The notes beneath the pieces were generated by a model. That model did not search any database. It was given only the letters and a program-made list of their open reading frames with translations, and was not told the origin of the DNA. A stretch of DNA of 64,000 bases, taken from Janibacter cremeus. Lineage in GTDB: Bacteria > Actinomycetota > Actinomycetes > Actinomycetales > Dermatophilaceae. Positions 1 to 64,000 of this stretch are shown here, piece after piece. Position 1 is the first letter of the stretch, and every line of letters starts with the position of its first letter. Both the position numbers and the translations under genes were made by a program. The stretch lies in contig NZ_CP115184.1 in the NCBI RefSeq assembly GCF_029395675.1, forward strand, positions 2,294,001 to 2,358,000, given 5' to 3'.

Positions 1-152
1 CCAGGACCTTCACCACCCGCCAGGCAGCGGCGATCTACCAGCGCTCGGCGGGCCACCTGCCCAAGCCGATGCGCGAGGACATCGAGGAGGAGCTGAGCGA
101 AGGCGGTCGCAACGCCGACGAGATCAGCAAGCACAGCCGCAAGCGCTCCTGA
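1..152 (+). CDS. C-terminal end of an unrecognised protein (partial)
   Basis: Only the last 49 codons are present (reading from base 3, stop TGA at 150-152). The tail is hydrophilic and charged, with EDIEEELSEGG and ending HSRKRS. I do not recognise the family. It ends 1 nt before the GTG of the quinone oxidoreductase, so the two are probably co-transcribed and translationally coupled. No domain or function can be assigned from this fragment. Confidence 0.6.
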   Translation, partial: RTFTTRQAAAIYQRSAGHLPKPMREDIEEELSEGGRNADEISKHSRKRS

Positions 153-153
153 C

Positions 154-1131
154 GTGCGGGGCATCTCGATCACCAAGCCCGGGGACGCCGACGTCCTGCA
201 GGCCACCGAGGTCGACGACCCCCGCCCGCAGTCGGGGCAGGTCGTCGTCGACACGGTCGCCGCGGGGGTCAACCGGGCCGACATCATGCAACGCAAGGGG
301 CTCTACCCCCCGCCGAAGGGGGCCTCCCCCCTTCCCGGTCTGGAGGTCTCGGGCACGGTCCGCGAGGTCGGCCCCGACGTCGAGGGCTGGTCCGTCGGCG
401 ACGAGGTCTGCGCGCTCGTCGACGGCGGCGGCTACGCCGAGCAGGTCCTCGTGCCGGCCGCCCAGCTGCTGCCGGTCCCCCGGGGTGTCTCCGTGCGCGA
501 TGCGGCCGGGCTGCCCGAGGTGGCCTGCACGGTCTGGTCCAACGTCTTCATGACCGCGAACCTGCAGCCGGGTGAGGTCTTCCTCGTCCACGGCGGCTCC
601 TCGGGCATCGGCACGATGGCGATCCAGCTGGCCAAGGCCGCCGGAGCCACGGTCGCCGTGACCGCCGGCACCGAGGAGAAGCTGGCCTTCTGTCGCGAGC
701 TCGGCGCGGACATCGCGGTCAACTACCGCGAGCAGGACTTCGTCGAGGAGGTCCGGAGCGCGACCGACGGGCACGGCGCGGACGTCATCCTCGACGTCAT
801 GGGCGCGAAGTACCTGCCCCGCAATGTCGACCTCCTGGCAACGAACGGCCGGCTGGTCGTCATCGGACTCATGGGCGGTCGCACGGGTGAGCTCGACCTC
901 GGGAAGATGCTGAGCAAGCGTGCCGCCGTCATCGCGACCTCGCTGCGGGCCCGTCCGCCCGAGGAGAAGGCCACCATCGTCGCCGCCGTGCGCGAGCACG
1001 TGTGGCCACTCATCGACGACGGCGCTGTCCGCCCGATCATCCAGGGCACCCACCCGCTGGACCGGGCGGCCGACGCGCACCGTGAGCTCGAGGCCAGCGG
1101 CCACATCGGCAAGATCCTGCTCACCCCCTGA
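154..1131 (+). CDS. NAD(P)H:quinone oxidoreductase, zinc-independent MDR family
   Basis: The 325-residue protein is a medium-chain dehydrogenase/reductase of the quinone oxidoreductase (PIG3/QOR) type, expected to reduce quinones or enones with NADPH in the cytoplasm. The N-terminal GroES-like part contains AAGVNRADIMQRKGLYPPP, typical of the subfamily, and the central Rossmann motif VHGGSSGIGTMAIQLAK binds the nucleotide. Zinc-ligand Cys/His clusters of true alcohol dehydrogenases are absent. GTG at 154 directly follows the previous stop (TGAcGTG), favouring this start. Substrate is not predictable from sequence. Confidence 0.9.
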   Translation: MRGISITKPGDADVLQATEVDDPRPQSGQVVVDTVAAGVNRADIMQRKGLYPPPKGASPLPGLEVSGTVREVGPDVEGWSVGDEVCALVDGGGYAEQVLVPAAQLLPVPRGVSVRDAAGLPEVACTVWSNVFMTANLQPGEVFLVHGGSSGIGTMAIQLAKAAGATVAVTAGTEEKLAFCRELGADIAVNYREQDFVEEVRSATDGHGADVILDVMGAKYLPRNVDLLATNGRLVVIGLMGGRTGELDLGKMLSKRAAVIATSLRARPPEEKATIVAAVREHVWPLIDDGAVRPIIQGTHPLDRAADAHRELEASGHIGKILLTP

Positions 1132-1134
1132 CGC

Positions 1135-1240
1135 GCAGGAGCCCAAGCAGTTGCGAGGTGGGCACCTCCCCCTTCGCAGGAGCCTAAGCAGTTGCGAGGT
1201 GGGCGCCTCCCCCTTCGCAGGAGCCTAAGCAGTTGCGGGG
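1135..1240. repeat. 41-bp tandem repeat, 2.6 copies
   Basis: Copies start at 1135, 1176 and 1217. The first two differ at only two positions and the third is truncated after 24 nt. Each full copy carries GAGGTGGGCACCTC (or GCGCCTC), a small dyad, followed by CCCCCTTCG. The array lies between convergent genes and its last copy forms the final codons and TAG stop of the leftward ABC ATPase gene. Confidence 0.9.
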
Positions 1241-1944
1241 GTGAGGTGGCCGTCGTCGAGGCGCCAGACCGCGTGGGCCACCTCGGCGACCTCGGGGTCA
1301 TGGGTCGCCAGCAGGACGATCCCGCCACGTCGGGCGACCTCCTGCAGCAGCGCGACCACCCGCTCGCGGGTGTCGTGGTCGAGCTCGGAGGTGGGCTCGT
1401 CGGCGAGGAGGAGCACACCCCCTTCGTCCAGGCGAAGGGAGGCCAGGGCCAGTCCGCGGGCGACGGCCACCCGCTGGCGCTGCCCACCGGACAGCTCCTC
1501 GGCGAGGTGGCTGCCGTGCTCTCCCAGGCCGACCGCCGCGAGCGCCTCGTCGGCCCGCCTCATCGCATCGGCGCCGGCCGTCCCGGCCGCCAGGAGCGGG
1601 ACGGTGACGTTGTCGCGGGCCGTGAGCACCTCCGCCAGGGCGCTGCCCTGCGGGATGAGCACGGCGCCCGCCGCCCGGGCCGACTCCTCGTCCTCGAGGG
1701 TCCGGGCGCCGAGCGACACGGTGCCGTCGGTCCGGTCGGGCGCGAGCAGGCCCCCGACGGCCCACAGCAGTGAGGTCTTCCCCGCACCGGAGTGGCCCGT
1801 GACCGCGGTGACCTCCCCGGCGCGGGCGGTCGCGTGGACGTCGCCGAGCGCGCTCACGTCGCCGTAGGCCACCCCCAGCCCCTCGATCACGAGGTCGGCG
1901 GGTGCCTGCCCCGTGGCGGGCCGCGCCCGCGTGGTCCGCCTCAC
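1225..1944 (-). CDS. ABC transporter ATP-binding protein (second ATPase of FtsX-type exporter)
   Basis: About 239 residues. It has a complete ATPase core: Walker A GHSGAGKTS, signature LSGGQRQRV, Walker B VLLLADEPTSELD, and an H-loop LLATHDPEV, as in the LolD/MacB class that energises FtsX-type permeases. An upstream in-frame GTG at 1974 exists, but GTG at 1944 overlaps the preceding TGA as GTGA and is preceded by a perfect GAGGAGG Shine-Dalgarno, so it is chosen. It is the last gene of a three-gene leftward operon; its 3' end is made of a 41-bp tandem repeat. Confidence 0.88.
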   Translation of the reverse strand: MRRTTRARPATGQAPADLVIEGLGVAYGDVSALGDVHATARAGEVTAVTGHSGAGKTSLLWAVGGLLAPDRTDGTVSLGARTLEDEESARAAGAVLIPQGSALAEVLTARDNVTVPLLAAGTAGADAMRRADEALAAVGLGEHGSHLAEELSGGQRQRVAVARGLALASLRLDEGGVLLLADEPTSELDHDTRERVVALLQEVARRGGIVLLATHDPEVAEVAHAVWRLDDGHLTPATA

Positions 1945-2774
1945 CGTTCCTCCTCGCCGGGCATCAGCAGCCACCCGTTCTCGCCCCGGTGCACCCGCAC
2001 CAGCGTCCCGGGAGGGAAGGCGTCCAGCGCCGGCGCCGGCAGGGGCAGCGAGCCGTCCGCGGCGACGACGGAGTACTCCTCGCCACTGCGGCCCTCACCC
2101 CCGACACGCCCGTCCCGGATGGTCACCGTGCGCGGGAAGGCCCGCGCGACGTCCGGGTCGTGGGTGACGACGACGACCGTCGTGCCGAGCGTGCGGCCGA
2201 TCTCGGCGAGGGCCTCGAGGACGACGTCGCGGGACTCGTGGTCGAGCTGGCTCGTCGGCTCGTCCCCGAGGAGCAGACCGGGGCCGCCGGCGAGGGCGAC
2301 TCCGAGTGCGGCCAGCTGCTGCTGCCCGGGGGTGAGCCGATCGAGCTTCTCGTCCGCGACGTCGGTCAGCCCGAGGAGGGCGACGAGGTCGTCCACGGCC
2401 GGGACCTCCCGGCCGCTCCGGCGGGCCGGCTGCTGCGCGAAGTCGATGTTGCCCCGGGTGCTCAGCCACGGCAGGTGATTGCGCTCGGCACCCTGCAGGA
2501 TGATGCCGACGTCGCCGGCCCGGAAGGCGTCGATCTCGGCCTCCGTCATCGCCGACAGCTCGTGGTCACCGATGTGGATGCGTCCCGCGCTGGGACGCAG
2601 CAGCCCGCCGAAGAGCGCGAGCAGGGTCGACTTCCCCGCGCCGCTCGGACCGAGCAGCGCGATCCGCTCCCCCGCCGCGACGGTGAGGTCGACCCCGGAG
2701 AGTGCTGCCACGTCGTGGCCCTCGGCCCGGTAGATGTGCACCAGTCCGTGGGTGCGCAGCGGCAGCCCGGTCAT
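1941..2774 (-). CDS. ABC transporter ATP-binding protein (first ATPase of FtsX-type exporter)
   Basis: The 277-residue ATPase has Walker A LGPSGAGKST, the signature region LTPGQQQLAALGVAL, Walker B LLLGDEPTSQLD and HDPDVARAF. The signature LTPGQQQ deviates from the canonical LSGGQ at two positions, while the partner ATPase is canonical. That asymmetry suggests a heterodimer with one degenerate site. ATG at 2774 overlaps the permease stop as ATGA, which decides the start over a longer in-frame extension. It probably powers the large permease encoded just upstream. Confidence 0.88.
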   Translation of the reverse strand: MTGLPLRTHGLVHIYRAEGHDVAALSGVDLTVAAGERIALLGPSGAGKSTLLALFGGLLRPSAGRIHIGDHELSAMTEAEIDAFRAGDVGIILQGAERNHLPWLSTRGNIDFAQQPARRSGREVPAVDDLVALLGLTDVADEKLDRLTPGQQQLAALGVALAGGPGLLLGDEPTSQLDHESRDVVLEALAEIGRTLGTTVVVVTHDPDVARAFPRTVTIRDGRVGGEGRSGEEYSVVAADGSLPLPAPALDAFPPGTLVRVHRGENGWLLMPGEEER

Positions 2775-5700
2775 GACGCCCCGCCCCTGACGGCGGCGGG
2801 GCTGACCCGCCGCGCCACCGCGGCCGCGATGACCAGGGCGAGGACGAGCAGCACGACGGCGACCCCGGCCGTGGCGGCGAGCACGGCCGGCCACGCCGGC
2901 GAGAGATCGAGCCCGGGGACGGCGGCCGGTTCGGTGAAGAAGGGGATCGACGGCAGCGCGATCCGCGCACCGACCAGGGCGGTGCCGGCCCCCAGCAGCA
3001 CCCCGACGGCCACGCCGGCCATGTGCTCCGTGCGCAGGGCGCGGGCGATGTCACGGTGCGGGACGCCGCTGATCCGCAGGGCAGCGAGGTCGCGGACGGC
3101 GGCCCGCCACCCGGTGATGGCGAGGACCACCAGCACGAGCGCGGCGAGGAGCACCGCCAGGACGCCACCGATGAGCGCCAGCTGCAGGCCCCACCCGGAG
3201 GCGGACTCGTCGAACGCCCGGTCGGCCTCCTGCGTGGTCGCGATGGAGCGGACCGTCACGCCGTCGTCGGCGAGCACCTCGCGCACCCGCTCCAGGGCCG
3301 CGGGCGAGGCATCGGCGAGCCAGATCCGGCTCTCGGCGCGGGTCGCCAGCTCGCCGCTGACGCGGGCCAGCGCGGGAAGGGAGAGCAGCACCCCCCGATC
3401 GGTCACGGACGGCAGCGCCGTCACGTGCCGAGCGACCTCGATCTGCGTCTGGCCACCGGCGACGTCGATGACCTCGCTGACGTCGCCGACCGCGAGATCG
3501 TCGGTCGAGACGATGGCGGGAAGGGGGTGGGGCACGTCGGTCACGGACGTCGAGACGTCCGCACCGTCGGCCGCGCCGACATCGAGGCGCAGCGTGTCCC
3601 CCTTCGTGCTCGTGTCGACACCGAGGCCGCTCTCGTCGCGGCTGGAGCTCCACGTGCCCTCGCCGGTCACGGGGAGCGGCTCACCACCGACGGCCAGGTC
3701 GGTGACGCTGACAGTGCCGTGCACCTGCGAGCCGGTCGACCCCGAGACGGCCAGGGTCAGACCGGCCAGCCGGCAACGGTCGGAGCAGAAGAGGGAGGTG
3801 TCGACCTCGGTGCGCCCCTGCGCCTTCGGGCCGAGGGTCGCCAGGGCGGTCGAGCGCCGGCTGCCGTCGGGGGTGGTCATCTCCACCCGCAGCTCGGGCG
3901 GCTCGCTGCTGTCACGGGCCTCGAGGTCCCACTCGACGGTGGCCGTCGTCGGACCGGCCGGCAGGATGATCGGCTCCTGCTCGGGGAGCGCGAGCGCGTC
4001 CAGGCCGGCCGCGGGCACGGTCGAGGGGTGCGCCACTCCCGGCAGCCGCTCCGGGTCGACCGCGATCGTCGCCGCCGACGTCTCGCTGTGGGGGCGGATC
4101 ACGGCCACGGGGGCGGCCTCGATGCCGACCTCCTCGAGGGTGTCCGCTGCGGCCATGAGCGCCGGCGCGGTGGCCGTGGTGACGGTCACGACCGCGGGCG
4201 CCCCCGTCTCGAGCTGGGCCCGGGCGAGCCGGTTGTGGTCGGCGACCACCACCGCATCGGCGCCGAAGACGGCGATGGCCGAGGCCACGGTCGTCACGAC
4301 GAGCACCCGACGTGCCGCCGGGCGACGACCGATGCCGCGTCCGGAGATGACCGCGGCGACCCGCCCCCGGCGCACGGCCGCACGGGCCCGGCGCGCGGCG
4401 ATCCGGGGGACGAGGCGCGCCGCGAGGACCCCGACGGCGACGGCCAGCAGGGTCGGCGTCGCCAGTGCGGCCAGGCCGCTGAGGGCACCGATCGCCAGCC
4501 CACCGACACCGAGGAGGGCGAGGACGACGACCACGACGTCGACCACGAGCGAGCTCCCGGCGGACCGGGGCCGGACGGAGCGCAGGAGGTCGTTGACCGG
4601 CTCGCGCAGCACCGGACGGGCCGCGAGGTACACGGCCAGCACGGAGACGGCGAGCGCCCCCAGGAGCCACGGGAGCACGCTGACGGGGACCTCGAAGGGC
4701 ATCCCGCTCGGCAGCATCACCGCTCGCACGGCCACCGCGAGACCGAGCGCGGCGACGAAGCCGAGGGGCAGACCGAGCAGCACCGGGATCGTCAGCTCGG
4801 TCAGCAGCAGCCGCCGGGCACCGGAGCGCGAGCGCCCGCGCAGACGGACCAGGGCCACGTCGTGCCGCCGCTGGTCCACGGCCGCCTGGGCCACGAGGAA
4901 GAGGACGAGGACGGACAGCAGCGCCAGCTGGACCATCACGAAGGGGACGATGACCGCCGTCTGGCCCCGGCCGGTGCTGATGCCGTCGACGAGCTGCCGG
5001 ACGGAGTCGTCCACCCGCAGCTCGGGATGCTCCTCCCCGAGACGCGCCGCTGCGGCGGCGGCCCGTGGCATCGACTCGAGCGTGGCCGCATCGGCATCGA
5101 GCGGCAGGACCACGCTCGCGACGGCCCGCGGCAGCGTCTCCGCGAACGTCGACTCGGCCGTGAGGAAGTCGTCGACGCCCGGCACGTGGTCCATGTCTGT
5201 CTGCGGCACCCCGGACTTGCCGTCCGGACGGTCACCGAGCCAGTAGCCGGGAGCATCCCGCGCCACCTCGTAGACGCCGACGACGGTCAGTCCGACGGGC
5301 GGCGGGTCGGGCTCGAACCGGGTGTACTTCTCCTGGCCGATCTCGAAGGTCGTCCCGGGCTGCCACCCCCAGGCCTTCGCATCCGGGCCGGAGACGATGA
5401 TCTCGCCGGCCGCCGACGGGCAGTCGCCCACGATCTCGAGGTGGTCGCACACCCCTGTGCGGGAGCGCAGCACCATGGGCGAGGGCTTCTTGCCCTCCTG
5501 CGGGACGACCGTGGTGCCGTGCCGCATGGCCTCGATCGGCTCCTCGGACACCCTCGTCAGGTCACGCGGGAGGAGCTCGGTGACCTCCGAGGGCAGGGTC
5601 GTGCGCTGCTCGGACGTGCGGCCCCGGGTGATGGCCGTGGCCGACACGACGGGGCCGGCCTCCTCGACGGCGACCCGCAGCAGACCCTGGTCGACGCTGC

Positions 5701-5800
5701 GGGCGAAGACGGGGGCGAAGACCGCGCACGTGGCCACCAGTGCCGACACGAGGGCAAGGGCGATGACCTGCCCTGTGCGGTGCCGCAACGCTGCCCACAT
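2771..5800 (-). CDS. Large FtsX/MacB-type ABC permease (about 1009 residues)
   Basis: The protein begins with a membrane anchor (VIALALVSALVATCAVFAPVFA), has a long extracytoplasmic region, then a block of membrane helices around VIVPFVMVQLALLSVLVLFLVAQ, a second extracytoplasmic domain, and a C-terminal helix group ending VLLVLALVIAAAVARRVSP. This duplicated FtsX layout is typical of actinobacterial exporters of lipids, peptides or antibiotics. ATG at 5800 follows GGAAGGGG at suitable spacing; an open frame extends further upstream but into non-coding-like sequence and the IS. It is first in the operon with two ATPases. Substrate unknown. Confidence 0.85.
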   Translation of the reverse strand: MWAALRHRTGQVIALALVSALVATCAVFAPVFARSVDQGLLRVAVEEAGPVVSATAITRGRTSEQRTTLPSEVTELLPRDLTRVSEEPIEAMRHGTTVVPQEGKKPSPMVLRSRTGVCDHLEIVGDCPSAAGEIIVSGPDAKAWGWQPGTTFEIGQEKYTRFEPDPPPVGLTVVGVYEVARDAPGYWLGDRPDGKSGVPQTDMDHVPGVDDFLTAESTFAETLPRAVASVVLPLDADAATLESMPRAAAAAARLGEEHPELRVDDSVRQLVDGISTGRGQTAVIVPFVMVQLALLSVLVLFLVAQAAVDQRRHDVALVRLRGRSRSGARRLLLTELTIPVLLGLPLGFVAALGLAVAVRAVMLPSGMPFEVPVSVLPWLLGALAVSVLAVYLAARPVLREPVNDLLRSVRPRSAGSSLVVDVVVVVLALLGVGGLAIGALSGLAALATPTLLAVAVGVLAARLVPRIAARRARAAVRRGRVAAVISGRGIGRRPAARRVLVVTTVASAIAVFGADAVVVADHNRLARAQLETGAPAVVTVTTATAPALMAAADTLEEVGIEAAPVAVIRPHSETSAATIAVDPERLPGVAHPSTVPAAGLDALALPEQEPIILPAGPTTATVEWDLEARDSSEPPELRVEMTTPDGSRRSTALATLGPKAQGRTEVDTSLFCSDRCRLAGLTLAVSGSTGSQVHGTVSVTDLAVGGEPLPVTGEGTWSSSRDESGLGVDTSTKGDTLRLDVGAADGADVSTSVTDVPHPLPAIVSTDDLAVGDVSEVIDVAGGQTQIEVARHVTALPSVTDRGVLLSLPALARVSGELATRAESRIWLADASPAALERVREVLADDGVTVRSIATTQEADRAFDESASGWGLQLALIGGVLAVLLAALVLVVLAITGWRAAVRDLAALRISGVPHRDIARALRTEHMAGVAVGVLLGAGTALVGARIALPSIPFFTEPAAVPGLDLSPAWPAVLAATAGVAVVLLVLALVIAAAVARRVSPAAVRGGAS

Positions 5801-5900
5801 CGACGTGGTCCCCTTCCGTGCCGCGCGCAACCTTATGCAGTCGGCGCGGGTTTGTGGAGCGGCGCGCCCCTCCGAGTGCCCGCCGGTCGATGTATTCCGG

Positions 5901-5914
5901 CGTCCTCGCACCCG
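5901..5914. repeat. Target-site duplication, left copy
   Basis: CGTCCTCGCACCCG, identical to 7246-7259. It abuts the TGT end of the IS. Confidence 0.88.
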
Positions 5915-7245
5915 TGTGATTTGAAGGGACATGCCTGACAGGTATGTGAAGAGACATCGCTGACAACCGGGGGCTCGGTAGCGGCCCGGAAGATGGGCTG
6001 CATGAGTCAGCAGGCGGTCTCGGTGGAAGTTCGGTTGGCGGTCGGTGCTCACGCTGTCTTGGAGGATGCCTCGGGGACCTCGGTGAGCGAGCTGTGCAAG
6101 CAGCAGGGCATCTCGCGGGATACGTACTACCGGTATCGGCGCCGGATGCGCGAAGAGGGCGTTCAAGGTTTGATCCCGCGCTCGAGGCGGCCGAACAACT
6201 CGCCCAGGGCCACGGACGCTGACACGGTCGCGGCGGTGCTCGACAAGCACGACGAGCTGGTTGCAGAGGGCTGGGACGGCGGGGCCATGTCGGTGCACGA
6301 TTGGCTCACCCTGGCGGGCGTGGAGGTCCCCTCGGCGCGCACCTGCCACAAGATCCTGACCGACCACGGGCGCACCGAGCCGACACCGTCCAAGCGGCCC
6401 AAGTCCAGCTACCGCCGCTTCGAGGCGATGAAACCCAACGGGGTGTGGCAGCTGGACGGGCACGAGGTCAAGCTCACCGAGGGCAAGGGCGTCGTGCTGC
6501 GCTTCCAGGACGACCACTCCCGCATGCTGATGGCCTCACGCGCCGCCAGCGCCGAAACGGGCGAGGACACCTGGAAATGCATGGTCGCCGCTATGGACCG
6601 CCACGCAAAGCCGGCGTTCATCCAGTGCGACAACAGCACGGCCTTCACCGCCCGGCTGATCAAGGGCGGGGGCTACTCCATCCTGGAGGCTCGCCTGCAC
6701 CGCATCGGGGTCGGGATGATCAACTCCAGCCCCAAGCACCCGCAGACCAACGGCAAGAAGGAACGCGAGTGGCAGACGCTGGAGCAGTGGCTCAGAGCGC
6801 GTGAGCGCGCCACGGACCTACCCGAGCTGCAACGCCTGCTCGATGCCTACGACCTGATCTTCAACACCGAACGCCCGCACCAGGGCATCGCCGGAAGCAC
6901 GCCCGCGCGGCGCTACGCAGCCACCGACAAGGCCCTTCCAGACCCTGAGCAGCTCAAGGAACGCCAGTTCGTGCGTGAGGTCACTCTGCCCCCGGCCGGG
7001 TACTTCGACCTGCCCGGAGCCCGGGTCAGCCTCGGCGTCGCCTGGGCCGGCGCGACCCTGCACTACCTCATCGACCAGGACCACGCCGTCCTCTTCCACG
7101 AAGAACGCATCCTGGGACACATCCAACTCGACCCGGACAAGATCACCACGCCCAAAACCGGCCGCACGTACTATCGAGTCGAAGCACGCCCCTGACTGTC
7201 AGACATGTCCCTTCACGACTGTCCGACATGTCCCTTCACAGGACA
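5915..7245 (+). mobile_element. Complete IS481-family insertion sequence, 1331 bp
   Basis: The element begins TGT and ends ACA, as IS481-family elements do, and is flanked by a 14-bp perfect direct repeat. The terminal inverted repeats match over about 27 nt around TGAAGGGACATG (5922 on the left; complement at 7227-7238 on the right). A second, subterminal copy of this motif occurs at each end (5947, TGAAGAGACATC, and 7204-7215), probably a repeated transposase-binding site. One intact DDE transposase gene fills the element. Perfect ends and target copies suggest recent insertion. Confidence 0.9.
5993..7195 (+). CDS. IS481-family DDE transposase
   Basis: The 400-residue protein has an N-terminal helix-turn-helix (SVSELCKQQGISRDTYYRYR), then an rve-type DDE core. 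The catalytic acids are likely the Asp of WQLDGHEV, the Asp of FIQCDNSTAFT, and the Glu of QTNGKKEREW. The NTERPHQGI motif near residue 290 is typical of the family. No frameshift or stop interrupts it. An alternative ATG nine bases downstream (6002) is possible. It catalyses movement of the surrounding element. Confidence 0.93.
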   Translation: MGCMSQQAVSVEVRLAVGAHAVLEDASGTSVSELCKQQGISRDTYYRYRRRMREEGVQGLIPRSRRPNNSPRATDADTVAAVLDKHDELVAEGWDGGAMSVHDWLTLAGVEVPSARTCHKILTDHGRTEPTPSKRPKSSYRRFEAMKPNGVWQLDGHEVKLTEGKGVVLRFQDDHSRMLMASRAASAETGEDTWKCMVAAMDRHAKPAFIQCDNSTAFTARLIKGGGYSILEARLHRIGVGMINSSPKHPQTNGKKEREWQTLEQWLRARERATDLPELQRLLDAYDLIFNTERPHQGIAGSTPARRYAATDKALPDPEQLKERQFVREVTLPPAGYFDLPGARVSLGVAWAGATLHYLIDQDHAVLFHEERILGHIQLDPDKITTPKTGRTYYRVEARP

Positions 7246-7259
7246 CGTCCTCGCACCCG
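7246..7259. repeat. Target-site duplication, right copy
   Basis: CGTCCTCGCACCCG, identical to 5901-5914, directly after the ACA end of the IS. Confidence 0.88.
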
Positions 7260-7309
7260 CGGGAATACATCGACCCAGCCACATGGGGACGCGAAGGGGG
7301 GTGGCTCGG

Positions 7310-8974
7310 TCAGTCCCCCAGCTCGGCTCCCATCGCCCGGCCCGCGGAGCGACCGGAGAAGATGCACCCGCCGAGGAAGGTCCCCTCGAGCGCGCGATAG
7401 CCATGGACGCCGCCGCCTCCGAAGCCGGAGGCCTCGCCCGCGGCGTACAGGCCGCGCACCGGCTCGCCGTCGTGGCCGAGGACCCGTCCGGACAGGTCGG
7501 TCTCGAAGCCGCCGAGGGTCTTGCGGGAGAGGATGTGCAGCTTCACGCCGACGAGCGGGCCCTTCTTCGGGTCCTGCAGCTTGTGCGGCGGGTAGGCGCG
7601 CTTGGAGATCTTGTCCCCGATGTAGGACCGGGCCACGCGCATGGCCGCGATCTGCGCGTCCTTGGAGTAGGCGTTGTCGAGCTGGCCGTCGCGCTCGTCG
7701 AGCTGGCGCTTGACGTGGGCGGCGTCGAGGGCCGGCTCGCCCTCCTCGAGGAGATCGTTCATCCTCTCCACGAGCTCCTCGGCGGTTTCGGCCATGACGA
7801 AGTCGGCGCCCTTGTCCAGGAAGTCCTGCATGGACGGGGTGACGTCGGCCAGCGACCGCTTGCGCAGGACCCCCCGGACGTCCTTGCCGGTGAGGTCGGC
7901 GTTCTGCTCCGAGCCGGACAGGGCGAACTCCTTGCCCGCGACCGAGCGGTTGGTCACGAACCAGCTGTGGTCGTGGCCGGAGCGGCGCAGGTGGGCGAGC
8001 GTGCCCAGGGTGTCGAAGCCGGGCAGGAGCGGCGCGGGCAGGCGGTCGCCGTTCGCGTCGAGCCACATCGAGCTGGGTCCGGGGAGGATGCGGATGCCGT
8101 GACCGGGCCAGATCGGGTCCCAGTTGCGGATGCCCTCGACGTAGTGCCACATCCGGTCGCGGTTGATCAGCCGGCCACCGGCCTCCTGGGTGATCGCGAT
8201 CATCCGCCCGTCGACGTGCGCGGGGACGCCGGTGACCATGTGCTTCGGCGGGGTGCCGAGGCGCTCGGGCCAGTTCTCCCGGACGAGGTCGTGGTTGCCC
8301 CCGATGCCGCCCGAGGCGACGAGGACGACGGGCGCCCGCAGCTCGAAGCCGCCCTTCGGGTCGCGGTTGGTCGCCACACCCCGCTCGGCGCGGTCCTCGG
8401 CAAGATGGACACCGCGCACGCCGACGACAGTCCCCCCTTCGACGATGAGCTCGTCCACGCGGTGGCGGTGCGCGTAGGTGACCAGCCCGCGGGCGCGGGC
8501 CTCCTCCACACGTCGGGCGAAGGGGGCGACGACCCCCGGTCCCGTGCCCCACGTGATGTGGAAGCGGGGTACGGAGTTGCCGTGCCCGTGTGCCGAGCCG
8601 TCACCGCGCTCGGCCCAGCCGACGACCGGGAACCAGCGCATCCCCTGCTCGTGCAGCCACGAGCGCTTCTCGCCCCCGGCGAAGTCGAGGTAGGCCCTCG
8701 CCCACTCGCGCGGCCAGTGGTCCTCGTCGCGGTCGAAGCCGGCGGTGTTCATCCAGTCGGAGTACGCGAGCTCGGCCGAGTCCTTGATGCCCAGACGGCG
8801 CTGCTCGGGGCTGTCGACGAAGAACAGCCCGCCGAAGGACCAGTGCGCCTGCCCCCCGAGATTGGCCTCGCTCTCCTGGTCGACGAGCAGCACCTTGCGC
8901 CCCGCGTCGGTGAGCTCGGCAGCGGCAACGAGTCCGGCGAGCCCGTGGCCCACGACAATGGCATCAGCATCCAT
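7310..8974 (-). CDS. FAD-binding dehydrogenase (KsdD/fumarate-reductase flavoprotein superfamily)
   Basis: A 554-residue cytoplasmic flavoprotein. The N-terminus has the dinucleotide motif VVGHGLAGLVAAAEL followed by a Glu-rich FAD region LLVDQESEANLGGQAHWSFGG, and the C-terminus has the second FAD motif GLYAAGEASGFGGGGVHG. This arrangement matches actinobacterial FAD-binding dehydrogenases related to 3-ketosteroid delta-1-dehydrogenase and fumarate reductase subunits. The true substrate is unknown. The ATG at 8974 lies 6 nt from a TAGTGT box, suggesting a leaderless mRNA. The IS lies just beyond its stop codon, in the former terminator. Confidence 0.88.
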   Translation of the reverse strand: MDADAIVVGHGLAGLVAAAELTDAGRKVLLVDQESEANLGGQAHWSFGGLFFVDSPEQRRLGIKDSAELAYSDWMNTAGFDRDEDHWPREWARAYLDFAGGEKRSWLHEQGMRWFPVVGWAERGDGSAHGHGNSVPRFHITWGTGPGVVAPFARRVEEARARGLVTYAHRHRVDELIVEGGTVVGVRGVHLAEDRAERGVATNRDPKGGFELRAPVVLVASGGIGGNHDLVRENWPERLGTPPKHMVTGVPAHVDGRMIAITQEAGGRLINRDRMWHYVEGIRNWDPIWPGHGIRILPGPSSMWLDANGDRLPAPLLPGFDTLGTLAHLRRSGHDHSWFVTNRSVAGKEFALSGSEQNADLTGKDVRGVLRKRSLADVTPSMQDFLDKGADFVMAETAEELVERMNDLLEEGEPALDAAHVKRQLDERDGQLDNAYSKDAQIAAMRVARSYIGDKISKRAYPPHKLQDPKKGPLVGVKLHILSRKTLGGFETDLSGRVLGHDGEPVRGLYAAGEASGFGGGGVHGYRALEGTFLGGCIFSGRSAGRAMGAELGD

Positions 8975-8980
8975 GGGGTG

Positions 8981-9009
8981 ACACTAAACTCATTACTGTC
9001 GGGTAGCAA
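8981..9009 (-). promoter_or_regulatory. Promoter of the FAD dehydrogenase gene
   Basis: On the minus strand, TTGCTA (9009-9004) and TAGTGT (8986-8981) are separated by 17 nt, and the start codon follows 6 nt after the second box. This predicts a leaderless transcript. Confidence 0.65.
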
Positions 9010-9061
9010 TGTCGCCGGACTGCGCGCTGACAGCGTCCCCGCGGGCGGGGGAGACTGGGTC

Positions 9062-9775
9062 ATGGACGCGGCCCGGTTCGAGACCTTCGGCATCTCCCAC
9101 CTGGTGATGATCGGCGTCTTCCTCGCGGGGATCTGGCCGATGGTGCTTCTCGGCAGACTCACCCGACACCGGCCCCGGCAGGTCAGTCGCTGGCTCGCGG
9201 TGGGCCTCGTCGCCGCCATCCTGCCGCTGCAGGTGCTCGACCACCTGCCCGGCAACTTCCAGCTCGGTGTGAGCCTGCCGCTGCAGCTCTGCGACCTGGC
9301 CGCGGCCGTCGCGGTCGTCGCGCTGTGGACCCGGCGCCACACAGTCGTCTGCGTCACCTACCTGTGGGGGCTCCTGCTCGCCCCCCAGGCCCTGCTCACC
9401 CCGGCGCTGTCGGCCGACTTCCCCGATCCACGGTTCCTCGCCTTCTGGGCGATGCACATCTTCGTCGTCTGGGCCGCGGTCTTCCTGACCTTCGGCCTGG
9501 GACACCGACCGGACTGGCGCGGCTACCGACGCACGGTACTCATCACCGCCACGTGGATGATCCTCATGTACCCGGTGAACGTGCTGCTCGGGACGAACTA
9601 CGGGTTCGTCAACCGCAAGCCGTCGACAGGGTCGATCCTCGACCTCTTCGGCCCGTGGCCGTTCTACCTCCTGGTCGAGGTCGTCCTCGTGGCCACCGTG
9701 TGGGCCCTGATGACCTGGCCGTGGACCCGGCGACGGCCGCTCGAGAGCCCAGCGCGCGCCATCGAGCAGAGGTGA
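9062..9775 (+). CDS. TIGR02206/YwaF-like integral membrane protein
   Basis: The 237-residue protein has about seven hydrophobic helices, for example LVMIGVFLAGIWPMVLLG near the N-terminus and FYLLVEVVLVATVWALMTW at the C-terminus. The order of helices and motifs such as LPLQLCDLAA and NYGFVNRKP match the TIGR02206 family (YwaF of Bacillus), whose function is unknown. ATG at 9062 has a GGGGGAGA Shine-Dalgarno-like sequence 8 nt upstream; the open frame continues upstream without coding character. It is divergent from the FAD dehydrogenase gene. Confidence 0.8.
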   Translation: MDAARFETFGISHLVMIGVFLAGIWPMVLLGRLTRHRPRQVSRWLAVGLVAAILPLQVLDHLPGNFQLGVSLPLQLCDLAAAVAVVALWTRRHTVVCVTYLWGLLLAPQALLTPALSADFPDPRFLAFWAMHIFVVWAAVFLTFGLGHRPDWRGYRRTVLITATWMILMYPVNVLLGTNYGFVNRKPSTGSILDLFGPWPFYLLVEVVLVATVWALMTWPWTRRRPLESPARAIEQR

Positions 9776-9857
9776 CCGGCCGGCGAACGGGAGAACCTGC
9801 GCGAGCCGAGCCACCACCTTCGGGCTGGCCTGACCACGCTCCATCGGGTGCGCGACC

Positions 9858-9863
9858 TACAGT
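9858..9863 (+). promoter_or_regulatory. -10 box TACAGT, leaderless start of metallophosphoesterase
   Basis: TACAGT ends 6 nt before the GTG start at 9870 and there is no Shine-Dalgarno. No convincing -35 was found. Confidence 0.5.
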
Positions 9864-9869
9864 GACCCC

Positions 9870-11390
9870 GTGCGATGGACAGCAGCTCTTCGTCCCGCTG
9901 CGGCGGCCCTCCTCGTCGCAGCGGCGAGCCTCACCGGAGGGGCGGCCGTGTCGGCGCTGTGGCCGGTCTCCGTGGAGACCGACTACTACGCCGCCGACGT
10001 GCGCCTGTCCCCCTCCTGGGACCAGCACTCGACCATCGGCACCGACACGGTCGTCGGCAGCGTCTCCGCCGAGTTCGCCGGATTCGCGCCGGGGATCCGT
10101 GTCGAGCCGCGGATCAAGCCGGAGATCACCGACCTGGTCGAGTCGGGCAACCTCGGCCTGTCCACGCTCGCCCTGAACGACGCCGACCGGGAGCGCCTGA
10201 TCCGGGAGGCGGCCATTGGGGTCGGTCTGCGCTTCCTCGGCGGCGCCGTCCTCGGGACGGGCCTGGTGGTCCTCGGTGCAGGCCTGTACCGCCGGGGTCT
10301 CCCCGACCGCCGCCAGGTCATCGGCAGCGTCCTCGTCACCGCCGTCGCGTGCGCCGGTGTCGGCATCACCGCGCAGCGCTCCTACACGCCCGAGCGGCTC
10401 GAGGCGCTGCACTCCACCGGTCTGCTCGAGATGGCCGTCGCCAACCGCGGGATCCTCGGCGACGTGCGCACGCGCGCCGACCAGGCCACCCCCTACGTGC
10501 GCAACCTGCTGGCGCTCTCCACCGCGGTCCAGGCCGAGTACGCGCCCGCCGAGATCCCCGACGAGAGCGCGCTGAAGGTGCTGCTCGTCTCCGACATCCA
10601 CGCGGCCAACCAGTACGCCCTGATGCGCACGATCGTGCGGGAGCAGGGGATCGACGTCGTCATCGACTCGGGCGACCTGATCAACTTCAGCCAGGTCGTC
10701 GAGGCGCGGCTGACCAACCTCTACCAGGGCATCGCCTCCCTCGGGGTCCCCTACGTCTTCGTCCGGGGCAACCACGACGCCATCTCCCCCGACGACACCG
10801 CCCTGCTCGACCGCCTGGCCGAGCTGGACAACGTCGTCCTGCTCGAGCCGAAGCCCGGCGACTACCAGCAGGTGACCGTCGGGGGGCTGCGCATCGCGGG
10901 CTTCAACGACCCGCGCACCTTCGGCAACCCGGCGAGCGAGGAGATGGCCCAGCGGGAGCGGGAGGCCCGAGACGCGTGGGTCGAGGCCCTCGGCGACGGG
11001 CGGGTGCCCGACCTGACCGTCGCGCACAACCCGATCTCCCTCGAGGACGCCCCCGGTCGCCTGCGGATCAACGGCCACATGCACGTCCCGGAGGTCGACG
11101 GCAACCGCATCCAGGTCGGCACCTTCACCGGTGCCGGGACGTTGCGCCACTTCACGTGGAACACCGACGGCGAGCTCCTCGGCCAGCCGAGCGCCTTCGA
11201 CGTGCTCACCTTCGACTCGCAGTGCCGGGCCGGGCGACTGACCCGCTACGAGTACCGCGCCGTCATCGAGGGACAGCCCAGCTTCGACTCGGTGTCGGTG
11301 ATCAACGCCGGCCGGATCGCCGAGGACCCGCAGGAGGGGCGCACCTGTGGCGGCGACTCCGTGGCGGTGGAGCCGTTCCCGACCCCCTGA
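9870..11390 (+). CDS. Membrane-anchored metallophosphoesterase
   Basis: A 506-residue protein with an N-terminal signal anchor (AAAALLVAAASLTGGAAVSALWP) and a second hydrophobic pair near residues 115-170 around FLGGAVLGTGLVVLGAGLY. The C-terminal half is a calcineurin-like phosphoesterase with all metal motifs: VSDIHA, DSGDLI, VRGNHDAI, VAHNP and NGHMHV. The catalytic domain probably faces outside, acting on an unknown phosphodiester or phospholipid. The start GTG is supported by the TACAGT box 6 nt upstream and absence of other signals. It is monocistronic, ending at a bidirectional terminator. Confidence 0.85.
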   Translation: MRWTAALRPAAAALLVAAASLTGGAAVSALWPVSVETDYYAADVRLSPSWDQHSTIGTDTVVGSVSAEFAGFAPGIRVEPRIKPEITDLVESGNLGLSTLALNDADRERLIREAAIGVGLRFLGGAVLGTGLVVLGAGLYRRGLPDRRQVIGSVLVTAVACAGVGITAQRSYTPERLEALHSTGLLEMAVANRGILGDVRTRADQATPYVRNLLALSTAVQAEYAPAEIPDESALKVLLVSDIHAANQYALMRTIVREQGIDVVIDSGDLINFSQVVEARLTNLYQGIASLGVPYVFVRGNHDAISPDDTALLDRLAELDNVVLLEPKPGDYQQVTVGGLRIAGFNDPRTFGNPASEEMAQREREARDAWVEALGDGRVPDLTVAHNPISLEDAPGRLRINGHMHVPEVDGNRIQVGTFTGAGTLRHFTWNTDGELLGQPSAFDVLTFDSQCRAGRLTRYEYRAVIEGQPSFDSVSVINAGRIAEDPQEGRTCGGDSVAVEPFPTP

Positions 11391-11431
11391 CCCACCCCCT
11401 TCGCCCCGGTCGCGGCCTGCTCAGCACGACG

Positions 11432-11476
11432 AACCCCCGCTCCGCAAGGGTCTCGGACTCCTGCGAAGCGGGGGTT
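11432..11476. terminator. Bidirectional terminator between metallophosphoesterase and gap
   Basis: AACCCCCGCT pairs with AGCGGGGGTT, extended by CGCA/TGCG after one mismatch, with a 15-nt loop. It sits between convergent genes and is followed by TTT on the plus strand. Confidence 0.75.
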
Positions 11477-11516
11477 TCTCGGGTGACCCGATGATCGTGG
11501 TGCCCCCCGGCCGGGC

Positions 11517-12977
11517 TCAGATGCGCGGGAACGCCGGCGGGTGGACCTTGGCCATCTGCTCCAGCACCCGCACGACCTGGCAGGAGTAGCCGAACTCGTT
11601 GTCGTACCAGACGTAGAGGATGCAGCGGTCGCCGGCGGTGATCGTCGCGCGGCCGTCGACGATGCCCGCGTGGCGGTTGCCGACGAAGTCGGTCGAGACG
11701 ACCTCGGGGCTGTCGACGAAGTCCAGCTGCTTGTGCATCTCGCCGTACAGCGAGGTCTGCCGGAGGTAGTCGTTGAGGGCGTCGACCTCGACGGGCGTCT
11801 TCAGCGTGAGGTTGAGGATGGCCATCGAGACGTTCGGGGTGGGCACGCGGATCGCATTGCCGGTGAGCAGGCCCTCGAGCTCGGGCAGCGCCTTGGCCAC
11901 GGCCTTGGCGGCCCCGGTCTCGGTGAGCACCATGTTCAGGGCGGCGGAGCGACCGCGGCGCTCGCCCTTGTGGAAGTTGTCGGTGAGGTTCTGGTCGTTG
12001 GTGAAGGAGTGGACCGTCTCGATGTGCCCGCCGACGATGCCGTACTCGTCGTTGACCGCCTTGAGCGTCGGGACGATCGCGTTCGTCGTGCAGGACGCGG
12101 CGGAGACCACGCGGTCGTCGTCGCCGATCATCGCGTCGTTGATGCCCGTGACGATGTTGGGCACCGAGCCCTTGCCCGGCGCGGTGAGCAGCACCCGGGA
12201 GACGCCGGGGCACTGCAGGTGCTGGGACAGGCCCTCCTGGTCGCGCCACCGGCCGGTGTTGTCGACGACGATCGCGTCGGAGATGCCGTACTGCGTGTAG
12301 TCGACGCTCGTCGGGTCGTCGGAGTAGATGACCTGGATGAGGGTCCCGTTGGCCAGGATCGTGTTCTTCTCCTCGTCGACGGTGAGCGTGCCGTCGAAGG
12401 AGCCGTGCACGGAGTCGCGGCGCAGGAGGCTGGCGCGCTTGACGAGGTCGTTGGCGGCGCCCTTGCGCACGACCACGGCGCGCAGCCGCAGACCGTGCCC
12501 GGCACCGGCGTGCTCGATGAGGATGCGCGCCAGGAGCCGGCCGATGCGGCCGAATCCGTAGAGGACGACATCGGTCGTCCCCTGCCCGTCGCCGCCGGCG
12601 CGACCGATGACGTCGGCGAGCTCGCCGCGCAGGAAGTCCTCGAGGGGCACGTCGTCACCGGTCTCCAGACGACGCTTGTGCAGACGCGCGATGTCGACGG
12701 ACGCGGGGCCGAGGTCGAGGGTCGCGAGGGCCTCCAGCACCGGGAGGGTGTCGTCCACCGTCATCTCGACGTCGACGCGACGCGTGAACCGGTGGGCCTT
12801 GAGGATGTCCGTCGGCGACTGACCGAGGAGCGTGCGCCCGTGGATCGAGGTGACCACGCCGTTCTCCCGGTAGAGACGTCCCACCAGGGGGATCATGGCC
12901 TCGGCCTTGGCCTGCCGGTCGGCCCAGTCGGAGAGGTGGTCGTCTGCGGTGGTGCTCGTCTGGTGCATCGTCGTCAT
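11517..12977 (-). CDS. gap: Long-form glyceraldehyde-3-phosphate dehydrogenase
   Basis: The 486-residue enzyme contains a full GAPDH: GFGRIGRLLAR nucleotide-binding motif near residue 150 and catalytic SAASCTTNAIVPT. It also has an N-terminal extension of about 140 residues (starting near WADRQAKAEAMIPLVGRLYR) that ordinary 330-residue GAPDHs lack. Such long forms are known in actinobacteria (related to corynebacterial GapB) and are generally linked to gluconeogenic flux or NADP use; cofactor choice here is not determined. The gene is alone between a terminator and its own promoter-like TATTGT box. A second Met lies three codons in. Confidence 0.88.
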   Translation of the reverse strand: MTTMHQTSTTADDHLSDWADRQAKAEAMIPLVGRLYRENGVVTSIHGRTLLGQSPTDILKAHRFTRRVDVEMTVDDTLPVLEALATLDLGPASVDIARLHKRRLETGDDVPLEDFLRGELADVIGRAGGDGQGTTDVVLYGFGRIGRLLARILIEHAGAGHGLRLRAVVVRKGAANDLVKRASLLRRDSVHGSFDGTLTVDEEKNTILANGTLIQVIYSDDPTSVDYTQYGISDAIVVDNTGRWRDQEGLSQHLQCPGVSRVLLTAPGKGSVPNIVTGINDAMIGDDDRVVSAASCTTNAIVPTLKAVNDEYGIVGGHIETVHSFTNDQNLTDNFHKGERRGRSAALNMVLTETGAAKAVAKALPELEGLLTGNAIRVPTPNVSMAILNLTLKTPVEVDALNDYLRQTSLYGEMHKQLDFVDSPEVVSTDFVGNRHAGIVDGRATITAGDRCILYVWYDNEFGYSCQVVRVLEQMAKVHPPAFPRI

Positions 12978-12985
12978 GGGGCCAG

Positions 12986-12991
12986 ACAATA
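12986..12991 (-). promoter_or_regulatory. -10 box TATTGT upstream of gap
   Basis: TATTGT on the minus strand ends 8 nt before the gap ATG with no Shine-Dalgarno between, suggesting a near-leaderless mRNA. Confidence 0.45.
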
Positions 12992-13063
12992 GCCGCGGGC
13001 CGGGGCCGATCCGTCCCCGGGTCGACCCCCGGGACGAGGGCCGGGCGAAGGGGGCCGCACCCG

Positions 13064-13954
13064 TCAGTCGGGGGTCGTCACCGTGAAGAGCGCCTGCTGC
13101 TTGGGCGCCCCGTTGCAGGTGAGGACGTGGGCCTCGCTCATCGTGCGGGTCACCAGTCGGCTGTGGACCGAGCCGGCCAGGTCGACGTCCACGCGCCACG
13201 TGCCGGAGCCGAGGTCGGTCGCGGTCGGCTCGGCGACGTCCGCGAGCCGGGCGCCCGGCACCGAGCCGAGCACGTCGTGCACCGCGACCTGGACGACCGG
13301 GGCCCAGCAGCTGCGGCCACGCCAGCGCTCGAGGTCGACCTGTCCGTCGAAGTGGTCCAGCACGACCCGCGGGGCGCTGTCGCCGTCGAGCTGCCCGTAC
13401 ATCGAGCCCTCGGGCAGCAGGGCGGTGTTGCCGGCGAAGCGGTCCCCGCCCAAGTGGGTGGTCTCCCAGACGGCCCCCGGGAGGGCGTCGTCGAGCACGG
13501 CGGCGACGACCCGCCCGTCGATGGCGCAGCAGACGTCCTTGCGGGCGTGGGTGCACACGAGGACGAGGGGCTCCTCGGTCGGGTCGGGCAGGTCGTCGAA
13601 GCGCCCGGCGAGCTCGACGAGGTCCCGGGGCGTCCGCCAGGTGGAGCGACCGATGAGGCCGCGCCGCACGTCGACGAGGAAGACCGGCTGCAGCCCGTCC
13701 GCCTCGACCAGCGGGCCCTCGAGCCGGCCGTGCCGGCGCACCAGCTGCAGGCGGGCGCCGAAGCGGTTCAGCTGGGCGGACAGCTCCCCGGCCACCTCGG
13801 TCAGCGGGTCCGCCTCGATGGGCTTCGCCGGCCACGGCCCGGAGTGCCCGACGACGAACCAGTAGGGGGCGGGCACCGCCGTCCCGACAGGCACGTCCCC
13901 TCGCTCGCGGGCGGCGAGCGAGCACCGGAAGCGGGAGTCTGCGGGAGTGCTCAC
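13064..13954 (-). CDS. Sucrase/ferredoxin-like (Apd1-type) thioredoxin-fold protein
   Basis: The 296-residue protein matches the sucrase/ferredoxin-like family by VLVCTHARKDVCCAIDG and ETTHLGGDRFAGN, which carry the Cys and His residues expected to bind a [2Fe-2S] cluster (inferred from Apd1-type proteins). A C-terminal part ends near CNGAPKQQALFTV. Chosen start is GTG 13954; a TAGGGT box whose TAG is the stop codon of the upstream gene lies 7 nt before it, so the gene may have its own leaderless promoter as well as operon readthrough. It follows the JmjC oxygenase by 10 nt and could supply electrons to it, which is inference. Confidence 0.8.
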   Translation of the reverse strand: MSTPADSRFRCSLAARERGDVPVGTAVPAPYWFVVGHSGPWPAKPIEADPLTEVAGELSAQLNRFGARLQLVRRHGRLEGPLVEADGLQPVFLVDVRRGLIGRSTWRTPRDLVELAGRFDDLPDPTEEPLVLVCTHARKDVCCAIDGRVVAAVLDDALPGAVWETTHLGGDRFAGNTALLPEGSMYGQLDGDSAPRVVLDHFDGQVDLERWRGRSCWAPVVQVAVHDVLGSVPGARLADVAEPTATDLGSGTWRVDVDLAGSVHSRLVTRTMSEAHVLTCNGAPKQQALFTVTTPD

Positions 13955-13961
13955 GTCGTCG

Positions 13962-13967
13962 ACCCTA
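13962..13967 (-). promoter_or_regulatory. TAGGGT box inside the oxygenase stop codon
   Basis: Minus-strand TAGGGT ends 7 nt before GTG 13954; the TAG is also the stop codon of the oxygenase gene. Confidence 0.4.
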
Positions 13968-15197
13968 ACCGGCGCCCGGGAGCCCGGGCAGGGTCCCCAC
14001 CCCGGCGAGGAGCAGGCGACGTGCGAGCGCGTCACCCAGCTCCACGGGCTCGCCCTCGAGCCAGCGGCCCACGATGCGCGCCTCCTCCTCGTCCAGCCGC
14101 AGTCGGCCGGCCCGGGAGAGCAGCAGGTGCGTCTCGCCGGCGCGCTCGATCCGGGCCGCGAGGTGCGACCGCGGTCGCAGTCGCTCGCCCAGCGCCTCGT
14201 CAGCGGCGGTCACGGTGGCGACCGGGGGGACCGGCGCGGGTCGTTGGCCCGCCCGGTGGCGTGCCGCCAGGGTGCGGGCCACCCGGTGCACGTCGACGTC
14301 GGCCAGGGCGTCGAGGAGAGCGGTGCGCACCTGCTCCACCTCGTCCCCGATCTCGTCCGCATCACCGACGTCCACCCCGGGCGGCAGGGAGGTGCGCTGC
14401 TCCGCTCGGGCGAGGACCTCCCTTCGCGCCTGGTCGAGGAGGGCCTCGGCGAGGTGGCCGCGGTGCCACACGTGCACCCCGACGGTCGCGTGCGTGCTCA
14501 CGCCGCCCAGCGCGGTGGCGGCGTGGAGCCAGCCACGGGGGACGTAGAGGGTGTCGCCGGGCCGCAGGGTGACCTCGAGGTGGGGGCGGTCCGACGAGAC
14601 GTCCGCGATCGCCTCGGCGCGCTCCTGCCACGGTTGGTCGCGAAGGGGGTGGGTCAGCACCGGCGGGTGGAGGCGCCACCGCTTCTCCCCCGCGATCTGC
14701 AGGACGAAGACGTCGTGGACGTCGTAGTGCGCGGAGAAGCCGGTGCTCTGCGCGGGGGTGACATAGGCATTGACCTGCACCGGGTGCCCGAGGTCGGCGG
14801 CGAGCTGCTGCGAGAAGTCCAGCAGGGGCGGATGGGTGCGGTGCAGCCCCTGCAGGACGAGGGTGTGCCCCTCGGCGAAGAGCCGCAGCAGGGCGGTGTC
14901 GTCGAGCTGGTCGCTGATCGCCGCGCCGACTCCTCCACCGCGGGTGAAGTCGGCGTCGGGCAGCGTCCGCCCGTCCCGTGCCACCCGCAGGAAGGGGGTG
15001 CGCAGCCCGCGCCGGGAGAGCAGGTCGTCCACGTCGTCGGTCCCGAGCAGGTCGGCGAACGACGCGGGCAGGGACTCCGCCGGGACGTGCCGGGGCTCCC
15101 GGCCCCAGATCTGCGCGAGCCGGTCCGGATCGAGGTCGGTGATGCGACGGAGACCGGTGCACCTCGTCGATGCACCGGCCCCGGGGGTGTCGTTCAC
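13965..15197 (-). CDS. JmjC/cupin-4 family 2-oxoglutarate-Fe(II) oxygenase
   Basis: The 410-residue protein resembles ribosomal oxygenases of the ROXA/MINA (cupin-4) family. The metal triad is visible: His157 and Asp159 in SAHYDVHD and His225 in YVPRGWLHAA. IAGEKRWRLHPP between them is the expected strand region. Known relatives hydroxylate Arg or His of ribosomal proteins, so this one is expected to hydroxylate a protein. GTG at 15197 follows the TGA of the repeat-protein gene without a gap, so translation is coupled. The C-terminal 150 residues form the winged/dimer region of the family. The substrate is unknown; the adjacent repeat protein is a candidate. Confidence 0.85.
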   Translation of the reverse strand: MNDTPGAGASTRCTGLRRITDLDPDRLAQIWGREPRHVPAESLPASFADLLGTDDVDDLLSRRGLRTPFLRVARDGRTLPDADFTRGGGVGAAISDQLDDTALLRLFAEGHTLVLQGLHRTHPPLLDFSQQLAADLGHPVQVNAYVTPAQSTGFSAHYDVHDVFVLQIAGEKRWRLHPPVLTHPLRDQPWQERAEAIADVSSDRPHLEVTLRPGDTLYVPRGWLHAATALGGVSTHATVGVHVWHRGHLAEALLDQARREVLARAEQRTSLPPGVDVGDADEIGDEVEQVRTALLDALADVDVHRVARTLAARHRAGQRPAPVPPVATVTAADEALGERLRPRSHLAARIERAGETHLLLSRAGRLRLDEEEARIVGRWLEGEPVELGDALARRLLLAGVGTLPGLPGAG

Positions 15198-15557
15198 TCA
15201 GGCACTGCCGTCGGCGCCACCGTCGCCGGCAGCACCATCGGCGCCACCGTCGCCGGCACCGCCATCAGCGCCACCGTCGCCAGCAGCGCCATCAGCGCCA
15301 CCGTCACCGGCACCGCCATCAGCGCCACCGTCGCCAGCAGCACCGTCAGCGCCACCGTCACCGGCACCACCGTCCGCGCCACCGTCACCGGCAGCACCGC
15401 CGTCAGCGCCACCGTCACCGGCACCGCCATCAGCGCCACCGTCGCCGGCAGCACCGTCGGCGCCGCCGTCGCCACCGGCTGCGAGCGGCTGATCGGTCGG
15501 CATCCCACCGATCGTCTCGTCGGACATGTCCGGAGTGTCCTGCGGAGGCTGCGTCAT
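15198..15557 (-). CDS. Gly/Asp/Ala nonapeptide-repeat protein (119 residues)
   Basis: After a 28-residue non-repetitive head (with DMSDETIGG and TDQPLAA) the protein is ten copies of GDGGADGAA or GDGGADGGA, mostly alternating, with one extra Ala. A strong Shine-Dalgarno AAAGGAG lies 7 nt before the ATG, and the stop abuts the oxygenase start, both supporting real translation. There is no signal peptide or membrane segment. The 9-residue period recalls RTX calcium-binding repeats (Gly at 1 and 4, Asp at 6), but the position-8 large hydrophobic residue is missing, so RTX identity is doubtful. Function unknown. Confidence 0.7.
   Translation of the reverse strand: MTQPPQDTPDMSDETIGGMPTDQPLAAGGDGGADGAAGDGGADGGAGDGGADGGAAGDGGADGGAGDGGADGAAGDGGADGGAGDGGADGAAGDGGADGGAGDGGADGAAGDGGADGSA
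15201..15473 (-). repeat. 27-bp coding minisatellite, ten units
   Basis: The coding DNA is ten 27-bp units (mostly arranged as 54-bp pairs, encoding alternating GAA and GGA endings) plus one inserted codon. Units are near-identical, so copy number probably changes by slippage or recombination while staying in frame. Confidence 0.85.
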
Positions 15558-15685
15558 GGTGCTTCTCCTTTGCTCTCGGTGGGCGGTACGGATGCACCGC
15601 CGTCATCCCCATGTCTACCCACGCGGCGCCCCCGGCAAAAGCCCCCGGGAGTCCTCGGTCCGCGTGGAGCCTGCCCGGCAGCGGT

Positions 15686-15691
15686 TACTGT
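15686..15691 (+). promoter_or_regulatory. -10 box TACTGT, leaderless start
   Basis: TACTGT ends 6 nt before the ATG at 15698; there is no Shine-Dalgarno. Confidence 0.5.
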
Positions 15692-15697
15692 CGTGTC

Positions 15698-16981
15698 ATG
15701 ACCTCCCCCACCGACCGGCGCGAGTACGACATCGTCCTCGTCGGCGCGACCGGCTTCGTCGGACGCCTCACGGCGGCCCACCTGCGCGACCACGCACCCG
15801 AGGGCCTGCGGATCGCGCTCGCCGGGCGCTCCCGGCCCAAGCTCGACGCCGTCGCGGCCGAGCTGGGCGGCGCCGCCGGCTCGTGGCCCCGGCTGATCAT
15901 CGACGTCAACGACCCCGCAGCCTGTGCCGACGTCGCCCGCTCCACCCGTGTGCTCGTCACCACGGTCGGGCCCTACGCCAAGTACGGCTACGAGCTGGTC
16001 AAGGCCTGCGCGCTGGCCGGCACGCACTACGCGGACCTGACCGGCGAGGTCCTCTTCGTCCGCGACACGAGCGAGGCCTTCCACGACGTCGCCCACCGCA
16101 GTGGAGCCAGGATCGTCCACTCCTGCGGCTTCGACTCCATCCCCTCCGACCTCGGGGTCCTCGAGACCGCGCGGGTGGCGGCCGAGGAGGGCGCCGGGGA
16201 GCTGACCGACACGGTCCTCTACGTGCGCAGCCTCAAGGGCGGCCTCTCCGGCGGGACCATCGACTCGATGCGCCAGCAGGCGATCGCCGCACGGGAGTCC
16301 CTCGAGGCGCGCCGTGCGATGACCGACCCCTACGGCCTCAGTCCGGACCGGGCGGCCGAGCCGACCCGCGCCGAGCGGGCCGAGGTCGGGGCGACGGAGG
16401 CGCCGCAGGGACGGCTGAGGCGCTTCGGTTCCCGTCTGCCCGTGCGCCGCACGGACGACGGCCACTGGACCGGCCCCTTCGTCATGGCCTCGTACAACAC
16501 GCGCATCGTGCGCCGGAGCAACGCCCTGCTGGACTGGCGGTACGGCCGGGCCTTCCGCTACCACGAGGTGAGCGACTTCGGGACGCGCAGGGCCGCCCCC
16601 TTCGCCGCCACCGGCATGACCGCCGGACTGCTCGGCCTCGTCGGCGGCATGTCCTTCAGGCCGACCCGCGCGCTCCTGGCCAAGGCGCTCCCGTCACCGG
16701 GCGAGGGTCCGGACGAGGAGTCGCGGGCGAACGGCCGCTTCCGGATGGAGGTCGTGGCCACGACGACGAGCGGGGCGCGCTACGCGACGACCGTCGCGGC
16801 CGACGCCGACCCCGGTTACAGCGGGACGGCGATCATGCTCGGGCAGTCGGCCCTCTGCCTCGCCGAGGACGACCTCACGAGCGAAGGGGGCGTGCTCACC
16901 CCCGCGGTCGCGCTCGGCTCCGCTCTCGTGGACCGCCTGCGCGAGCACGACTTCGTCATCGAGACCCACCGCGTGGTCTGA
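15698..16981 (+). CDS. Saccharopine dehydrogenase-like oxidoreductase (trans-acting enoyl reductase type)
   Basis: A 427-residue protein of the saccharopine dehydrogenase-like family. The N-terminal Rossmann motif is IVLVGATGFVGRLTAAHL, followed by LAGRSRPKLDAVAAEL and TTVGPYAKYG. The central SCGFDSIPSDLG motif is characteristic. Mycobacterial relatives include trans-acting enoyl reductases in lipid biosynthesis and related proteins of unknown substrate. There is a hydrophobic segment near TAGLLGLVGGMSF. A TACTGT box 6 nt upstream supports the start. Divergent from the repeat-protein operon. Confidence 0.85.
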   Translation: MTSPTDRREYDIVLVGATGFVGRLTAAHLRDHAPEGLRIALAGRSRPKLDAVAAELGGAAGSWPRLIIDVNDPAACADVARSTRVLVTTVGPYAKYGYELVKACALAGTHYADLTGEVLFVRDTSEAFHDVAHRSGARIVHSCGFDSIPSDLGVLETARVAAEEGAGELTDTVLYVRSLKGGLSGGTIDSMRQQAIAARESLEARRAMTDPYGLSPDRAAEPTRAERAEVGATEAPQGRLRRFGSRLPVRRTDDGHWTGPFVMASYNTRIVRRSNALLDWRYGRAFRYHEVSDFGTRRAAPFAATGMTAGLLGLVGGMSFRPTRALLAKALPSPGEGPDEESRANGRFRMEVVATTTSGARYATTVAADADPGYSGTAIMLGQSALCLAEDDLTSEGGVLTPAVALGSALVDRLREHDFVIETHRVV

Positions 16982-17019
16982 CCGCGCATGACGCGCTGCC
17001 CGACGGGTACCGGTCGGTC

Positions 17020-17280
17020 ATGATCGGATTCCTCGTCGCCGGACTCATCATCGGCGCCCTCGCCCGCCTCATCAAGCCGGGCAAGCAGAACCTGGGCATC
17101 CTGGCCACCCTCGGGCTGGGACTGGTCGGCTCACTGATCGGTGGCCTCATCGCCCAGTTCTTCGGCACCGGCAGCATCTGGGAGCTCAACGTCCTCGGCT
17201 TCGTCCTCGCCGTGATCTCCGCCGTGCTCCTCATCGGTGTGGCGGAGTCGATGGTGGGTGGGCGCCGGGCGCACCACTGA
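17020..17280 (+). CDS. GlsB/YeaQ/YmgE family small membrane protein
   Basis: An 86-residue protein with three hydrophobic helices. FLVAGLIIGALARLIKPG at the start, a central LGLGLVGSLIGGLIAQF and a C-terminal FVLAVISAVLLIGVAES match the transglycosylase-associated/GlsB stress family. Start is the ATG 38 nt after the preceding stop, so it probably shares a transcript. The specific role is unknown; homologues are associated with envelope stress. Confidence 0.88.
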   Translation: MIGFLVAGLIIGALARLIKPGKQNLGILATLGLGLVGSLIGGLIAQFFGTGSIWELNVLGFVLAVISAVLLIGVAESMVGGRRAHH

Positions 17281-17314
17281 GGCTCGCCCGGGCCCACCCG
17301 GATCCACCCCGCGG

Positions 17315-18406
17315 TCAGCCGTCGAGGCGGGCCCGGGGCACCGGGTCGTCCGTGCCCTCGAGGCGCACGTCGCGGTGCCACGACTCGGTGCGATAGCGCG
17401 TGGTCCACCCCATCGACTCGTAGAGACCGTCGGCTCCGGTGGGGCTGTCCGCGTCGACCTCGAGGGAGACGCGGTTGCGGCCGCGTCGGGCGGTGTCGGC
17501 GAGGACCGTGTGCAGCAACGCCTTGGCCACACCTCGCCCGCGCGCCAGGCGGTGCACGCCGATGTAGTCGATGTAGGTGCCCTCGGCCCCGCTCTCGTCG
17601 GGCGGCAGCACGAGGGCGGCGACCGCCCCTCCGGGGACCCACTGGCCCTCGACGTCGATCTCGGCGATCCACCAGTGGTCCCAACGGTGGCCGGGAGCCT
17701 CGCGCAGCCGGGCGAGGAACTCCGGGAAGGACTCCCGGTAGGAGTTGAAGTGGTCCGCGAAGGACTCCTCGATCATCCGGTAGACCGCCTGCAGGTCGGC
17801 CGCCACGGGGGTCCCGTCCTCGCGCTTGGCGATCCGACGGGCGACGACGCCCTCACGGTGGTGGGTCTCGACGAGGTACTCGTCACGCGGCCGGCGGTCC
17901 CGGGTCATCTGCGGCCAGGTGCGGGCGAGGCGGTAGCCGGCGGGCTCGAGCAACGAGCGCAGCCGGTCGTCCGCCTCGTGCACGGAGACGTCGAGCCGGG
18001 TGCCGCCGAGCCCCCGGCCGCGCGCGATGGTCAGGGCGACCTGCTCGGCCCAGCTGAGCAGGATGGTGGCGAGGTGCTGCTCCTGCTCGCGGCTCAGCTC
18101 GGGGTCGGCGGTGAGGTCGACATTCGTCCGACCGGCGGCGCGGTCGTGGACCCGGGCCCACACGCGGATGCGACCCTCGGGGTCGAGCACGACGACCTGG
18201 CGACGCGTCCAGGCGCCCTGCCCGACGGCCTCACCGGCGACGACGTCCGCCTCGACGGTGCCGGAGCCCTCGACCTCGCGCTTCTCCGCGCGGACGAGGT
18301 CGACGATCTCCTCGACGTCGGCCTCCTCCGGGGCGCGGCTCGTCCAGCCCTCGGGCAGACCCTGCGGGACGATCGGGAGGAAGCCGGCTCGCGGATTCTC
18401 CGTCAT
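17315..18406 (-). CDS. Tandem-GNAT N-acetyltransferase
   Basis: The 363-residue protein has two GNAT-like halves. The C-terminal half carries the acetyl-CoA-binding segment YIGVHRLARGRGVAKALLHTVL and the helix/strand NRVSLEVDADSPTGADGLYESMGW, typical of active GNATs. The N-terminal half lacks an obvious pantetheine loop and may be regulatory. The arrangement recalls mycothiol synthase MshD, but the sequence is not clearly MshD. ATG overlaps the stop of the enoyl-CoA hydratase gene (ATGA), so the two are coupled. Confidence 0.8.
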   Translation of the reverse strand: MTENPRAGFLPIVPQGLPEGWTSRAPEEADVEEIVDLVRAEKREVEGSGTVEADVVAGEAVGQGAWTRRQVVVLDPEGRIRVWARVHDRAAGRTNVDLTADPELSREQEQHLATILLSWAEQVALTIARGRGLGGTRLDVSVHEADDRLRSLLEPAGYRLARTWPQMTRDRRPRDEYLVETHHREGVVARRIAKREDGTPVAADLQAVYRMIEESFADHFNSYRESFPEFLARLREAPGHRWDHWWIAEIDVEGQWVPGGAVAALVLPPDESGAEGTYIDYIGVHRLARGRGVAKALLHTVLADTARRGRNRVSLEVDADSPTGADGLYESMGWTTRYRTESWHRDVRLEGTDDPVPRARLDG

Positions 18407-19212
18407 CGCACGGCCTTCCTGCTGCGCGGCAGGTACTCGGGCGCCCCGCCCCTGGTGTTGGCCTGACGGGCGCGCTGGGTGTTCGCGCCGAAGAGCAGCC
18501 CCAGCTGCTCGATGCGCTCCTGCGCGAACGTGGCCCGTGGGCCCTTGTGCCACGTGCCGTCGAAGATCCGCTTGGTGCTGGCGAGCGCGTCCGGCGAACG
18601 CTCGGACAGCTGGGCGGCCAACGCCGTCGCGGCGGCGACGGGGTCGAGCGCGAGGTCGGTGACCAGACCGAGCTCCCGGGCACGCTCCCCGGAGAACTTC
18701 TCCGCCGTCATCGTCAGCTTCTTGGCGACGTCGATGCCCACGAGCTGGGAGAGGGCGTGCACGCCCGACATGTCCGGGATGATCCCCCACTTGCCCTCGA
18801 GGACCGACCAGGTCGCCTCGGGGTGGGAGATGCGGAAGTCGGCCGCGAGGGCGATCTGCAGGCCCCCACCGAGGCAGTGGCCGTCCACGGCGGCGATGAC
18901 CGGGACCGGGATGCGACGCAGCGCCCACGCCGCCTCCTGGAAGGTGTTGGTCCCACGCCAGGGGCGGGGGACGAACCGGGAGATGATCCCCTTCTGGTCC
19001 TTCATCGCCGCGCCGAAGTCGAGTCCGGCGCAGAAGGAGTCGCCCTCCCCGGAGACGATGACCGCGCGCAGGTGGCGGTCGGCGCGCAGCCCGTGGGCCG
19101 CCGTCACCAGGTCGTCGAGCATCTCCAGGGTGAGCGCGTTGAGCTTGTCGGGTCGGGCCAGGCGCAGGTGCGCGACACCGCCCTCGATCGTGGTCGTGAC
19201 GTGGCGAGGCAT
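18403..19212 (-). CDS. Enoyl-CoA hydratase/isomerase family protein
   Basis: A 269-residue crotonase-fold protein. VIVSGEGDSFCAGLDF contains the first oxyanion-hole segment and AAVDGHCLGGGLQIALAADFRI the second. Position of ATWSVLEGKWGIIPDMSG fits the active-site loop; Glu is present in VLEGKWG. It probably hydrates or isomerises an acyl-CoA in fatty-acid or aromatic catabolism. TAGGCT lies 7 nt before the ATG, indicating a leaderless transcript. It is first of a two-gene operon with a GNAT protein. Confidence 0.88.
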   Translation of the reverse strand: MPRHVTTTIEGGVAHLRLARPDKLNALTLEMLDDLVTAAHGLRADRHLRAVIVSGEGDSFCAGLDFGAAMKDQKGIISRFVPRPWRGTNTFQEAAWALRRIPVPVIAAVDGHCLGGGLQIALAADFRISHPEATWSVLEGKWGIIPDMSGVHALSQLVGIDVAKKLTMTAEKFSGERARELGLVTDLALDPVAAATALAAQLSERSPDALASTKRIFDGTWHKGPRATFAQERIEQLGLLFGANTQRARQANTRGGAPEYLPRSRKAVR

Positions 19213-19219
19213 GCGCCCC

Positions 19220-19225
19220 AGCCTA
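19220..19225 (-). promoter_or_regulatory. -10 box TAGGCT, leaderless start of enoyl-CoA hydratase
   Basis: Minus-strand TAGGCT ends 7 nt before ATG 19212; its TAG is the stop codon of the upstream gene. Confidence 0.5.
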
Positions 19226-20026
19226 GGCGTCCGCGATCGCTGCGAGGAGTTCCGTCAGGATCTGGGCGGTCTCGGCGGCGGTCTCGGAGGACCCGGAGAC
19301 GAGGACGCCGTTGCCGTCCACGACGCCCACGCACTGGTGGTTCGCGCTGGTGCTCAGCTTGCCGCAGGTGATGTCCCCGTGCTTGGAGGTGTCCTCCCAG
19401 ATCCGGTCGTAGAAGCCGTCGACCTGGTCGCGGGGGATGGCGACGACACTCAGCGCCTCGTCATCGCCCTTCCGGTAGATCGCCAGGGTGTCCGTCGCGC
19501 TGTCGCTCTTGGTCCACTCGCCGAAGGAGTCCGGGAAGGCCACCGACGGGATCGGGCCGGTGGTCGACGGGGGCGACGAGGTCGGTGAGGCCGCGGTGGA
19601 GCTGGTGTCCGGGGAGGAGCTCGTCGTGCTGCTCGTGCTGCTCGTGCTGCTCGTGCTGCTCGTGCTGCTCGTGCTGCTCTGTGAGGAGGTGGTGCTCGTG
19701 GTGGACGTGGTCGAGGAGGTCGACGTGCCGCTCGTGCTGCTCGTGCTGCTCGGGACCGATGTGGACTCCGAGGACGGGCTCGTCACCGACTCCGTCGCGC
19801 CGCTGTCGTCGTCCTTGGTCAGCAGGAAGCCTCCGATGCAGCACAGGAGGACCACGACGAGCACGGTGCCGCCGGCGATCGCGACGAGGGCCCCGGTGGT
19901 GATCCCCTTGCGCGGTGGCGGCTGCGGGTCCGGCCGCTCCTCGTGCCACGACCCACCGGGTGGTTGTCCACCGCCCCATCCGCCGGAAGGCGGGGTCGGG
20001 GTGGAACCGGTGGGTGGGTACGCCAT
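19223..20026 (-). CDS. Single-pass membrane protein with Ser/Thr-rich stalk
   Basis: About 267 residues: a Pro/Gly-rich cytoplasmic N-terminus (AYPPTGSTPTPPSGGWGGG), one transmembrane helix (ALVAIAGGTVLVVVLLCCIGGFLL), a roughly 100-residue Ser/Thr stalk and a folded outer domain with two Cys (ITCGKL and HQCVGVV) that may form a disulfide. This layout is common for actinobacterial surface proteins of unknown function. ATG 20026 is used; ATG 20035 three codons upstream is equally possible, and neither has a clear Shine-Dalgarno. Confidence 0.75.
   Translation of the reverse strand: MAYPPTGSTPTPPSGGWGGGQPPGGSWHEERPDPQPPPRKGITTGALVAIAGGTVLVVVLLCCIGGFLLTKDDDSGATESVTSPSSESTSVPSSTSSTSGTSTSSTTSTTSTTSSQSSTSSTSSTSSTSSTSSTTSSSPDTSSTAASPTSSPPSTTGPIPSVAFPDSFGEWTKSDSATDTLAIYRKGDDEALSVVAIPRDQVDGFYDRIWEDTSKHGDITCGKLSTSANHQCVGVVDGNGVLVSGSSETAAETAQILTELLAAIADA
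19626..19679 (-). repeat. 9-bp microsatellite, six perfect copies
   Basis: GTGCTGCTC is repeated six times without change and encodes SST on the minus strand in the stalk of the surface protein. Two further copies occur near 19730. Copy-number changes would alter stalk length but keep the frame. Confidence 0.9.
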
Positions 20027-20106
20027 GACATGCATGGTCACACAGGACGCGACGCGTCGGTGGCACCTCCCCGTGCCGGCGCCGCGTGTCCACCGGCCGA
20101 CATGAC

Positions 20107-20147
20107 GACGCAGGCGGGACTCTCCCCTGCTGAGTCCCGCCTGCGTC
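20107..20147. terminator. 16-bp perfect hairpin
   Basis: GACGCAGGCGGGACTC and its exact complement flank a 9-nt loop. It lies between the leftward SRPBCC gene and the leftward surface-protein gene; no T-tract follows, so it may act as terminator or mRNA barrier. Confidence 0.6.
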
Positions 20148-20293
20148 TGCCGTGACTCCCCTGCGAGCCACGGGCCGGTGGTGGCCGGCGATTCCCCTGT
20201 CGCCTGCCTCCACACCACAACCTATGGCCGAAGTCACGGGGAGGTCGATGGGGAGAATTACCCATGTCGTCCGGGGGCTCACCGGAGGGTGCG

Positions 20294-20312
20294 AGGGGGC
20301 CCGCGGCCCCCT
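20294..20312 (-). terminator. GC-rich hairpin just after the SRPBCC gene
   Basis: AGGGGGC pairs with GCCCCCT across a 5-nt loop, 17 nt beyond the stop codon. Confidence 0.45.
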
Positions 20313-20328
20313 GGGGGCACTGCGGTCG

Positions 20329-20799
20329 TCAGTTGCTCTCGAGGAGCACCTTGAGCCGCTGGAGGGTCCCGGCCATGCCCTCCGTGAGCTCGCGGTCGAA
20401 GTCGGCGACACCGCCGAGGACCTTCTCCTGCAGCAGGCGCGAGACCTTCGTCGTGCCGTTCGGCGCCTCTCGGCGGTGGACCACCCGGGTGCCGGTGGCC
20501 GTCGGCGCCAGCTCGAAGGACCAGGTGCTCGCGTTGTCCTTGATGCGGAAGGCGTAGTCGCGCACCGGGTCGAAGCGCACGACCTTCGCCCGGGTCGGCC
20601 ACACGAGCGGGCCGCGGCGATTGATGTTGACCGTGCGGGTGCCGAGCCCGACCGGAGCGGTGCCGACGACGTGGGTGCGCATCACCTGGTCGCTGAGGCC
20701 GCCCAGCGCGCGCGGGTCGGTGATCACGGCCCACACGGCCTCCGGCGGTGCGGCGATCTCGGTCTCGGTCTCCAGCAGCGGTGCGTTCGTGGTTGTCAT
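20329..20799 (-). CDS. SRPBCC (START-like) family protein
   Basis: A 156-residue polyketide-cyclase/SRPBCC-type protein. ETEIAAPPEAVWAVITDPRALGGLSDQV is the usual N-terminal helix/strand region, and the C-terminal helix ends TLQRLKVLLES. The family binds hydrophobic ligands in a cavity; ligand and role are unknown. TAGGGT lies 7 nt before the ATG. A similar protein is encoded 2 kb away on the other strand (22829-23359). Confidence 0.8.
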   Translation of the reverse strand: MTTTNAPLLETETEIAAPPEAVWAVITDPRALGGLSDQVMRTHVVGTAPVGLGTRTVNINRRGPLVWPTRAKVVRFDPVRDYAFRIKDNASTWSFELAPTATGTRVVHRREAPNGTTKVSRLLQEKVLGGVADFDRELTEGMAGTLQRLKVLLESN

Positions 20800-20806
20800 G
20801 TGTCGA

Positions 20807-20812
20807 ACCCTA
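20807..20812 (-). promoter_or_regulatory. -10 box TAGGGT, leaderless start of SRPBCC gene
   Basis: Minus-strand TAGGGT ends 7 nt before ATG 20799; no Shine-Dalgarno is present. Confidence 0.5.
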
Positions 20813-20926
20813 TGCACGGACGCCCGCGCCGCGGGGGTGGTCGTGACCGGCCCCACCGCGTGAGCAGGGGGCCCCACGTCCCGAGCGATGCCGCGAGGAC
20901 CCCGACGCTGGGGGAGGATGTGCGGC

Positions 20927-22126
20927 GTGCCCCTCCCTTCGCCCTCACCGGTCGAGCACGGTCGACCGACCACGCTCGCCCTGGCGGCCCTCGTGCTCGG
21001 CGGCATCGGGATCGGGACCACCGAGTTCGTGACCATGGGGCTGCTCCCGGAGATCGCGGAGGGCATCCACACCACGATCCCCCGGGCCGGGCACACCATC
21101 TCCGCGTACGCCATCGGCGTCGTCGTGGGCGCTCCCACGATCGCCGTCCTGGGCAACCGGCTGCCGCGGCGCGAGCTTCTCGTTGGGCTGATGCTCCTCT
21201 TCGCGCTGGGCAACGCCGCGAGCGCGCTGGCCCCCGGCTACGGCACGCTCATGCTCTCCCGCTTCGTCGCCGGGATCCCGCACGGCGCCTTCTTCGGCAT
21301 CGCCTCGATCGTCGCCTTCGACATCGTCGCGCCCGGTCGCGGCGGGTGGGCGGTCAGCCGGATCATGCTCGGCATCCCCATCGCCAATGTCGCCGGAGTG
21401 CCGCTGGCGACCGCGTTGGGGCAGCAGACCGGCTGGCGCTCGGCGTACTGGCTCGTCGCGGCCATCGGCCTGCTGACCGCGGCGCTCGTCAGCGTCCTCG
21501 TCCCCCACCAGCCGGGCGATCGCGAGGCCCGGATGCGCAGCGAGCTCGCCGCCTTCCTCGACTCGCAGGTGTGGCTGACCCTGCTCATCGGCGCCATCGG
21601 CTTCGGCGGTGTCTTCGCGATGTACTCCTACATCTCCCCGATCCTGCGCAACCAGACCGGTCTGCCCGCGGACGCCGTCCCGATCTACCTCTTCGTCTAC
21701 GGCATCGGCGGGCTGCTGGGCACGATCGTCGCCGGCCGCCTCGTCGACCGCTCGGTGCTGCACACCCTCGTGTGGTCGACGGTCGCGACGGGGGCGAGTC
21801 TGGCCGCCTTCGCGTGGGCCGCGGACTCGGCGATCCCCGCGGGGGTCGTCCTGCTCCTCGTGTGCATCTCCGTCTCGGCCTTCGTCCTCGCGCTCCAGCT
21901 GCGACTGATGGAGGTCGCCGGCAGGGCGCGCACCCTCGGCGCCGCCGGCAACCACGCCGCCCTGAACATCGCCAACGCCCTCGGCGCGTGGCTCGGTGGC
22001 GTCGTCCTCGCCGCCGGGTGGGGCTGGCGTGCACCGTCGCTCGTCGGCGCCGGCCTGTCCGTCGCGGGACTGGTCATCCTGCTTCTCTCGCTGCGGATCC
22101 ACCGCGGCCGCACCACCCTCGACTGA
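20927..22126 (+). CDS. MFS exporter, AraJ/DHA1 type
   Basis: About 399 residues and twelve hydrophobic helices. GGIGIGTTEFVTMGLLPEIA and FVAGIPHGAFFGIASIVAFD are hallmark motifs of AraJ/YdhP-like drug:H+ antiporters in the DHA1 group. GTG 20927 is preceded by GGGAGG at 8-9 nt and is preferred; an in-frame ATG at 20918 lies too close to this Shine-Dalgarno. Substrates of relatives include arabinose analogues, chloramphenicol and other compounds; none can be assigned here. Confidence 0.85.
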   Translation: MPLPSPSPVEHGRPTTLALAALVLGGIGIGTTEFVTMGLLPEIAEGIHTTIPRAGHTISAYAIGVVVGAPTIAVLGNRLPRRELLVGLMLLFALGNAASALAPGYGTLMLSRFVAGIPHGAFFGIASIVAFDIVAPGRGGWAVSRIMLGIPIANVAGVPLATALGQQTGWRSAYWLVAAIGLLTAALVSVLVPHQPGDREARMRSELAAFLDSQVWLTLLIGAIGFGGVFAMYSYISPILRNQTGLPADAVPIYLFVYGIGGLLGTIVAGRLVDRSVLHTLVWSTVATGASLAAFAWAADSAIPAGVVLLLVCISVSAFVLALQLRLMEVAGRARTLGAAGNHAALNIANALGAWLGGVVLAAGWGWRAPSLVGAGLSVAGLVILLLSLRIHRGRTTLD

Positions 22127-22194
22127 GTTGTCCCACCCCCTTCGCCCCGCGCCAGTCGCGCGACGGGCCGGTGGGGCAGCCGGCATCCTCCAGT

Positions 22195-22253
22195 GGCTCC
22201 GCTCCTGCTCCACCACACGGGCAGTGCCCGCGAGATGGAGCAGGAGCGTAGCC
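22195..22253. other. 18-bp imperfect hairpin between MFS and GNAT genes
   Basis: GGCTCCGCTCCTGCTCCA (22195-22212) pairs with 22236-22253 with one mismatch. The 23-nt loop contains a further CGGGCA/TGCCCG dyad. No T-tract follows. It probably terminates the MFS transcript, or is a REP-like element. Confidence 0.55.
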
Positions 22254-22300
22254 GCCGGGACACTTCGGAAACCGTCGTCGTCGCGCTCTGCACCGCACAA

Positions 22301-22306
22301 TAGGGT
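22301..22306 (+). promoter_or_regulatory. -10 box TAGGGT, leaderless start of GNAT
   Basis: TAGGGT ends 7 nt before ATG 22314; no Shine-Dalgarno. Confidence 0.5.
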
Positions 22307-22313
22307 CCACCCC

Positions 22314-22829
22314 ATGAGACACCCCGACATCCGGCCGGCGACTCCCGGCGACCTCCCCGACATCCTGCGGCTCGTCCGGGAGCTCGCGGTCTACGAGAGG
22401 GAGCCGGACTCCGTCGAGGCGACCGAGACCGACTTCGCGGCCGTCCTCTTCCCCTCCGAGGGCACTCCGACGGCCTTCTGCCACGTCGTCGAGGCGGACG
22501 AAGGGGGGACCCCTCGCGTCGTCGGGATGGCGCTGTGGTTCCTCACCTTCTCCACCTGGACCGGGCAGCAGGGCATCCACCTCGAGGACCTCTTCGTCGA
22601 GCCGGAGCACCGCGGCTCCGGACTCGGCAAGGCACTGCTGGTGCACCTCGCGCAGATCGCGACGGAGCGCGGGTACCGGCGGCTGGAGTGGACGGTGCTG
22701 CGGTGGAACGAACCGGCCATCGCCTTCTACGAGTCGCTCGGCGCGACGCCGCAGGTCGAGTGGGAGACCTATCGGCTCGACGGGGACGCGCTGACGCGCG
22801 TGGGCGCGCCGACGCCTACCGTGGCGTGA
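22314..22829 (+). CDS. GNAT N-acetyltransferase (diamine-acetyltransferase-like)
   Basis: A 171-residue GNAT. IRPATPGDLPDILRLVRELAVYE at the start, LEDLFVEPEHRGSGLGKALL (acetyl-CoA loop) and WTVLRWNEPAIAFYESLGA near the end match the thialysine/spermidine acetyltransferase group. The C-terminus ends TPTVA. It overlaps the next gene by one base (TGATG). The acceptor amine is unknown. Confidence 0.85.
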   Translation: MRHPDIRPATPGDLPDILRLVRELAVYEREPDSVEATETDFAAVLFPSEGTPTAFCHVVEADEGGTPRVVGMALWFLTFSTWTGQQGIHLEDLFVEPEHRGSGLGKALLVHLAQIATERGYRRLEWTVLRWNEPAIAFYESLGATPQVEWETYRLDGDALTRVGAPTPTVA

Positions 22830-23359
22830 TGGCCCGCGACAAGACCGTCTCCGACAGCATCGTCATCGACGCCGACCCCCTGACCGTCTACGCGGCCGTC
22901 AGCGACGTCACCCAGATGGGCCGGTGGAGCCCGGAGAACCTCGGCGGCACCATCGAGCACGCAACGGGCCGCCCCGGGGGGCTCACGGTCGGCACCTCCT
23001 TCGTCGGCGCCAACCGGCGCGGCCCGGCCGAGTGGGTCACCGGGTGCGTCGTCACCGCCGCCGACCCGGGCCGAGGCTTCACCTTCCGCGTGCACCGCAT
23101 CGGTCTGCGCACGCCCCGGGTCCGCGCGAGGATCGCCACCTGGGACTACCGCTTCGAGTCCGTCGAGGAGGGGACCCGCGTCACCGAGACGTGGACCGAC
23201 GACCGCCCCTGGCCGGACGGTGTGGCACGGCTCTTCGACAAGGTCGCCACCGGCGGCAGCACCTTCGCGCAGTTCCAGGCGGGGAACATCCGACGCACCC
23301 TCGACCGGTTGAAGAGCGAGCTCGAGAGCGACCACCGGAGCGACCCGGCGCAGGGCTGA
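22829..23359 (+). CDS. SRPBCC family protein (polyketide cyclase-like)
   Basis: The 176-residue protein begins with SDSIVIDADPLTVYAAVSDVTQMGRWSPE, the typical SRPBCC opening, and contains GLTVGTSFVGANRRGPAEW and GTRVTETWTDDRPWP. Similar proteins are often annotated polyketide cyclase/dehydrase, without a proven reaction. It is coupled to the GNAT gene by a 1-nt overlap. Confidence 0.82.
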   Translation: MARDKTVSDSIVIDADPLTVYAAVSDVTQMGRWSPENLGGTIEHATGRPGGLTVGTSFVGANRRGPAEWVTGCVVTAADPGRGFTFRVHRIGLRTPRVRARIATWDYRFESVEEGTRVTETWTDDRPWPDGVARLFDKVATGGSTFAQFQAGNIRRTLDRLKSELESDHRSDPAQG

Positions 23360-23522
23360 ACCCCCCTTCGCGTCCCGGGTGAGGTGGTCCGCGCCCACGC
23401 GGGCGGCACCCTCCGCCGGCCGTGTCGAACGGCGGTCCCGACCGCGCAGCGGAACCGCTGCGGACGCGGGGCGCCGTCGGTGCCATAGTGGGCGGGTTGC
23501 AGACGCCGCAAGGAGGCCACCG

Positions 23523-26240
<2,718 letters not shown>

Positions 26241-26263
26241 TCGGGTTGCCGCACCTGCCCCCT

Positions 26264-26286
26264 GTTTATCGGGTCACCCGATAAAC
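26264..26286 (+). terminator. ppdK terminator hairpin 1
   Basis: GTTTATCGGG/CCCGATAAAC with a 3-nt loop; first of three hairpins after ppdK. Confidence 0.6.
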
Positions 26287-26326
26287 CCCCGGTTCGCACG
26301 AGTTTCTTACTCAGGCGAACCGGGGG
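26286..26326 (+). terminator. ppdK terminator hairpin 2
   Basis: CCCCCGGTTCGC pairs perfectly with GCGAACCGGGGG around a 17-nt loop. Confidence 0.6.
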
Positions 26327-26377
26327 AAAGTCCAGCTGAGTCGCGCGGAACGGGGGAGTTCGCGCCCCGAGCCACAT

Positions 26378-26421
26378 GACGAAGGGGGCTGCGCACCGTG
26401 CGGTGCGCAGCCCCCTTCGTC
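26378..26421. terminator. Bidirectional hairpin 3, 21-bp perfect stem
   Basis: The arms (26378-26398 and 26401-26421) are exact complements with a 2-nt centre and contain GAAGGGGG. It lies between convergent ppdK and the frame-disrupted membrane-protein gene, whose inferred stop is 11 nt away. Confidence 0.75.
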
Positions 26422-26431
26422 GATGGTCGGG

Positions 26432-27025
26432 TCAGACCCGGCCGGTCATGGCGAGAAGCAGGAAGACCAGGGATCGCCGTCAGGACGACGGTGCCCAGGA
26501 CCGCGCCGAGGACCGCGGTGCCACGCAGCAGGGTCCGCGGGCGCCACGCGGGACGGACGAACATGCTCTCGCTGGGATCGCGTGCGGGCACCCGTACCGT
26601 CAGCAGCACCGAGACCGCGACGACGACTGCGGGGACGAGGACCATCGGCACGAGCGAGGGCCTCCCGGTCGACAGCTGCGTGAGCAGCTGGCTCCCCCAG
26701 GACCAGCCGTTGGCGCGCGTCGACGCCTCCCACACCGACCACCCGATCAGCCAGGTCAGCAGACCCGTCACCGGCAGCAGGAGGGCGGCCGCGACGAATC
26801 GCGCCCATCCCAGCCCACGCCACGCACACCACGTCACGATCCACAACCCGTGGACGAGGACCAATGCCGTGCACACGAGCACCAGCCGGGTCCCCGCAAC
26901 AGGATCCCAGTTGGCCGGGTCCATCCGAAGCCGGCGAGCGCCGCCCAGAGGGCCGCGGCAGCAGCGAGGACGAAGGCGAGGCCGCTCCCGGCGATGATCA
27001 CTGCGACGGGTTTCAGGACCTGCAC
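26432..27025 (-). pseudogene. Multi-pass membrane protein interrupted by two frame changes
   Basis: Three frames each encode part of one plausible membrane protein. From GTG 27025: VAVIIAGSGLAFVLAAAAALWAAL in one frame; from about 26924 a second frame with VLVCTALVLVHGLWIVTWC and further helices to VLGTVVLTAI; then, only if one base of a CCC run near 26470 is removed, ILVFLLLAMTGRV and a stop immediately before the terminator. Staying in frame instead reads through the hairpin into hydrophilic sequence. Either genuine decay or two indel errors. Family unknown; about 197 residues if repaired. Reading the middle frame alone from ATG 26924 is the alternative. Confidence 0.6.
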
Positions 27026-27067
27026 ACCGGCGACCCTAGCCGCGGCAACCCGATCGGACACGACGAA

Positions 27068-27099
27068 GGGCGCCGCACCGGGATCCGGTGGCAGCGCCC
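27068..27099. terminator. Hairpin upstream of the membrane-protein gene
   Basis: GGGCGC/GCGCCC and CACCGG/CCGGTG stack around a 3-nt centre with a small internal bulge. It lies downstream of the possible small gene 27149-27310. Confidence 0.4.
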
Positions 27100-27148
27100 G
27101 TGACGAGGGATGGGGTCGGGCCGGCTGGCGCCTCCTCCCGGCGATCGA

Positions 27149-27310
27149 TCAGCGCGTGGAGAGCGAGGGGCGGAAGCGGTCACTCATGCGGTGGTCATAG
27201 GGCGCGTGGTGGGCGTGCTCCTGGTCGTGCTCGGCCGCGCGTCGGGGGGCGTGCTTGACCGCGGTCGCGGGGCGGAGGGCGGCCTTGGTGCTCATCCAGA
27301 ACTTCTTCAT
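27149..27310 (-). CDS. Possible small His-rich protein divergent from LysR gene
   Basis: An open frame of 53 codons (ATG 27310, MKKFWMSTKAALRPA) or 48 (ATG 27295). It is basic, and His-rich in the middle (AEHDQEHAHHAPYDH). It is divergent from a LysR-type regulator across an AT-rich intergenic region and is followed by a hairpin, which is the usual position of a LysR target gene. No family is recognised and the Shine-Dalgarno is weak (AAGAAG), so this may be non-coding. The 27025-27404 interval holds nothing else. Confidence 0.35.
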   Translation of the reverse strand: MKKFWMSTKAALRPATAVKHAPRRAAEHDQEHAHHAPYDHRMSDRFRPSLSTR

Positions 27311-27323
27311 GACCGCAATGCTG

Positions 27324-27352
27324 CTGAGTTCAACTATCCTTCTCAAATTCAG
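27324..27352. promoter_or_regulatory. Imperfect dyad, candidate LysR-type operator
   Basis: CTGAGTTCAA and ATTCAG-ended TCTCAAATTCAG form a 29-bp imperfect dyad (7 of 10 arm positions match) in a locally AT-rich divergent intergenic region, the usual site for autoregulation by LysR proteins. Confidence 0.35.
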
Positions 27353-27390
27353 CGTTTCGGCAGATCGTCCAGTTTTCCTTCATTGTTGTC

Positions 27391-27396
27391 TAAGAT
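27391..27396 (+). promoter_or_regulatory. -10 box TAAGAT, leaderless start of LysR gene
   Basis: TAAGAT ends 7 nt before ATG 27404; no Shine-Dalgarno. Confidence 0.5.
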
Positions 27397-27403
27397 CCTC
27401 CGC

Positions 27404-28306
27404 ATGGTCGATGCACATCGCGTGAGGATCTTCCTGTCCGTCATGGCCTCGGGCTCGGTCAACGCCGCTGCCGAGCACCTCGGGATGTCCGCATCGGCGG
27501 TGAGTCAGCAGATCGCGGCGCTGCAGAAGGAGACCCGGCTCACACTCTTCACCCGCGACGGCCGCGGCATCGCCCCCACGCCGGCGGCCCACACGCTCGC
27601 GCAGGAGAGCGAACCGCTGATGTCGGAGCTGAAGCGCATCGACGCGGTCGTCGCCGACCTGCGCGAGGGAGCGACCGGCTCGCTGGAGATCGGGTACTTC
27701 GCCTCGGCCGGGGCCCGGTGGATGCCGCAGCTGGCCAAGCGCATCCAGGCCAAGATGCCCGAGCTGACGCTGCGCATGGTGCTCACCGAGGGCTACCCGG
27801 TCGGTGAGTCACCGCCGGTGGACATCGACGTCGTCCCGGCCGACCCGACGACCTCGGTGCGCCCGGGTCACCTCGTGACGCCCCTGATGACGGATCACTT
27901 CGTCGCGCTCGTGCACGCAGACCACCGGTTGGCCGCCCGGCGTCGCGTGGAGATGTCCGAGCTCGCCGACGAGAAGTGGATCAGCAACGACATCTCCGCG
28001 GGGATCACCCAGGACATGGTCGACCGGGCTTGTCGCGCAGCGGGATTCCGTCCGCGCTACACGGTCGAGGCGCAGGACCACTACACGGCCACGGCCTTCG
28101 TCGCCGCCGGCGTCGGCATCACCGTGCTGCCGGACCTGGCCAGCCGGTCCCTGCCCAGGACGGTGCGGCGGCTGCGCCTGACCAAGCCCAACCCGGTGCG
28201 CGACATCGTCGCCCTCACCGCACCCGTCGCTCGGTCGAACGAGGCGGCCGGGCTCGCGGTCGACCTGCTCCAGCAGATCGCCGCCGCCTCCGCCCGGCGG
28301 CGATGA
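27404..28306 (+). CDS. LysR-family transcriptional regulator
   Basis: 300 residues, the standard LysR length. The N-terminal winged helix includes FLSVMASGSVNAAAEHLGMSASAVSQQIAALQKETRLTLFTRDGRG. The C-terminal effector domain follows from about residue 90 (GSLEIGYFASAGARWMPQLAKR) to the end. It probably binds its own AT-rich upstream region and controls either the divergent small open frame or more distant genes. Effector unknown. Confidence 0.92.
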   Translation: MVDAHRVRIFLSVMASGSVNAAAEHLGMSASAVSQQIAALQKETRLTLFTRDGRGIAPTPAAHTLAQESEPLMSELKRIDAVVADLREGATGSLEIGYFASAGARWMPQLAKRIQAKMPELTLRMVLTEGYPVGESPPVDIDVVPADPTTSVRPGHLVTPLMTDHFVALVHADHRLAARRRVEMSELADEKWISNDISAGITQDMVDRACRAAGFRPRYTVEAQDHYTATAFVAAGVGITVLPDLASRSLPRTVRRLRLTKPNPVRDIVALTAPVARSNEAAGLAVDLLQQIAAASARRR

Positions 28307-28432
28307 TCCGCTCGTCCACAACCCATGGCGAAGGGCGGTGACCGTCCCCACCTTCGTCCGGCCGGCGTGGTCGCGCTGCCCCCTGACTGGGACCGTGGAC
28401 CAGGAGTCCGGAGACACGACGAAGGGACGAGG

Positions 28433-29713
28433 ATGACGGCATTCGGGATCGAGCGCGACCTCGAGCAGGACGTCCGGCGGATGGCCGACCTGACCATGGC
28501 GGCGGCCTCCGCGTGGTCCGACGGCGACACCCGCCGATCGAAGCGGGCCGTCGGCGGGATCATCGGCGCGACCACGTCCCCGTACGACCGCGCGGCGTTC
28601 GGCTGGGCGGTCACGAGCATCCTGCACGAGCGCCTCAGCATCGCGTGGGAGGGGTACTGGCAGCCCGTCGACATGGACCGTCTGGTCGCTCGAACGCTGA
28701 AACGACCTGAACGTGACCTCCTCGGCGATGCGATGGTCCACCACTTGACGCAGTTCGCACCCAGCACGGTCGATCCCGAGTGGCGGGAGCAGCTGGAGGC
28801 CCTCGGCGCGCGCGTCTGGTGGCCCGCGCACCAGAGTTACCTCGAGGCACGTGGGGAGGACGAGGACTGGCACGCGCTCGTCACGAGCAGTGCCCGGCTC
28901 ATCGCCACGATCTGGCACGTACCCCAGATCGAGAGGATCGGCCCCCGCCCGGGCGAAGCCGCACCGGAAAGCGGCTCGGCGAGGGTGCGGGACGTGGACC
29001 CACGCATCCTCGAGCGGGTGCGCCGCCTCTTGGCGAAGGCCGAGTCGACGACCTACGAGGCGGAGGCAGACACCTTCACCGCTGGCGCGCAGTCATTGAT
29101 GGCTCGGCACAGCATCGATGCCGCCGTGCTGGCCGCGACCGAAGCCGGCTCAGCCGCCTCGGGTCCGGGCGCACGGCGGCTCGGCGTGGACAACCCCTAC
29201 GAGATGCAGAAGGTCGTGCTCCTCGACAAGGTCGCCGATGCAAATCGATGTCGCACCGTCTGGAGTCGCGATCTCGGTTTCGTCACCCTCATCGGCCACC
29301 GGGAGGACCAGGTGGCCGTCGAGACCCTCTTCACCTCACTGCTCATCCAGGCCACGAGCACCATGACCAAGCAGGGCAGCCGCACCGACCGCGCCGGGCG
29401 CTCACGCACCACGGCCTTCCGGCGTTCCTTCCTCGCGGCCTATGCCGTACGGATCGGCGAGCGGCTCCGTGAGGCCACCGAGTCCGAGGTCCGCACGATG
29501 TCGGAGGAGCTCGGCGCGACTGCGGGCAACGGTCGTGAGCTGGTGCCGTTGCTGGAGGAGCGGCGAGCAGCCGTCGACGACGCCGTGGACGAGATGTTCC
29601 CGGCCCTGACGACGCGACGAGGTCCGTCGGTCACCGACGCCGAGGGCTGGGACTCCGGCACGGCCGCGGCCGACCGGGCATCACTCTCCGGTGCGGAGGC
29701 CGTCGAGGGGTGA
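28433..29713 (+). CDS. DUF2786 domain-containing protein
   Basis: A 426-residue protein without signal or membrane segments. The middle (about residues 185-225) has RILERVRRLLAKAESTTYEAEADTF then AGAQSLMARHSID, the DUF2786 signature seen in actinobacteria and in some phages. N-terminal 180 residues and C-terminal 150 residues match nothing I recognise. Start ATG 28433 follows a GAGG-containing Shine-Dalgarno. It converges with the DUF1801 gene, which begins its stop in the next base. Confidence 0.8.
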   Translation: MTAFGIERDLEQDVRRMADLTMAAASAWSDGDTRRSKRAVGGIIGATTSPYDRAAFGWAVTSILHERLSIAWEGYWQPVDMDRLVARTLKRPERDLLGDAMVHHLTQFAPSTVDPEWREQLEALGARVWWPAHQSYLEARGEDEDWHALVTSSARLIATIWHVPQIERIGPRPGEAAPESGSARVRDVDPRILERVRRLLAKAESTTYEAEADTFTAGAQSLMARHSIDAAVLAATEAGSAASGPGARRLGVDNPYEMQKVVLLDKVADANRCRTVWSRDLGFVTLIGHREDQVAVETLFTSLLIQATSTMTKQGSRTDRAGRSRTTAFRRSFLAAYAVRIGERLREATESEVRTMSEELGATAGNGRELVPLLEERRAAVDDAVDEMFPALTTRRGPSVTDAEGWDSGTAAADRASLSGAEAVEG

Positions 29714-30115
29714 CTACTCGGCCCAGGCCCTCTCCACCAGCTCGCGGAGCACGGCGTGGTCGATGTCGGACATCCGCTTGACGTAGACGCACCCCTTGCC
29801 GATGGTGTGCTTTCCGAGCCGCTCGAGCAGGTCCGCATTGGACCCGTAGAACGTCAGCCCGTACAGCGTCAGTGCCGCCTTGCGCGGGGCCAGGCCGATG
29901 CGGAACCACTCCCGCTCCTTGCCGTCGGCGGTCGTGTACGGCTGGGTGCCGAATCCGATCATCGACGGCCCCCAGACGACCGGCTCGACCCCGGTGATCT
30001 CGCGCATGAGCGCGAGCGCCTCCTGCGCATCCGTCCGACGACGCTCGTCGGCCACCGCGCCGATGACCTCGTCGGCCGAGGCGTCGGTGGGCCTGGTCTT
30101 GCGGTCGTCAGTCAT
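29714..30115 (-). CDS. DUF1801 (YdhG-like) protein
   Basis: 133 residues with the family pattern: GVEPVVWGPSMIGFGTQPYTTADGKEREWFRIGLAPRKAALTLY split over residues 40-85, and a C-terminal GKGCVYVKRMSDIDHAVLREL. DUF1801 proteins have a compact alpha/beta fold of unknown biochemical role. TAGGCT lies 6 nt before the ATG. The stop codon abuts the stop of the convergent DUF2786 gene with no spacer, so there is no room for a conventional terminator. Confidence 0.85.
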   Translation of the reverse strand: MTDDRKTRPTDASADEVIGAVADERRRTDAQEALALMREITGVEPVVWGPSMIGFGTQPYTTADGKEREWFRIGLAPRKAALTLYGLTFYGSNADLLERLGKHTIGKGCVYVKRMSDIDHAVLRELVERAWAE

Positions 30116-30121
30116 AAGCGG

Positions 30122-30127
30122 AGCCTA
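30122..30127 (-). promoter_or_regulatory. -10 box TAGGCT, leaderless start of DUF1801 gene
   Basis: Minus-strand TAGGCT ends 6 nt before ATG 30115. Confidence 0.5.
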
Positions 30128-30144
30128 GATCGCGATCGTCCTCC

Positions 30145-30150
30145 TAGACT
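30145..30150 (+). promoter_or_regulatory. -10 box TAGACT for the ferredoxin reductase gene
   Basis: TAGACT precedes the fprA-like ATG by 23 nt; GAGGAGGG between them is the ribosome-binding site. Confidence 0.4.
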
Positions 30151-30173
30151 GGCTCGAGGAGGGTGCAGCACCT

Positions 30174-31559
30174 ATGCCAGACAACAGATCCGCGCCTCGC
30201 CCGCTCCGGGTGGCGATCATCGGCTCGGGACCATCGGGGCTCTACGCTGCCGACGCCCTGACCAAGCACGACGAGGTCGAGGTCAGCATCGACGTCTTCG
30301 ATCGGCTGCCGGCCCCCTTCGGACTCGCCCGGTACGGGGTCGCCCCTGACCACCTGAGCCTGCGCTCGGTGCGCAACACCCTCGAGACCGTGCTCGACGA
30401 CCCCGCCGTGCGGCTGCTCGCCAATGTCGAGGTCGGTACGGACATCGGCGTCGAGGAGCTGCACCGGTTCTACGACGCGATCGTCTTCACCTACGGCGCG
30501 GCGACCGACCAGCGCCTGGAGATCCCCGGTGAGGACCTGGACGGCGCCATCTCCGCCACGGAGCTGGTCAACTGGTACTGCGGACACCCGGACGCTGCGG
30601 GCGAGCGCGTGGAGGCCGCGATCACGGCAGCGACGTCCGCCGTGGTCATCGGTGTCGGCAACGTCGCTGTCGACGTGACGCGCGTGCTGAGCAAGACCGC
30701 GCCCGAGCTCGACCACACGGACATGCCCCAGCACGTGCTCGACCTGCTGGCGGCGAGCAGCATCACGAGCGTCACCGTGCTCGGGCGCCGCGGCCCGGCC
30801 CAGGCCGCCTTCACGACCAAGGAGCTCAAGGAGCTCGGGGAGCTCGCCGGGGCCGACGTGCTCGTGGACGCGCACGACCTCGCGCTCGACCCCGTCAGCG
30901 AGGCCGACATCGAGGGTGAGCGGCGCCGGGAGCGCAACCTGGAGGTCCTGGAGGAGTGGTCCACGAGGACGCCGGCCCGAGGCCGCCGCACGATCCGGCT
31001 CCGGTTCTTCTCCCAGCCGGTCGAGATCATCGGACCGGACAGGGTCACCGGAGTCCGCGTCGAACGCACCCGGCTCGACGCGGACGGCTCACTGCGTGGG
31101 ACAGGTGAGTACACGACGATCGATGCCGACCTCGTCGTGCGGTCCGTGGGCTACCAGGGGATGCCGCTTGCCGGTGTCCCCTTCGACGAAGCCCGTGGCG
31201 TCGTGCCCCACGACGAGGGCCGCGTCGTCGACGACGGCACCGTCGTCCCCGGGGAGTACGTCGCCGGCTGGATCAAGCGCGGACCGACCGGCATCATCGG
31301 GACGAACAAGAAGGACGCCACCGCGACGGTGCACTCGCTGATCGCCGATGCGCCGCAGCTCCCACGTGCGGCCCAACCCGATCCGGACGCGGTGACCACC
31401 CACCTGTCGGCCCGCGGCGTCCGCTACGTCGACGTCGACGGGTGGCACGCGATCGACGCCGCCGAGATCGCGCTCGGGGAGTCGAAGGGCCGCCCCCGGA
31501 CCACCCTGCACGACCGGGAAGCGCTCCTGGAGTCGGCGCGGCGAGGCGTTCGCGACTGA
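30174..31559 (+). CDS. fprA: Ferredoxin--NADP+ reductase, FprA type
   Basis: 461 residues, as for mycobacterial FprA, an adrenodoxin-reductase-like flavoenzyme moving electrons between NADPH and ferredoxins for P450s and other acceptors. FAD motif VAIIGSGPSGLYAADAL, LPAPFGLARYGVAPDH, the NADPH motif VVIGVGNVAVDVTRVL and the C-terminal GWIKRGPTGIIGTNKKDA are all present. GAGGAGGG precedes the ATG. It could serve the P450 (35116-36615) or oxygenase systems elsewhere in the window, which is inference. Confidence 0.93.
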   Translation: MPDNRSAPRPLRVAIIGSGPSGLYAADALTKHDEVEVSIDVFDRLPAPFGLARYGVAPDHLSLRSVRNTLETVLDDPAVRLLANVEVGTDIGVEELHRFYDAIVFTYGAATDQRLEIPGEDLDGAISATELVNWYCGHPDAAGERVEAAITAATSAVVIGVGNVAVDVTRVLSKTAPELDHTDMPQHVLDLLAASSITSVTVLGRRGPAQAAFTTKELKELGELAGADVLVDAHDLALDPVSEADIEGERRRERNLEVLEEWSTRTPARGRRTIRLRFFSQPVEIIGPDRVTGVRVERTRLDADGSLRGTGEYTTIDADLVVRSVGYQGMPLAGVPFDEARGVVPHDEGRVVDDGTVVPGEYVAGWIKRGPTGIIGTNKKDATATVHSLIADAPQLPRAAQPDPDAVTTHLSARGVRYVDVDGWHAIDAAEIALGESKGRPRTTLHDREALLESARRGVRD

Positions 31560-31589
31560 GGCAGGTACCGCGACCGTGGGGACGTCCGC

Positions 31590-32336
31590 TCAGCGAGCGG
31601 TCGGACGCAGGTCGTGGTGCACCCACACGTTCGGTTCGACGTAGACCGCGTGGTCGCCCGCGACGTCGACGTGCACCGGGGAGAGGCCCCCTTCGACCTC
31701 GACCGAACCATCCACGTCGAAGGGCAGCCCGGTCCACTCCCGCCACTGCGCGAGCGTGCCGGGGATGACCATCGACAACGGCGCCACGCCGATGATCCGG
31801 CCGCCGAGGCGCGCGTGCACCCGCAGCCAGGGGTCGGTGGGCAGCCCGTCCTCGCGCACGCGGCGGGCGTACTCGTCTGCGGGAGTGCGGGGTTCGAGTG
31901 CCTTGCGCGTCGGCCGGACCGGCCCGACGAGGTCACGCGTCCCGAGCTCGGCGAAGCGTTGGCGCGCCTCGAAGAGCAACGGCCCGCTCAGCCCCTGACC
32001 ACGCCGCTTCGGCGCGACCCGCGCCTCGATCAGGCTCACGGTCGTCAGGTCGGGGGTGACCCCCTTCGCCACCATGCGCTCGGCGTACTGCATCGCGTGG
32101 TCCCACCCACGCGGCGGCAGGTGCGCCACGTCCGCCTCGAGCGGCACCGCGTGCAGGCGCGCCACGGGCTCGTCGCCGTCGAGGACCACCAGGTGCAGCT
32201 GCGGGAAAGCCTCCACCGCGACGTCGTACGCGAAGAGCGAGGTCGGATCCTCGAGCATGAACGGCGGCCAGTCCCCCGGGATCGCCCAGAAGGCGTCGAC
32301 GAGGTCCGGACGCTCGGCGAGCGAGTACGTCTGCAT
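31590..32336 (-). CDS. GNAT-fold acyltransferase-like protein
   Basis: About 248 residues. The middle has SLIEARVAPKRRGQGLSGPLLFEARQRFAELG, a GNAT acetyl-CoA loop, flanked by EPVARLHAVPLEADV. The C-terminal 90 residues (after RVHARLGGRIIGVAPLSMVIPG) form an extra beta-rich region and the protein ends HHDLRPTAR. ATG 32336 is used; a TTG 36 nt upstream is the alternative, and neither has a Shine-Dalgarno. Acceptor unknown. Confidence 0.65.
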   Translation of the reverse strand: MQTYSLAERPDLVDAFWAIPGDWPPFMLEDPTSLFAYDVAVEAFPQLHLVVLDGDEPVARLHAVPLEADVAHLPPRGWDHAMQYAERMVAKGVTPDLTTVSLIEARVAPKRRGQGLSGPLLFEARQRFAELGTRDLVGPVRPTRKALEPRTPADEYARRVREDGLPTDPWLRVHARLGGRIIGVAPLSMVIPGTLAQWREWTGLPFDVDGSVEVEGGLSPVHVDVAGDHAVYVEPNVWVHHDLRPTAR

Positions 32337-32385
32337 GGGGACATCCAAGGCGAAGGGGGCGTGGCGTGCCAACGGTTTTCGGCGA

Positions 32386-32469
32386 GTGGCTTCGAGGCTG
32401 CGGCCGCGGACGGCCTCGCACCTCAGCCAGCGTGGGGTGACCGCGGACGGCCTCGCACCTCAGCCAGCG
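32386..32469. repeat. REP-like intergenic repeat with 29-bp direct duplication
   Basis: GGCTTCGAGGCT is followed by two exact 29-bp copies (32404-32432 and 32441-32469) beginning CCGCGGACGGCCTCGCACC and ending CAGCCAGCG, period 37. The arrangement matches a repeat family also found at 39106, 49186 and 49681. Confidence 0.7.
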
Positions 32470-32506
32470 GAGTAGCCGAGCTCGGGATGAAGTGCGCTGC
32501 CGTGGG

Positions 32507-32512
32507 TAGGGT
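32507..32512 (+). promoter_or_regulatory. -10 box TAGGGT, leaderless start of nadE
   Basis: TAGGGT ends 6 nt before ATG 32519; no Shine-Dalgarno. Confidence 0.55.
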
Positions 32513-32518
32513 CAACGC

Positions 32519-34630
<2,112 letters not shown>

Positions 34631-34642
34631 CGCACGAGAGAG

Positions 34643-34681
34643 GGCGGGTGGTCACCGTCCGAGGGACGACCACCACCCGCC
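34643..34681. terminator. Bidirectional terminator after nadE
   Basis: GGCGGGTGGT pairs with ACCACCCGCC around a 19-nt loop, between convergent genes. Confidence 0.65.
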
Positions 34682-34707
34682 ATGTCACGAGTACGTGTGC
34701 TGGGGGC

Positions 34708-35001
34708 CTACTTGATGCCGACCGAGGGGCTGCCCTCGGCCGTGTCGCCCCGCTCGAAGGTGTAGCTGCCCTTGCCCATCTTGGTCATCACGATGCCGGC
34801 GACGATCGCCAGCACGGCGAGGACGGCGGCGATGATCCCCAGGACGGCGCTCAGCAGCAGGACGGCCAGGGTCCCGATGCCGCCCGACAGGATCCCGAGG
34901 GTCATCACGGTCCACCAAGCGGGGTTCTGCGCGTGGCCGAGCTCTTCGACAGAGTGCGGACGGTCCTTCGGGGGGCGCGGAAGGCGAGGGTGCTTGCTCA
35001 T
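34708..35001 (-). CDS. Small two-helix membrane protein (HGxxPAxW type)
   Basis: 97 residues. A basic Pro-rich N-terminus leads to EELGHAQNPAWWTVMTLGIL, similar to the HGNSPAAW motif of a widespread actinobacterial small membrane-protein family. Two hydrophobic stretches follow (TLAVLLLSAVLGIIAAVLAVLAIVAGIV), then a soluble tail TFERGDTAEG. Function unknown. It is divergent from the P450 gene. Confidence 0.75.
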   Translation of the reverse strand: MSKHPRLPRPPKDRPHSVEELGHAQNPAWWTVMTLGILSGGIGTLAVLLLSAVLGIIAAVLAVLAIVAGIVMTKMGKGSYTFERGDTAEGSPSVGIK

Positions 35002-35115
35002 GGCGCCATCATCCCACGACGCTGCCGCCCCGGGCCACGGCCCGCCACCATGGACCGGAGGGCGTTGCGCGGCTACGGTGAAGCACCGCACTACATCTGA
35101 CGAAAGGTGGCCCCG

Positions 35116-36615
35116 ATGGCCGTGTCCCCCCGGTTGCGACGGGCCGTCGCAGGCTCGCGGGACACCGTCAGGACGCACCCGCCCGGCACCGGGATGGGAT
35201 GGGCCGACCACACCTTCCCCCACCTGCCGGGGCGCCGGCCCATCGTCGGGGACGTCTTCGCCAAGGGCCACGACCCGACGAAGCCGGTGCAGAACATGCT
35301 GACCTTCGCGCGGGACCTCGGACCGATCTACGAGCTGCTCGCCCTGGGCCGCAAGTTCGTCTTCGTCGCCGGCGTCGACCTCGCCGGTGAGCTCTGCGAC
35401 GACACGCGCTTCGTCAAGACCCTCGCCCCCGGCGTGCACGACCTGCGGATGTTCGTCGAGGACGGGCTCTTCACCGCCCACACCGACGAGCCGAACTGGC
35501 GCCTCGCGCACGACCTGCTCCTCCCGACCTTCGCCAAGCCGGCGATGCGCCGGTACCACGACGTCATGGTCGAGACGACCGACGAGCTCATCGGCGTCTG
35601 GGACGAGGCCGCTGACGCCGGGCGCAGCGTCGAGGTCTCCCCCTGGCTGACCAAGCTCACCCTCGAGTCCATCGCGCGCGCGGCCTTCAGCCACACCTTC
35701 CGCAGCTTCGAGACCGAGGAGGTCGACCCCTTCGTCACGACGTTCGTCGCCTCCATGTCCTACGCAGCCGGCCGGTCCGACCTCGCCTCGATCCCGCTCG
35801 TCGGTCGGCGCCTCGTGCGCCGGCGCGATCGCCGGGCGCTCGACCGGCACCGCTACATCGACGACCTGCTGCGGCGGATCGTCGCCGAGCGCGAGGCGAG
35901 CGGTGAGCACGTCGAGGACCTGCTCGGGCGGATGATGGACGTGCCCGTCGACGAGGACGGGACGATGCTCGAGGCGCGGAACGTGCGCCACCAGATCCTC
36001 ACCCTCCTCGTCGCCGGCCACGAGACCACCTCCGGCACCCTCTCCTTCGCGCTGTACCACCTCACCCGCGAGCCGGAGGTGCTCGCCCGGGTGCGCGCCG
36101 AGCTCGACGAGGTCCTGGGCACGGACCCGACGGCGACGCCGACCTTCGAGCAGGTGCCCAAGCTGCGCTACCTGCGCCGCGTGGTCGACGAGACCCTGCG
36201 GCTGTGGCCGACGGCGCCCGGCTTCGCGCGCTCCCCGCGGGAGACGACGGTCATCGGGGCGGACGGCTCGGCCGGCGTGCCCGGCGGCCTGACGATGACG
36301 CCGGAGGACTCGGTGCTCGTCTTCCTCCCGCAGCTGCACCGCGACCCGGACGTGTGGCCGGATCCGGAGCGGTTCGACCCCGACCGCTTCCTGCCGGAGC
36401 ACAACCGCGCCCGCCCCGCCCACGCGTACAAGCCCTTCGGCACCGGCGAGCGCGCCTGCATCGGCCGCCAGTTCGCCCTCCACGAGGCAGTGATCGTCCT
36501 GGCGAAGCTGCTCCACCGCTTCGACCTCGTGCCCGAGCCCGACTACGAGCTGACGATCACCGAGCGGCTGACGCTGATGCCCGTGGGCTTCCGGGTGGGG
36601 CTGGTCCGGCGCTGA
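35116..36615 (+). CDS. Cytochrome P450 (CYP102-like heme domain, no reductase)
   Basis: A 499-residue P450. The I-helix motif is LLVAGHETTSGTLSF, the K-helix ETLRLWP, and the heme-binding loop AYKPFGTGERACIGRQFALHEA has the Cys thiolate. The pattern of GTGERACIGRQFALHEA and overall length resemble the heme domain of CYP102 fatty-acid hydroxylases, yet no reductase domain follows, so redox partners must be separate. ATG 35116 follows AAAGGTGG at 7 nt. The gene stands at the head of an oxidative-metabolism block. Likely substrate: a fatty acid or similar chain (inference). Confidence 0.9.
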   Translation: MAVSPRLRRAVAGSRDTVRTHPPGTGMGWADHTFPHLPGRRPIVGDVFAKGHDPTKPVQNMLTFARDLGPIYELLALGRKFVFVAGVDLAGELCDDTRFVKTLAPGVHDLRMFVEDGLFTAHTDEPNWRLAHDLLLPTFAKPAMRRYHDVMVETTDELIGVWDEAADAGRSVEVSPWLTKLTLESIARAAFSHTFRSFETEEVDPFVTTFVASMSYAAGRSDLASIPLVGRRLVRRRDRRALDRHRYIDDLLRRIVAEREASGEHVEDLLGRMMDVPVDEDGTMLEARNVRHQILTLLVAGHETTSGTLSFALYHLTREPEVLARVRAELDEVLGTDPTATPTFEQVPKLRYLRRVVDETLRLWPTAPGFARSPRETTVIGADGSAGVPGGLTMTPEDSVLVFLPQLHRDPDVWPDPERFDPDRFLPEHNRARPAHAYKPFGTGERACIGRQFALHEAVIVLAKLLHRFDLVPEPDYELTITERLTLMPVGFRVGLVRR

Positions 36616-36674
36616 GGAGCGGGGTGGACGTGGGCTCGCCGGTCATTCGTCCGCGTGTACACCTCCACCCGGGT

Positions 36675-38225
36675 TCAGCCCAGGTCGCGCCGGATCACCT
36701 TGCCGTTGGTGGTGCGCGGCAGCGCCTCCACGACCCGCACCTCGCGGGGCCGCTTGTAGGCGGCCAGCTGCTCGTCGGCCCGGGTGAGCACGCGCTCGCG
36801 GACCGTCGCCCCATCAGCCGGCGGCTCGGTCGGCACCACCCAGGCGCAGACGAGGGTCACGCCGTCGCCGACGTCCAGGGGCGCGACCGCGACCTCGGCG
36901 ACACCCTCGACGTCGGAGAGTGCGTCCTCGACCTCCACCGGTGAGATCCGGTAACCCATCGCGGTGATCACGTCGTCGCAGCGCCCGTGGTAGGTCAGGT
37001 ACCCGTCGGCGTCGAGGGAGGCCAGGTCGTTGGTGACGAACCACTCGCCGCGCATCACCTCGAGGTTCTCCTCCGGTCGGCGCCAGTACCCGAGCATCAC
37101 GCCGGGGTCGTCCCGGTGCACGGCCAGCCGTCCTGCCCGGCCCTCGGGCAGCGGGGTCGGCTCGTCGATCCGGTCCGGGTCGAGCACGGCGATGCGCCGG
37201 CCCGGCTGGGCGCGACCGGGGCTGCCGGGCCGCACCGGCACGTCCGGCCCGCTCGAGACGAAGGTCGAGACCTCGCTCATCCCGAGCGACTCGTACAGCG
37301 GCACCCCGGTCCGCTCGGTCCACTCCCGCCACAGCGCCGACGGGAGCGCCTCGCCGGCCACGAGCGCCGCCCGGAGCGAGGACAGGTCCCACTCCCCCGG
37401 ATCGCCGTGACGCAGCAGGTGCCGGTAGACACCGGGCACCGCGGCGAGGTGCGTCGCACGGTGGGCCTCGACCAGCCGCGGCCAGAGCAGCCGGTCGCGG
37501 GGGCCGTCGTGGACGACCGCCGTGGCGGCATTCGCCCAGGGGTCGGTCAGGCCGACGCCGAGGGTGTACGTCCAGTTCAGCGCGCCCGCGTGCACCATGA
37601 CGTCCCCCTCCGCCAGGCCGTACCAGCCGCGGTACATCGGGCGCCTCCCCCACGCACTGCGATGGGCGTGGGTGACCCCCTTCGGCCTGCCGGTGGTGCC
37701 CGAGGTGTAGGTGATGAAGGCGGCACGGTCGGGATGGCCGACATCGTGCTCGGCGCGCTCGTCACCGGCGACCCACTCGGCGATCGTGTGCGCGGTGACC
37801 GTCGGGACGTGCGGTGGCACGGTGAGCGGCAGGTCCTCGTCGAGGGCGACCGCCTTCGCGCCGCTGTCGGTCAGGAGGGCGGCGGCCTCCTCGCCGGTCA
37901 GCTGGGCGCTCGTCGGGACGGCGACGAGTCCGGCGGCGACTGCCCCGAAGAAGACGAAGGGGAACTCCGCGCGGTTGCCCATCCGCAGCAGCACCCGGTC
38001 ACCGCGCTCGAGGCCGAGCCCGAGCAGACCGGCCGCGACCGCACGGACGGTGTCGTCGACCTGCGCGAAGGTCCACGTCGAGTCGTCGCCGGGGCCGGAG
38101 TGGACGACGACGAGAGCCGGCCGGTCGGGTGCGCGCTCCGCGGGGTCGGCGACGCAGTACTGCGACATGCCGAAGGGGGCGGGAGTCGCCTCTCCCTCGA
38201 TCGGCTCGACGGGCCAGCGGCTCAC
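36675..38225 (-). CDS. AMP-dependent acyl-CoA synthetase
   Basis: 516 residues of the ANL adenylating family. The P-loop is ITYTSGTTGRPKGVTHAHRS, followed by YESLGMSEVSTFVSSGPD, GEWFVTNDLASLDADGYLTYHGRCDDVI and the C-terminal lysine motif PRTTNGKVIRRDLG. It activates a carboxylate to an acyl-CoA; the best match by eye is acetyl/propionyl or medium-chain acids. GTG 38225 overlaps the aldo/keto reductase stop (GTGA) and has GAGGAG just upstream. It is the second gene of that operon. Confidence 0.88.
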   Translation of the reverse strand: MSRWPVEPIEGEATPAPFGMSQYCVADPAERAPDRPALVVVHSGPGDDSTWTFAQVDDTVRAVAAGLLGLGLERGDRVLLRMGNRAEFPFVFFGAVAAGLVAVPTSAQLTGEEAAALLTDSGAKAVALDEDLPLTVPPHVPTVTAHTIAEWVAGDERAEHDVGHPDRAAFITYTSGTTGRPKGVTHAHRSAWGRRPMYRGWYGLAEGDVMVHAGALNWTYTLGVGLTDPWANAATAVVHDGPRDRLLWPRLVEAHRATHLAAVPGVYRHLLRHGDPGEWDLSSLRAALVAGEALPSALWREWTERTGVPLYESLGMSEVSTFVSSGPDVPVRPGSPGRAQPGRRIAVLDPDRIDEPTPLPEGRAGRLAVHRDDPGVMLGYWRRPEENLEVMRGEWFVTNDLASLDADGYLTYHGRCDDVITAMGYRISPVEVEDALSDVEGVAEVAVAPLDVGDGVTLVCAWVVPTEPPADGATVRERVLTRADEQLAAYKRPREVRVVEALPRTTNGKVIRRDLG

Positions 38226-39055
38226 ATCTCCTCGTGGGTGTCCGGGTCCGCGTCGAAGAGGCGGCCGTCGGGGCGGCCGAGCGCGGTGATCGCCTCGACC
38301 TCCGCGTCGGCGAGGTCGAAGCCCAGCACCTCGAGGTTGCTCGTCTGGCGCTGCGGGTCCGCGGACTTCGGCAGCGGGAGGGCGTCCAGGTGCAGGTGCC
38401 ACCGCAGCACGACCTGGGCCGGCGTGACCCCGTGGGCCCGCGCGGCGGTCGCGACCGGCTCGGCCGTCAGCAGGTCGCCCGCGCGACCGATCGGCGCCCA
38501 CGACTGGGTGGTGATGCCGCGCCGCTCGTTGTCGGCGCGCTGGTCGGCCTGGGGGAAGAAGGGGTGCAGCTCGATCTGGTTCGAGGCGGGCGTGACGCCG
38601 GTGGCCTCGATGATGGCGTCAAGGTGGTGGGCCTTGAAGTTGCTCACGCCGATCGAGCGGACGAGCCCCTCCTCCTTCGCCTCGACGAGGCGCTCCCACG
38701 CGCGCACGAAGTTGCCCTGCGAGGGGTTGGGCCAGTGGATCAGGGCGCTGTCGACGAAGTCGAGGTCCATCACCTGCAGCGTCGTGCGCAGGCTCTGGTG
38801 GGCGCTGCGGTGGTCACGGCCGGGGATCTTCGTCTGGATGAAGACGTCCCCCCGCTCGACCCCGCTGGCCCGGACGGCCTCGGCGACCTCGCGCTCGTTG
38901 CGGTAGTTCACCGCCGTGTCGAGGAAGCGGTACCCGGCCTCGAGCGCGGACACCATGGCCCGCACACCGGCGTCGCCGCGCAGGGGGTAGGTGCCGAATC
39001 CGACGACCGGGACGGAGATGCCGTCACCGAGGGTACGAGTGGGGAGCTCAGCCAT
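38222..39055 (-). CDS. Aldo/keto reductase (2,5-diketo-gluconate reductase-like)
   Basis: 277 residues forming a TIM-barrel AKR: GFGTYPLRGDAG, catalytic Asp and Tyr in FLDTAVNYRNE, Lys in QTKIPGRDH, and His in DSALIHWPNP; LPLPKSADPQRQ binds NADPH. Reduces aldehydes or ketones. TACGTT lies 6 nt before the ATG, so the operon with the acyl-CoA synthetase probably has a leaderless start. Confidence 0.92.
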   Translation of the reverse strand: MAELPTRTLGDGISVPVVGFGTYPLRGDAGVRAMVSALEAGYRFLDTAVNYRNEREVAEAVRASGVERGDVFIQTKIPGRDHRSAHQSLRTTLQVMDLDFVDSALIHWPNPSQGNFVRAWERLVEAKEEGLVRSIGVSNFKAHHLDAIIEATGVTPASNQIELHPFFPQADQRADNERRGITTQSWAPIGRAGDLLTAEPVATAARAHGVTPAQVVLRWHLHLDALPLPKSADPQRQTSNLEVLGFDLADAEVEAITALGRPDGRLFDADPDTHEEM

Positions 39056-39061
39056 ACCCCC

Positions 39062-39067
39062 AACGTA
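39062..39067 (-). promoter_or_regulatory. -10 box TACGTT, leaderless start of aldo/keto reductase
   Basis: Minus-strand TACGTT ends 6 nt before ATG 39055. Confidence 0.45.
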
Positions 39068-39105
39068 AGGGACGAGAGCGGGTTGCGCCGAGGGCGTTCC
39101 GCGAG

Positions 39106-39257
39106 GTGGTTTCGAGGCTCCTCGCTGGAGCTCGTCACACCTCAACCACCGGTGGTGAAGGTGGGAGGCCGCCCGCGACCGACCCTCGAAACCACCCTCA
39201 GCCTCACCCACCGGTGGTTGAGGTGGGAGGCCGCCCGCGGCCGACCCGCGAAACCAC
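39106..39257. repeat. Two REP-like palindromic repeat units
   Basis: Unit 1 is bounded by GTGGTTTCGAGG (39106-39117) and its exact complement CCTCGAAACCAC (39184-39195), with a central CCTCAACCACCGGTGGT dyad. Unit 2 repeats the ACCCACCGGTGGTTGAGG centre and ends CGCGAAACCAC at 39257. They fill the gap between two leftward genes. Confidence 0.8.
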
Positions 39258-39259
39258 AG

Positions 39260-40267
39260 TCAGCCGTCGACGAGGGCGAGCAGCTCCCCCTTCGCCGTGA
39301 GGTACTCCGCCTCGAGCTGGTCGACGAGCTGGGCCACCGGGAGGACCTCGGTGATGCCGGCGACGGAGTGCCCGGCGCTCCACACGTCACGCCACGCCTT
39401 GGGCGCGACGGTCGAGCTGGTGCTGCGCGGCTCCTCGGTGTGCGGGTTGGTCACGTGCGAGACGTCGACGGCGTCCGGGGCGGGGAGGTTGTCCGGGTCG
39501 AGGCCGGCCTCGATGATGCTGCGGCGCAGGAAGTTCGCCGGGATGGTGCTGATCGAGGGCGTGTAGACGATCTCCTCGGCGCCGGAGTGCACGAGCATCT
39601 GGCGGTACTCCTCGGAGGCGATCGACTCCGTCGTCGCGAGGAACCGCGTGCCCATGTACGCCAGGTCCGCTCCGGCGGCCTGCGCCGCGAGGACATCGCG
39701 ACCGGTGCTCAGCCCGCCACCGAGGATGAGCGGTCCGTCCCAGACGCGTCGCACCTCGTGGAGGAGGGCGAAGGGGTTGATCCCGCCCGCGTGCCCACCG
39801 GCACCGGCCGTGACGAGGATGAGTCCGTCGACGCCGGCCTCGGCGGCCTTGGTCGCGAACTTCGCGTTGGTGACGTCGTGGAAGACGAGCCCGCCGTAGG
39901 AGTGGACCGCGTCGACGACGTCCTTGGCCGCGCCGAGGCTGGTGATGACGACCGGCACCTCGTGCTCGACGATCTTCGCCAGGTCGGCCTCGAGGCGCTT
40001 GTTCGTGCGGTGGACGATGAAGTTCACGCCGTACGGGGCGGGCTCCCGGGCGGACGTGTCGGACTCGCCGGGCACCGCCAACGCGGTCTCGATCTCGGTC
40101 AACCAGGCGTCGAACTCCTCGGTCGTGCGCAGGTTCAGCGCGGGGAAGGTCCCGAGCACACCGGCACGGCAGGCGCCGATGACGAGGTCGGTACCGGAGC
40201 CGAGGAACATCGGCGCGGAGATCACGGGCAGGCGCAGACGCCCCTGGAGCTGCGTAGGCATGGTCAT
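39260..40267 (-). CDS. Nitronate monooxygenase family protein
   Basis: 335 residues of the FMN-dependent NMO/2-nitropropane dioxygenase barrel. LPVISAPMFLGSGTDLVIGACRAG is the N-terminal substrate/FMN segment; VTAGAGGHAGG and LGGGLSTGRDVLAAQAAGADLAYMGTRF bind the FMN phosphate. It oxidises alkyl nitronates or related compounds. ATG 40267 has a second Met two codons later. It lies between the REP-like repeats and the SDR gene. Confidence 0.9.
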   Translation of the reverse strand: MTMPTQLQGRLRLPVISAPMFLGSGTDLVIGACRAGVLGTFPALNLRTTEEFDAWLTEIETALAVPGESDTSAREPAPYGVNFIVHRTNKRLEADLAKIVEHEVPVVITSLGAAKDVVDAVHSYGGLVFHDVTNAKFATKAAEAGVDGLILVTAGAGGHAGGINPFALLHEVRRVWDGPLILGGGLSTGRDVLAAQAAGADLAYMGTRFLATTESIASEEYRQMLVHSGAEEIVYTPSISTIPANFLRRSIIEAGLDPDNLPAPDAVDVSHVTNPHTEEPRSTSSTVAPKAWRDVWSAGHSVAGITEVLPVAQLVDQLEAEYLTAKGELLALVDG

Positions 40268-40310
40268 GGGGTCATCTTCACAGCCCCGGCCCCGCGACTC
40301 GAAGGGGGGT

Positions 40311-41162
40311 TCAGCTCCGCTTCGCCGCCAGGGCCATGGCCCGCCCCATGGGTGACCAGTACCGGCCGGGGGTGACGCGGGCGAGGACGTCGAGACCCTT
40401 GGCGTCGTTGCCGATGAGCACCCGTGGTCGCCGCGCCACCGCGGCCTCGATGATCTCCTCGGCGGCCTTGTCCGCCGGGTAGCGCAGGACCTTGGCGAAG
40501 TCGGCCTTGCCCTGCGCGGCCTCCGCCGGATCCGTCCCCGCTCCGACGCGGGCATTGGCGGCGATGTTGGTCCGGATCCCGCCGGGGTGGACGACGGTGA
40601 CACCGACCGGGTGGCCCTCCTCCTCCAGCTCCGAGCGCAGTGACTCGCTGAATCCGCGCAGCCCGTACTTGCTCGTGGAGTACGCCGTCTGGCCGGGCGG
40701 GCCGACGAGCCCGAAGAGACTGGAGAGGTTGACGACCTGCCCCTGGCCGTTCGCGAGCATCAGCGGCAGCAGCGCCCGGGTGAAGCGGATCGGCACGTGC
40801 AGGTTGATCTCGAGCAGCCAGTCGAAGTCGTCGGCGCCCACCTCGTCGAAGCGACCCCCGAGGGCGACGCCGGCGTTGTTGAAGAGCATCGTCACACCGG
40901 GGTGCTCGTCGCGCACCCGGGCGATGACCGCGTCGGCCGCGGGCCGGTCGGCGAGGTCGACGACGTGGCTCGTCACGGTCGCGCCCGGGGTCTCGCGGCC
41001 GATCTCCTCGACCACCCGGCGCAGACCGGTCTCGTCGCGGTCGATGACGACCACGTCCGCGCCCCGGCGGGCGACGCCCTTCGCCAGGTGCTCACCCATG
41101 CCGCCGGCGGCGCCGGTGACGACCGCGGTCCCGCCGAGGACGGCCAGCTCCGGCCGCTTCAT
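40311..41162 (-). CDS. Short-chain dehydrogenase/reductase
   Basis: 283 residues. TGAAGGMGEHLAKGVARRGADVVVIDRD binds the nucleotide, FNNAGVALGG is the structural motif, and YSTSKYGLRGF holds the catalytic Tyr and Lys with Ser in VVNLSSLFG. A C-terminal extension ends RAMALAAKRS. ATG overlaps the stop of the upstream flavin monooxygenase (ATGA), so the pair is coupled. SDRs beside Baeyer-Villiger-type monooxygenases often oxidise the alcohol to the ketone substrate. Confidence 0.92.
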   Translation of the reverse strand: MKRPELAVLGGTAVVTGAAGGMGEHLAKGVARRGADVVVIDRDETGLRRVVEEIGRETPGATVTSHVVDLADRPAADAVIARVRDEHPGVTMLFNNAGVALGGRFDEVGADDFDWLLEINLHVPIRFTRALLPLMLANGQGQVVNLSSLFGLVGPPGQTAYSTSKYGLRGFSESLRSELEEEGHPVGVTVVHPGGIRTNIAANARVGAGTDPAEAAQGKADFAKVLRYPADKAAEEIIEAAVARRPRVLIGNDAKGLDVLARVTPGRYWSPMGRAMALAAKRS

Positions 41163-42742
41163 CGGACCGGCTCCGGCACGCGGTCGCCCGGGGAGGCGTC
41201 CTCGTTGCTCGAGCTGCCCGGCAGGGGCAGCTCCTCCGGTGCCTCCGCGCCGACGGGCAGCCGGGCCCCCTTCGCCCCGGTCGGCACGAAGTGCATGTCC
41301 CGCGTGACGTCCGCGCGACGGAAGGCGATCTTGTCCTTGAGGTAGTTCTGCGGCATGGTCCACGGCACCCGGTCACCGACCTTGGGGAACTGGGAGATCA
41401 CCCGCTGCACGTAGCCGGACGTGAGGTCGAGGATCGGCCCGGCGGTCATGCCATCGGGCGCGACGGGGACGGCCACGCCGAGGCCCCGGTCGCGCATGTG
41501 CCGCACGAGCCGGGCGACGTAGCGGCTCACGAGGTCCGCGCGCAGGGTCCACGAGGCGTTGACGTAGCCGACCGTCATGGTGAGGTTGGGGACGCCGGCG
41601 AGCATGAGGCCCCGGTAGGCGAAGCGCCGGGCCAGCGGCACCTCCTGCCCGTCGACGACGAAGTGGATCCCACCGAGCGCCTTCATCAGCAGCCCGGTCG
41701 CGGTGACGATGATGTCGGCCTCGACGACCCGGCCGTCGGTGAGGCGGATGCCCTCGGGGACGAATCGGTCGACGTGCCCGGTGACGACCGACACCCGGCC
41801 GCGGCGGATCTGCGCGTACAGGTCGCCGTCCGGCACCGCGCACAGGCGCTGGTCCCACACGTCGTACGGCGGGTCGAAGTGCTCGTCGATGACGTCCTGG
41901 GGCAGGAAGCGGCGCAGGTTGCCCTGGACGATCTTCTTGGCTGCCTTCGGGTTCCGCCGGGAGAGCTGGTAGAGGAAGGTCTGCAGGGCGAGGTTCTTCA
42001 CGCGCGTCGCGGACTGCACCGCCTTGGGGCCCAGACGTCGTCGCAGCAGCTGGACGAAGGGGTCGACCGACGGCTGGTCGAAGACGTAGCTCGGGGTGCG
42101 CTGCAGCATCGTCACGTGCGCGGCCGTGTCCGCCATCGCGGGTACGACGGTGACGGCCGTCGCGCCGGAGCCGATGACGACGACCCGCTTGCCGGTGTGG
42201 TCGAGATCCTGCGGCCAGAACTGTGGGTGGACCACCTGCCCGGCGAAGTCCTCGACACCCGCGAAGCCCGCGTCGTGCGTCTGCTCGTAGTCGTAGTACC
42301 CGCTGCCGAGGTGGACGAAGCCGGCGCGCACCCGCCGCGGGCCGTCGGTGGTCTCGAGGTCGACCGTCCACTCCTGCTCCTCGCTCGACCACGTCGCGGC
42401 GGCGACCCGGCAGCCGGTGTGGACCAGCTCGGCGACCCCGGTCTCCTCGGCGGTCTCGCGGATGTAGTCGAGGATGTCCGCACCGTCGGCGATGGCCTTG
42501 CGACCCGTCCACGGCCGGAAGGGGAAGGACAGCGTGAACATGTCCGAGTCCGAGCGCACCCCCGGGTACCGGAAGAGGTCCCACGTCCCGCCGGTCACCC
42601 CGCGGGCCTCGACGAGGGCGAGCTCGATGTCGGGGTTGGCCTCGCGGATGCGGTGCGCTGCACCGATCCCGGACAGGCCGGCGCCGACGACGAGGACGTC
42701 GACCCGCTCGGGCAGCTCGCGGGTCCGGGGCTCTGTGGTCAT
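41159..42742 (-). CDS. Flavin-containing monooxygenase, EthA/Baeyer-Villiger type
   Basis: 527 residues. The FAD motif VLVVGAGLSGIGAAHRIRE, EARGVTGGTWDLFRYPGVRSDSD, and the NADPH motif VVVIGSGATAVTVVPAM are all present; HPQFWPQDLDHTGK and GYVNASWTLRADL match the EthA group. Expected to oxygenate ketones or thioamide/sulfide compounds with NADPH and O2. GAGAGGTCGAGG precedes the ATG. It is first in an operon with the SDR. Confidence 0.9.
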   Translation of the reverse strand: MTTEPRTRELPERVDVLVVGAGLSGIGAAHRIREANPDIELALVEARGVTGGTWDLFRYPGVRSDSDMFTLSFPFRPWTGRKAIADGADILDYIRETAEETGVAELVHTGCRVAAATWSSEEQEWTVDLETTDGPRRVRAGFVHLGSGYYDYEQTHDAGFAGVEDFAGQVVHPQFWPQDLDHTGKRVVVIGSGATAVTVVPAMADTAAHVTMLQRTPSYVFDQPSVDPFVQLLRRRLGPKAVQSATRVKNLALQTFLYQLSRRNPKAAKKIVQGNLRRFLPQDVIDEHFDPPYDVWDQRLCAVPDGDLYAQIRRGRVSVVTGHVDRFVPEGIRLTDGRVVEADIIVTATGLLMKALGGIHFVVDGQEVPLARRFAYRGLMLAGVPNLTMTVGYVNASWTLRADLVSRYVARLVRHMRDRGLGVAVPVAPDGMTAGPILDLTSGYVQRVISQFPKVGDRVPWTMPQNYLKDKIAFRRADVTRDMHFVPTGAKGARLPVGAEAPEELPLPGSSSNEDASPGDRVPEPVR

Positions 42743-42976
42743 CCTCGACCTCTCTTCGACGGGGTTTCTCACGAGTAACATACGCCGTCGGAGCGACGCA
42801 GGCCATTCGCCCCCATCGACCCCGAGACGGAGTCGACGAAAGGTGGAGTGATGGGCGCACGCCTGCTCCTCGGGCCGGAGCGATGTCCGCGTGAACCACT
42901 AGGTTGTCGCCCACTGGCTCGCGCCCGGTCCCGTCGTGGGGGTGGAGTGCTGGGTCGACGAAGGGGGAGAACTGCC

Positions 42977-43852
42977 ATGAGTGGGAACGTCGCGGACGAG
43001 AGCGAGCCGCTGGCGGTGAAGCGGATGAGGCTGCGCTACGCAGGGACGTGCAGTCGGTGTGGGACGGAACTGCCGGCGAAGGCCGACGCTGTTTACGAGC
43101 GTGCCACGAAGACCGTGCGCTGTGTCGACTGTCCCGTGACGATCGACCCGCCCGACCCGAACACGGAGGCCGTCACCGCGGCAAACCCTTCGATACCGAC
43201 CGAGCAGCCCGGCGCCGGTGTCGCGGGGTCATCGGCTCGACGTGAGTACGAACGGCGCAGAGTCAAGGACGAGGAGCAGATCCGCCGCAAGTGGGGCCGC
43301 CTGGGAGGCATCGCAGTCGCTCTCGCGGATGAGAGGCAGGAGACGAAGGCATGGGCCAGCGGCGCCGTGGGTGAAGAGCTGCTCGGCCACCGGCTCGATT
43401 CGCTGGCCCGGGACCGTGTCGCGGTCATGCACGACCGCCGCATCCCGAGGACGAGGGCCAACATCGACCACATCGCCGTCACCTCCGCCGGCGTCTGGGT
43501 GATCGATGCCAAGCGCTACAAGGGAGCTCGACCAGAGCTGAGGGTCGAAGGCGGCATCCTGCGACCCCGGGTGGAGAAGCTCCTCATCGGACGTCGTGAC
43601 CGCACGCCGCTCGTGGACGGCGTGCTCAAGCAGGTCGGCCTCGTCCAGGACCTGCTCGGGGAGGGCGTCCCGGTCACCGGCGCACTGTGCTTCATCGAGG
43701 CGGACTGGCCGCTGATCGGTGGGTCGTTCAGTACCCGCGGAGTACACGTGCTGTGGCCGAAGCGACTGGCACACCGTCTGACCGAGCAGGAGGGCGTGCT
43801 GGATGTGGCCGCGGTCCGCGACCTCGTGGCCGGCCATTTTCCGCCCGCCTGA
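42977..43852 (+). CDS. NERD domain protein with N-terminal zinc-ribbon-like motif
   Basis: 291 residues. An N-terminal CSRCGTELP and CVDC pair (about residues 26 and 51) resembles a zinc ribbon. The central region WASGAVGEELLGHRL, IPRTRANIDHIAVTSAGVWVIDAKRYKG is the nuclease-related domain, with acidic and Lys residues (DHIAV, DAKRYKG) in the expected endonuclease positions. A coiled region rich in Glu and Arg links them. NERD proteins are predicted nucleases. GGGGGAGA precedes the ATG. No partner gene of a defence system is adjacent. Confidence 0.8.
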   Translation: MSGNVADESEPLAVKRMRLRYAGTCSRCGTELPAKADAVYERATKTVRCVDCPVTIDPPDPNTEAVTAANPSIPTEQPGAGVAGSSARREYERRRVKDEEQIRRKWGRLGGIAVALADERQETKAWASGAVGEELLGHRLDSLARDRVAVMHDRRIPRTRANIDHIAVTSAGVWVIDAKRYKGARPELRVEGGILRPRVEKLLIGRRDRTPLVDGVLKQVGLVQDLLGEGVPVTGALCFIEADWPLIGGSFSTRGVHVLWPKRLAHRLTEQEGVLDVAAVRDLVAGHFPPA

Positions 43853-43882
43853 GACGAGCTGCCTGATCCGACGGGAAGGGGG

Positions 43883-44542
43883 TCAGCGCTCCGGAACGCG
43901 CAGCAGGCAGGCTCCCGGCTCGGCGAAGGGGGTCAGCTCGGCCGGCTCGTCGTCGTCACCACGGCGCAGCGTCCCGTCGACGAGGCCGAGGTGGACCTGG
44001 CAGATGACGTCCGGGTTCTCGACGGCGAGGTCGAGGAGCGGGCAGGTCGTCAGTCGCACGGTCGCGCCGTCGCGGACCGGTCCGAAGCCCAGGTCGGCGA
44101 GGGTGGAGTCGAGGTGCTCACGCTCGGTCACCGTGGTCCCGGGTGCGGCCAGCCGCTCACCCCAGGCGCGCCCGATGCGCCGGGCACGGTCACGCACCTG
44201 CGGGCCGCCCTCGCTCGCGACGAGGTCCGCGGCGAAGGCACCGGCGAGCGCGCGGTACTCGTCCACGCGCACCCCCGGCCGCGGACCGGCCTCGTACAGC
44301 ACGGCGGGGCGACCACGACCCTCGGAGGGAGCAGTGTCGGCCGTGACGAGGGACCGCTCGAGCAGCTGGGTGAGGTGACTGCGGACGGTGTTCTCGTGGG
44401 AGCCGACGCTGGCGGCGATCTCGGTGACCCGCATGGGTCGACCACCGGCGCGCAGGGCCTCGAGCACCTGCCGCACCGCGGCCCCGAGATCGCTCGGGTC
44501 TGCCTCCGGTGCCGGCTCCGGCCCAAGGTTTGTATTTTCCAC
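43883..44542 (-). CDS. SufR-like HTH regulator with C-terminal metal/Fe-S motif
   Basis: 219 residues. The N-terminal winged helix (MRVTEIAASVGSHENTVRSHLTQLLERSLV) matches ArsR/SufR-type proteins. The C-terminal part has CPLLDLAVENPDVICQVHLGL then GACLL, an arrangement like the Cys-x13-Cys-x2-His...Cys site of SufR-type Fe-S regulators. GTG 44542 is supported by the leaderless promoter: TTGCCC-18-TACATT ends 7 nt upstream. It is divergent from the DUF2249-hemerythrin-nirK operon, which it probably controls, perhaps sensing NO or oxygen (inference). Confidence 0.82.
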   Translation of the reverse strand: MENTNLGPEPAPEADPSDLGAAVRQVLEALRAGGRPMRVTEIAASVGSHENTVRSHLTQLLERSLVTADTAPSEGRGRPAVLYEAGPRPGVRVDEYRALAGAFAADLVASEGGPQVRDRARRIGRAWGERLAAPGTTVTEREHLDSTLADLGFGPVRDGATVRLTTCPLLDLAVENPDVICQVHLGLVDGTLRRGDDDEPAELTPFAEPGACLLRVPER

Positions 44543-44579
44543 GAGACCTAATGTAGTAATTTGGGGGGTGATCGGGCAA
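44530..44579. promoter_or_regulatory. Overlapping divergent promoters of regulator and nir operon
   Basis: Minus strand: TTGCCC (44579-44574) and TACATT (44555-44550), 18-nt spacer, predicting a leaderless regulator mRNA. Plus strand: TTGTAT (44530-44535) and TAGTAA (44554-44559), 18-nt spacer, for the DUF2249 operon. The two -10 boxes overlap, so one bound protein could block both. Confidence 0.6.
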
Positions 44580-44618
44580 CTCCCTTCCCCGACCCGAGCC
44601 GACGCCAAAGGAAGCACC

Positions 44619-44876
44619 ATGACGATGAACCTGCCCATGGTGGAGGAGATCCCCGCGCTCGACGTGCGACCCATCCCCCACTCGATCCGTCACGCGACCG
44701 TCATCGGTGCACTCTCGGCGATCGGGCCGGGCCGCTCCCTGGACCTCGTCGCGCCCCACGACCCCCAGCCGCTGCTGCGCCAGATCGAGGGTCTCGAGCC
44801 CGGCACGTGGACCGTCGACTACCTCCAGGAGGGCCCCGAGGCCTGGACGTTGCGGTTGACCCGAGTCGAGTCCTGA
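44619..44876 (+). CDS. DUF2249 domain protein
   Basis: 85 residues, the usual size. ALDVRPIPHSIRHATVIGALSAIGPGRSLDLVAPHDPQPLLRQIE matches DUF2249 (split over residues 13-60), and the C-terminus ends YLQEGPEAWTLRLTR. DUF2249 proteins resemble the C-terminal domains of SirA/TusA-like or hemerythrin-fused proteins and are often linked to denitrification loci. AAAGGAAG precedes the ATG. Three-gene operon with hemerythrin and nirK; 6 nt separate it from the next gene. Confidence 0.88.
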   Translation: MTMNLPMVEEIPALDVRPIPHSIRHATVIGALSAIGPGRSLDLVAPHDPQPLLRQIEGLEPGTWTVDYLQEGPEAWTLRLTRVES

Positions 44877-44882
44877 CCGTCG

Positions 44883-45344
44883 ATGTGCTCCTACTGCGGG
44901 TGCCGCTCCATCGGCATCATCGGGCGCTTCAGCACCGAGCACGACGAGCTGATCAACGTGACCGGTCTGCTGCGCCGCGCCGTTGCCGCCGGCCGCACCG
45001 ACGAGGTCGCCGGGCTCGTCGATGATGTCGAGCACCTGCTCCATCCGCACACCGATGCGGAGGAGGTCGGCCTCTTCGCCGTGCTGCGCCGCGACGAGGA
45101 CTTCACCGAGCACGTCGACGCCCTGTGCGGCGAGCACGTGGACCTCGACGGCCTCCTCGCCCGCATCCGCGCCGGTGAGACCGAGCTGGTCGACCGGTTC
45201 GACACCGAGCTGCGTTCGCACATCCAGCGCGAGGAGAACGGCCTCTTCCCCGCCTCCCTGACGACTCTCGGTGGGGCCGAGTGGGAGGAGGTCGACGAGC
45301 TGACCGCCGCCGCCTCCCCGGTCTCCCCGCTCAGCTCGCCATGA
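44883..45344 (+). CDS. Hemerythrin-like diiron protein with Cys-rich N-terminus
   Basis: 153 residues. CSYCGCRS opens the protein, then the four-helix HHE domain: FSTEHDELINV, HLLHPHTDAEEVGLF, EHVDALCGEHVDLDGLL and LRSHIQREENGLFP supply the His/Glu ligands of a diiron centre. It probably binds or senses O2 or NO. The Cys-rich start could bind metal or disulfide. It overlaps nirK by 4 nt (ATGA), indicating coupled translation in the same complex pathway. Confidence 0.88.
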   Translation: MCSYCGCRSIGIIGRFSTEHDELINVTGLLRRAVAAGRTDEVAGLVDDVEHLLHPHTDAEEVGLFAVLRRDEDFTEHVDALCGEHVDLDGLLARIRAGETELVDRFDTELRSHIQREENGLFPASLTTLGGAEWEEVDELTAAASPVSPLSSP

Positions 45345-48031
45345 CATCCCTCGCGCCCTCGCCCCAGCCGGCACCCAAGGCCCGGCCGAAGGGGGGCGCC
45401 TGGGCGATGCGGGACCATCCCGGTCTCCTGTGGATGATCACCGCCGTCATCACGGCGGCCGTGCACCCCTTCGTCCCGGACGCGACCTGGCTGATGGTGC
45501 ACATGGTCGCGCTGGGTGCGCTCACCCACTCGATCATGGTGTGGAGCACGCACTTCACGGTCAGCCTGCTGAAGAACCACCCCGACATCGACGTGCGCGC
45601 CACCCAGAACCGGCGACTCGTCCTGCTCCACCTCGGCATCATCGGGGTGCTGGTCGGCGTGCCGACCACGTGGTGGTGGCTCACCCTCGCCGGTGCCGGC
45701 GCCGTGGTCGTCGCGGTCGTGTGGCACGGGTGGCAGCTGGTGCGGCGCCTGCGCGGCGCCCTCCCCGGACGGTTCCGCATCGTCGTGCACCACTACCTCG
45801 CCTCGGCGGCCTTCCTCCCCGTCGGCGCGACCCTCGGCGTGCTCCTCGCCCGCGGGTACTCCGAGGAGATGCACGCGCGGATGACGCTGGCGCACTCCCT
45901 CGTCAATGTCCTCGGCTGGGTCGGCATCACCGTCGCCGGCACCCTGATCACGCTGTGGCCGACGATCCTGCGCGTACGCATGGACCCGGCCGCCGAGCAG
46001 CGCGCCACCCAGGCCCTCCCCGGCCTCGTCGCGGGTCTCTCCCTCGCCGTCGTCGGCGCCCTCGCCGGGTGGCGCTGGGTGCTGCTCGTGGGCGTCCTCG
46101 GCTACCTCGTCGCCCTGCTGTGGACGGGTCGCTCGCTCCTCGCGCCCGCCCGGGCCAAGCCGCCGATGCACTTCGCGTCCTGGTCCGTGGCCGCCGGCGC
46201 CGTGTGGTTCCTCGTCGGCATCGCGATGATCGCCTGGCGCGTCGCCACCGCGCCCGACATGACCGCCATGACGGTCGGTTACGGCCGGGTGGCCGCGGTG
46301 CTCATCGTCGGTTTCGGCCTGCAGGTGCTCTGCGGCGCCCTCAGTCACCTGGTGCCTGCGGTCATCGGCGGTGGCCCGAAGGTCGTGCGTGTCGGGATCC
46401 AGGCCTTCGACCGGATGGGCATGACCCGGATCGTCATCATCAACGTGCCGCTCGCGCTCTCGCTCATGCCGGTCCCCTCCGGGACGCGGGTCGTGCTGAC
46501 CACCCTCGTGCTCATCGGGCTCGCGGCGTTCATCCCGATCCTGCTCATCGCCGTCAAGCGCGTCGTCGTCGCCCGTCGGGAGGCGGCGACCTCGACCCCG
46601 CACCCGCGCCGTGACCTCGAGCTGGGCCGGTCCGAGGCCGCCCGGGTGCTCGATCCCCCCTTCCCCCGCACGCAGCTGATGGCCGGCGTCACGCTCGTGG
46701 CACTCGCCCTGGCCGCCGGGCCCGTCCTCCAGCCCGTGCTCGACGGCGGCAGCGGCGCGGTCGCGGCGCCCGGGACGAGCGTCGCCCCGACGGGCGAGAC
46801 CACGACGGTCGAGGTCGTGGCGCAGGAGGACATGTCCTTCTCCCCCTCCAGCATCGAGGTTCCGGCCGGTGACCGTCTGGTCATCGAGCTGACCAACGAG
46901 GACGACGGCACCGTCCACGACCTCTACCTCGACGACGAGACGAGCACCCCCCGACTGGCGAAGGGGGAGAGCGCCACCCTCGACGTCGGCATCGTCGGCG
47001 ACGACCGGGAGGGCTGGTGCACCGTCTCCGGCCACAAGGCCATGGGGATGACCTTCGACATCGCCGTCATCGGCGGCGCGACCGCCGGCGACGCCCCGTC
47101 GCAACCCGGCGCGACGGACGGGTCCACGGACGCGGACGCGCACAGCACGCCCGGCGAGACGAGCGGTGGGGACGCCCTCGCCCTGGATCCGGGCGAGAAG
47201 TGGCCCGAGGACCACGAGGCCTACGACGCCACCCTGCCGCCCCTGGGCGACGAGACGACTCATCGCGTGACGCTGCGGGTGCAGGACGTGGAGATGGAGG
47301 TCGCGCCCGGCGTCACGCAGACGCGCTGGACCTTCGGCGACACCGCGCCCGGGCCGGTGCTGCACGGTCGGGTCGGCGACACGTTCGTCATCACGCTCGT
47401 CAACGACGGCAGCATCGGGCACTCGATCGACTTCCACGCCGGGGCCCTGGCTCCTGACCGCCCCATGCGCACGATCGCCCCCGGTGAGGAGCTGACGTAC
47501 ACCTTCACCGCCGAGCGCGCGGGGATCTGGATGTACCACTGCTCGACGATGCCGCTGTCGACGCACATCGCCAAGGGCATGCACGGCGCGGTGGTCATCG
47601 AGCCCCCGGACCTGCCCGAGGTGGACCGCTCCTACGTGCTCACCGCATCGGAGATCTACGGTGACACCGCGGACGGGACGCCGGCCGCCACGACCTTCAA
47701 CGGGAGCGCCTTCCAGTACGACGCGGACCAACTGACGGCGAAGGTCGGTGAGCGGGTGCGCTTCTGGGTGCTCGACGCCGGACCCAACGGTCCGATGTCC
47801 TTCCACGTCATCGGTGGTCAGTTCGACACCGTGTGGCGGGAGGGCGCCTACACCGTCGGCGGACCGGATCAGGTGGGCGGGCCGAGCACCGGGTCACAGG
47901 CCCTCGGGCTGCTGCCGGGTCAGGGCGGATTCGTCGAGCTGGCCTTCCCGGAGCCGGGGCACTACCCCTTCGTCAACCACGTGATGAGCGCCGGGGAGAA
48001 GGGCGCGCACGGCATCGTCCGCGTGCGCTGA
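45341..48031 (+). CDS. nirK: Membrane-fused copper nitrite reductase with extra cupredoxin
   Basis: 896 residues in three parts. Residues 1-430: about ten membrane helices with conserved-looking His (HHYLASAAFLPVGA, LAHSLVNVLGW, LCGALSHLVPA). Residues 485-575: a cupredoxin with TVSGHKAMGM (Cys560, His565). Residues 600-896: complete NirK. Type-1 copper: His694, Cys734, His742, Met747. Type-2 copper: His699, His733, His880. Catalytic Asp697 (HSIDFH) and His822 (SFHVIGG) are intact. It reduces nitrite to NO at the outer membrane face. The membrane part may pass quinol electrons; that is inference. Confidence 0.88.
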   Translation: MTSLAPSPQPAPKARPKGGAWAMRDHPGLLWMITAVITAAVHPFVPDATWLMVHMVALGALTHSIMVWSTHFTVSLLKNHPDIDVRATQNRRLVLLHLGIIGVLVGVPTTWWWLTLAGAGAVVVAVVWHGWQLVRRLRGALPGRFRIVVHHYLASAAFLPVGATLGVLLARGYSEEMHARMTLAHSLVNVLGWVGITVAGTLITLWPTILRVRMDPAAEQRATQALPGLVAGLSLAVVGALAGWRWVLLVGVLGYLVALLWTGRSLLAPARAKPPMHFASWSVAAGAVWFLVGIAMIAWRVATAPDMTAMTVGYGRVAAVLIVGFGLQVLCGALSHLVPAVIGGGPKVVRVGIQAFDRMGMTRIVIINVPLALSLMPVPSGTRVVLTTLVLIGLAAFIPILLIAVKRVVVARREAATSTPHPRRDLELGRSEAARVLDPPFPRTQLMAGVTLVALALAAGPVLQPVLDGGSGAVAAPGTSVAPTGETTTVEVVAQEDMSFSPSSIEVPAGDRLVIELTNEDDGTVHDLYLDDETSTPRLAKGESATLDVGIVGDDREGWCTVSGHKAMGMTFDIAVIGGATAGDAPSQPGATDGSTDADAHSTPGETSGGDALALDPGEKWPEDHEAYDATLPPLGDETTHRVTLRVQDVEMEVAPGVTQTRWTFGDTAPGPVLHGRVGDTFVITLVNDGSIGHSIDFHAGALAPDRPMRTIAPGEELTYTFTAERAGIWMYHCSTMPLSTHIAKGMHGAVVIEPPDLPEVDRSYVLTASEIYGDTADGTPAATTFNGSAFQYDADQLTAKVGERVRFWVLDAGPNGPMSFHVIGGQFDTVWREGAYTVGGPDQVGGPSTGSQALGLLPGQGGFVELAFPEPGHYPFVNHVMSAGEKGAHGIVRVR

Positions 48032-48053
48032 GCCGGGCGCCGACGAGCAATCC

Positions 48054-48117
48054 CAGGACGCGGAAATCGACTCCGGACGTGGATATTGCCGCGTCCGGAA
48101 TCGATTTCCGCGTCCTG
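48054..48117. terminator. Long hairpin between nirK and hydrolase
   Basis: A 26-bp stem with one mismatch (48054-48079 and 48092-48117) encloses a 12-nt loop, containing CGGACG/CGTCCG next to the loop. It separates convergent genes; CTTCG follows on the plus strand. Confidence 0.7.
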
Positions 48118-48133
48118 CTTCGATGCCGGCGTG

Positions 48134-48970
48134 TCAGCCGGCCGGGCGCTGCGTTGCGGCGGACTCCCTCGCCTCGCTCGAGACCCGATTGATCGTCGCC
48201 GCGATGACGTCGACGACCAGCTCCGGGTGGTCGTGCTGCGGGCAGTGACCGCTGTCCGGGAGGGTCACGTGCGTGGCCCCGGGCAGGCGCGTGCGTGCGG
48301 TGTGCGCCTCGGACGGCAGCAGCAACCGGTCCGTGTCACCCCAGGCGACCGTCGTGGGGACCTGCACGTCCTTGGTGAAGCGCATGAAGGTCGCTCGGAA
48401 GAAGTGCGGCCAGAACCCCTTCGACCGGCGCAGGTTGAGGGTGTCGCCGACCGCGGCCTCGACCGTGACGGTCTCGGGGTGCGTGTACAGCGAGCGGAAG
48501 GCGATCCTGCGGAACCACGCGTGGGCGGCCAGCCTCCGGTGCACCGCCTCGGGGAGGTGGCTGCCGACCTTCATGAAGAGCAGGTTCACCGCGATGTTGG
48601 GCAGGTGGTGCACGGGGAAGAAACCCGCCGGGGAGATCACGGTGGCCGTTCGTGCCGCACCGGTGTGGGCGAGCTCGAGGGCGACGGCCCCACCCAGGGA
48701 GTTGCCGACGACGTGCGGCCGGTCGATCCCGAGCGAGGCGAAGAGCCGCTCGAGCTGCTCGGCGGTGCTGCACATCGTGTACCCGTCCGGCCTCGTCGGC
48801 GTCGGTGAGGTCCCGTGACCCGGCAGGTCGACGACGTACACGTCGTACCCGCGGTCGTTGAGCAGCTGCGGCACCGCGCCCCAGGCCTGGCGCCGGTGAC
48901 CGATCCCGTGGATGAGGGCGACGGGCTCGCCCGCCCCCGCGAGGTGCGTGTACTCGATGGTGCTCTTCAT
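48134..48970 (-). CDS. Alpha/beta hydrolase
   Basis: 278 residues. VALIHGIGHRRQAWGAVPQLL begins the fold, VVDLPGHGTSP follows, the nucleophile elbow is VVGNSLGGAVALEL (Ser), acid and base lie in WGDTDRLLLPSEAH and PDSGHCPQHDHPE (His). Substrate unknown; an esterase or C-C hydrolase. TAACCT lies 7 nt before the ATG, suggesting a leaderless mRNA. Confidence 0.9.
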   Translation of the reverse strand: MKSTIEYTHLAGAGEPVALIHGIGHRRQAWGAVPQLLNDRGYDVYVVDLPGHGTSPTPTRPDGYTMCSTAEQLERLFASLGIDRPHVVGNSLGGAVALELAHTGAARTATVISPAGFFPVHHLPNIAVNLLFMKVGSHLPEAVHRRLAAHAWFRRIAFRSLYTHPETVTVEAAVGDTLNLRRSKGFWPHFFRATFMRFTKDVQVPTTVAWGDTDRLLLPSEAHTARTRLPGATHVTLPDSGHCPQHDHPELVVDVIAATINRVSSEARESAATQRPAG

Positions 48971-48977
48971 GGACGAA

Positions 48978-48983
48978 AGGTTA
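48978..48983 (-). promoter_or_regulatory. -10 box TAACCT, leaderless start of hydrolase
   Basis: Minus-strand TAACCT ends 7 nt before ATG 48970. Confidence 0.5.
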
Positions 48984-49074
48984 CCCACGAGTCACCCACC
49001 ACACCAGAGCATCCGGCAGCGCCGTCGAAGGCCACCGAGGCGGGCGGGCGACGGGAGGGCGGTCCGACTCAGGC

Positions 49075-49129
49075 CCCGACCCGGACCGTATGACCAGGTG
49101 GGCGATCCGCCCACTGCGTCCGGGTCGGG
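49075..49129. terminator. Two-tier hairpin after the cupin gene
   Basis: CCCGACCCGGAC pairs with GTCCGGGTCGGG and encloses a second stem GTGGGCG/CGCCCAC (49098-49114). It lies in the 259-bp gap between two leftward genes. Confidence 0.55.
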
Positions 49130-49185
49130 CGCCAAGGGCCGGCCTTGCGTCGTCCGCTCGCCGGACCGCCCCCCTTCGCCCCGCC

Positions 49186-49224
49186 GTGGTCTCGAGGCTC
49201 CTTCGTCGCACCTCGACCGACGTG
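49186..49224. repeat. REP-like repeat fragment
   Basis: GTGGTCTCGAGGCTCC followed by TCGCACCTCGACC, matching the consensus of the 39106-39257 repeats but only half a unit. Confidence 0.55.
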
Positions 49225-49229
49225 GGACC

Positions 49230-49658
49230 TCAGTCCTCGGTCGGGTCCGCGTCCTGGTCGGCCTTGGTCGCGTGGACCGTGCCGTGGACGTGCTCCGGCG
49301 GGGAGTAGAGCGAGTACACCTTCAGCGGCACGTCACCGATGTTGGTGATGTTGTGCCACTGACCGGCGGGGACCATGACGATGTCGTCGTCGCCGACCTC
49401 GCGGTCGAAGGACAGGTCGTCCTTCGACGGACCGAGCTGGGCGCGACCGTGGCCCTCCTCGATGCGCAGGAACTGGTCGTGGTCCTCGTGGACCTCCAGG
49501 CCGATGTCGTCACCGGGCGCGATGGCCATGACGGTCAGCTGCATGTACTTACCTGTCCACAGGGTGGAGCGGTAGTTGGAGTTCTGCAGCGTCGCGTCCT
49601 CGATGTTGACGACGTACGGTGCGGGTCCGTGGTCGGACAGATCGATCTGCTCGCTCAT
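49230..49658 (-). CDS. Cupin domain protein (single-domain metal cupin)
   Basis: 142 residues. Metal-binding motifs of a small cupin are clear: LEVHEDHDQFLRIEEGHG (His, His, Glu) and PAGQWHNITNIGD (second motif His). The tail ends KADQDADPTED. Function unknown; related proteins include dioxygenases and mannose-6-phosphate isomerase-like cupins. AAGGAGACC precedes the ATG. It is downstream of ahpF in the same direction with a REP-like repeat between. Confidence 0.9.
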   Translation of the reverse strand: MSEQIDLSDHGPAPYVVNIEDATLQNSNYRSTLWTGKYMQLTVMAIAPGDDIGLEVHEDHDQFLRIEEGHGRAQLGPSKDDLSFDREVGDDDIVMVPAGQWHNITNIGDVPLKVYSLYSPPEHVHGTVHATKADQDADPTED

Positions 49659-49680
49659 GATGGGTCTCCTTGTCTGTGGG

Positions 49681-49722
49681 CTTCGAGGCTCGGCTGCTGA
49701 CGGCCTCACACTTCAGCCCACG
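49681..49722. repeat. REP-like repeat fragment
   Basis: CTTCGAGGCT then GACGGCCTCACACTTCAGCCC, matching the 32386 and 39106 repeats in order and spacing. Confidence 0.5.
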
Positions 49723-49736
49723 AGGGTGTTGGTGGG

Positions 49737-51416
49737 TCAGGCGCTCGCGCCCACGGAGTCGGGGACGTCGATCTGGTCCCCGGCCTCGATCGGCCCGTCG
49801 GCGACCTTCGTCGCGGCCATCGCGGCGTCGTCCGAGGGTGCGCTGGTGCGGATCAGGTGGTCGAAGGCGCTCAGCGAGGCGGTGGAGCCGGCACCGAGCG
49901 CGGTCACGATCTGCTTGTACGGCTCGGTGGTGCAGTCGCCCGCGGCGAAGACGCCGGGGAGGTTCGTCCTGCCGACACCATCGATGACGATCTCGCCGCG
50001 CTCGCTCAGCTCGACCGCGTCACCGAGCCACTCGGTGTTGGGGAGCAGACCGATCTGCACGAAGACACCCTCGACGTCGAGCTGCTCGGGCTCGCCACCG
50101 TCGCGCGGCTCGACCGTGATGCCGGTGACCTTGGCGCCATCACCGATGACCTCGGTGGTCTTGGTGCCGAGGCGGACGTCGACGTTGGGCAGCGAGCGCA
50201 GCTTGCGCTGGAGCACCTCGTCGGCGCGCATCTCGTCGAGGAACTCGATGAGCATCACGTGGCCGACGACGCCGGCGAGGTCGATCGCGGCCTCGACGCC
50301 GGAGTTGCCACCGCCGATGACGGCGATGTCCTTGCCCTTGAAGAGCGGACCGTCGCAGTGGGGGCAGAAGGTGACGCCCTTGTTGCGGTACTCCTCCTCG
50401 CCGGGGACGCCCATGGTCCGCCAGCGGGCGCCGGTGGCCAGGACGACCGTCTTGCCGGAGAGGGCGGCGCCGTTGGCGAGGTCGAGCACGGTCAGGCCGT
50501 CCTCCCCCTCGCTCAGGCCGGCTGCCTGCTGGCTGCGCACGAGGTCGATGTCGTACTCGGACATGTGGCGCTCGAGGTCGGCCGCGAGCTTCGGACCCTC
50601 GGTGTGCGGGACGGAGACGAGGTTCTCGATCGCCATGGTGTCGAGCACCTGGCCGCCGACCCGGTCGGCGACGAGCCCGGTGCGGATGCCCTTGCGCGCG
50701 GCGTAGATCGCGGCGGAGGCGCCGGCGGGGCCGCCTCCGACGACGAGGACGTCGTAGGGGTCGCGGGAGCTGAGCTCCTCGGCGGCGCGCGCGGCGGCGT
50801 CGCCACCGGACAGCTCGTCGACCTTGCCGACGATCTCGGCGAGCTCCATCCGGCCGGAGCCGAAGAGCTCACCGTTGCGGAAGACGGTGGGGACGGCGAG
50901 GACGCCACGGTCCTCGGCCTCGGTCGGGAAGACCGCCCCGTCGATCGCGACGTGCGTGATGCTCGGGTTGAGCACGCTCATGAGGTTGAGTGCCTGGACG
51001 ACGTCCGGGCAGTTCTGGCAGCTGAGCGAGAAGAAGGTCTCGAAGGTGTGCTCACCCTCGAGGGAGCCGATCTGGTCGAGGACGTCCTGGGAGGCCTTGC
51101 TCGGGTGGCCACCGACCTGCAGCAGCGCGAGGACCAGCGAGGTGAACTCGTGACCCATCGGGATGCCCGCGAAGCGCACGGACACGTCCGGGGATCCGGT
51201 CCGGGTGATCGCGAAGGAGGGGACGCGCTCGTCGCGCTCGGCACCCTCGGCGACACGGCGGGTGATCTTGTCGCTCATGCCTTCGATCTCGACGAGCAGC
51301 TCGTCGAGCTCGGTGGACTTGGCGCCGTCGTCGAGGGTCGCGACGAGCTCGATCGGCTCGCGGAGGTTCTCGAGGTAGGCCTTGAGCTGGGTGGCGAGGT
51401 TCGGATCGAGGGCCAT
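49737..51416 (-). CDS. ahpF: Alkyl hydroperoxide reductase subunit F (AhpF)
   Basis: 559 residues. The N-terminal pair of thioredoxin-like domains carries [15 protein letters not shown] (CxxC). The C-terminal thioredoxin reductase-like part has FAD motif [15 protein letters not shown], redox-active [13 protein letters not shown] and NADPH motif [12 protein letters not shown]. It reduces AhpC with NADH. Compared with classical AhpF there is a longer acidic C-terminal tail ([18 protein letters not shown]). It is 100 nt downstream of ahpC, separated by a strong hairpin that probably lowers its expression relative to ahpC. Confidence 0.95.
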
Positions 51417-51463
51417 GGTGCTGCGACTCCTGTGGGACGAAGGGGGCGTGCGGGGGTGTGGAC

Positions 51464-51495
51464 GAGGGGTGGCGCGCGGTGGCGCGCCACCCCTC
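51464..51495 (-). terminator. Hairpin between ahpC and ahpF (attenuator)
   Basis: GAGGGGTGGCGCGC and its exact complement enclose GGTG: a 14-bp perfect stem immediately after ahpC and before ahpF on the same strand, so readthrough would set the AhpC:AhpF ratio. Confidence 0.7.
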
Positions 51496-51516
51496 ATCCG
51501 AGATGCGTCAGGTCGA

Positions 51517-52083
51517 TCAGATCTTGCCGACGAGGTCCAGGCTCGGGGCGAGCGTGTCGGCGCCCTCTTCCCACTTGGCCGGGCAGACCTCGCCCGGGTT
51601 GTTGCGCACGTACTGCGCGGCCTTGACCTTGCGCACGAGCTCCTTGGCGTTGCGGCCGATGCCCTCGGCGGTGATCTCCATGAACTGGATGACGCCGTCC
51701 GGGTCGACGAGGAAGGTGCCACGGTTGGCCAGGCCCTCGTCCTCACGCAGGATGTCGAAGTTGCGCGAGATGGTCGCGGTCGGGTCGCCGAGCATCGGGT
51801 AGGTGACCTTGCCGACCGCGTCGGAGGTCTCGTGCCACGCCTTGTGCGTGAAGTGCGTGTCGGTCGAGACGGAGAAGACCTCGACGCCCAACTTCTTCAG
51901 CTCGCTGTCGTACTCGGCGGCGAGGTCCTCGAGCTCCGTCGGGCAGACGAAGGTGAAGTCGGCCGGGTAGAAGAAGAAGATCGCCCACTTGCCGGCGATG
52001 TCCTTGTCGGAGAAGTCCTTGAACTCACCGTTGATGTAACCGGTGGCCTCGAAGGGCTGGATCTGGGTGTTGATGAGGGACAT
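51517..52083 (-). CDS. ahpC: Alkyl hydroperoxide reductase subunit C (peroxiredoxin)
   Basis: 188 residues, the standard typical-2-Cys length. Peroxidatic Cys is in [19 protein letters not shown] and resolving Cys in [18 protein letters not shown]. It reduces H2O2 and organic peroxides, recycled by AhpF. Met start ATG 52083 has AGGAGACC 6 nt upstream. Its upstream region has two perfect dyads and a clear promoter. Confidence 0.97.
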
Positions 52084-52130
52084 GCGTTGGTCTCCTGTGC
52101 ATCTCTCGGGTTTTCGGGTTCCGTGCACGC

Positions 52131-52196
52131 GTTCTCTCTGGAGAACCTCGTGTTCTGGAATGACTCCAGACTAATGGAGATGGGGAGGGACTGCAA
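52131..52196 (-). promoter_or_regulatory. ahpC promoter with two palindromic sites
   Basis: Minus strand: TTGCAG (52196-52191), 17-nt spacer, TAGTCT (52173-52168). TCTGGA-N5-TCCAGA (52154-52170) overlaps the -10 box and predicted start site; GTTCTC-N4-GAGAAC (52131-52146) lies in the leader. Their position suggests a repressor or a redox regulator acting at the start site. Confidence 0.6.
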
Positions 52197-52226
52197 ATCC
52201 CGTCCACCCCCTTCGTCCGGATCCGC

Positions 52227-52931
52227 TCAGGTGTGCTGGATGGTCTTGAGGGACAACGGCTTCCTCGCTCGGCGCGAGAGCTCCGAGGTCTGCGCGAGGT
52301 ACAGCTCCGCGCACGCGAGGGCGTCGGTCAGGGGCTCGTGGGCGCGGTAGCGCGGCAGGCCGTAGCGCTCCCGCGCCGCCCACAGGCGCAGCTCCCCGGG
52401 GTGCAGCTCCGGATGGGCCTCGAGGCGGCCGGCGAGCACCCGCCGCTGGAGCGCGAGGGTGTCTACGGCGGGCGTGACGAAGGGCGCTCCCCACACCCGT
52501 CGGCACGCGGCGTCGAGGAAACCGATCTCGATCGCGGCATGGTGGGCCAGCAGCACCCGGCCACGCAGCACCCGGAGGATCTCGGCGAGGACGGTGACGG
52601 GGACGTCCCCCCGGGCGATCGCGTCGTCGGTGAGCCCGTGCACCGTCGCGGACTGCCCGACCTCCATGCGCACGCCGAGGACGCGCCGCCCGGCGCCCGA
52701 GAGGTCGATCGACCTGCCGTCGACCGGCACCCAGCCGACCGCGAGCACCCGGTCGCGCTCCACGTCCAGGCCGGTGGTCTCGACGTCGAGAGCGAGCAGC
52801 GGCAGCTCGTCCAGGCGGGTACCCGGGCCGACGAAGGGGGCGGACAGGTAGTCCCGCAGCGGGCCGGGTGGGGCCGCGGCCAGGGCTGCCTCACGGCGCC
52901 GCTGCGGCGAGCGGCCCAGGCCGAGTCTCAT
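52227..52931 (-). CDS. DEDDh 3'-5' exonuclease (DnaQ-like)
   Basis: 234 residues. Exonuclease motif I is LLALDVETTGLDVERD (Asp, Glu), motif II lies in LLAHHAAIEIGFLDAA (Asp), and motif III ARERYGLPRYRAHEPLTDALACAEL (His, Asp). Resembles polymerase III epsilon-type proofreading or RNase T-like enzymes. ATG overlaps the stop of the DUF294/CBS gene (ATGA), so the two products are linked, an arrangement repeated in other bacteria. Confidence 0.9.
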   Translation of the reverse strand: MRLGLGRSPQRRREAALAAAPPGPLRDYLSAPFVGPGTRLDELPLLALDVETTGLDVERDRVLAVGWVPVDGRSIDLSGAGRRVLGVRMEVGQSATVHGLTDDAIARGDVPVTVLAEILRVLRGRVLLAHHAAIEIGFLDAACRRVWGAPFVTPAVDTLALQRRVLAGRLEAHPELHPGELRLWAARERYGLPRYRAHEPLTDALACAELYLAQTSELSRRARKPLSLKTIQHT

Positions 52932-54805
52932 GAGTAGCGCACGGACGGATCGCTGTGGACGAGCGCCTGCTGGGCAGAGCGGATGACGTGGAAGGCCTCG
53001 CGGAGCGAGCGCTGCTCGAACGCGCTGAGGTCGCTCGGCCGCACCCGGGAGTCGGGGCGGCTGCCGCTCGCCGCCTGCGCGGCCTGGTGCACCAGCCGCA
53101 CGTGCGTGATGAAGTCCAGCGCGTCGACCAGGCTGGCGGCCAGCGACGGGCTGAGCGAGCCGGTACGACCGGCCGCGAGCAAGCGGGAGCGCGTGTTGAC
53201 CGAGACCAGCCCGGTCCGCAGGGCGTGCACCCGGGCGACGTCGACGATCGAGCCCACTCCCCCGCGCTTGAGGTCGAGGGTGTCCTTGTGCTCGCCCGCC
53301 TTGGCCAGGACGAAGCCGCGGAAGAACCCGAGCGGGGGCTCGTTGGACACGGCCTCCTTGCCGAGGTGGGCGAGGAAGTTGCTCCCGCCGGGGGCCAGCT
53401 GGGTGATGTCCTCAGCGAGGCGGGCGTGCAGGCTCTCGTCGCCCAGCAGCGGTCGCGAGTCGAAGAAGATGCTCGCCTGCAGCACCGCGTCGGGGACCGG
53501 CGCGGTGATCCAGCGGCGGTACTCCCGGCGCCAGCCGGTGAGTCGCTGGCGCCAGCGCGGGTTGCTCGCCATGACGTCGCCGGAGCAGCGGGGGTAGCCG
53601 GCCGCCTCGAGCCCCGCCACGACCTCGTCGGCGAGCGCGGCGATGTACTCCTCGGCCCCCTCCGGGGCGTCGTCGGCGATGATCACGGCGTGGTCCTGGT
53701 CGCTGCCGAGCGCCTGCTCGTGCCGGGCCCGGGAGCCGAGCACCATCCAGCAGTACCGTGGCGGCGACCCGTGGCCCCGGGCGGCCAGCCGCTCCTCCGC
53801 CAGCGCGATCAGGCGGCGCTCGACGGCATCGCCGACGGTCGTGACGACACGGGTGATGTCCGCCGCGCCGACGTCCTGGCCGACGAGCTGCTCGACCAGG
53901 CGCGGGGTCCGCCGCGCCAGCGCGACCACGCCCGCGACCTCGCGCTGCTTCGTGATGTCACCGACGATGTGGACCACGTTGACCCGCTCCAACCGCATGA
54001 GGTCGGTCGTCGTCACCACCCCGACGGGCTGCCCACCGTCGACGACGGGGAGGTGGTGGACGGCACGCTCCGTCATCGTCATGAGCAGCTCGAGCGCGGA
54101 GGCCTCGGCAGGCGCGACGACGGGGTCGGCGGTCATCACCGAGGACACGGGCCCGGCCGGGTCCACCCCCGCGGCCACCACGCGCCGGCGGAGGTCCCGG
54201 TCGGTGAGGATCCCGATGACCTCACGGCCCTCGACGACGAGGAGGCTGGAGATCCCTTCGTCGGTCATCACCACGGCCGCGTCGGCGATGGTGACGTGGG
54301 GCGGCACGGTGACCGGTGGTCGACGGACGAGGTCACCGGCCGAGGTGCGCAGGATGGCCTCCCCCGCCGCGTTGGTCATGGTCGCCGATGCGGCCGACCG
54401 CAGGCGGTCCGCCCGCTCGGCGTCGAAGTGGTCGGCGAAGTCGGGGTACTCGCTCGAGAGCTCGTGGAAGACCGCCCCGGGGAGGTGCAGCGCCAGCGTG
54501 TCCTCGATCGCCACGACGTCGAAGCGCGAGGGGTTGCCGCCGACGAGCGTCGTCGACCCGGCCGTCGTGCCCTCCGCCCCCCGGTTGACCAGTCCACCGT
54601 CGGCATCACGGATCTCGATCGCACCGGACCGTACGACCATCAGGTCGTGATTGTCGACGCCGACGGCCATGAGGCTCGTCCCGCGACGGTGGTAGCGCAC
54701 CGCCATCCGCGCCGGCAGGGTTCGCCGGACCCGCTCCGGGAGGGCATCGAAGGGAGCGTGCTCCGCGAGGAAGTCAGCGACCTCGGCCAGCTCGACGTCG
54801 ACCAT
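52928..54805 (-). CDS. cNMP-binding/CBS/DUF294 putative nucleotidyltransferase
   Basis: 625 residues in the domain order cyclic-nucleotide-binding fold (residues 1-130), CBS pair (about 155-285, with GILTDRDLRRRVVAAGVDP and GVVTTTDLMRLERV), DUF294 nucleotidyltransferase-like (SRARHEQALGSDQDHAVIIAD, a G-S...D-x-D metal motif) and DUF294_C. Proteins of this type resemble GlnD uridylyltransferases and are thought to respond to nucleotides. The target is unknown. It is translationally coupled to a DEDDh exonuclease. Confidence 0.88.
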   Translation of the reverse strand: MVDVELAEVADFLAEHAPFDALPERVRRTLPARMAVRYHRRGTSLMAVGVDNHDLMVVRSGAIEIRDADGGLVNRGAEGTTAGSTTLVGGNPSRFDVVAIEDTLALHLPGAVFHELSSEYPDFADHFDAERADRLRSAASATMTNAAGEAILRTSAGDLVRRPPVTVPPHVTIADAAVVMTDEGISSLLVVEGREVIGILTDRDLRRRVVAAGVDPAGPVSSVMTADPVVAPAEASALELLMTMTERAVHHLPVVDGGQPVGVVTTTDLMRLERVNVVHIVGDITKQREVAGVVALARRTPRLVEQLVGQDVGAADITRVVTTVGDAVERRLIALAEERLAARGHGSPPRYCWMVLGSRARHEQALGSDQDHAVIIADDAPEGAEEYIAALADEVVAGLEAAGYPRCSGDVMASNPRWRQRLTGWRREYRRWITAPVPDAVLQASIFFDSRPLLGDESLHARLAEDITQLAPGGSNFLAHLGKEAVSNEPPLGFFRGFVLAKAGEHKDTLDLKRGGVGSIVDVARVHALRTGLVSVNTRSRLLAAGRTGSLSPSLAASLVDALDFITHVRLVHQAAQAASGSRPDSRVRPSDLSAFEQRSLREAFHVIRSAQQALVHSDPSVRYS

Positions 54806-55032
54806 GTCCTCATCGTGTCAGGTCGCAGGCCTCCGCGGCTTCGTTCCCACGACCACGGAGCAGCAGGAATTTCTCCGGGGGGTGACCGGGAGGTCAGGAG
54901 GATTTCGCGGGGGAGCCAGCATTTCCCCCTTCCATCACGGAATCGGTCATCTCACATCACGGACACGCTCGTCCTGCGCCACGGTCGGACCGGGCCGGAC
55001 ACCCCGGCCAGGTCGACATCAAAGGAGATGGC

Positions 55033-56205
55033 ATGAACCTGCGTAGCTCACTCAGCATCACCGGAGCGCTCATCGGCGCGAGCGTGGTGCTCGCCCCCAT
55101 GGGGGCGGCCGCCCCGTCACCCGGGGACCCCGGGAGCCCGAAGAGCATGGCGGTGCCGCTGACCGAGTACGTGATGGAGCGTGACGGGAAGAGCCGGGCC
55201 CGGGCCGAGAAGTACCTCGAGACCAAGGACGAGAAGCAGCAGGCCCTGCAGGCGCTCAAGGAGCGCGGCGTCGACGTCGACGGGGCGTGGTTCGAGGGGA
55301 CCCAGCTCGTCGTGGGCGTTCCCCGCGCCGACGCCGCCGAGGTGCGTGCCGCGGGACTGCGGGCGAGCACCGCCACGTCGCAGAGCGAGCTCGACGCGAT
55401 CGCCGGGACGGTGCTCGAGCGCGCCGGCAAGGACTCCGGGCACGTGCTGACCGTCGGCGCGAACCTGCCGGATGGGGTCGTCGACGTGCGCGTCACCGAG
55501 GAGGCCCCCCGCGGGCTCCGCCAGCGGCTGGACGCCATGGAGAAGGTCTCCGTGAGCACGGGCGAGGCGCTGTCCACCCAGGCCGACGTCGTGCCCGGTC
55601 GGATCATGGACCTCTCCCCCGGGACCAACTGCAGCCTCGGCTACCCCGGGCGCCTGTCGAACGGGAACAACGTCCTGCTCACCGCCGGCCACTGCGTCGA
55701 GGGCATGCCGTCGATCCTCGACACCAACGGCACGCACATCGGCGAGGGCGTGCACACCCGCTTCCGCAGCGGGCACGGCAGCGTGGACATGGGCCTGATG
55801 GACATCGACTCCGAGGACACCGGGGTCCCCTACGTCGACAGCCGCGGCCACTCCGGCTACTACGGCGTGCGGGGCATGAGCAAGAACCCGATCGGCTCCG
55901 AGCTCTGCAAGGCGGGGAACACGACCGGGTGGACCTGCGGCCAGATCAAGGCCTACAACCGCACCGTCAACTACGGCGGGACCGTGGTCTACGGCCTGGC
56001 CGAGGCGAGCGTGTGCACCGAGGGCGGTGACTCCGGTGGCGCCTACATCGGCGTCGGCAACCTCGCCCAGGGCATGACCTCCGGCGGGCCGGTCGGCGTG
56101 GAGTGCGGCTGGAACCGTGGTTACAGCGCCGGGTCGTACAGCTTCTTCCAGCCGGTCGTCGATGCCGCGAACTACTACGGCGTCACGATCGACACGGTGG
56201 GCTGA
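55033..56205 (+). CDS. Secreted S1-family serine protease with propeptide
   Basis: 390 residues: signal peptide (SITGALIGASVVLAPMGAAA), a propeptide of about 150 residues with two inhibitory-type segments (AEVRAAGLRASTATSQ), and a trypsin-like domain. The triad is His220 in LTAGHCVEG, Asp252 in SVDMGLMD and Ser334 in GGDSGGAY. Cys pairs (NCSLGYPG/GHCV and CTEGGDS/VECGW) fit an alpha-lytic-type protease. Strong Shine-Dalgarno AAAGGAG. Acts outside the cell, probably on peptides or proteins. Followed by a clear terminator. Confidence 0.93.
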   Translation: MNLRSSLSITGALIGASVVLAPMGAAAPSPGDPGSPKSMAVPLTEYVMERDGKSRARAEKYLETKDEKQQALQALKERGVDVDGAWFEGTQLVVGVPRADAAEVRAAGLRASTATSQSELDAIAGTVLERAGKDSGHVLTVGANLPDGVVDVRVTEEAPRGLRQRLDAMEKVSVSTGEALSTQADVVPGRIMDLSPGTNCSLGYPGRLSNGNNVLLTAGHCVEGMPSILDTNGTHIGEGVHTRFRSGHGSVDMGLMDIDSEDTGVPYVDSRGHSGYYGVRGMSKNPIGSELCKAGNTTGWTCGQIKAYNRTVNYGGTVVYGLAEASVCTEGGDSGGAYIGVGNLAQGMTSGGPVGVECGWNRGYSAGSYSFFQPVVDAANYYGVTIDTVG

Positions 56206-56220
56206 CCGAAGGCGGCGACG

Positions 56221-56246
56221 GGGAGCCCGGCCCGCGTCGGGCTCCC
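56221..56246. terminator. Terminator between protease and anti-sigma gene
   Basis: GGGAGCCCG pairs with CGGGCTCCC around an 8-nt loop, between convergent genes. Confidence 0.7.
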
Positions 56247-56276
56247 TCGCGTCCGGACGGGACGTGCCCGCCGACG

Positions 56277-57059
56277 TCACGACTCCTGTGTCAGCGGTCC
56301 CCGCACGAAGCTGTCACCGGAGTGCTGCGGCTGGTCGTCGAAGTCCTCACGCGAGATGTCGACGACGACGTACCCGTTGTCCAGGAGCGAGCGGGAGATG
56401 GGGAACGAGGCCGTCGACCTCGAGTCCTCGAGCACCCCGACCGAGACCATGCGCTCGCCGTCACTGTTGATCAACCACACCTCGGCGTACCCGTCGGTGA
56501 CCTCGACACCGGGAGCCGTGACCTCGAGGACGAGCCGCCCCCCACGCTCGTGGACCGTGGCCGAGCCACGCTGCTCCTCCGTGTCCAGGGTGGCGAGCTT
56601 GGCGGTCGCGACGGTGCGCTCCGCCTCCGACCCGGAGGATCCGAGTCGCTCGGCGACCACGCTGCCGACCGCCCCGAGGAGCACGCCCGCGGCACAGGCG
56701 GCGGCGAGCCACACCACCGCCGGACGTCGTCCGCGGCGCGATCGCGCACCGGTGGCGGAGGTCAAGGGGACCACATTCGGGTCCGTGACCGCTCGTGGCC
56801 GGTCCGCCGCGTCGACCTCGTCAGCGGCGATCGTGTCCGCGATCCGTGACCAGACCTCGTCGGGTGGGGTGATCAGGTCGATCCCGCTCGACTCGCGCGT
56901 CACGTCCATCGTGCGGTGCAGCGAGTCGAGCAACGGCCCGCAGTCGGTGCAGGCCCGCAGGTGCTGACTCTCCCCGGTGGACGCTGCCTCGCCCAGGGCG
57001 AGGTCGACGAGTCGCTCCTCGGTGAGGTGCTCGTGCGGGGTCGTCGGGACGTGGGTCAT
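56277..57059 (-). CDS. Anti-sigma factor, RskA-like, zinc-binding
   Basis: 260 residues. The N-terminal anti-sigma part has HLTEERLVDLALGEA and the zinc motif HLRACTDCG. One transmembrane helix (VVWLAAACAAGVLLGAVGSVVA) leads to an outer domain with strand-rich repeats (VTDGYAEVWLINSDGERMVSVG). The domain order (N-terminal zinc-binding anti-sigma part, single transmembrane helix, RskA-type extracytoplasmic domain) and the proximity to an ECF sigma gene fit an anti-sigma K-like protein. Its ATG overlaps the sigma factor stop (ATGA). Probably released by regulated proteolysis to free the sigma factor. Confidence 0.88.
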   Translation of the reverse strand: MTHVPTTPHEHLTEERLVDLALGEAASTGESQHLRACTDCGPLLDSLHRTMDVTRESSGIDLITPPDEVWSRIADTIAADEVDAADRPRAVTDPNVVPLTSATGARSRRGRRPAVVWLAAACAAGVLLGAVGSVVAERLGSSGSEAERTVATAKLATLDTEEQRGSATVHERGGRLVLEVTAPGVEVTDGYAEVWLINSDGERMVSVGVLEDSRSTASFPISRSLLDNGYVVVDISREDFDDQPQHSGDSFVRGPLTQES

Positions 57060-57604
57060 GCCGTCACCTCCTCGAGGCGGGAGCGCAGGTGCATCAATCC
57101 TCGGCGGACGTGGCTCTTCACCGTGCCGAGTGGGAGCTGGAGGGTGTGCGCGATGTCCTCCTGGCGGCGGTCCTCGAGGATCGCCATCCTGATGATCGTC
57201 GCCCGTGGGTCGCCGAGCGCCTCGAGCGCGTCGGCGATCAGCACGCGATCCGTCGCATCCGACGGGTCCGGCGCCGGCCGGGCGGGCTCGCGGCTGAAGA
57301 CCTGCTCGTCGCGCGTACGACGGGCCCGGATCGCGTGGTGATCGGCGCAACGACGCCGGGTGACCGTGGCGAGCCAACCGGCGAGGGAGCCGGAGGAGGC
57401 ATCCAGGGACTCCCTTCCCCGCCACAGTGCGACGAAGACCTGCTGGGTGATGTCCTCGGCGTCGTGGTGCTCACCGACGGACCGCAGGGCGATGGTGTGG
57501 ACGAGTGGGCCGAAGCGGCGATAGGCGTCGGCGCGGGCGATGCGACGCAGGAGCTCGTCGTCAGCCGTCGCTGCTCGCGGGTCAGCCTCCACCTGACCCA
57601 CCAT
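57056..57604 (-). CDS. ECF RNA polymerase sigma factor, SigK-like
   Basis: 182 residues. Region 2 has AYRRFGPLVHTIALRSVGEHHDAEDITQQVFVALWRGRES, shorter before AYRRF than usual, and region 4 has RQEDIAHTLQLPLGTVKSHVRRGLMHLRSRL. The genomic pairing with an RskA-like anti-sigma is typical of SigK systems. ATG 57604 lies inside the end of the sortase gene (23-nt overlap), so it is coupled. Expected targets are surface-protein genes, possibly the adjacent sortase and DUF4397 genes. Confidence 0.9.
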   Translation of the reverse strand: MVGQVEADPRAATADDELLRRIARADAYRRFGPLVHTIALRSVGEHHDAEDITQQVFVALWRGRESLDASSGSLAGWLATVTRRRCADHHAIRARRTRDEQVFSREPARPAPDPSDATDRVLIADALEALGDPRATIIRMAILEDRRQEDIAHTLQLPLGTVKSHVRRGLMHLRSRLEEVTA

Positions 57605-58310
57605 AGGCGAGCACCTCCGGATCGGTGATGCGCATCGCCACGGCGATGACGTTGTCCTCGTAGCTGCTCGTGCTCGGGTCCCACTCCCCGCCACAGCTGA
57701 CGAGGTGCAGTCGCGGCGGCCCGGATCGGTCGAAGAGCGCATTGAGATCGAGGGCCTTCTTCGCGTGGTTGTCGACACGGGTGACGGCGTACACGAGGAC
57801 TTCGTCGCCGACGGCGACCCGGATGTGCTCGCCCCGCTCGAGCTCTGCCAGGCGCGAGAGCGGACCGATCTCGCCCTCGGTGTCCGTGTGCGCCGCGATC
57901 ACGCTCGCGCCGCTCGCCGCGGTGGGCGCCGGCCCGAACCGGTACCAGCCCGCGGTGTCGGGGTCCTCGGGGATCTTCATCGCGTCCTGCCGGTCCACGC
58001 CGACCGGCCGCACTGGCAGCGAGGCGTCGAGGGACGGGAGCGTCACCCGAGTGGGCGTGGGCGCCGCCTCCACGGCCGTCGACGGTGCGGCGGACCGCGT
58101 CCCGGGGGTGACTGCGACGTCCGGGGCCTGCTGCTCGCGGGGCTTCACCGCCACCGGCGAGGGCGTGAGCGCCTGTGTCGTGTCGGTGGGGTCCTCGAGT
58201 CGGGGTGGTGACGATGCCGAGTACACGCCATGGGTGAGCAGGGCCGCCAGGAGGGCGGTCACCGTGATGATGGCCGCCCTCCTGCCGTCCGAGCGGGTGG
58301 TGGTGCTCAC
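57582..58310 (-). CDS. Class F sortase
   Basis: 242 residues. An N-terminal signal anchor (AAIITVTALLAALLTHGVYS), a proline-rich stalk, then the sortase fold with catalytic His in VIAAHTDTEG, Cys in RLHLVSCGGEWDP and a downstream Arg in AVAMRITDPE. The sequence matches actinobacterial class F (SrtF) enzymes. The GTG start lies 1 nt beyond the stop of the DUF4397 gene. Probable role: attaching surface proteins to peptidoglycan, plausibly the adjacent DUF4397 protein. Confidence 0.92.
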   Translation of the reverse strand: MSTTTRSDGRRAAIITVTALLAALLTHGVYSASSPPRLEDPTDTTQALTPSPVAVKPREQQAPDVAVTPGTRSAAPSTAVEAAPTPTRVTLPSLDASLPVRPVGVDRQDAMKIPEDPDTAGWYRFGPAPTAASGASVIAAHTDTEGEIGPLSRLAELERGEHIRVAVGDEVLVYAVTRVDNHAKKALDLNALFDRSGPPRLHLVSCGGEWDPSTSSYEDNVIAVAMRITDPEVLAYGGSGGG

Positions 58311-58311
58311 C

Positions 58312-59127
58312 TCAGACGCGGGCCGTGGCCCGCCGACGGGTCACGACGAACGCAGCGGCACCGGCGAGCAGGGCGGCGGCCCCGGCTGCGCCCACGGCGC
58401 CGTAGGAGCCGGTCTCCATCTGTCCACCGGTACCGCTCGGCACCCCGCTCGGGGAGCTGTGCATCCCGTCGACCTCCTGCACCGCGAGCTGGAGGTTCTC
58501 GTCCTCGGCCGAGCCCCAGGCGTAGACGATCGTGTTGGTGCCTTCCTTGAGCGTGACGTCGGCCGGCCCGATCGCCACGTCCTCGGTCCCGGCGAGCACC
58601 ACGTCCGCGCTGATGCTCCCGGCGGGGACGTCGGCCATGGCCTCGTTCGGGTTGGTCAGGTCGGAGAAGGCGACCTCCCCGTCGGCGCGGACGTCGACGG
58701 CGGGCGCGGCCGCCGTGTGCCGCACGGTCAGTCGGGCGTCACCGGGCTCGGTGGCGCTCGTGTCGTTGGCGAAGGGGGTCAGCACCGGAGCGCCGTCCGC
58801 GTCGAGGTGCGCCGCGACGGTGACGTTCGTCCCCGCGGTGACCGCCACGTCATCGGCCTCGATGACGGCCTCACCGTCGGCACCCGCCCCGGCGGCGGTC
58901 ACCTTCAGGTCGTACTCACCTGCGGGCAGGGGCATGGGATCGGTGATCGTGCCGGGCTCGAAGCCCTCGAGGAGGACGTCGCCGTTGGCGTAGACGTCGA
59001 CGGTGGCACCGGGGACGCCGTGCAGGATGCTCACGGTGGCGTCCTCGGCTGCGTGCGCGGGAGCGCTGAGCACGGTGGCGAACCCGGTCGTGAGGGCGGC
59101 GATGGCAAGGGGGCGGCTGAGTCGCAT
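58312..59127 (-). CDS. DUF4397 surface protein with sorting-signal-like C-terminus
   Basis: 271 residues. Signal peptide (LAIAALTTGFATVLSAPAHA), two DUF4397 beta-sandwich repeats (ATVSILHGVPGATVDVYANG and ARLTVRHTAAAPAVDVRADG), then a Ser/Gly linker, QMETG, a hydrophobic helix (AVGAAGAAALLAGAAAFVV) and RRRATARV. This C-terminus has the layout of a cell-wall sorting signal, but QMETG departs from LPxTG at two positions. It is next to a class F sortase in an operon with an ECF sigma factor. AGGAGC precedes the ATG. Confidence 0.85.
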   Translation of the reverse strand: MRLSRPLAIAALTTGFATVLSAPAHAAEDATVSILHGVPGATVDVYANGDVLLEGFEPGTITDPMPLPAGEYDLKVTAAGAGADGEAVIEADDVAVTAGTNVTVAAHLDADGAPVLTPFANDTSATEPGDARLTVRHTAAAPAVDVRADGEVAFSDLTNPNEAMADVPAGSISADVVLAGTEDVAIGPADVTLKEGTNTIVYAWGSAEDENLQLAVQEVDGMHSSPSGVPSGTGGQMETGSYGAVGAAGAAALLAGAAAFVVTRRRATARV

Positions 59128-59235
59128 GACAAGCTCCTGATCTGGTGGTCGCGGGCGCAGGAGTGCGTCCTGTCTGCTTCTTCTGCGCCCACCCCCCTCA
59201 GGGATGCACTTCGCCGAAACTTTTTTCCGGATCAC

Positions 59236-60738
59236 TCAGCGCGAGTGGGTGAGCCGACCCCCGACGAAGGTCGCCAGGGGGCGCATCTGCCGCAGGTGGG
59301 CCGCCTGCTCCGCCGTCGCGTGCAGGTCCTCCCGCGCGGGGTCCTCCCCGAGGAGGACGAGGTCCCCCGGGCCGCCGACCTCGATCGCGGTGATCCCGTC
59401 GGTCGAGGCCGCGAGCGCCTCCTGCGGGGTGAGCGCCTGCTCGGGCGCCCACGGCTCCCGCTCGTCGGCGCTGCGGTGGACCGCAGCGGCCATGGCCAGC
59501 CACGGGTCGAGAGGGGCGACCGGCGCATCAGACCCGAGACGAAGGGGGACCCCCGCCTCCGCCATCCAGCGCAGGGCGAAGCACCGCTCGAGACGGTCGG
59601 GCCAGAGGTCCTCGGTCGAGTCACGGTCGTCGAGCAGGTGGGCCGGCTGGACGCTGGCGACCAGCCCGAGCTCGGCCATCCGGGGCAGCACCTCACGGCG
59701 GACGAGCTGGGCGTGCTCGATGCTGCCGCGGGCACCGCTGGCCGCGAAGGCGGCGACGGCGTCCACCAGGGCCGCGTCACCGATGGCGTGGACGGCTCCG
59801 ACGAGGCCGTGGGCGTGGGCGCGGGAGAGCAGCCGGGTCAGCTCCTGCCGGTCGACGTTCTGCTTCCCGCGCGGGTCACCAAGCGAGGCGTCGGTGAGGA
59901 AGGGTTCGCAGCACCACGCCGTGCGGGTGTTGAGCGAGCCGTCGCTGATGATCTTGAGCGGGCCCATGGTGACCATGCCGGCCTCGTCGAGGACGTCGCC
60001 GGAGCGTGCCCGGGCCGCGATGACGTCCTCGAGACCCTCGGGGTAGGTGCAGGTGCGCACGTGCAGGCGATCGAGCCCCGCGGCGGTGCGCCAGGGCCAC
60101 GCGGTGCGGCCCGACTCGAACTCCATGTCGACGATGCCGACGACACCCCTGGCCGCGGCGTCACGCATGGCGGCGTCGATGGAGGCGTGCACGTCCCGGG
60201 GGTCCTCGGGCAGGTCGCTCAGGTGGGTGTAGATCGGGAACCAGTCGTCCTCGTCGAGGTGGCCGGGCCGGTGCGGGCGGCCGAGCGCACGGAAGGCCGC
60301 GCTGCTCAGCCACCCGGCGTGGCAGTCCCCGGAGATGAGGACGACGGGGTGGTCACCGGCGACCGCGTCGAGCTCGGCAGTCGTCGGCAGCCGGTCCCAG
60401 TCGGTGATCCGCCAGCCGAATCCCTGCACGACCGCGCCGGGCTCGAGGTCGGTCTCGGCGATGTGCCGCGCGATCCGTGCGGTGACCTCCTCGGGACCGG
60501 AGGCGTCGGAGACGTCGACGCGCCGGGTCATGGCCGCCCACTGCCCGAAGTGCACATGGGCGTCCCAGAGCCCGGGGACGACGAGGGCGCCTCCGCCGTC
60601 GTGGACCTGGGCGCCGGAACGGCCCAGACGGGGGGCGATCTCGGCGATGACGCCGTCGCGGACGCGGATGTCGACGGGGTCGCTGCCGGGGTGGAGTCTC
60701 ACGCCCGTGAGGAGGGCGTGCGGGTCCTGAGGGGCCAT
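59236..60738 (-). CDS. YtcJ-like metal-dependent amidohydrolase
   Basis: 500 residues. The amidohydrolase barrel is marked by PGLWDAHVHFGQWA (HxH), and later metal and catalytic residues in AVHAIGDAALVDAV and RLGSDAPVAPLDPWLAM. VDMEFESGRT lies in the substrate region. YtcJ-type enzymes hydrolyse amides or formamides, often broad in range; the substrate is unknown. TACAGT lies 7 nt before the ATG. It is divergent from the nucleosidase gene across 37 bp. Confidence 0.88.
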   Translation of the reverse strand: MAPQDPHALLTGVRLHPGSDPVDIRVRDGVIAEIAPRLGRSGAQVHDGGGALVVPGLWDAHVHFGQWAAMTRRVDVSDASGPEEVTARIARHIAETDLEPGAVVQGFGWRITDWDRLPTTAELDAVAGDHPVVLISGDCHAGWLSSAAFRALGRPHRPGHLDEDDWFPIYTHLSDLPEDPRDVHASIDAAMRDAAARGVVGIVDMEFESGRTAWPWRTAAGLDRLHVRTCTYPEGLEDVIAARARSGDVLDEAGMVTMGPLKIISDGSLNTRTAWCCEPFLTDASLGDPRGKQNVDRQELTRLLSRAHAHGLVGAVHAIGDAALVDAVAAFAASGARGSIEHAQLVRREVLPRMAELGLVASVQPAHLLDDRDSTEDLWPDRLERCFALRWMAEAGVPLRLGSDAPVAPLDPWLAMAAAVHRSADEREPWAPEQALTPQEALAASTDGITAIEVGGPGDLVLLGEDPAREDLHATAEQAAHLRQMRPLATFVGGRLTHSR

Positions 60739-60745
60739 GCTCGAA

Positions 60746-60769
60746 ACTGTACGGCGCTGCCGATACCCT
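60746..60769. promoter_or_regulatory. Back-to-back leaderless promoters in a 37-bp gap
   Basis: Minus-strand TACAGT (60751-60746) ends 7 nt before the amidohydrolase ATG; plus-strand TACCCT (60764-60769) ends 6 nt before the nucleosidase ATG. Each -35 must lie inside the other gene. Confidence 0.5.
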
Positions 60770-60775
60770 CCGGGC

Positions 60776-61327
60776 ATGCACCTTCTCGTCGTCGCGGCCA
60801 TCGAGGCCGAGGCCGCCCACGTCCCCGAGGACGTGGAGGTCCTGGTCACGGGGGTCGGCAAGACCCTCGCGGCGGTGGCCGTGACCCGGGCGATCTGCGA
60901 GCACCCGCGAAGGGAGGAGCTCACCGTCGTCAACGTCGGCACCGCCGGGGCGTTGCGCCGGGACGTCACTGGTCTCCACGAGATCGGGACGGTCGTCAAC
61001 CACGACCTGTCCGCCGAGCCGATCCGACAGCTCGGGCTCGACCCGCGCGAGGTCATCGAGCTGCCCGGCGAGCACGAGACGGTGCTCGCGAGCGGCGACC
61101 TCTTCGTCACCGACCCCGCGGTGCGCGATGCCCTCGCCGAGCGGGCCGGCCTCGTCGACATGGAGGGCTATGCGATCGCCCTCGCCTGCACCGAGCTCGG
61201 GGTGCCCGTGCACCTCGTGAAGATGGTCAGCGACAACGCCGACGAGACCGCCCACGACTGGTCGGCGGCCGTCGACGGTTGCGCCCGTGAGCTCGCCCGC
61301 TGGCTGGAGGACTTCCTCGGGCGGTGA
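60776..61327 (+). CDS. MTA/SAH nucleosidase-like phosphorylase
   Basis: 183 residues, shorter than usual MTAN/Pfs (about 230). LVTGVGKTLAAVAVT and VVNVGTAGALRRDVTGLHEIG are nucleoside phosphorylase fold motifs; VDMEGYAIALACTELGVP provides the Met-Glu purine-site residues, and LVKMVSDNADETAHDW the catalytic Asp region. It probably cleaves 5'-methylthioadenosine or a related nucleoside such as futalosine. TACCCT lies 6 nt before the ATG. Confidence 0.82.
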   Translation: MHLLVVAAIEAEAAHVPEDVEVLVTGVGKTLAAVAVTRAICEHPRREELTVVNVGTAGALRRDVTGLHEIGTVVNHDLSAEPIRQLGLDPREVIELPGEHETVLASGDLFVTDPAVRDALAERAGLVDMEGYAIALACTELGVPVHLVKMVSDNADETAHDWSAAVDGCARELARWLEDFLGR

Positions 61328-61407
61328 CGAGCAACGTCCGGGCTGCTCGGTTCGGGTCCCGGCCCCCGGCCGGGAAGAGTTCGGCCGTCGCCGACGTTTC
61401 CCGGGAC

Positions 61408-61827
61408 ATGAGCACCCCCATCCACGGCTACGAGCGGTACGAGCGGGCGAAGGCGTTCTTCGCCGAGGCCGAGTACCTCGCGGCCGCGCGCGAGCTGGAG
61501 GACTTCTTCACCGACGTGGCTGCCGCCCGCGCCGAGCAGGAGAGCGTGTCCTACGCCGACGACCCGGTCGGCCACGGCACGGCCGAGGTGCACCTGCTGC
61601 TCGCTCGCGCCTACTTCCACTCCGCGCAGCTCTCCCGCGCGGAGTCCGCGGCCCGCCGGGTCCTCCACGAGGCCCCGGACGACCCCTACGCCCATCTGCT
61701 GCTCGGCCGCACCCTGCAGCGGGCGGGGCGACCCGACGAGGCGCGGGGCCCCCTTCGCCTGGCTGAGCTGCTCGGTGGTTACGCGACGTCGTCCGGGTCC
61801 GCCGAGGTCACCGATCCCGGCTCCTGA
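61408..61827 (+). CDS. Tetratricopeptide-repeat protein
   Basis: 139 residues with three helical repeats: YERYERAKAFFAEAEYLAAARELEDFF, VHLLLARAYFHSAQLSRAESAARRVLHEAP and AHLLLGRTLQRAGRPDEARGPLRLAEL, each in TPR spacing. A widespread actinobacterial small TPR protein, probably a protein-binding scaffold. Met 61408 is preferred to an earlier in-frame start because the upstream stretch (61324-61407) is not TPR-like. Its last 49 nt overlap the 3' end of the leftward membrane gene. Confidence 0.8.
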   Translation: MSTPIHGYERYERAKAFFAEAEYLAAARELEDFFTDVAAARAEQESVSYADDPVGHGTAEVHLLLARAYFHSAQLSRAESAARRVLHEAPDDPYAHLLLGRTLQRAGRPDEARGPLRLAELLGGYATSSGSAEVTDPGS

Positions 61828-62144
61828 GAGCGCGCGCGCAGCATCTCGCGGAGGTCGTCGATCTTCGCCGCGGTGATGACGATCCCGTAGGCGAGCGAGG
61901 TCCATCCGACGAGCGCGGCGACGAGGCTCGCGATGAGCAGGCCGGTGACGTCCTCCCCCGCCGGTGGCCACATCGCCCACGGCAGCCATCCGGTGGCGAA
62001 GATGCCCAGGGCCGCGAGGACCCCGAGCACGACCGTGCCGGTGACGAGCGGCGGGACGGGGTCCTTGTCGACGAGGCCGCTGAGGTGCGGCTCCTCCCGG
62101 CGCGCGGCCGTGCGTCGACCGGGACCCCGGTTCCCGATCGGCAT
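61779..62144 (-). CDS. Small two-helix membrane protein
   Basis: 121 residues with two hydrophobic helices (VTGTVVLGVLAALGIFATGWL and LLIASLVAALVGWTSLAYGIVITA), a basic N-terminus (GRRTAARREE) and an acidic tail. No family recognised. It starts 2 nt after the fumC stop on the same strand, so the two are co-transcribed. Its 3' end overlaps the TPR gene tail to tail by 49 nt. Confidence 0.75.
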   Translation of the reverse strand: MPIGNRGPGRRTAARREEPHLSGLVDKDPVPPLVTGTVVLGVLAALGIFATGWLPWAMWPPAGEDVTGLLIASLVAALVGWTSLAYGIVITAAKIDDLREMLRARSQEPGSVTSADPDDVA

Positions 62145-62146
62145 GG

Positions 62147-63550
<1,404 letters not shown>

Positions 63551-63557
63551 GCGGCAC

Positions 63558-63563
63558 ACGCTA
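63558..63563 (-). promoter_or_regulatory. -10 box TAGCGT, leaderless start of fumC
   Basis: Minus-strand TAGCGT ends 7 nt before ATG 63550; no Shine-Dalgarno. Confidence 0.5.
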
Positions 63564-63640
63564 CTCGGCCGCCCCCGGCGTCCCGAGCGAGCCCTGCGGC
63601 GTGGTGCACGCCCGGCCACGCGGATTCCCGGAGGCGGGCG

Positions 63641-63663
63641 CTCGCACCTCCGTCAGGTGCGAG
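63641..63663. terminator. Hairpin overlapping the LOG gene stop codon
   Basis: CTCGCACCT pairs with AGGTGCGAG around CCGTC. The stop codon of the LOG-family gene lies at the loop/arm junction, so translation may interfere with folding. Confidence 0.5.
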
Positions 63664-64000
63664 CGGTGAGCATGCGCGTGCCGCTCCCGCGCGCCTCGAG
63701 GCCCGCGAGGGCCGAGTCGAGGTCCGCCTCCACGACGATCTCCGCCAGGCTGGCCGCGGACATGAACCCGGCGTCGGCGATCCCGCGGAGCGTGTCCAGC
63801 AGCGGCGTCCAGAAGCCGTCGGCGTCGAGGAAGCCCACGGGCTTGTCGAGCAGCCCGATCTGGCGCCACGTCCACACCTCGAAGATCTCCTCGAGTGTGC
63901 CCATGCCCCCCGGCAGGGCGAGGAAGGCACTCGTGAGGTCGGCCATGAGCGCCTTGCGCTCGTGCATGGAGGCGACGACGTGGACCTCGGTGAGGCCCCC
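63653..64000 (-). CDS. LOG family protein (partial, runs off the right edge)
   Basis: At least 115 residues are inside the window. [25 protein letters not shown] is the LOG family signature (PGGxGTxxE) of nucleoside-5'-monophosphate phosphoribohydrolases; the C-terminal half ends [11 protein letters not shown] proteins release free bases, for example in cytokinin metabolism; in bacteria the substrate is usually unknown (some are annotated lysine decarboxylases in error). The N-terminus is missing. Confidence 0.9.

Follow-up and report, generated by a model that had tools for sequence, protein, structure and literature searches.

The window, a stretch of 64,000 nucleotides of Janibacter cremeus DNA, carries three genes on its minus strand, which are read in the order repeat protein, oxygenase, Suc_Fer-like protein. 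The first (15198..15557) encodes a protein of 119 amino acids, a putative modified precursor; the second (13965..15197) starts with GTG and encodes a 410-residue protein with a JmjC_2 domain (PF08007), predicted to be an Fe(II)/2-oxoglutarate oxygenase; and the third (13064..13954), which also starts with GTG, encodes a 296-residue Suc_Fer-like (PF06999), putative [2Fe-2S] protein that we treat as an accessory member. A first-pass annotation, made from the letters of the sequence and a list of its open reading frames, had described these genes as one coupled operon, and every element that it named was found, the strand being a detail that it had not given. The strong Shine-Dalgarno that it claimed for the repeat gene corresponds to AAAGGAGA at 15564-15571 (minus strand, read from the sequence), 6 nt before the ATG; the TGA of the repeat gene (15198-15200) adjoins the GTG of the oxygenase gene (15195-15197); and 10 nt lie between the stop of the oxygenase and the start of the Suc_Fer-like protein.

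The oxygenase matches PF08007 at 92.3 bits, against a gathering cut-off of 22. Its HxD...H triad of putative Fe ligands, recognised in the first pass as His157, Asp159 and His225 (codons at 14727..14729, 14721..14723 and 14523..14525, minus strand), occupies invariant alignment columns and is unchanged in 22/22 aligned oxygenases. The profile matches of the protein are to NO66 (E 5.7e-38), MINA53 (1.3e-28) and the L16 arginine hydroxylase YcfD (5.9e-11), with weak sequence similarity to FIH (E 3e-4), and a sequence-level scan of five oxygenases for RRE/PqqD gave no match. The Suc_Fer-like protein matches PF06999 at 59.7 bits (gathering cut-off 34.9), and a Cys/His set around C134, C142 and H167, which putatively binds a [2Fe-2S] cluster, is conserved among its relatives. 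Such a protein lies downstream of the oxygenase in 105/139 loci; in the other 34 no Suc_Fer was found adjoining on the same strand. A sequence search for relatives in the PDB returned none at E 0.1. Apd1 is a member of PF06999. Like the Suc_Fer [2Fe-2S] proteins of the Apd1/Aim32 type, the operon proteins are PF06999-like and conserve the C134/C142/H167 set, but they differ in carrying Asp (40/49) or Cys (9/49) four residues past H167; the site of Apd1 has been described as 2Cys2His.

Core and head of the repeat protein

Residues 29-119 (15201..15473, minus strand) form the putative core, in which all ten of the Gly/Asp/Ala units reported in the first pass were located. These are GDGGADG(G/A/S)A units whose first residues run from 29 to 111 at spacings of 9, 9, 10, 9, 9, 9, 9, 9 and 9, so that the core is composed almost entirely of D, G and A; scans of the protein against Pfam and NCBIfam gave no match. 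Pairwise among the ten units, 130 of 159 codon differences are synonymous, and the 777 occurrences of DGGADG in 123 peptides are encoded by 149 different 18-mers. This synonymous variation, among units and across peptides, rules out a spurious or non-coding DNA repeat and, together with the recurrence of the arrangement at 143/160 distinct loci (see below), shows that it is not a product of chance. RTX nonapeptides follow the pattern GGxGxDxUx, with a large hydrophobic residue at position 8. An RTX-type calcium-binding nonapeptide was rejected, since the window's units lack any large residue and have no Pfam match.

The composition of the core is constrained across relatives. In the 143 peptides encoded by ORFs upstream of oxygenase relatives, which were preselected for Asp and small residues and whose start codons were picked to maximise that score, Cys is absent throughout (143/143), F, W and Y are absent past residue 25 in 137, and Lys is absent from 138 cores. 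Asp with small neighbours is the feature common to the core types in these peptides, selected as they were for Asp. Because the cores are without Cys and mostly without aromatics and Lys, Asp is left as the plausible functional residue, and the composition thus favours the speculation of the first pass that Asp may be the target.

The preceding residues 1-28 (15474..15557, minus strand), which begin MTQPPQDTPDMSDETIGGMP, make up an acidic head that, by comparison with the DDDIxT-type heads of relatives, is a putative leader. Deeper relatives keep an acidic, DDDITT-like head, and their repeats differ in type yet stay rich in Asp. Counted without choosing a start codon and with shuffled heads as the control, the motif x[DE][DEA][DEQ][IM] is found in 18/19 peptides with other Asp repeats (0.56 expected) and in 44/124 DGGA peptides (1.7 expected); in the heads of the remaining 80 DGGA peptides, the window's among them, the pattern is unrecognisable. 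A head that carries this acidic motif, joined to a core that varies by clade, may correspond to the leader/core pattern of RiPPs. The first-pass annotation had also seen a leader-type Gly-Gly in the DETIGG of the window's head, a suggestion that did not hold up. Heads of the form [ILA]GG[VM]P occur in 14/143 peptides, a set confined to the window's genus and genus g35 (which includes Janibacter melonis), and a scan of the window's genome for Peptidase_C39 (PF03412) gave no match, the control matching in 8/14 genomes. On these two grounds a double-glycine leader with C39 export was rejected.

Linkage of the repeat ORF to the oxygenase

As a check, the first pass had proposed a search for repeat ORFs upstream of related oxygenases, whose absence it would have taken to count against its reading. 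We found an Asp-rich, small-residue ORF directly upstream at 143 of 160 distinct oxygenase loci, compared with 2 of 981 control genes, these being the other genes in 80 named loci; genes for this count came from a rough caller (at least about 300 nt), each with 500 nt of upstream sequence. The repeat ORF precedes oxygenase relatives across the phylum, and this check did not refute the first-pass reading. Among 186 genomes of the family, 109 hold both the oxygenase and a DGGADGGA-coding pattern, 10 the oxygenase only, 2 the pattern only and 65 neither, so that the pattern is present in 109/119 genomes with the oxygenase and in 2/67 without it (Fisher p ~1e-36, uncorrected for relatedness). The type of core also tracks the oxygenase tree: in a tree of 158 of the 160 loci (L180 and L184, at fewer than 240 residues, were excluded), a branch with an SH-aLRT value of 99% separates the 124 DGGA rows, without exception, from the 18 rows whose Asp repeats are of another type.

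No qualifying upstream ORF was called at the other 17 loci. Five of these are at contig ends (L019, L034, L119, L122 and L173), with partial repeats visible in all five except L034. One contains a run of N (L109), one has the peptide on separate inspection (L128) and one has a DHGAD repeat (L150), while four loci of genus g4 (L065, L168, L169 and L171) have an acidic, non-repetitive ORF in place of the repeat ORF. For four others (L132, L172, L183 and L184) the absence of a qualifying ORF seems genuine, and the last, L023, is taken up below.

The operon is also present in Streptomyces, Geodermatophilus, Terrabacter, Nocardioides, Rhodococcoides and others, and Mycobacterium names are among the database matches to the peptide. 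These database entries are named either hypothetical or 'BatC protein', a name for which a literature search found no papers. Plasmid carriage was seen in 134 records, 78 of them from Streptomyces, with identities of 28-37% among the 15 matches listed.

Neighbour clusters were named by eye, and 20 distant loci were likewise inspected by eye. Beyond the oxygenase and Suc_Fer, each family is found in at most 20 of the 80 named loci; an ABC-transporter-like protein is found in 11 of them, several kb off and on both strands, and no protease or exporter recurs in most. Because no such third partner is common to most loci, a classical RiPP that is cleaved and exported is not indicated, although a housekeeping protease might serve to remove a leader. 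In the 150 nt upstream, the mean best matches to consensus boxes for IdeR, Zur, FurA, LexA, Rex and sigma-70 did not exceed those in shuffles, Zur and LexA alone being marginally better.

Comparison with known systems

The first-pass annotation could not match the operon to a described system, and we likewise found no description in the literature of an operon that combines an Asp-repeat protein with an oxygenase. With the JmjC ribosomal oxygenases NO66, MINA53 and YcfD the operon oxygenase shares the JmjC_2 domain, the HxD...H triad and a profile similarity that spans most of the catalytic region. It differs from them in being encoded beside a repeat protein and from NO66 in a widely conserved RTPFLRVAKDG stretch, which is missing from the NO66 profile alignment. 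These closest characterised enzymes act on ribosomal proteins, at His or Arg and not at Asp, YcfD having been described as an Arg hydroxylase of L16.

A JmjC-type or cupin enzyme that acts on a ribosomal precursor is likewise described for the biphenomycin-type RiPPs (BipG/PbsQ/BpmG), where the JmjC protein BipG hydroxylates Orn of the precursor. As described, these clusters add MNIO, radical SAM, arginase and protease genes and have Orn as the target, whereas the window's operon has the oxygenase as its only obvious modifying enzyme and a tandem Asp-repeat core. The JmjC-RRE proteins treated in PMC12710340 belong to the same Pfam family, PF08007, as the operon oxygenase, and that paper places the closest bacterial homologues of the fish and algal JmjC-RRE proteins in RiPP-like contexts; its section 6 mentions neither Asp-repeat precursors nor this operon. 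Hydroxylation of Asp at C-3, the reaction proposed here, has been described for FIH, which accepts aspartyl residues, in ankyrin repeats, and for AspH in EGF-like domains. The operon has the RiPP arrangement of an encoded precursor candidate beside a candidate modifying enzyme (143/160 loci vs 2/981 control genes). To our knowledge, neither FIH nor AspH is encoded together with its substrates.

A proposed protein-modification operon

On balance, we favour the reading that this is a RiPP-like protein-modification operon, in which the oxygenase would hydroxylate the repeat protein, most likely at Asp. The neighbouring JmjC_2 oxygenase, a presumed cytosolic Fe(II)/2-oxoglutarate enzyme and relative of the ribosomal oxygenases, would have the repeat protein as its dedicated substrate. 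The acidic head at the N-terminus of the repeat protein (DETIGG in the window, DDDITT-like in distant relatives) may recruit the oxygenase, which would then move from one repeat to the next and most likely oxygenate C-3 of Asp, generating many beta-hydroxyaspartates per chain. The Suc_Fer-like [2Fe-2S] protein would probably supply electrons or iron to the oxygenase, and the product would probably be a cytosolic polyanion or metal-binding protein and not an exported peptide. In favour of this reading are the upstream position of the repeat ORF, its co-occurrence with the oxygenase, the agreement of core type with the oxygenase tree, the acidic head motif, the kinship with protein hydroxylases and the make-up of the cores, with BipG and FIH as precedents. 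Against it are the His or Arg targets of the closest characterised enzymes, the loci that lack the repeat ORF or an adjoining Suc_Fer, the DGGA heads in which the motif is unrecognisable, the lack of a common third partner and the negative RRE/PqqD scan. If this is true, many actinobacteria, including soil, antibiotic-producing and mycobacterial lineages, have a heavily hydroxylated Asp-repeat protein, made by a compact two-gene system that puts many hydroxyaspartates into one protein. An orphan class of JmjC enzymes would gain a directly testable candidate substrate.

The repeat protein could also be modified in another way than at C-3 of Asp, with the oxygenase acting on Gly, Ala or His, or carrying out a desaturation or cross-link. 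We consider this unlikely, although HDGG is present in 75/124 DGGA peptides, the nearest relatives of established function hydroxylate His, and PMC12710340 cites a macrocycle-making 2OG enzyme in RiPPs. The window's repeats contain no His; at that position it is also missing from the 49 other DGGA peptides, and past residue 20 it is missing from 16/19 peptides with other Asp repeats, whereas Asp is present in every core type examined, in peptides selected for Asp.

The profile similarity to NO66, MINA53 and YcfD, the last with L16 as its described target, would also be consistent with an oxygenase that modifies a housekeeping (e.g. ribosomal) protein, the repeat protein being its partner or regulator and not its substrate. 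This seems to us quite improbable, since a strong oxygenase match in 119 of the 186 family genomes, with 67 lacking one, would be a patchy distribution for a ribosome modifier, and tandem repeats whose copy number varies and whose type differs between enzyme clades would better suit a substrate. We give very little credence to the idea that the two genes merely sit in one operon and that the repeat protein stays unmodified, serving as a disordered, Asp-rich protein for ion binding or stress: a core of almost only D, G and A is compatible with it, as is the fact that the repeats can occur within PRC-barrel proteins, but it is opposed by phylum-wide adjacency, by co-occurrence with the oxygenase and by a core type that follows the oxygenase tree.

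The PRC-barrel proteins come from the locus left aside above, L023, which belongs to a Janibacter relative in the window's genus (G053) whose oxygenase has no adjoining peptide. Its genome has 20 DGGADG-coding sites inside two PRC-barrel protein genes 132 kb away, which we count in favour of the proposed modification of the repeats by the oxygenase. Two further genomes (G028 and G061) encode membrane-anchored-looking proteins with DGGADGGA runs. A broader reading, which we regard as doubtful, is that across Actinomycetota the oxygenase writes beta-hydroxyaspartate repeatedly on any cytosolic protein with an Asp-Gly repeat, so that the substrate would usually be the operon peptide and could also be the PRC-barrel pair of G053 or the membrane-anchored-looking proteins of G028 and G061. 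If so, this would be a bacterial multi-site protein hydroxylation with a dedicated, transferable substrate motif.

The operon and its linkage to repeat peptides

The operon lies on the minus strand of the window (15557-13064), in a genome consisting of a single contig of 3.5 Mb, and encodes, in order, a repeat protein of 119 residues, an oxygenase of 410 residues and a Suc_Fer-like protein of 296 residues (13064-13954). The arrangement read by the first-pass annotation was borne out: the 119-residue protein with ten nonapeptide-type units is present on this strand, its stop codon is immediately followed by the GTG start of the oxygenase gene, and a 10-nt gap lies between that gene and the Suc_Fer-like one. 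Pfam assigned the oxygenase to JmjC_2 (PF08007; 92.3 bits against a cut-off of 22) and the third protein to Suc_Fer-like (PF06999; 59.7 bits against 34.9), while the repeat protein had no Pfam match and none of the three proteins matched NCBIfam.

The operon is conserved and its sequences are constrained. The ten GDGGADG(G/A/S)A units follow one another at spacings of 9, 9, 10, 9, 9, 9, 9, 9 and 9, and codon differences between pairs of these units are synonymous in 130 cases and not in 29. Across the relatives, 123 peptides together contain 777 copies of DGGADG, for which 149 different 18-mers are used. The suggestion that repeat ORFs be sought upstream of oxygenase relatives proved fruitful: using a script that looked for an Asp-rich small-residue ORF ending beside the oxygenase, we found one in 143 of 160 loci (180 with an oxygenase match before duplicates were removed). 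As a control, such an ORF adjoined 2 of 981 other called genes in the 80 named loci, which are the best 80 of 583 confirmed stretches and not a census. An earlier script found repeats in 76 of these best 80, the exceptions being L109, L122, L132 and L150. In genus g4, four loci (L065, L168, L169 and L171) carry an acidic, non-repetitive ORF before the oxygenase, and another, L170, carries long DHGADGGA-type repeats.

Across 186 family genomes, the oxygenase was matched at E 1e-3 in 126 (119 counted as strong, 7 as weak) and a DGGADGGA-coding DNA pattern was present in 111. Both were found in 109 genomes, the oxygenase only in 10, the pattern only in 2 and neither in 65 (the 7 weak matches included); in the pattern-only genomes (G021 and G127), codon-position GC looks like that of out-of-frame matches. 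The order and phylum samples, which overlap with the family sample, gave oxygenase matches in 66 of 396 and 64 of 396 genomes, respectively. The best 80 of 583 stretches include Janibacter, Streptomyces, Terrabacter, Geodermatophilus, Blastococcus, Nocardioides, Kribbella, Pseudonocardia, Actinokineospora, Rhodococcoides, Paractinoplanes, Herbiconiux and Pseudarthrobacter. Database matches to two of the repeat peptides, from sources including Streptomyces, Amycolatopsis, Mycobacterium, Mycolicibacterium and Leifsonia, are called hypothetical protein or BatC protein where named. Streptomyces plasmids carry cupin/JmjC relatives at 28-37% identity (H1-H15, among the matches listed).

Our search of full-text literature, a scope outside which most subscription papers and bioRxiv fall, returned no description of a DGGADGGA repeat/oxygenase system and no paper under the name "BatC protein"; it did bring up papers on biphenomycin, on an RRE and on hydroxylases in general, besides unrelated ones. 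Since passages of PMC12710340 place bacterial homologues of PF08007 JmjC-RRE proteins in RiPP-like contexts, systems of this kind are known in outline; the Asp-repeat/oxygenase operon is a widespread variant that matches no description we found.

Cores and heads of the repeat proteins

Close relatives have peptides built from DGGA units that a His often precedes (75 of the 124 DGGA peptides contain HDGG), and the peptides beside more distant oxygenases carry other Asp repeats, such as TDADADSTDADAD, DSGDSDATQVDPSGSDPAG and ADGTDQGVxGGTYGPRDA. In a tree of 158 oxygenases, made by a quick method with SH-aLRT support only and rooted for drawing only, a branch with 99% support has all 124 DGGA rows on one side, together with 15 rows lacking a counted peptide, and the 18 rows with other Asp repeats on the opposite side. 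The branch leading to L183 is very long. The oxygenase of L131, a record titled Bacillus sp. AZ43 (unverified organism), groups among Blastococcus, and the record is probably mislabelled.

An acidic motif, x[DE][DEA][DEQ][IM] (as in MALDDDDITT), precedes the core in 18 of the 19 peptides that carry other Asp repeats, where shuffled heads gave a mean of 0.56, and in 44 of the 124 built on DGGA, where they gave 1.7. The window head, MSDETIGG, is loosely like this motif without matching the pattern. The combination of an apparently conserved head and a variable core resembles that of RiPP precursors. After residue 25, Asp makes up 19% of all residues, and Cys is absent from all 143 peptides, Lys from 138, and F, W and Y from 137; these shares are partly built in, because the search selected for Asp and small residues.

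The oxygenase, the Suc_Fer-like protein and a proposed mechanism

The His157, Asp159 and His225 picked out earlier in the oxygenase are invariant in 22 aligned sequences. A profile of these 22 gave E-values of 5.7e-38 against NO66, 1.3e-28 against MINA53 and 5.9e-11 against YcfD, the arginine hydroxylase of L16; MINA53 and NO66 are described as His C-3 hydroxylases and YcfD as an Arg C-3 hydroxylase. According to published accounts, Asp can be hydroxylated by FIH and AspH, and Orn in the biphenomycin precursor is hydroxylated by BipG, another JmjC protein.

The Suc_Fer-like protein is a common but not universal operon member, since it is encoded downstream, no more than 2.6 kb off and in the same orientation, in 105 of the 139 loci with enough sequence, and is found in 61 of the best 80 of 583 stretches and in 16/16 genomes of the window's genus. 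Yeast Apd1 belongs to the same protein family. Its [2Fe-2S] cluster is described as bound by two Cys and two His. In 49 Suc_Fer-like sequences, C11, C134, H136, C142, C143, H167 and C280 are invariant. The position four residues after H167 is Asp in 40 and Cys in 9 (Asp in the window), and that two residues before it is Cys in 40 and Thr in 9 (Thr in the window); the residues around H167 could provide an unusual cluster ligand set. No partner beyond the oxygenase and the Suc_Fer-like protein recurs in most loci, the widest family reaching 20 of the best 80 of 583; ABC-transporter-like proteins appear in 11 of the same 80, on either strand and at distances of several kb, and the window's genome has no C39 peptidase.

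In the mechanism we propose, the acidic head would recruit the oxygenase, which would oxidise the repeats many times with the repeat protein as its substrate, most likely at C-3 of Asp, the Suc_Fer-like protein would supply electrons or iron, and the product would stay in the cell. Against this stand the preference of the nearest enzymes for His or Arg, the oxygenase loci without a peptide, the 80 of 124 peptides with DGGA units (those of the window's lineage among them) that show no acidic head motif, and a negative sequence scan for an RRE in 5 oxygenases.

Repeats outside the operon

Among 16 genomes of the window's genus, one, G053, clearly has the oxygenase without an adjacent repeat ORF; in two others (G057 and G065) a contig end interrupts the operon. 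G053 keeps the oxygenase and the Suc_Fer-like protein, and searching this genome with a shorter pattern turned up 24 DGGADG-coding sites, of which 20 form a single cluster at a distance of 132 kb. There, in locus L208 (G053:C1:655500-670500), two neighbouring minus-strand genes (662732-663574 and 663685-664701) encode PRC-barrel proteins with long DGGADG stretches; in one of the two proteins a DUF2382 domain is present as well. This domain was found in 3 of the 16 genomes, and the loci examined in the other two showed no such repeats.

Our off-operon survey covered a selection of 13 further places in 12 genomes. DGGADGGA runs lie inside membrane-anchored-looking proteins at L210 (G028:C185) and L211 (G061:C121), in genomes whose operons are normal. 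A transporter-like protein at L212 (G071:C225) holds a shorter run, in a genome that also keeps the operon with its oxygenase; the remaining places seem to be single copies or out-of-frame matches. The DGGADG runs in off-operon proteins of G053, G028, G061 and G071 suggest that the repeat may be transferable to further proteins, with the oxygenase still acting on it there. In G009 (C1:2550678-2550809), four DGGADG-coding matches are probably a DNA tandem repeat and not a protein repeat, because they lie 38, 38 and 39 bases apart.
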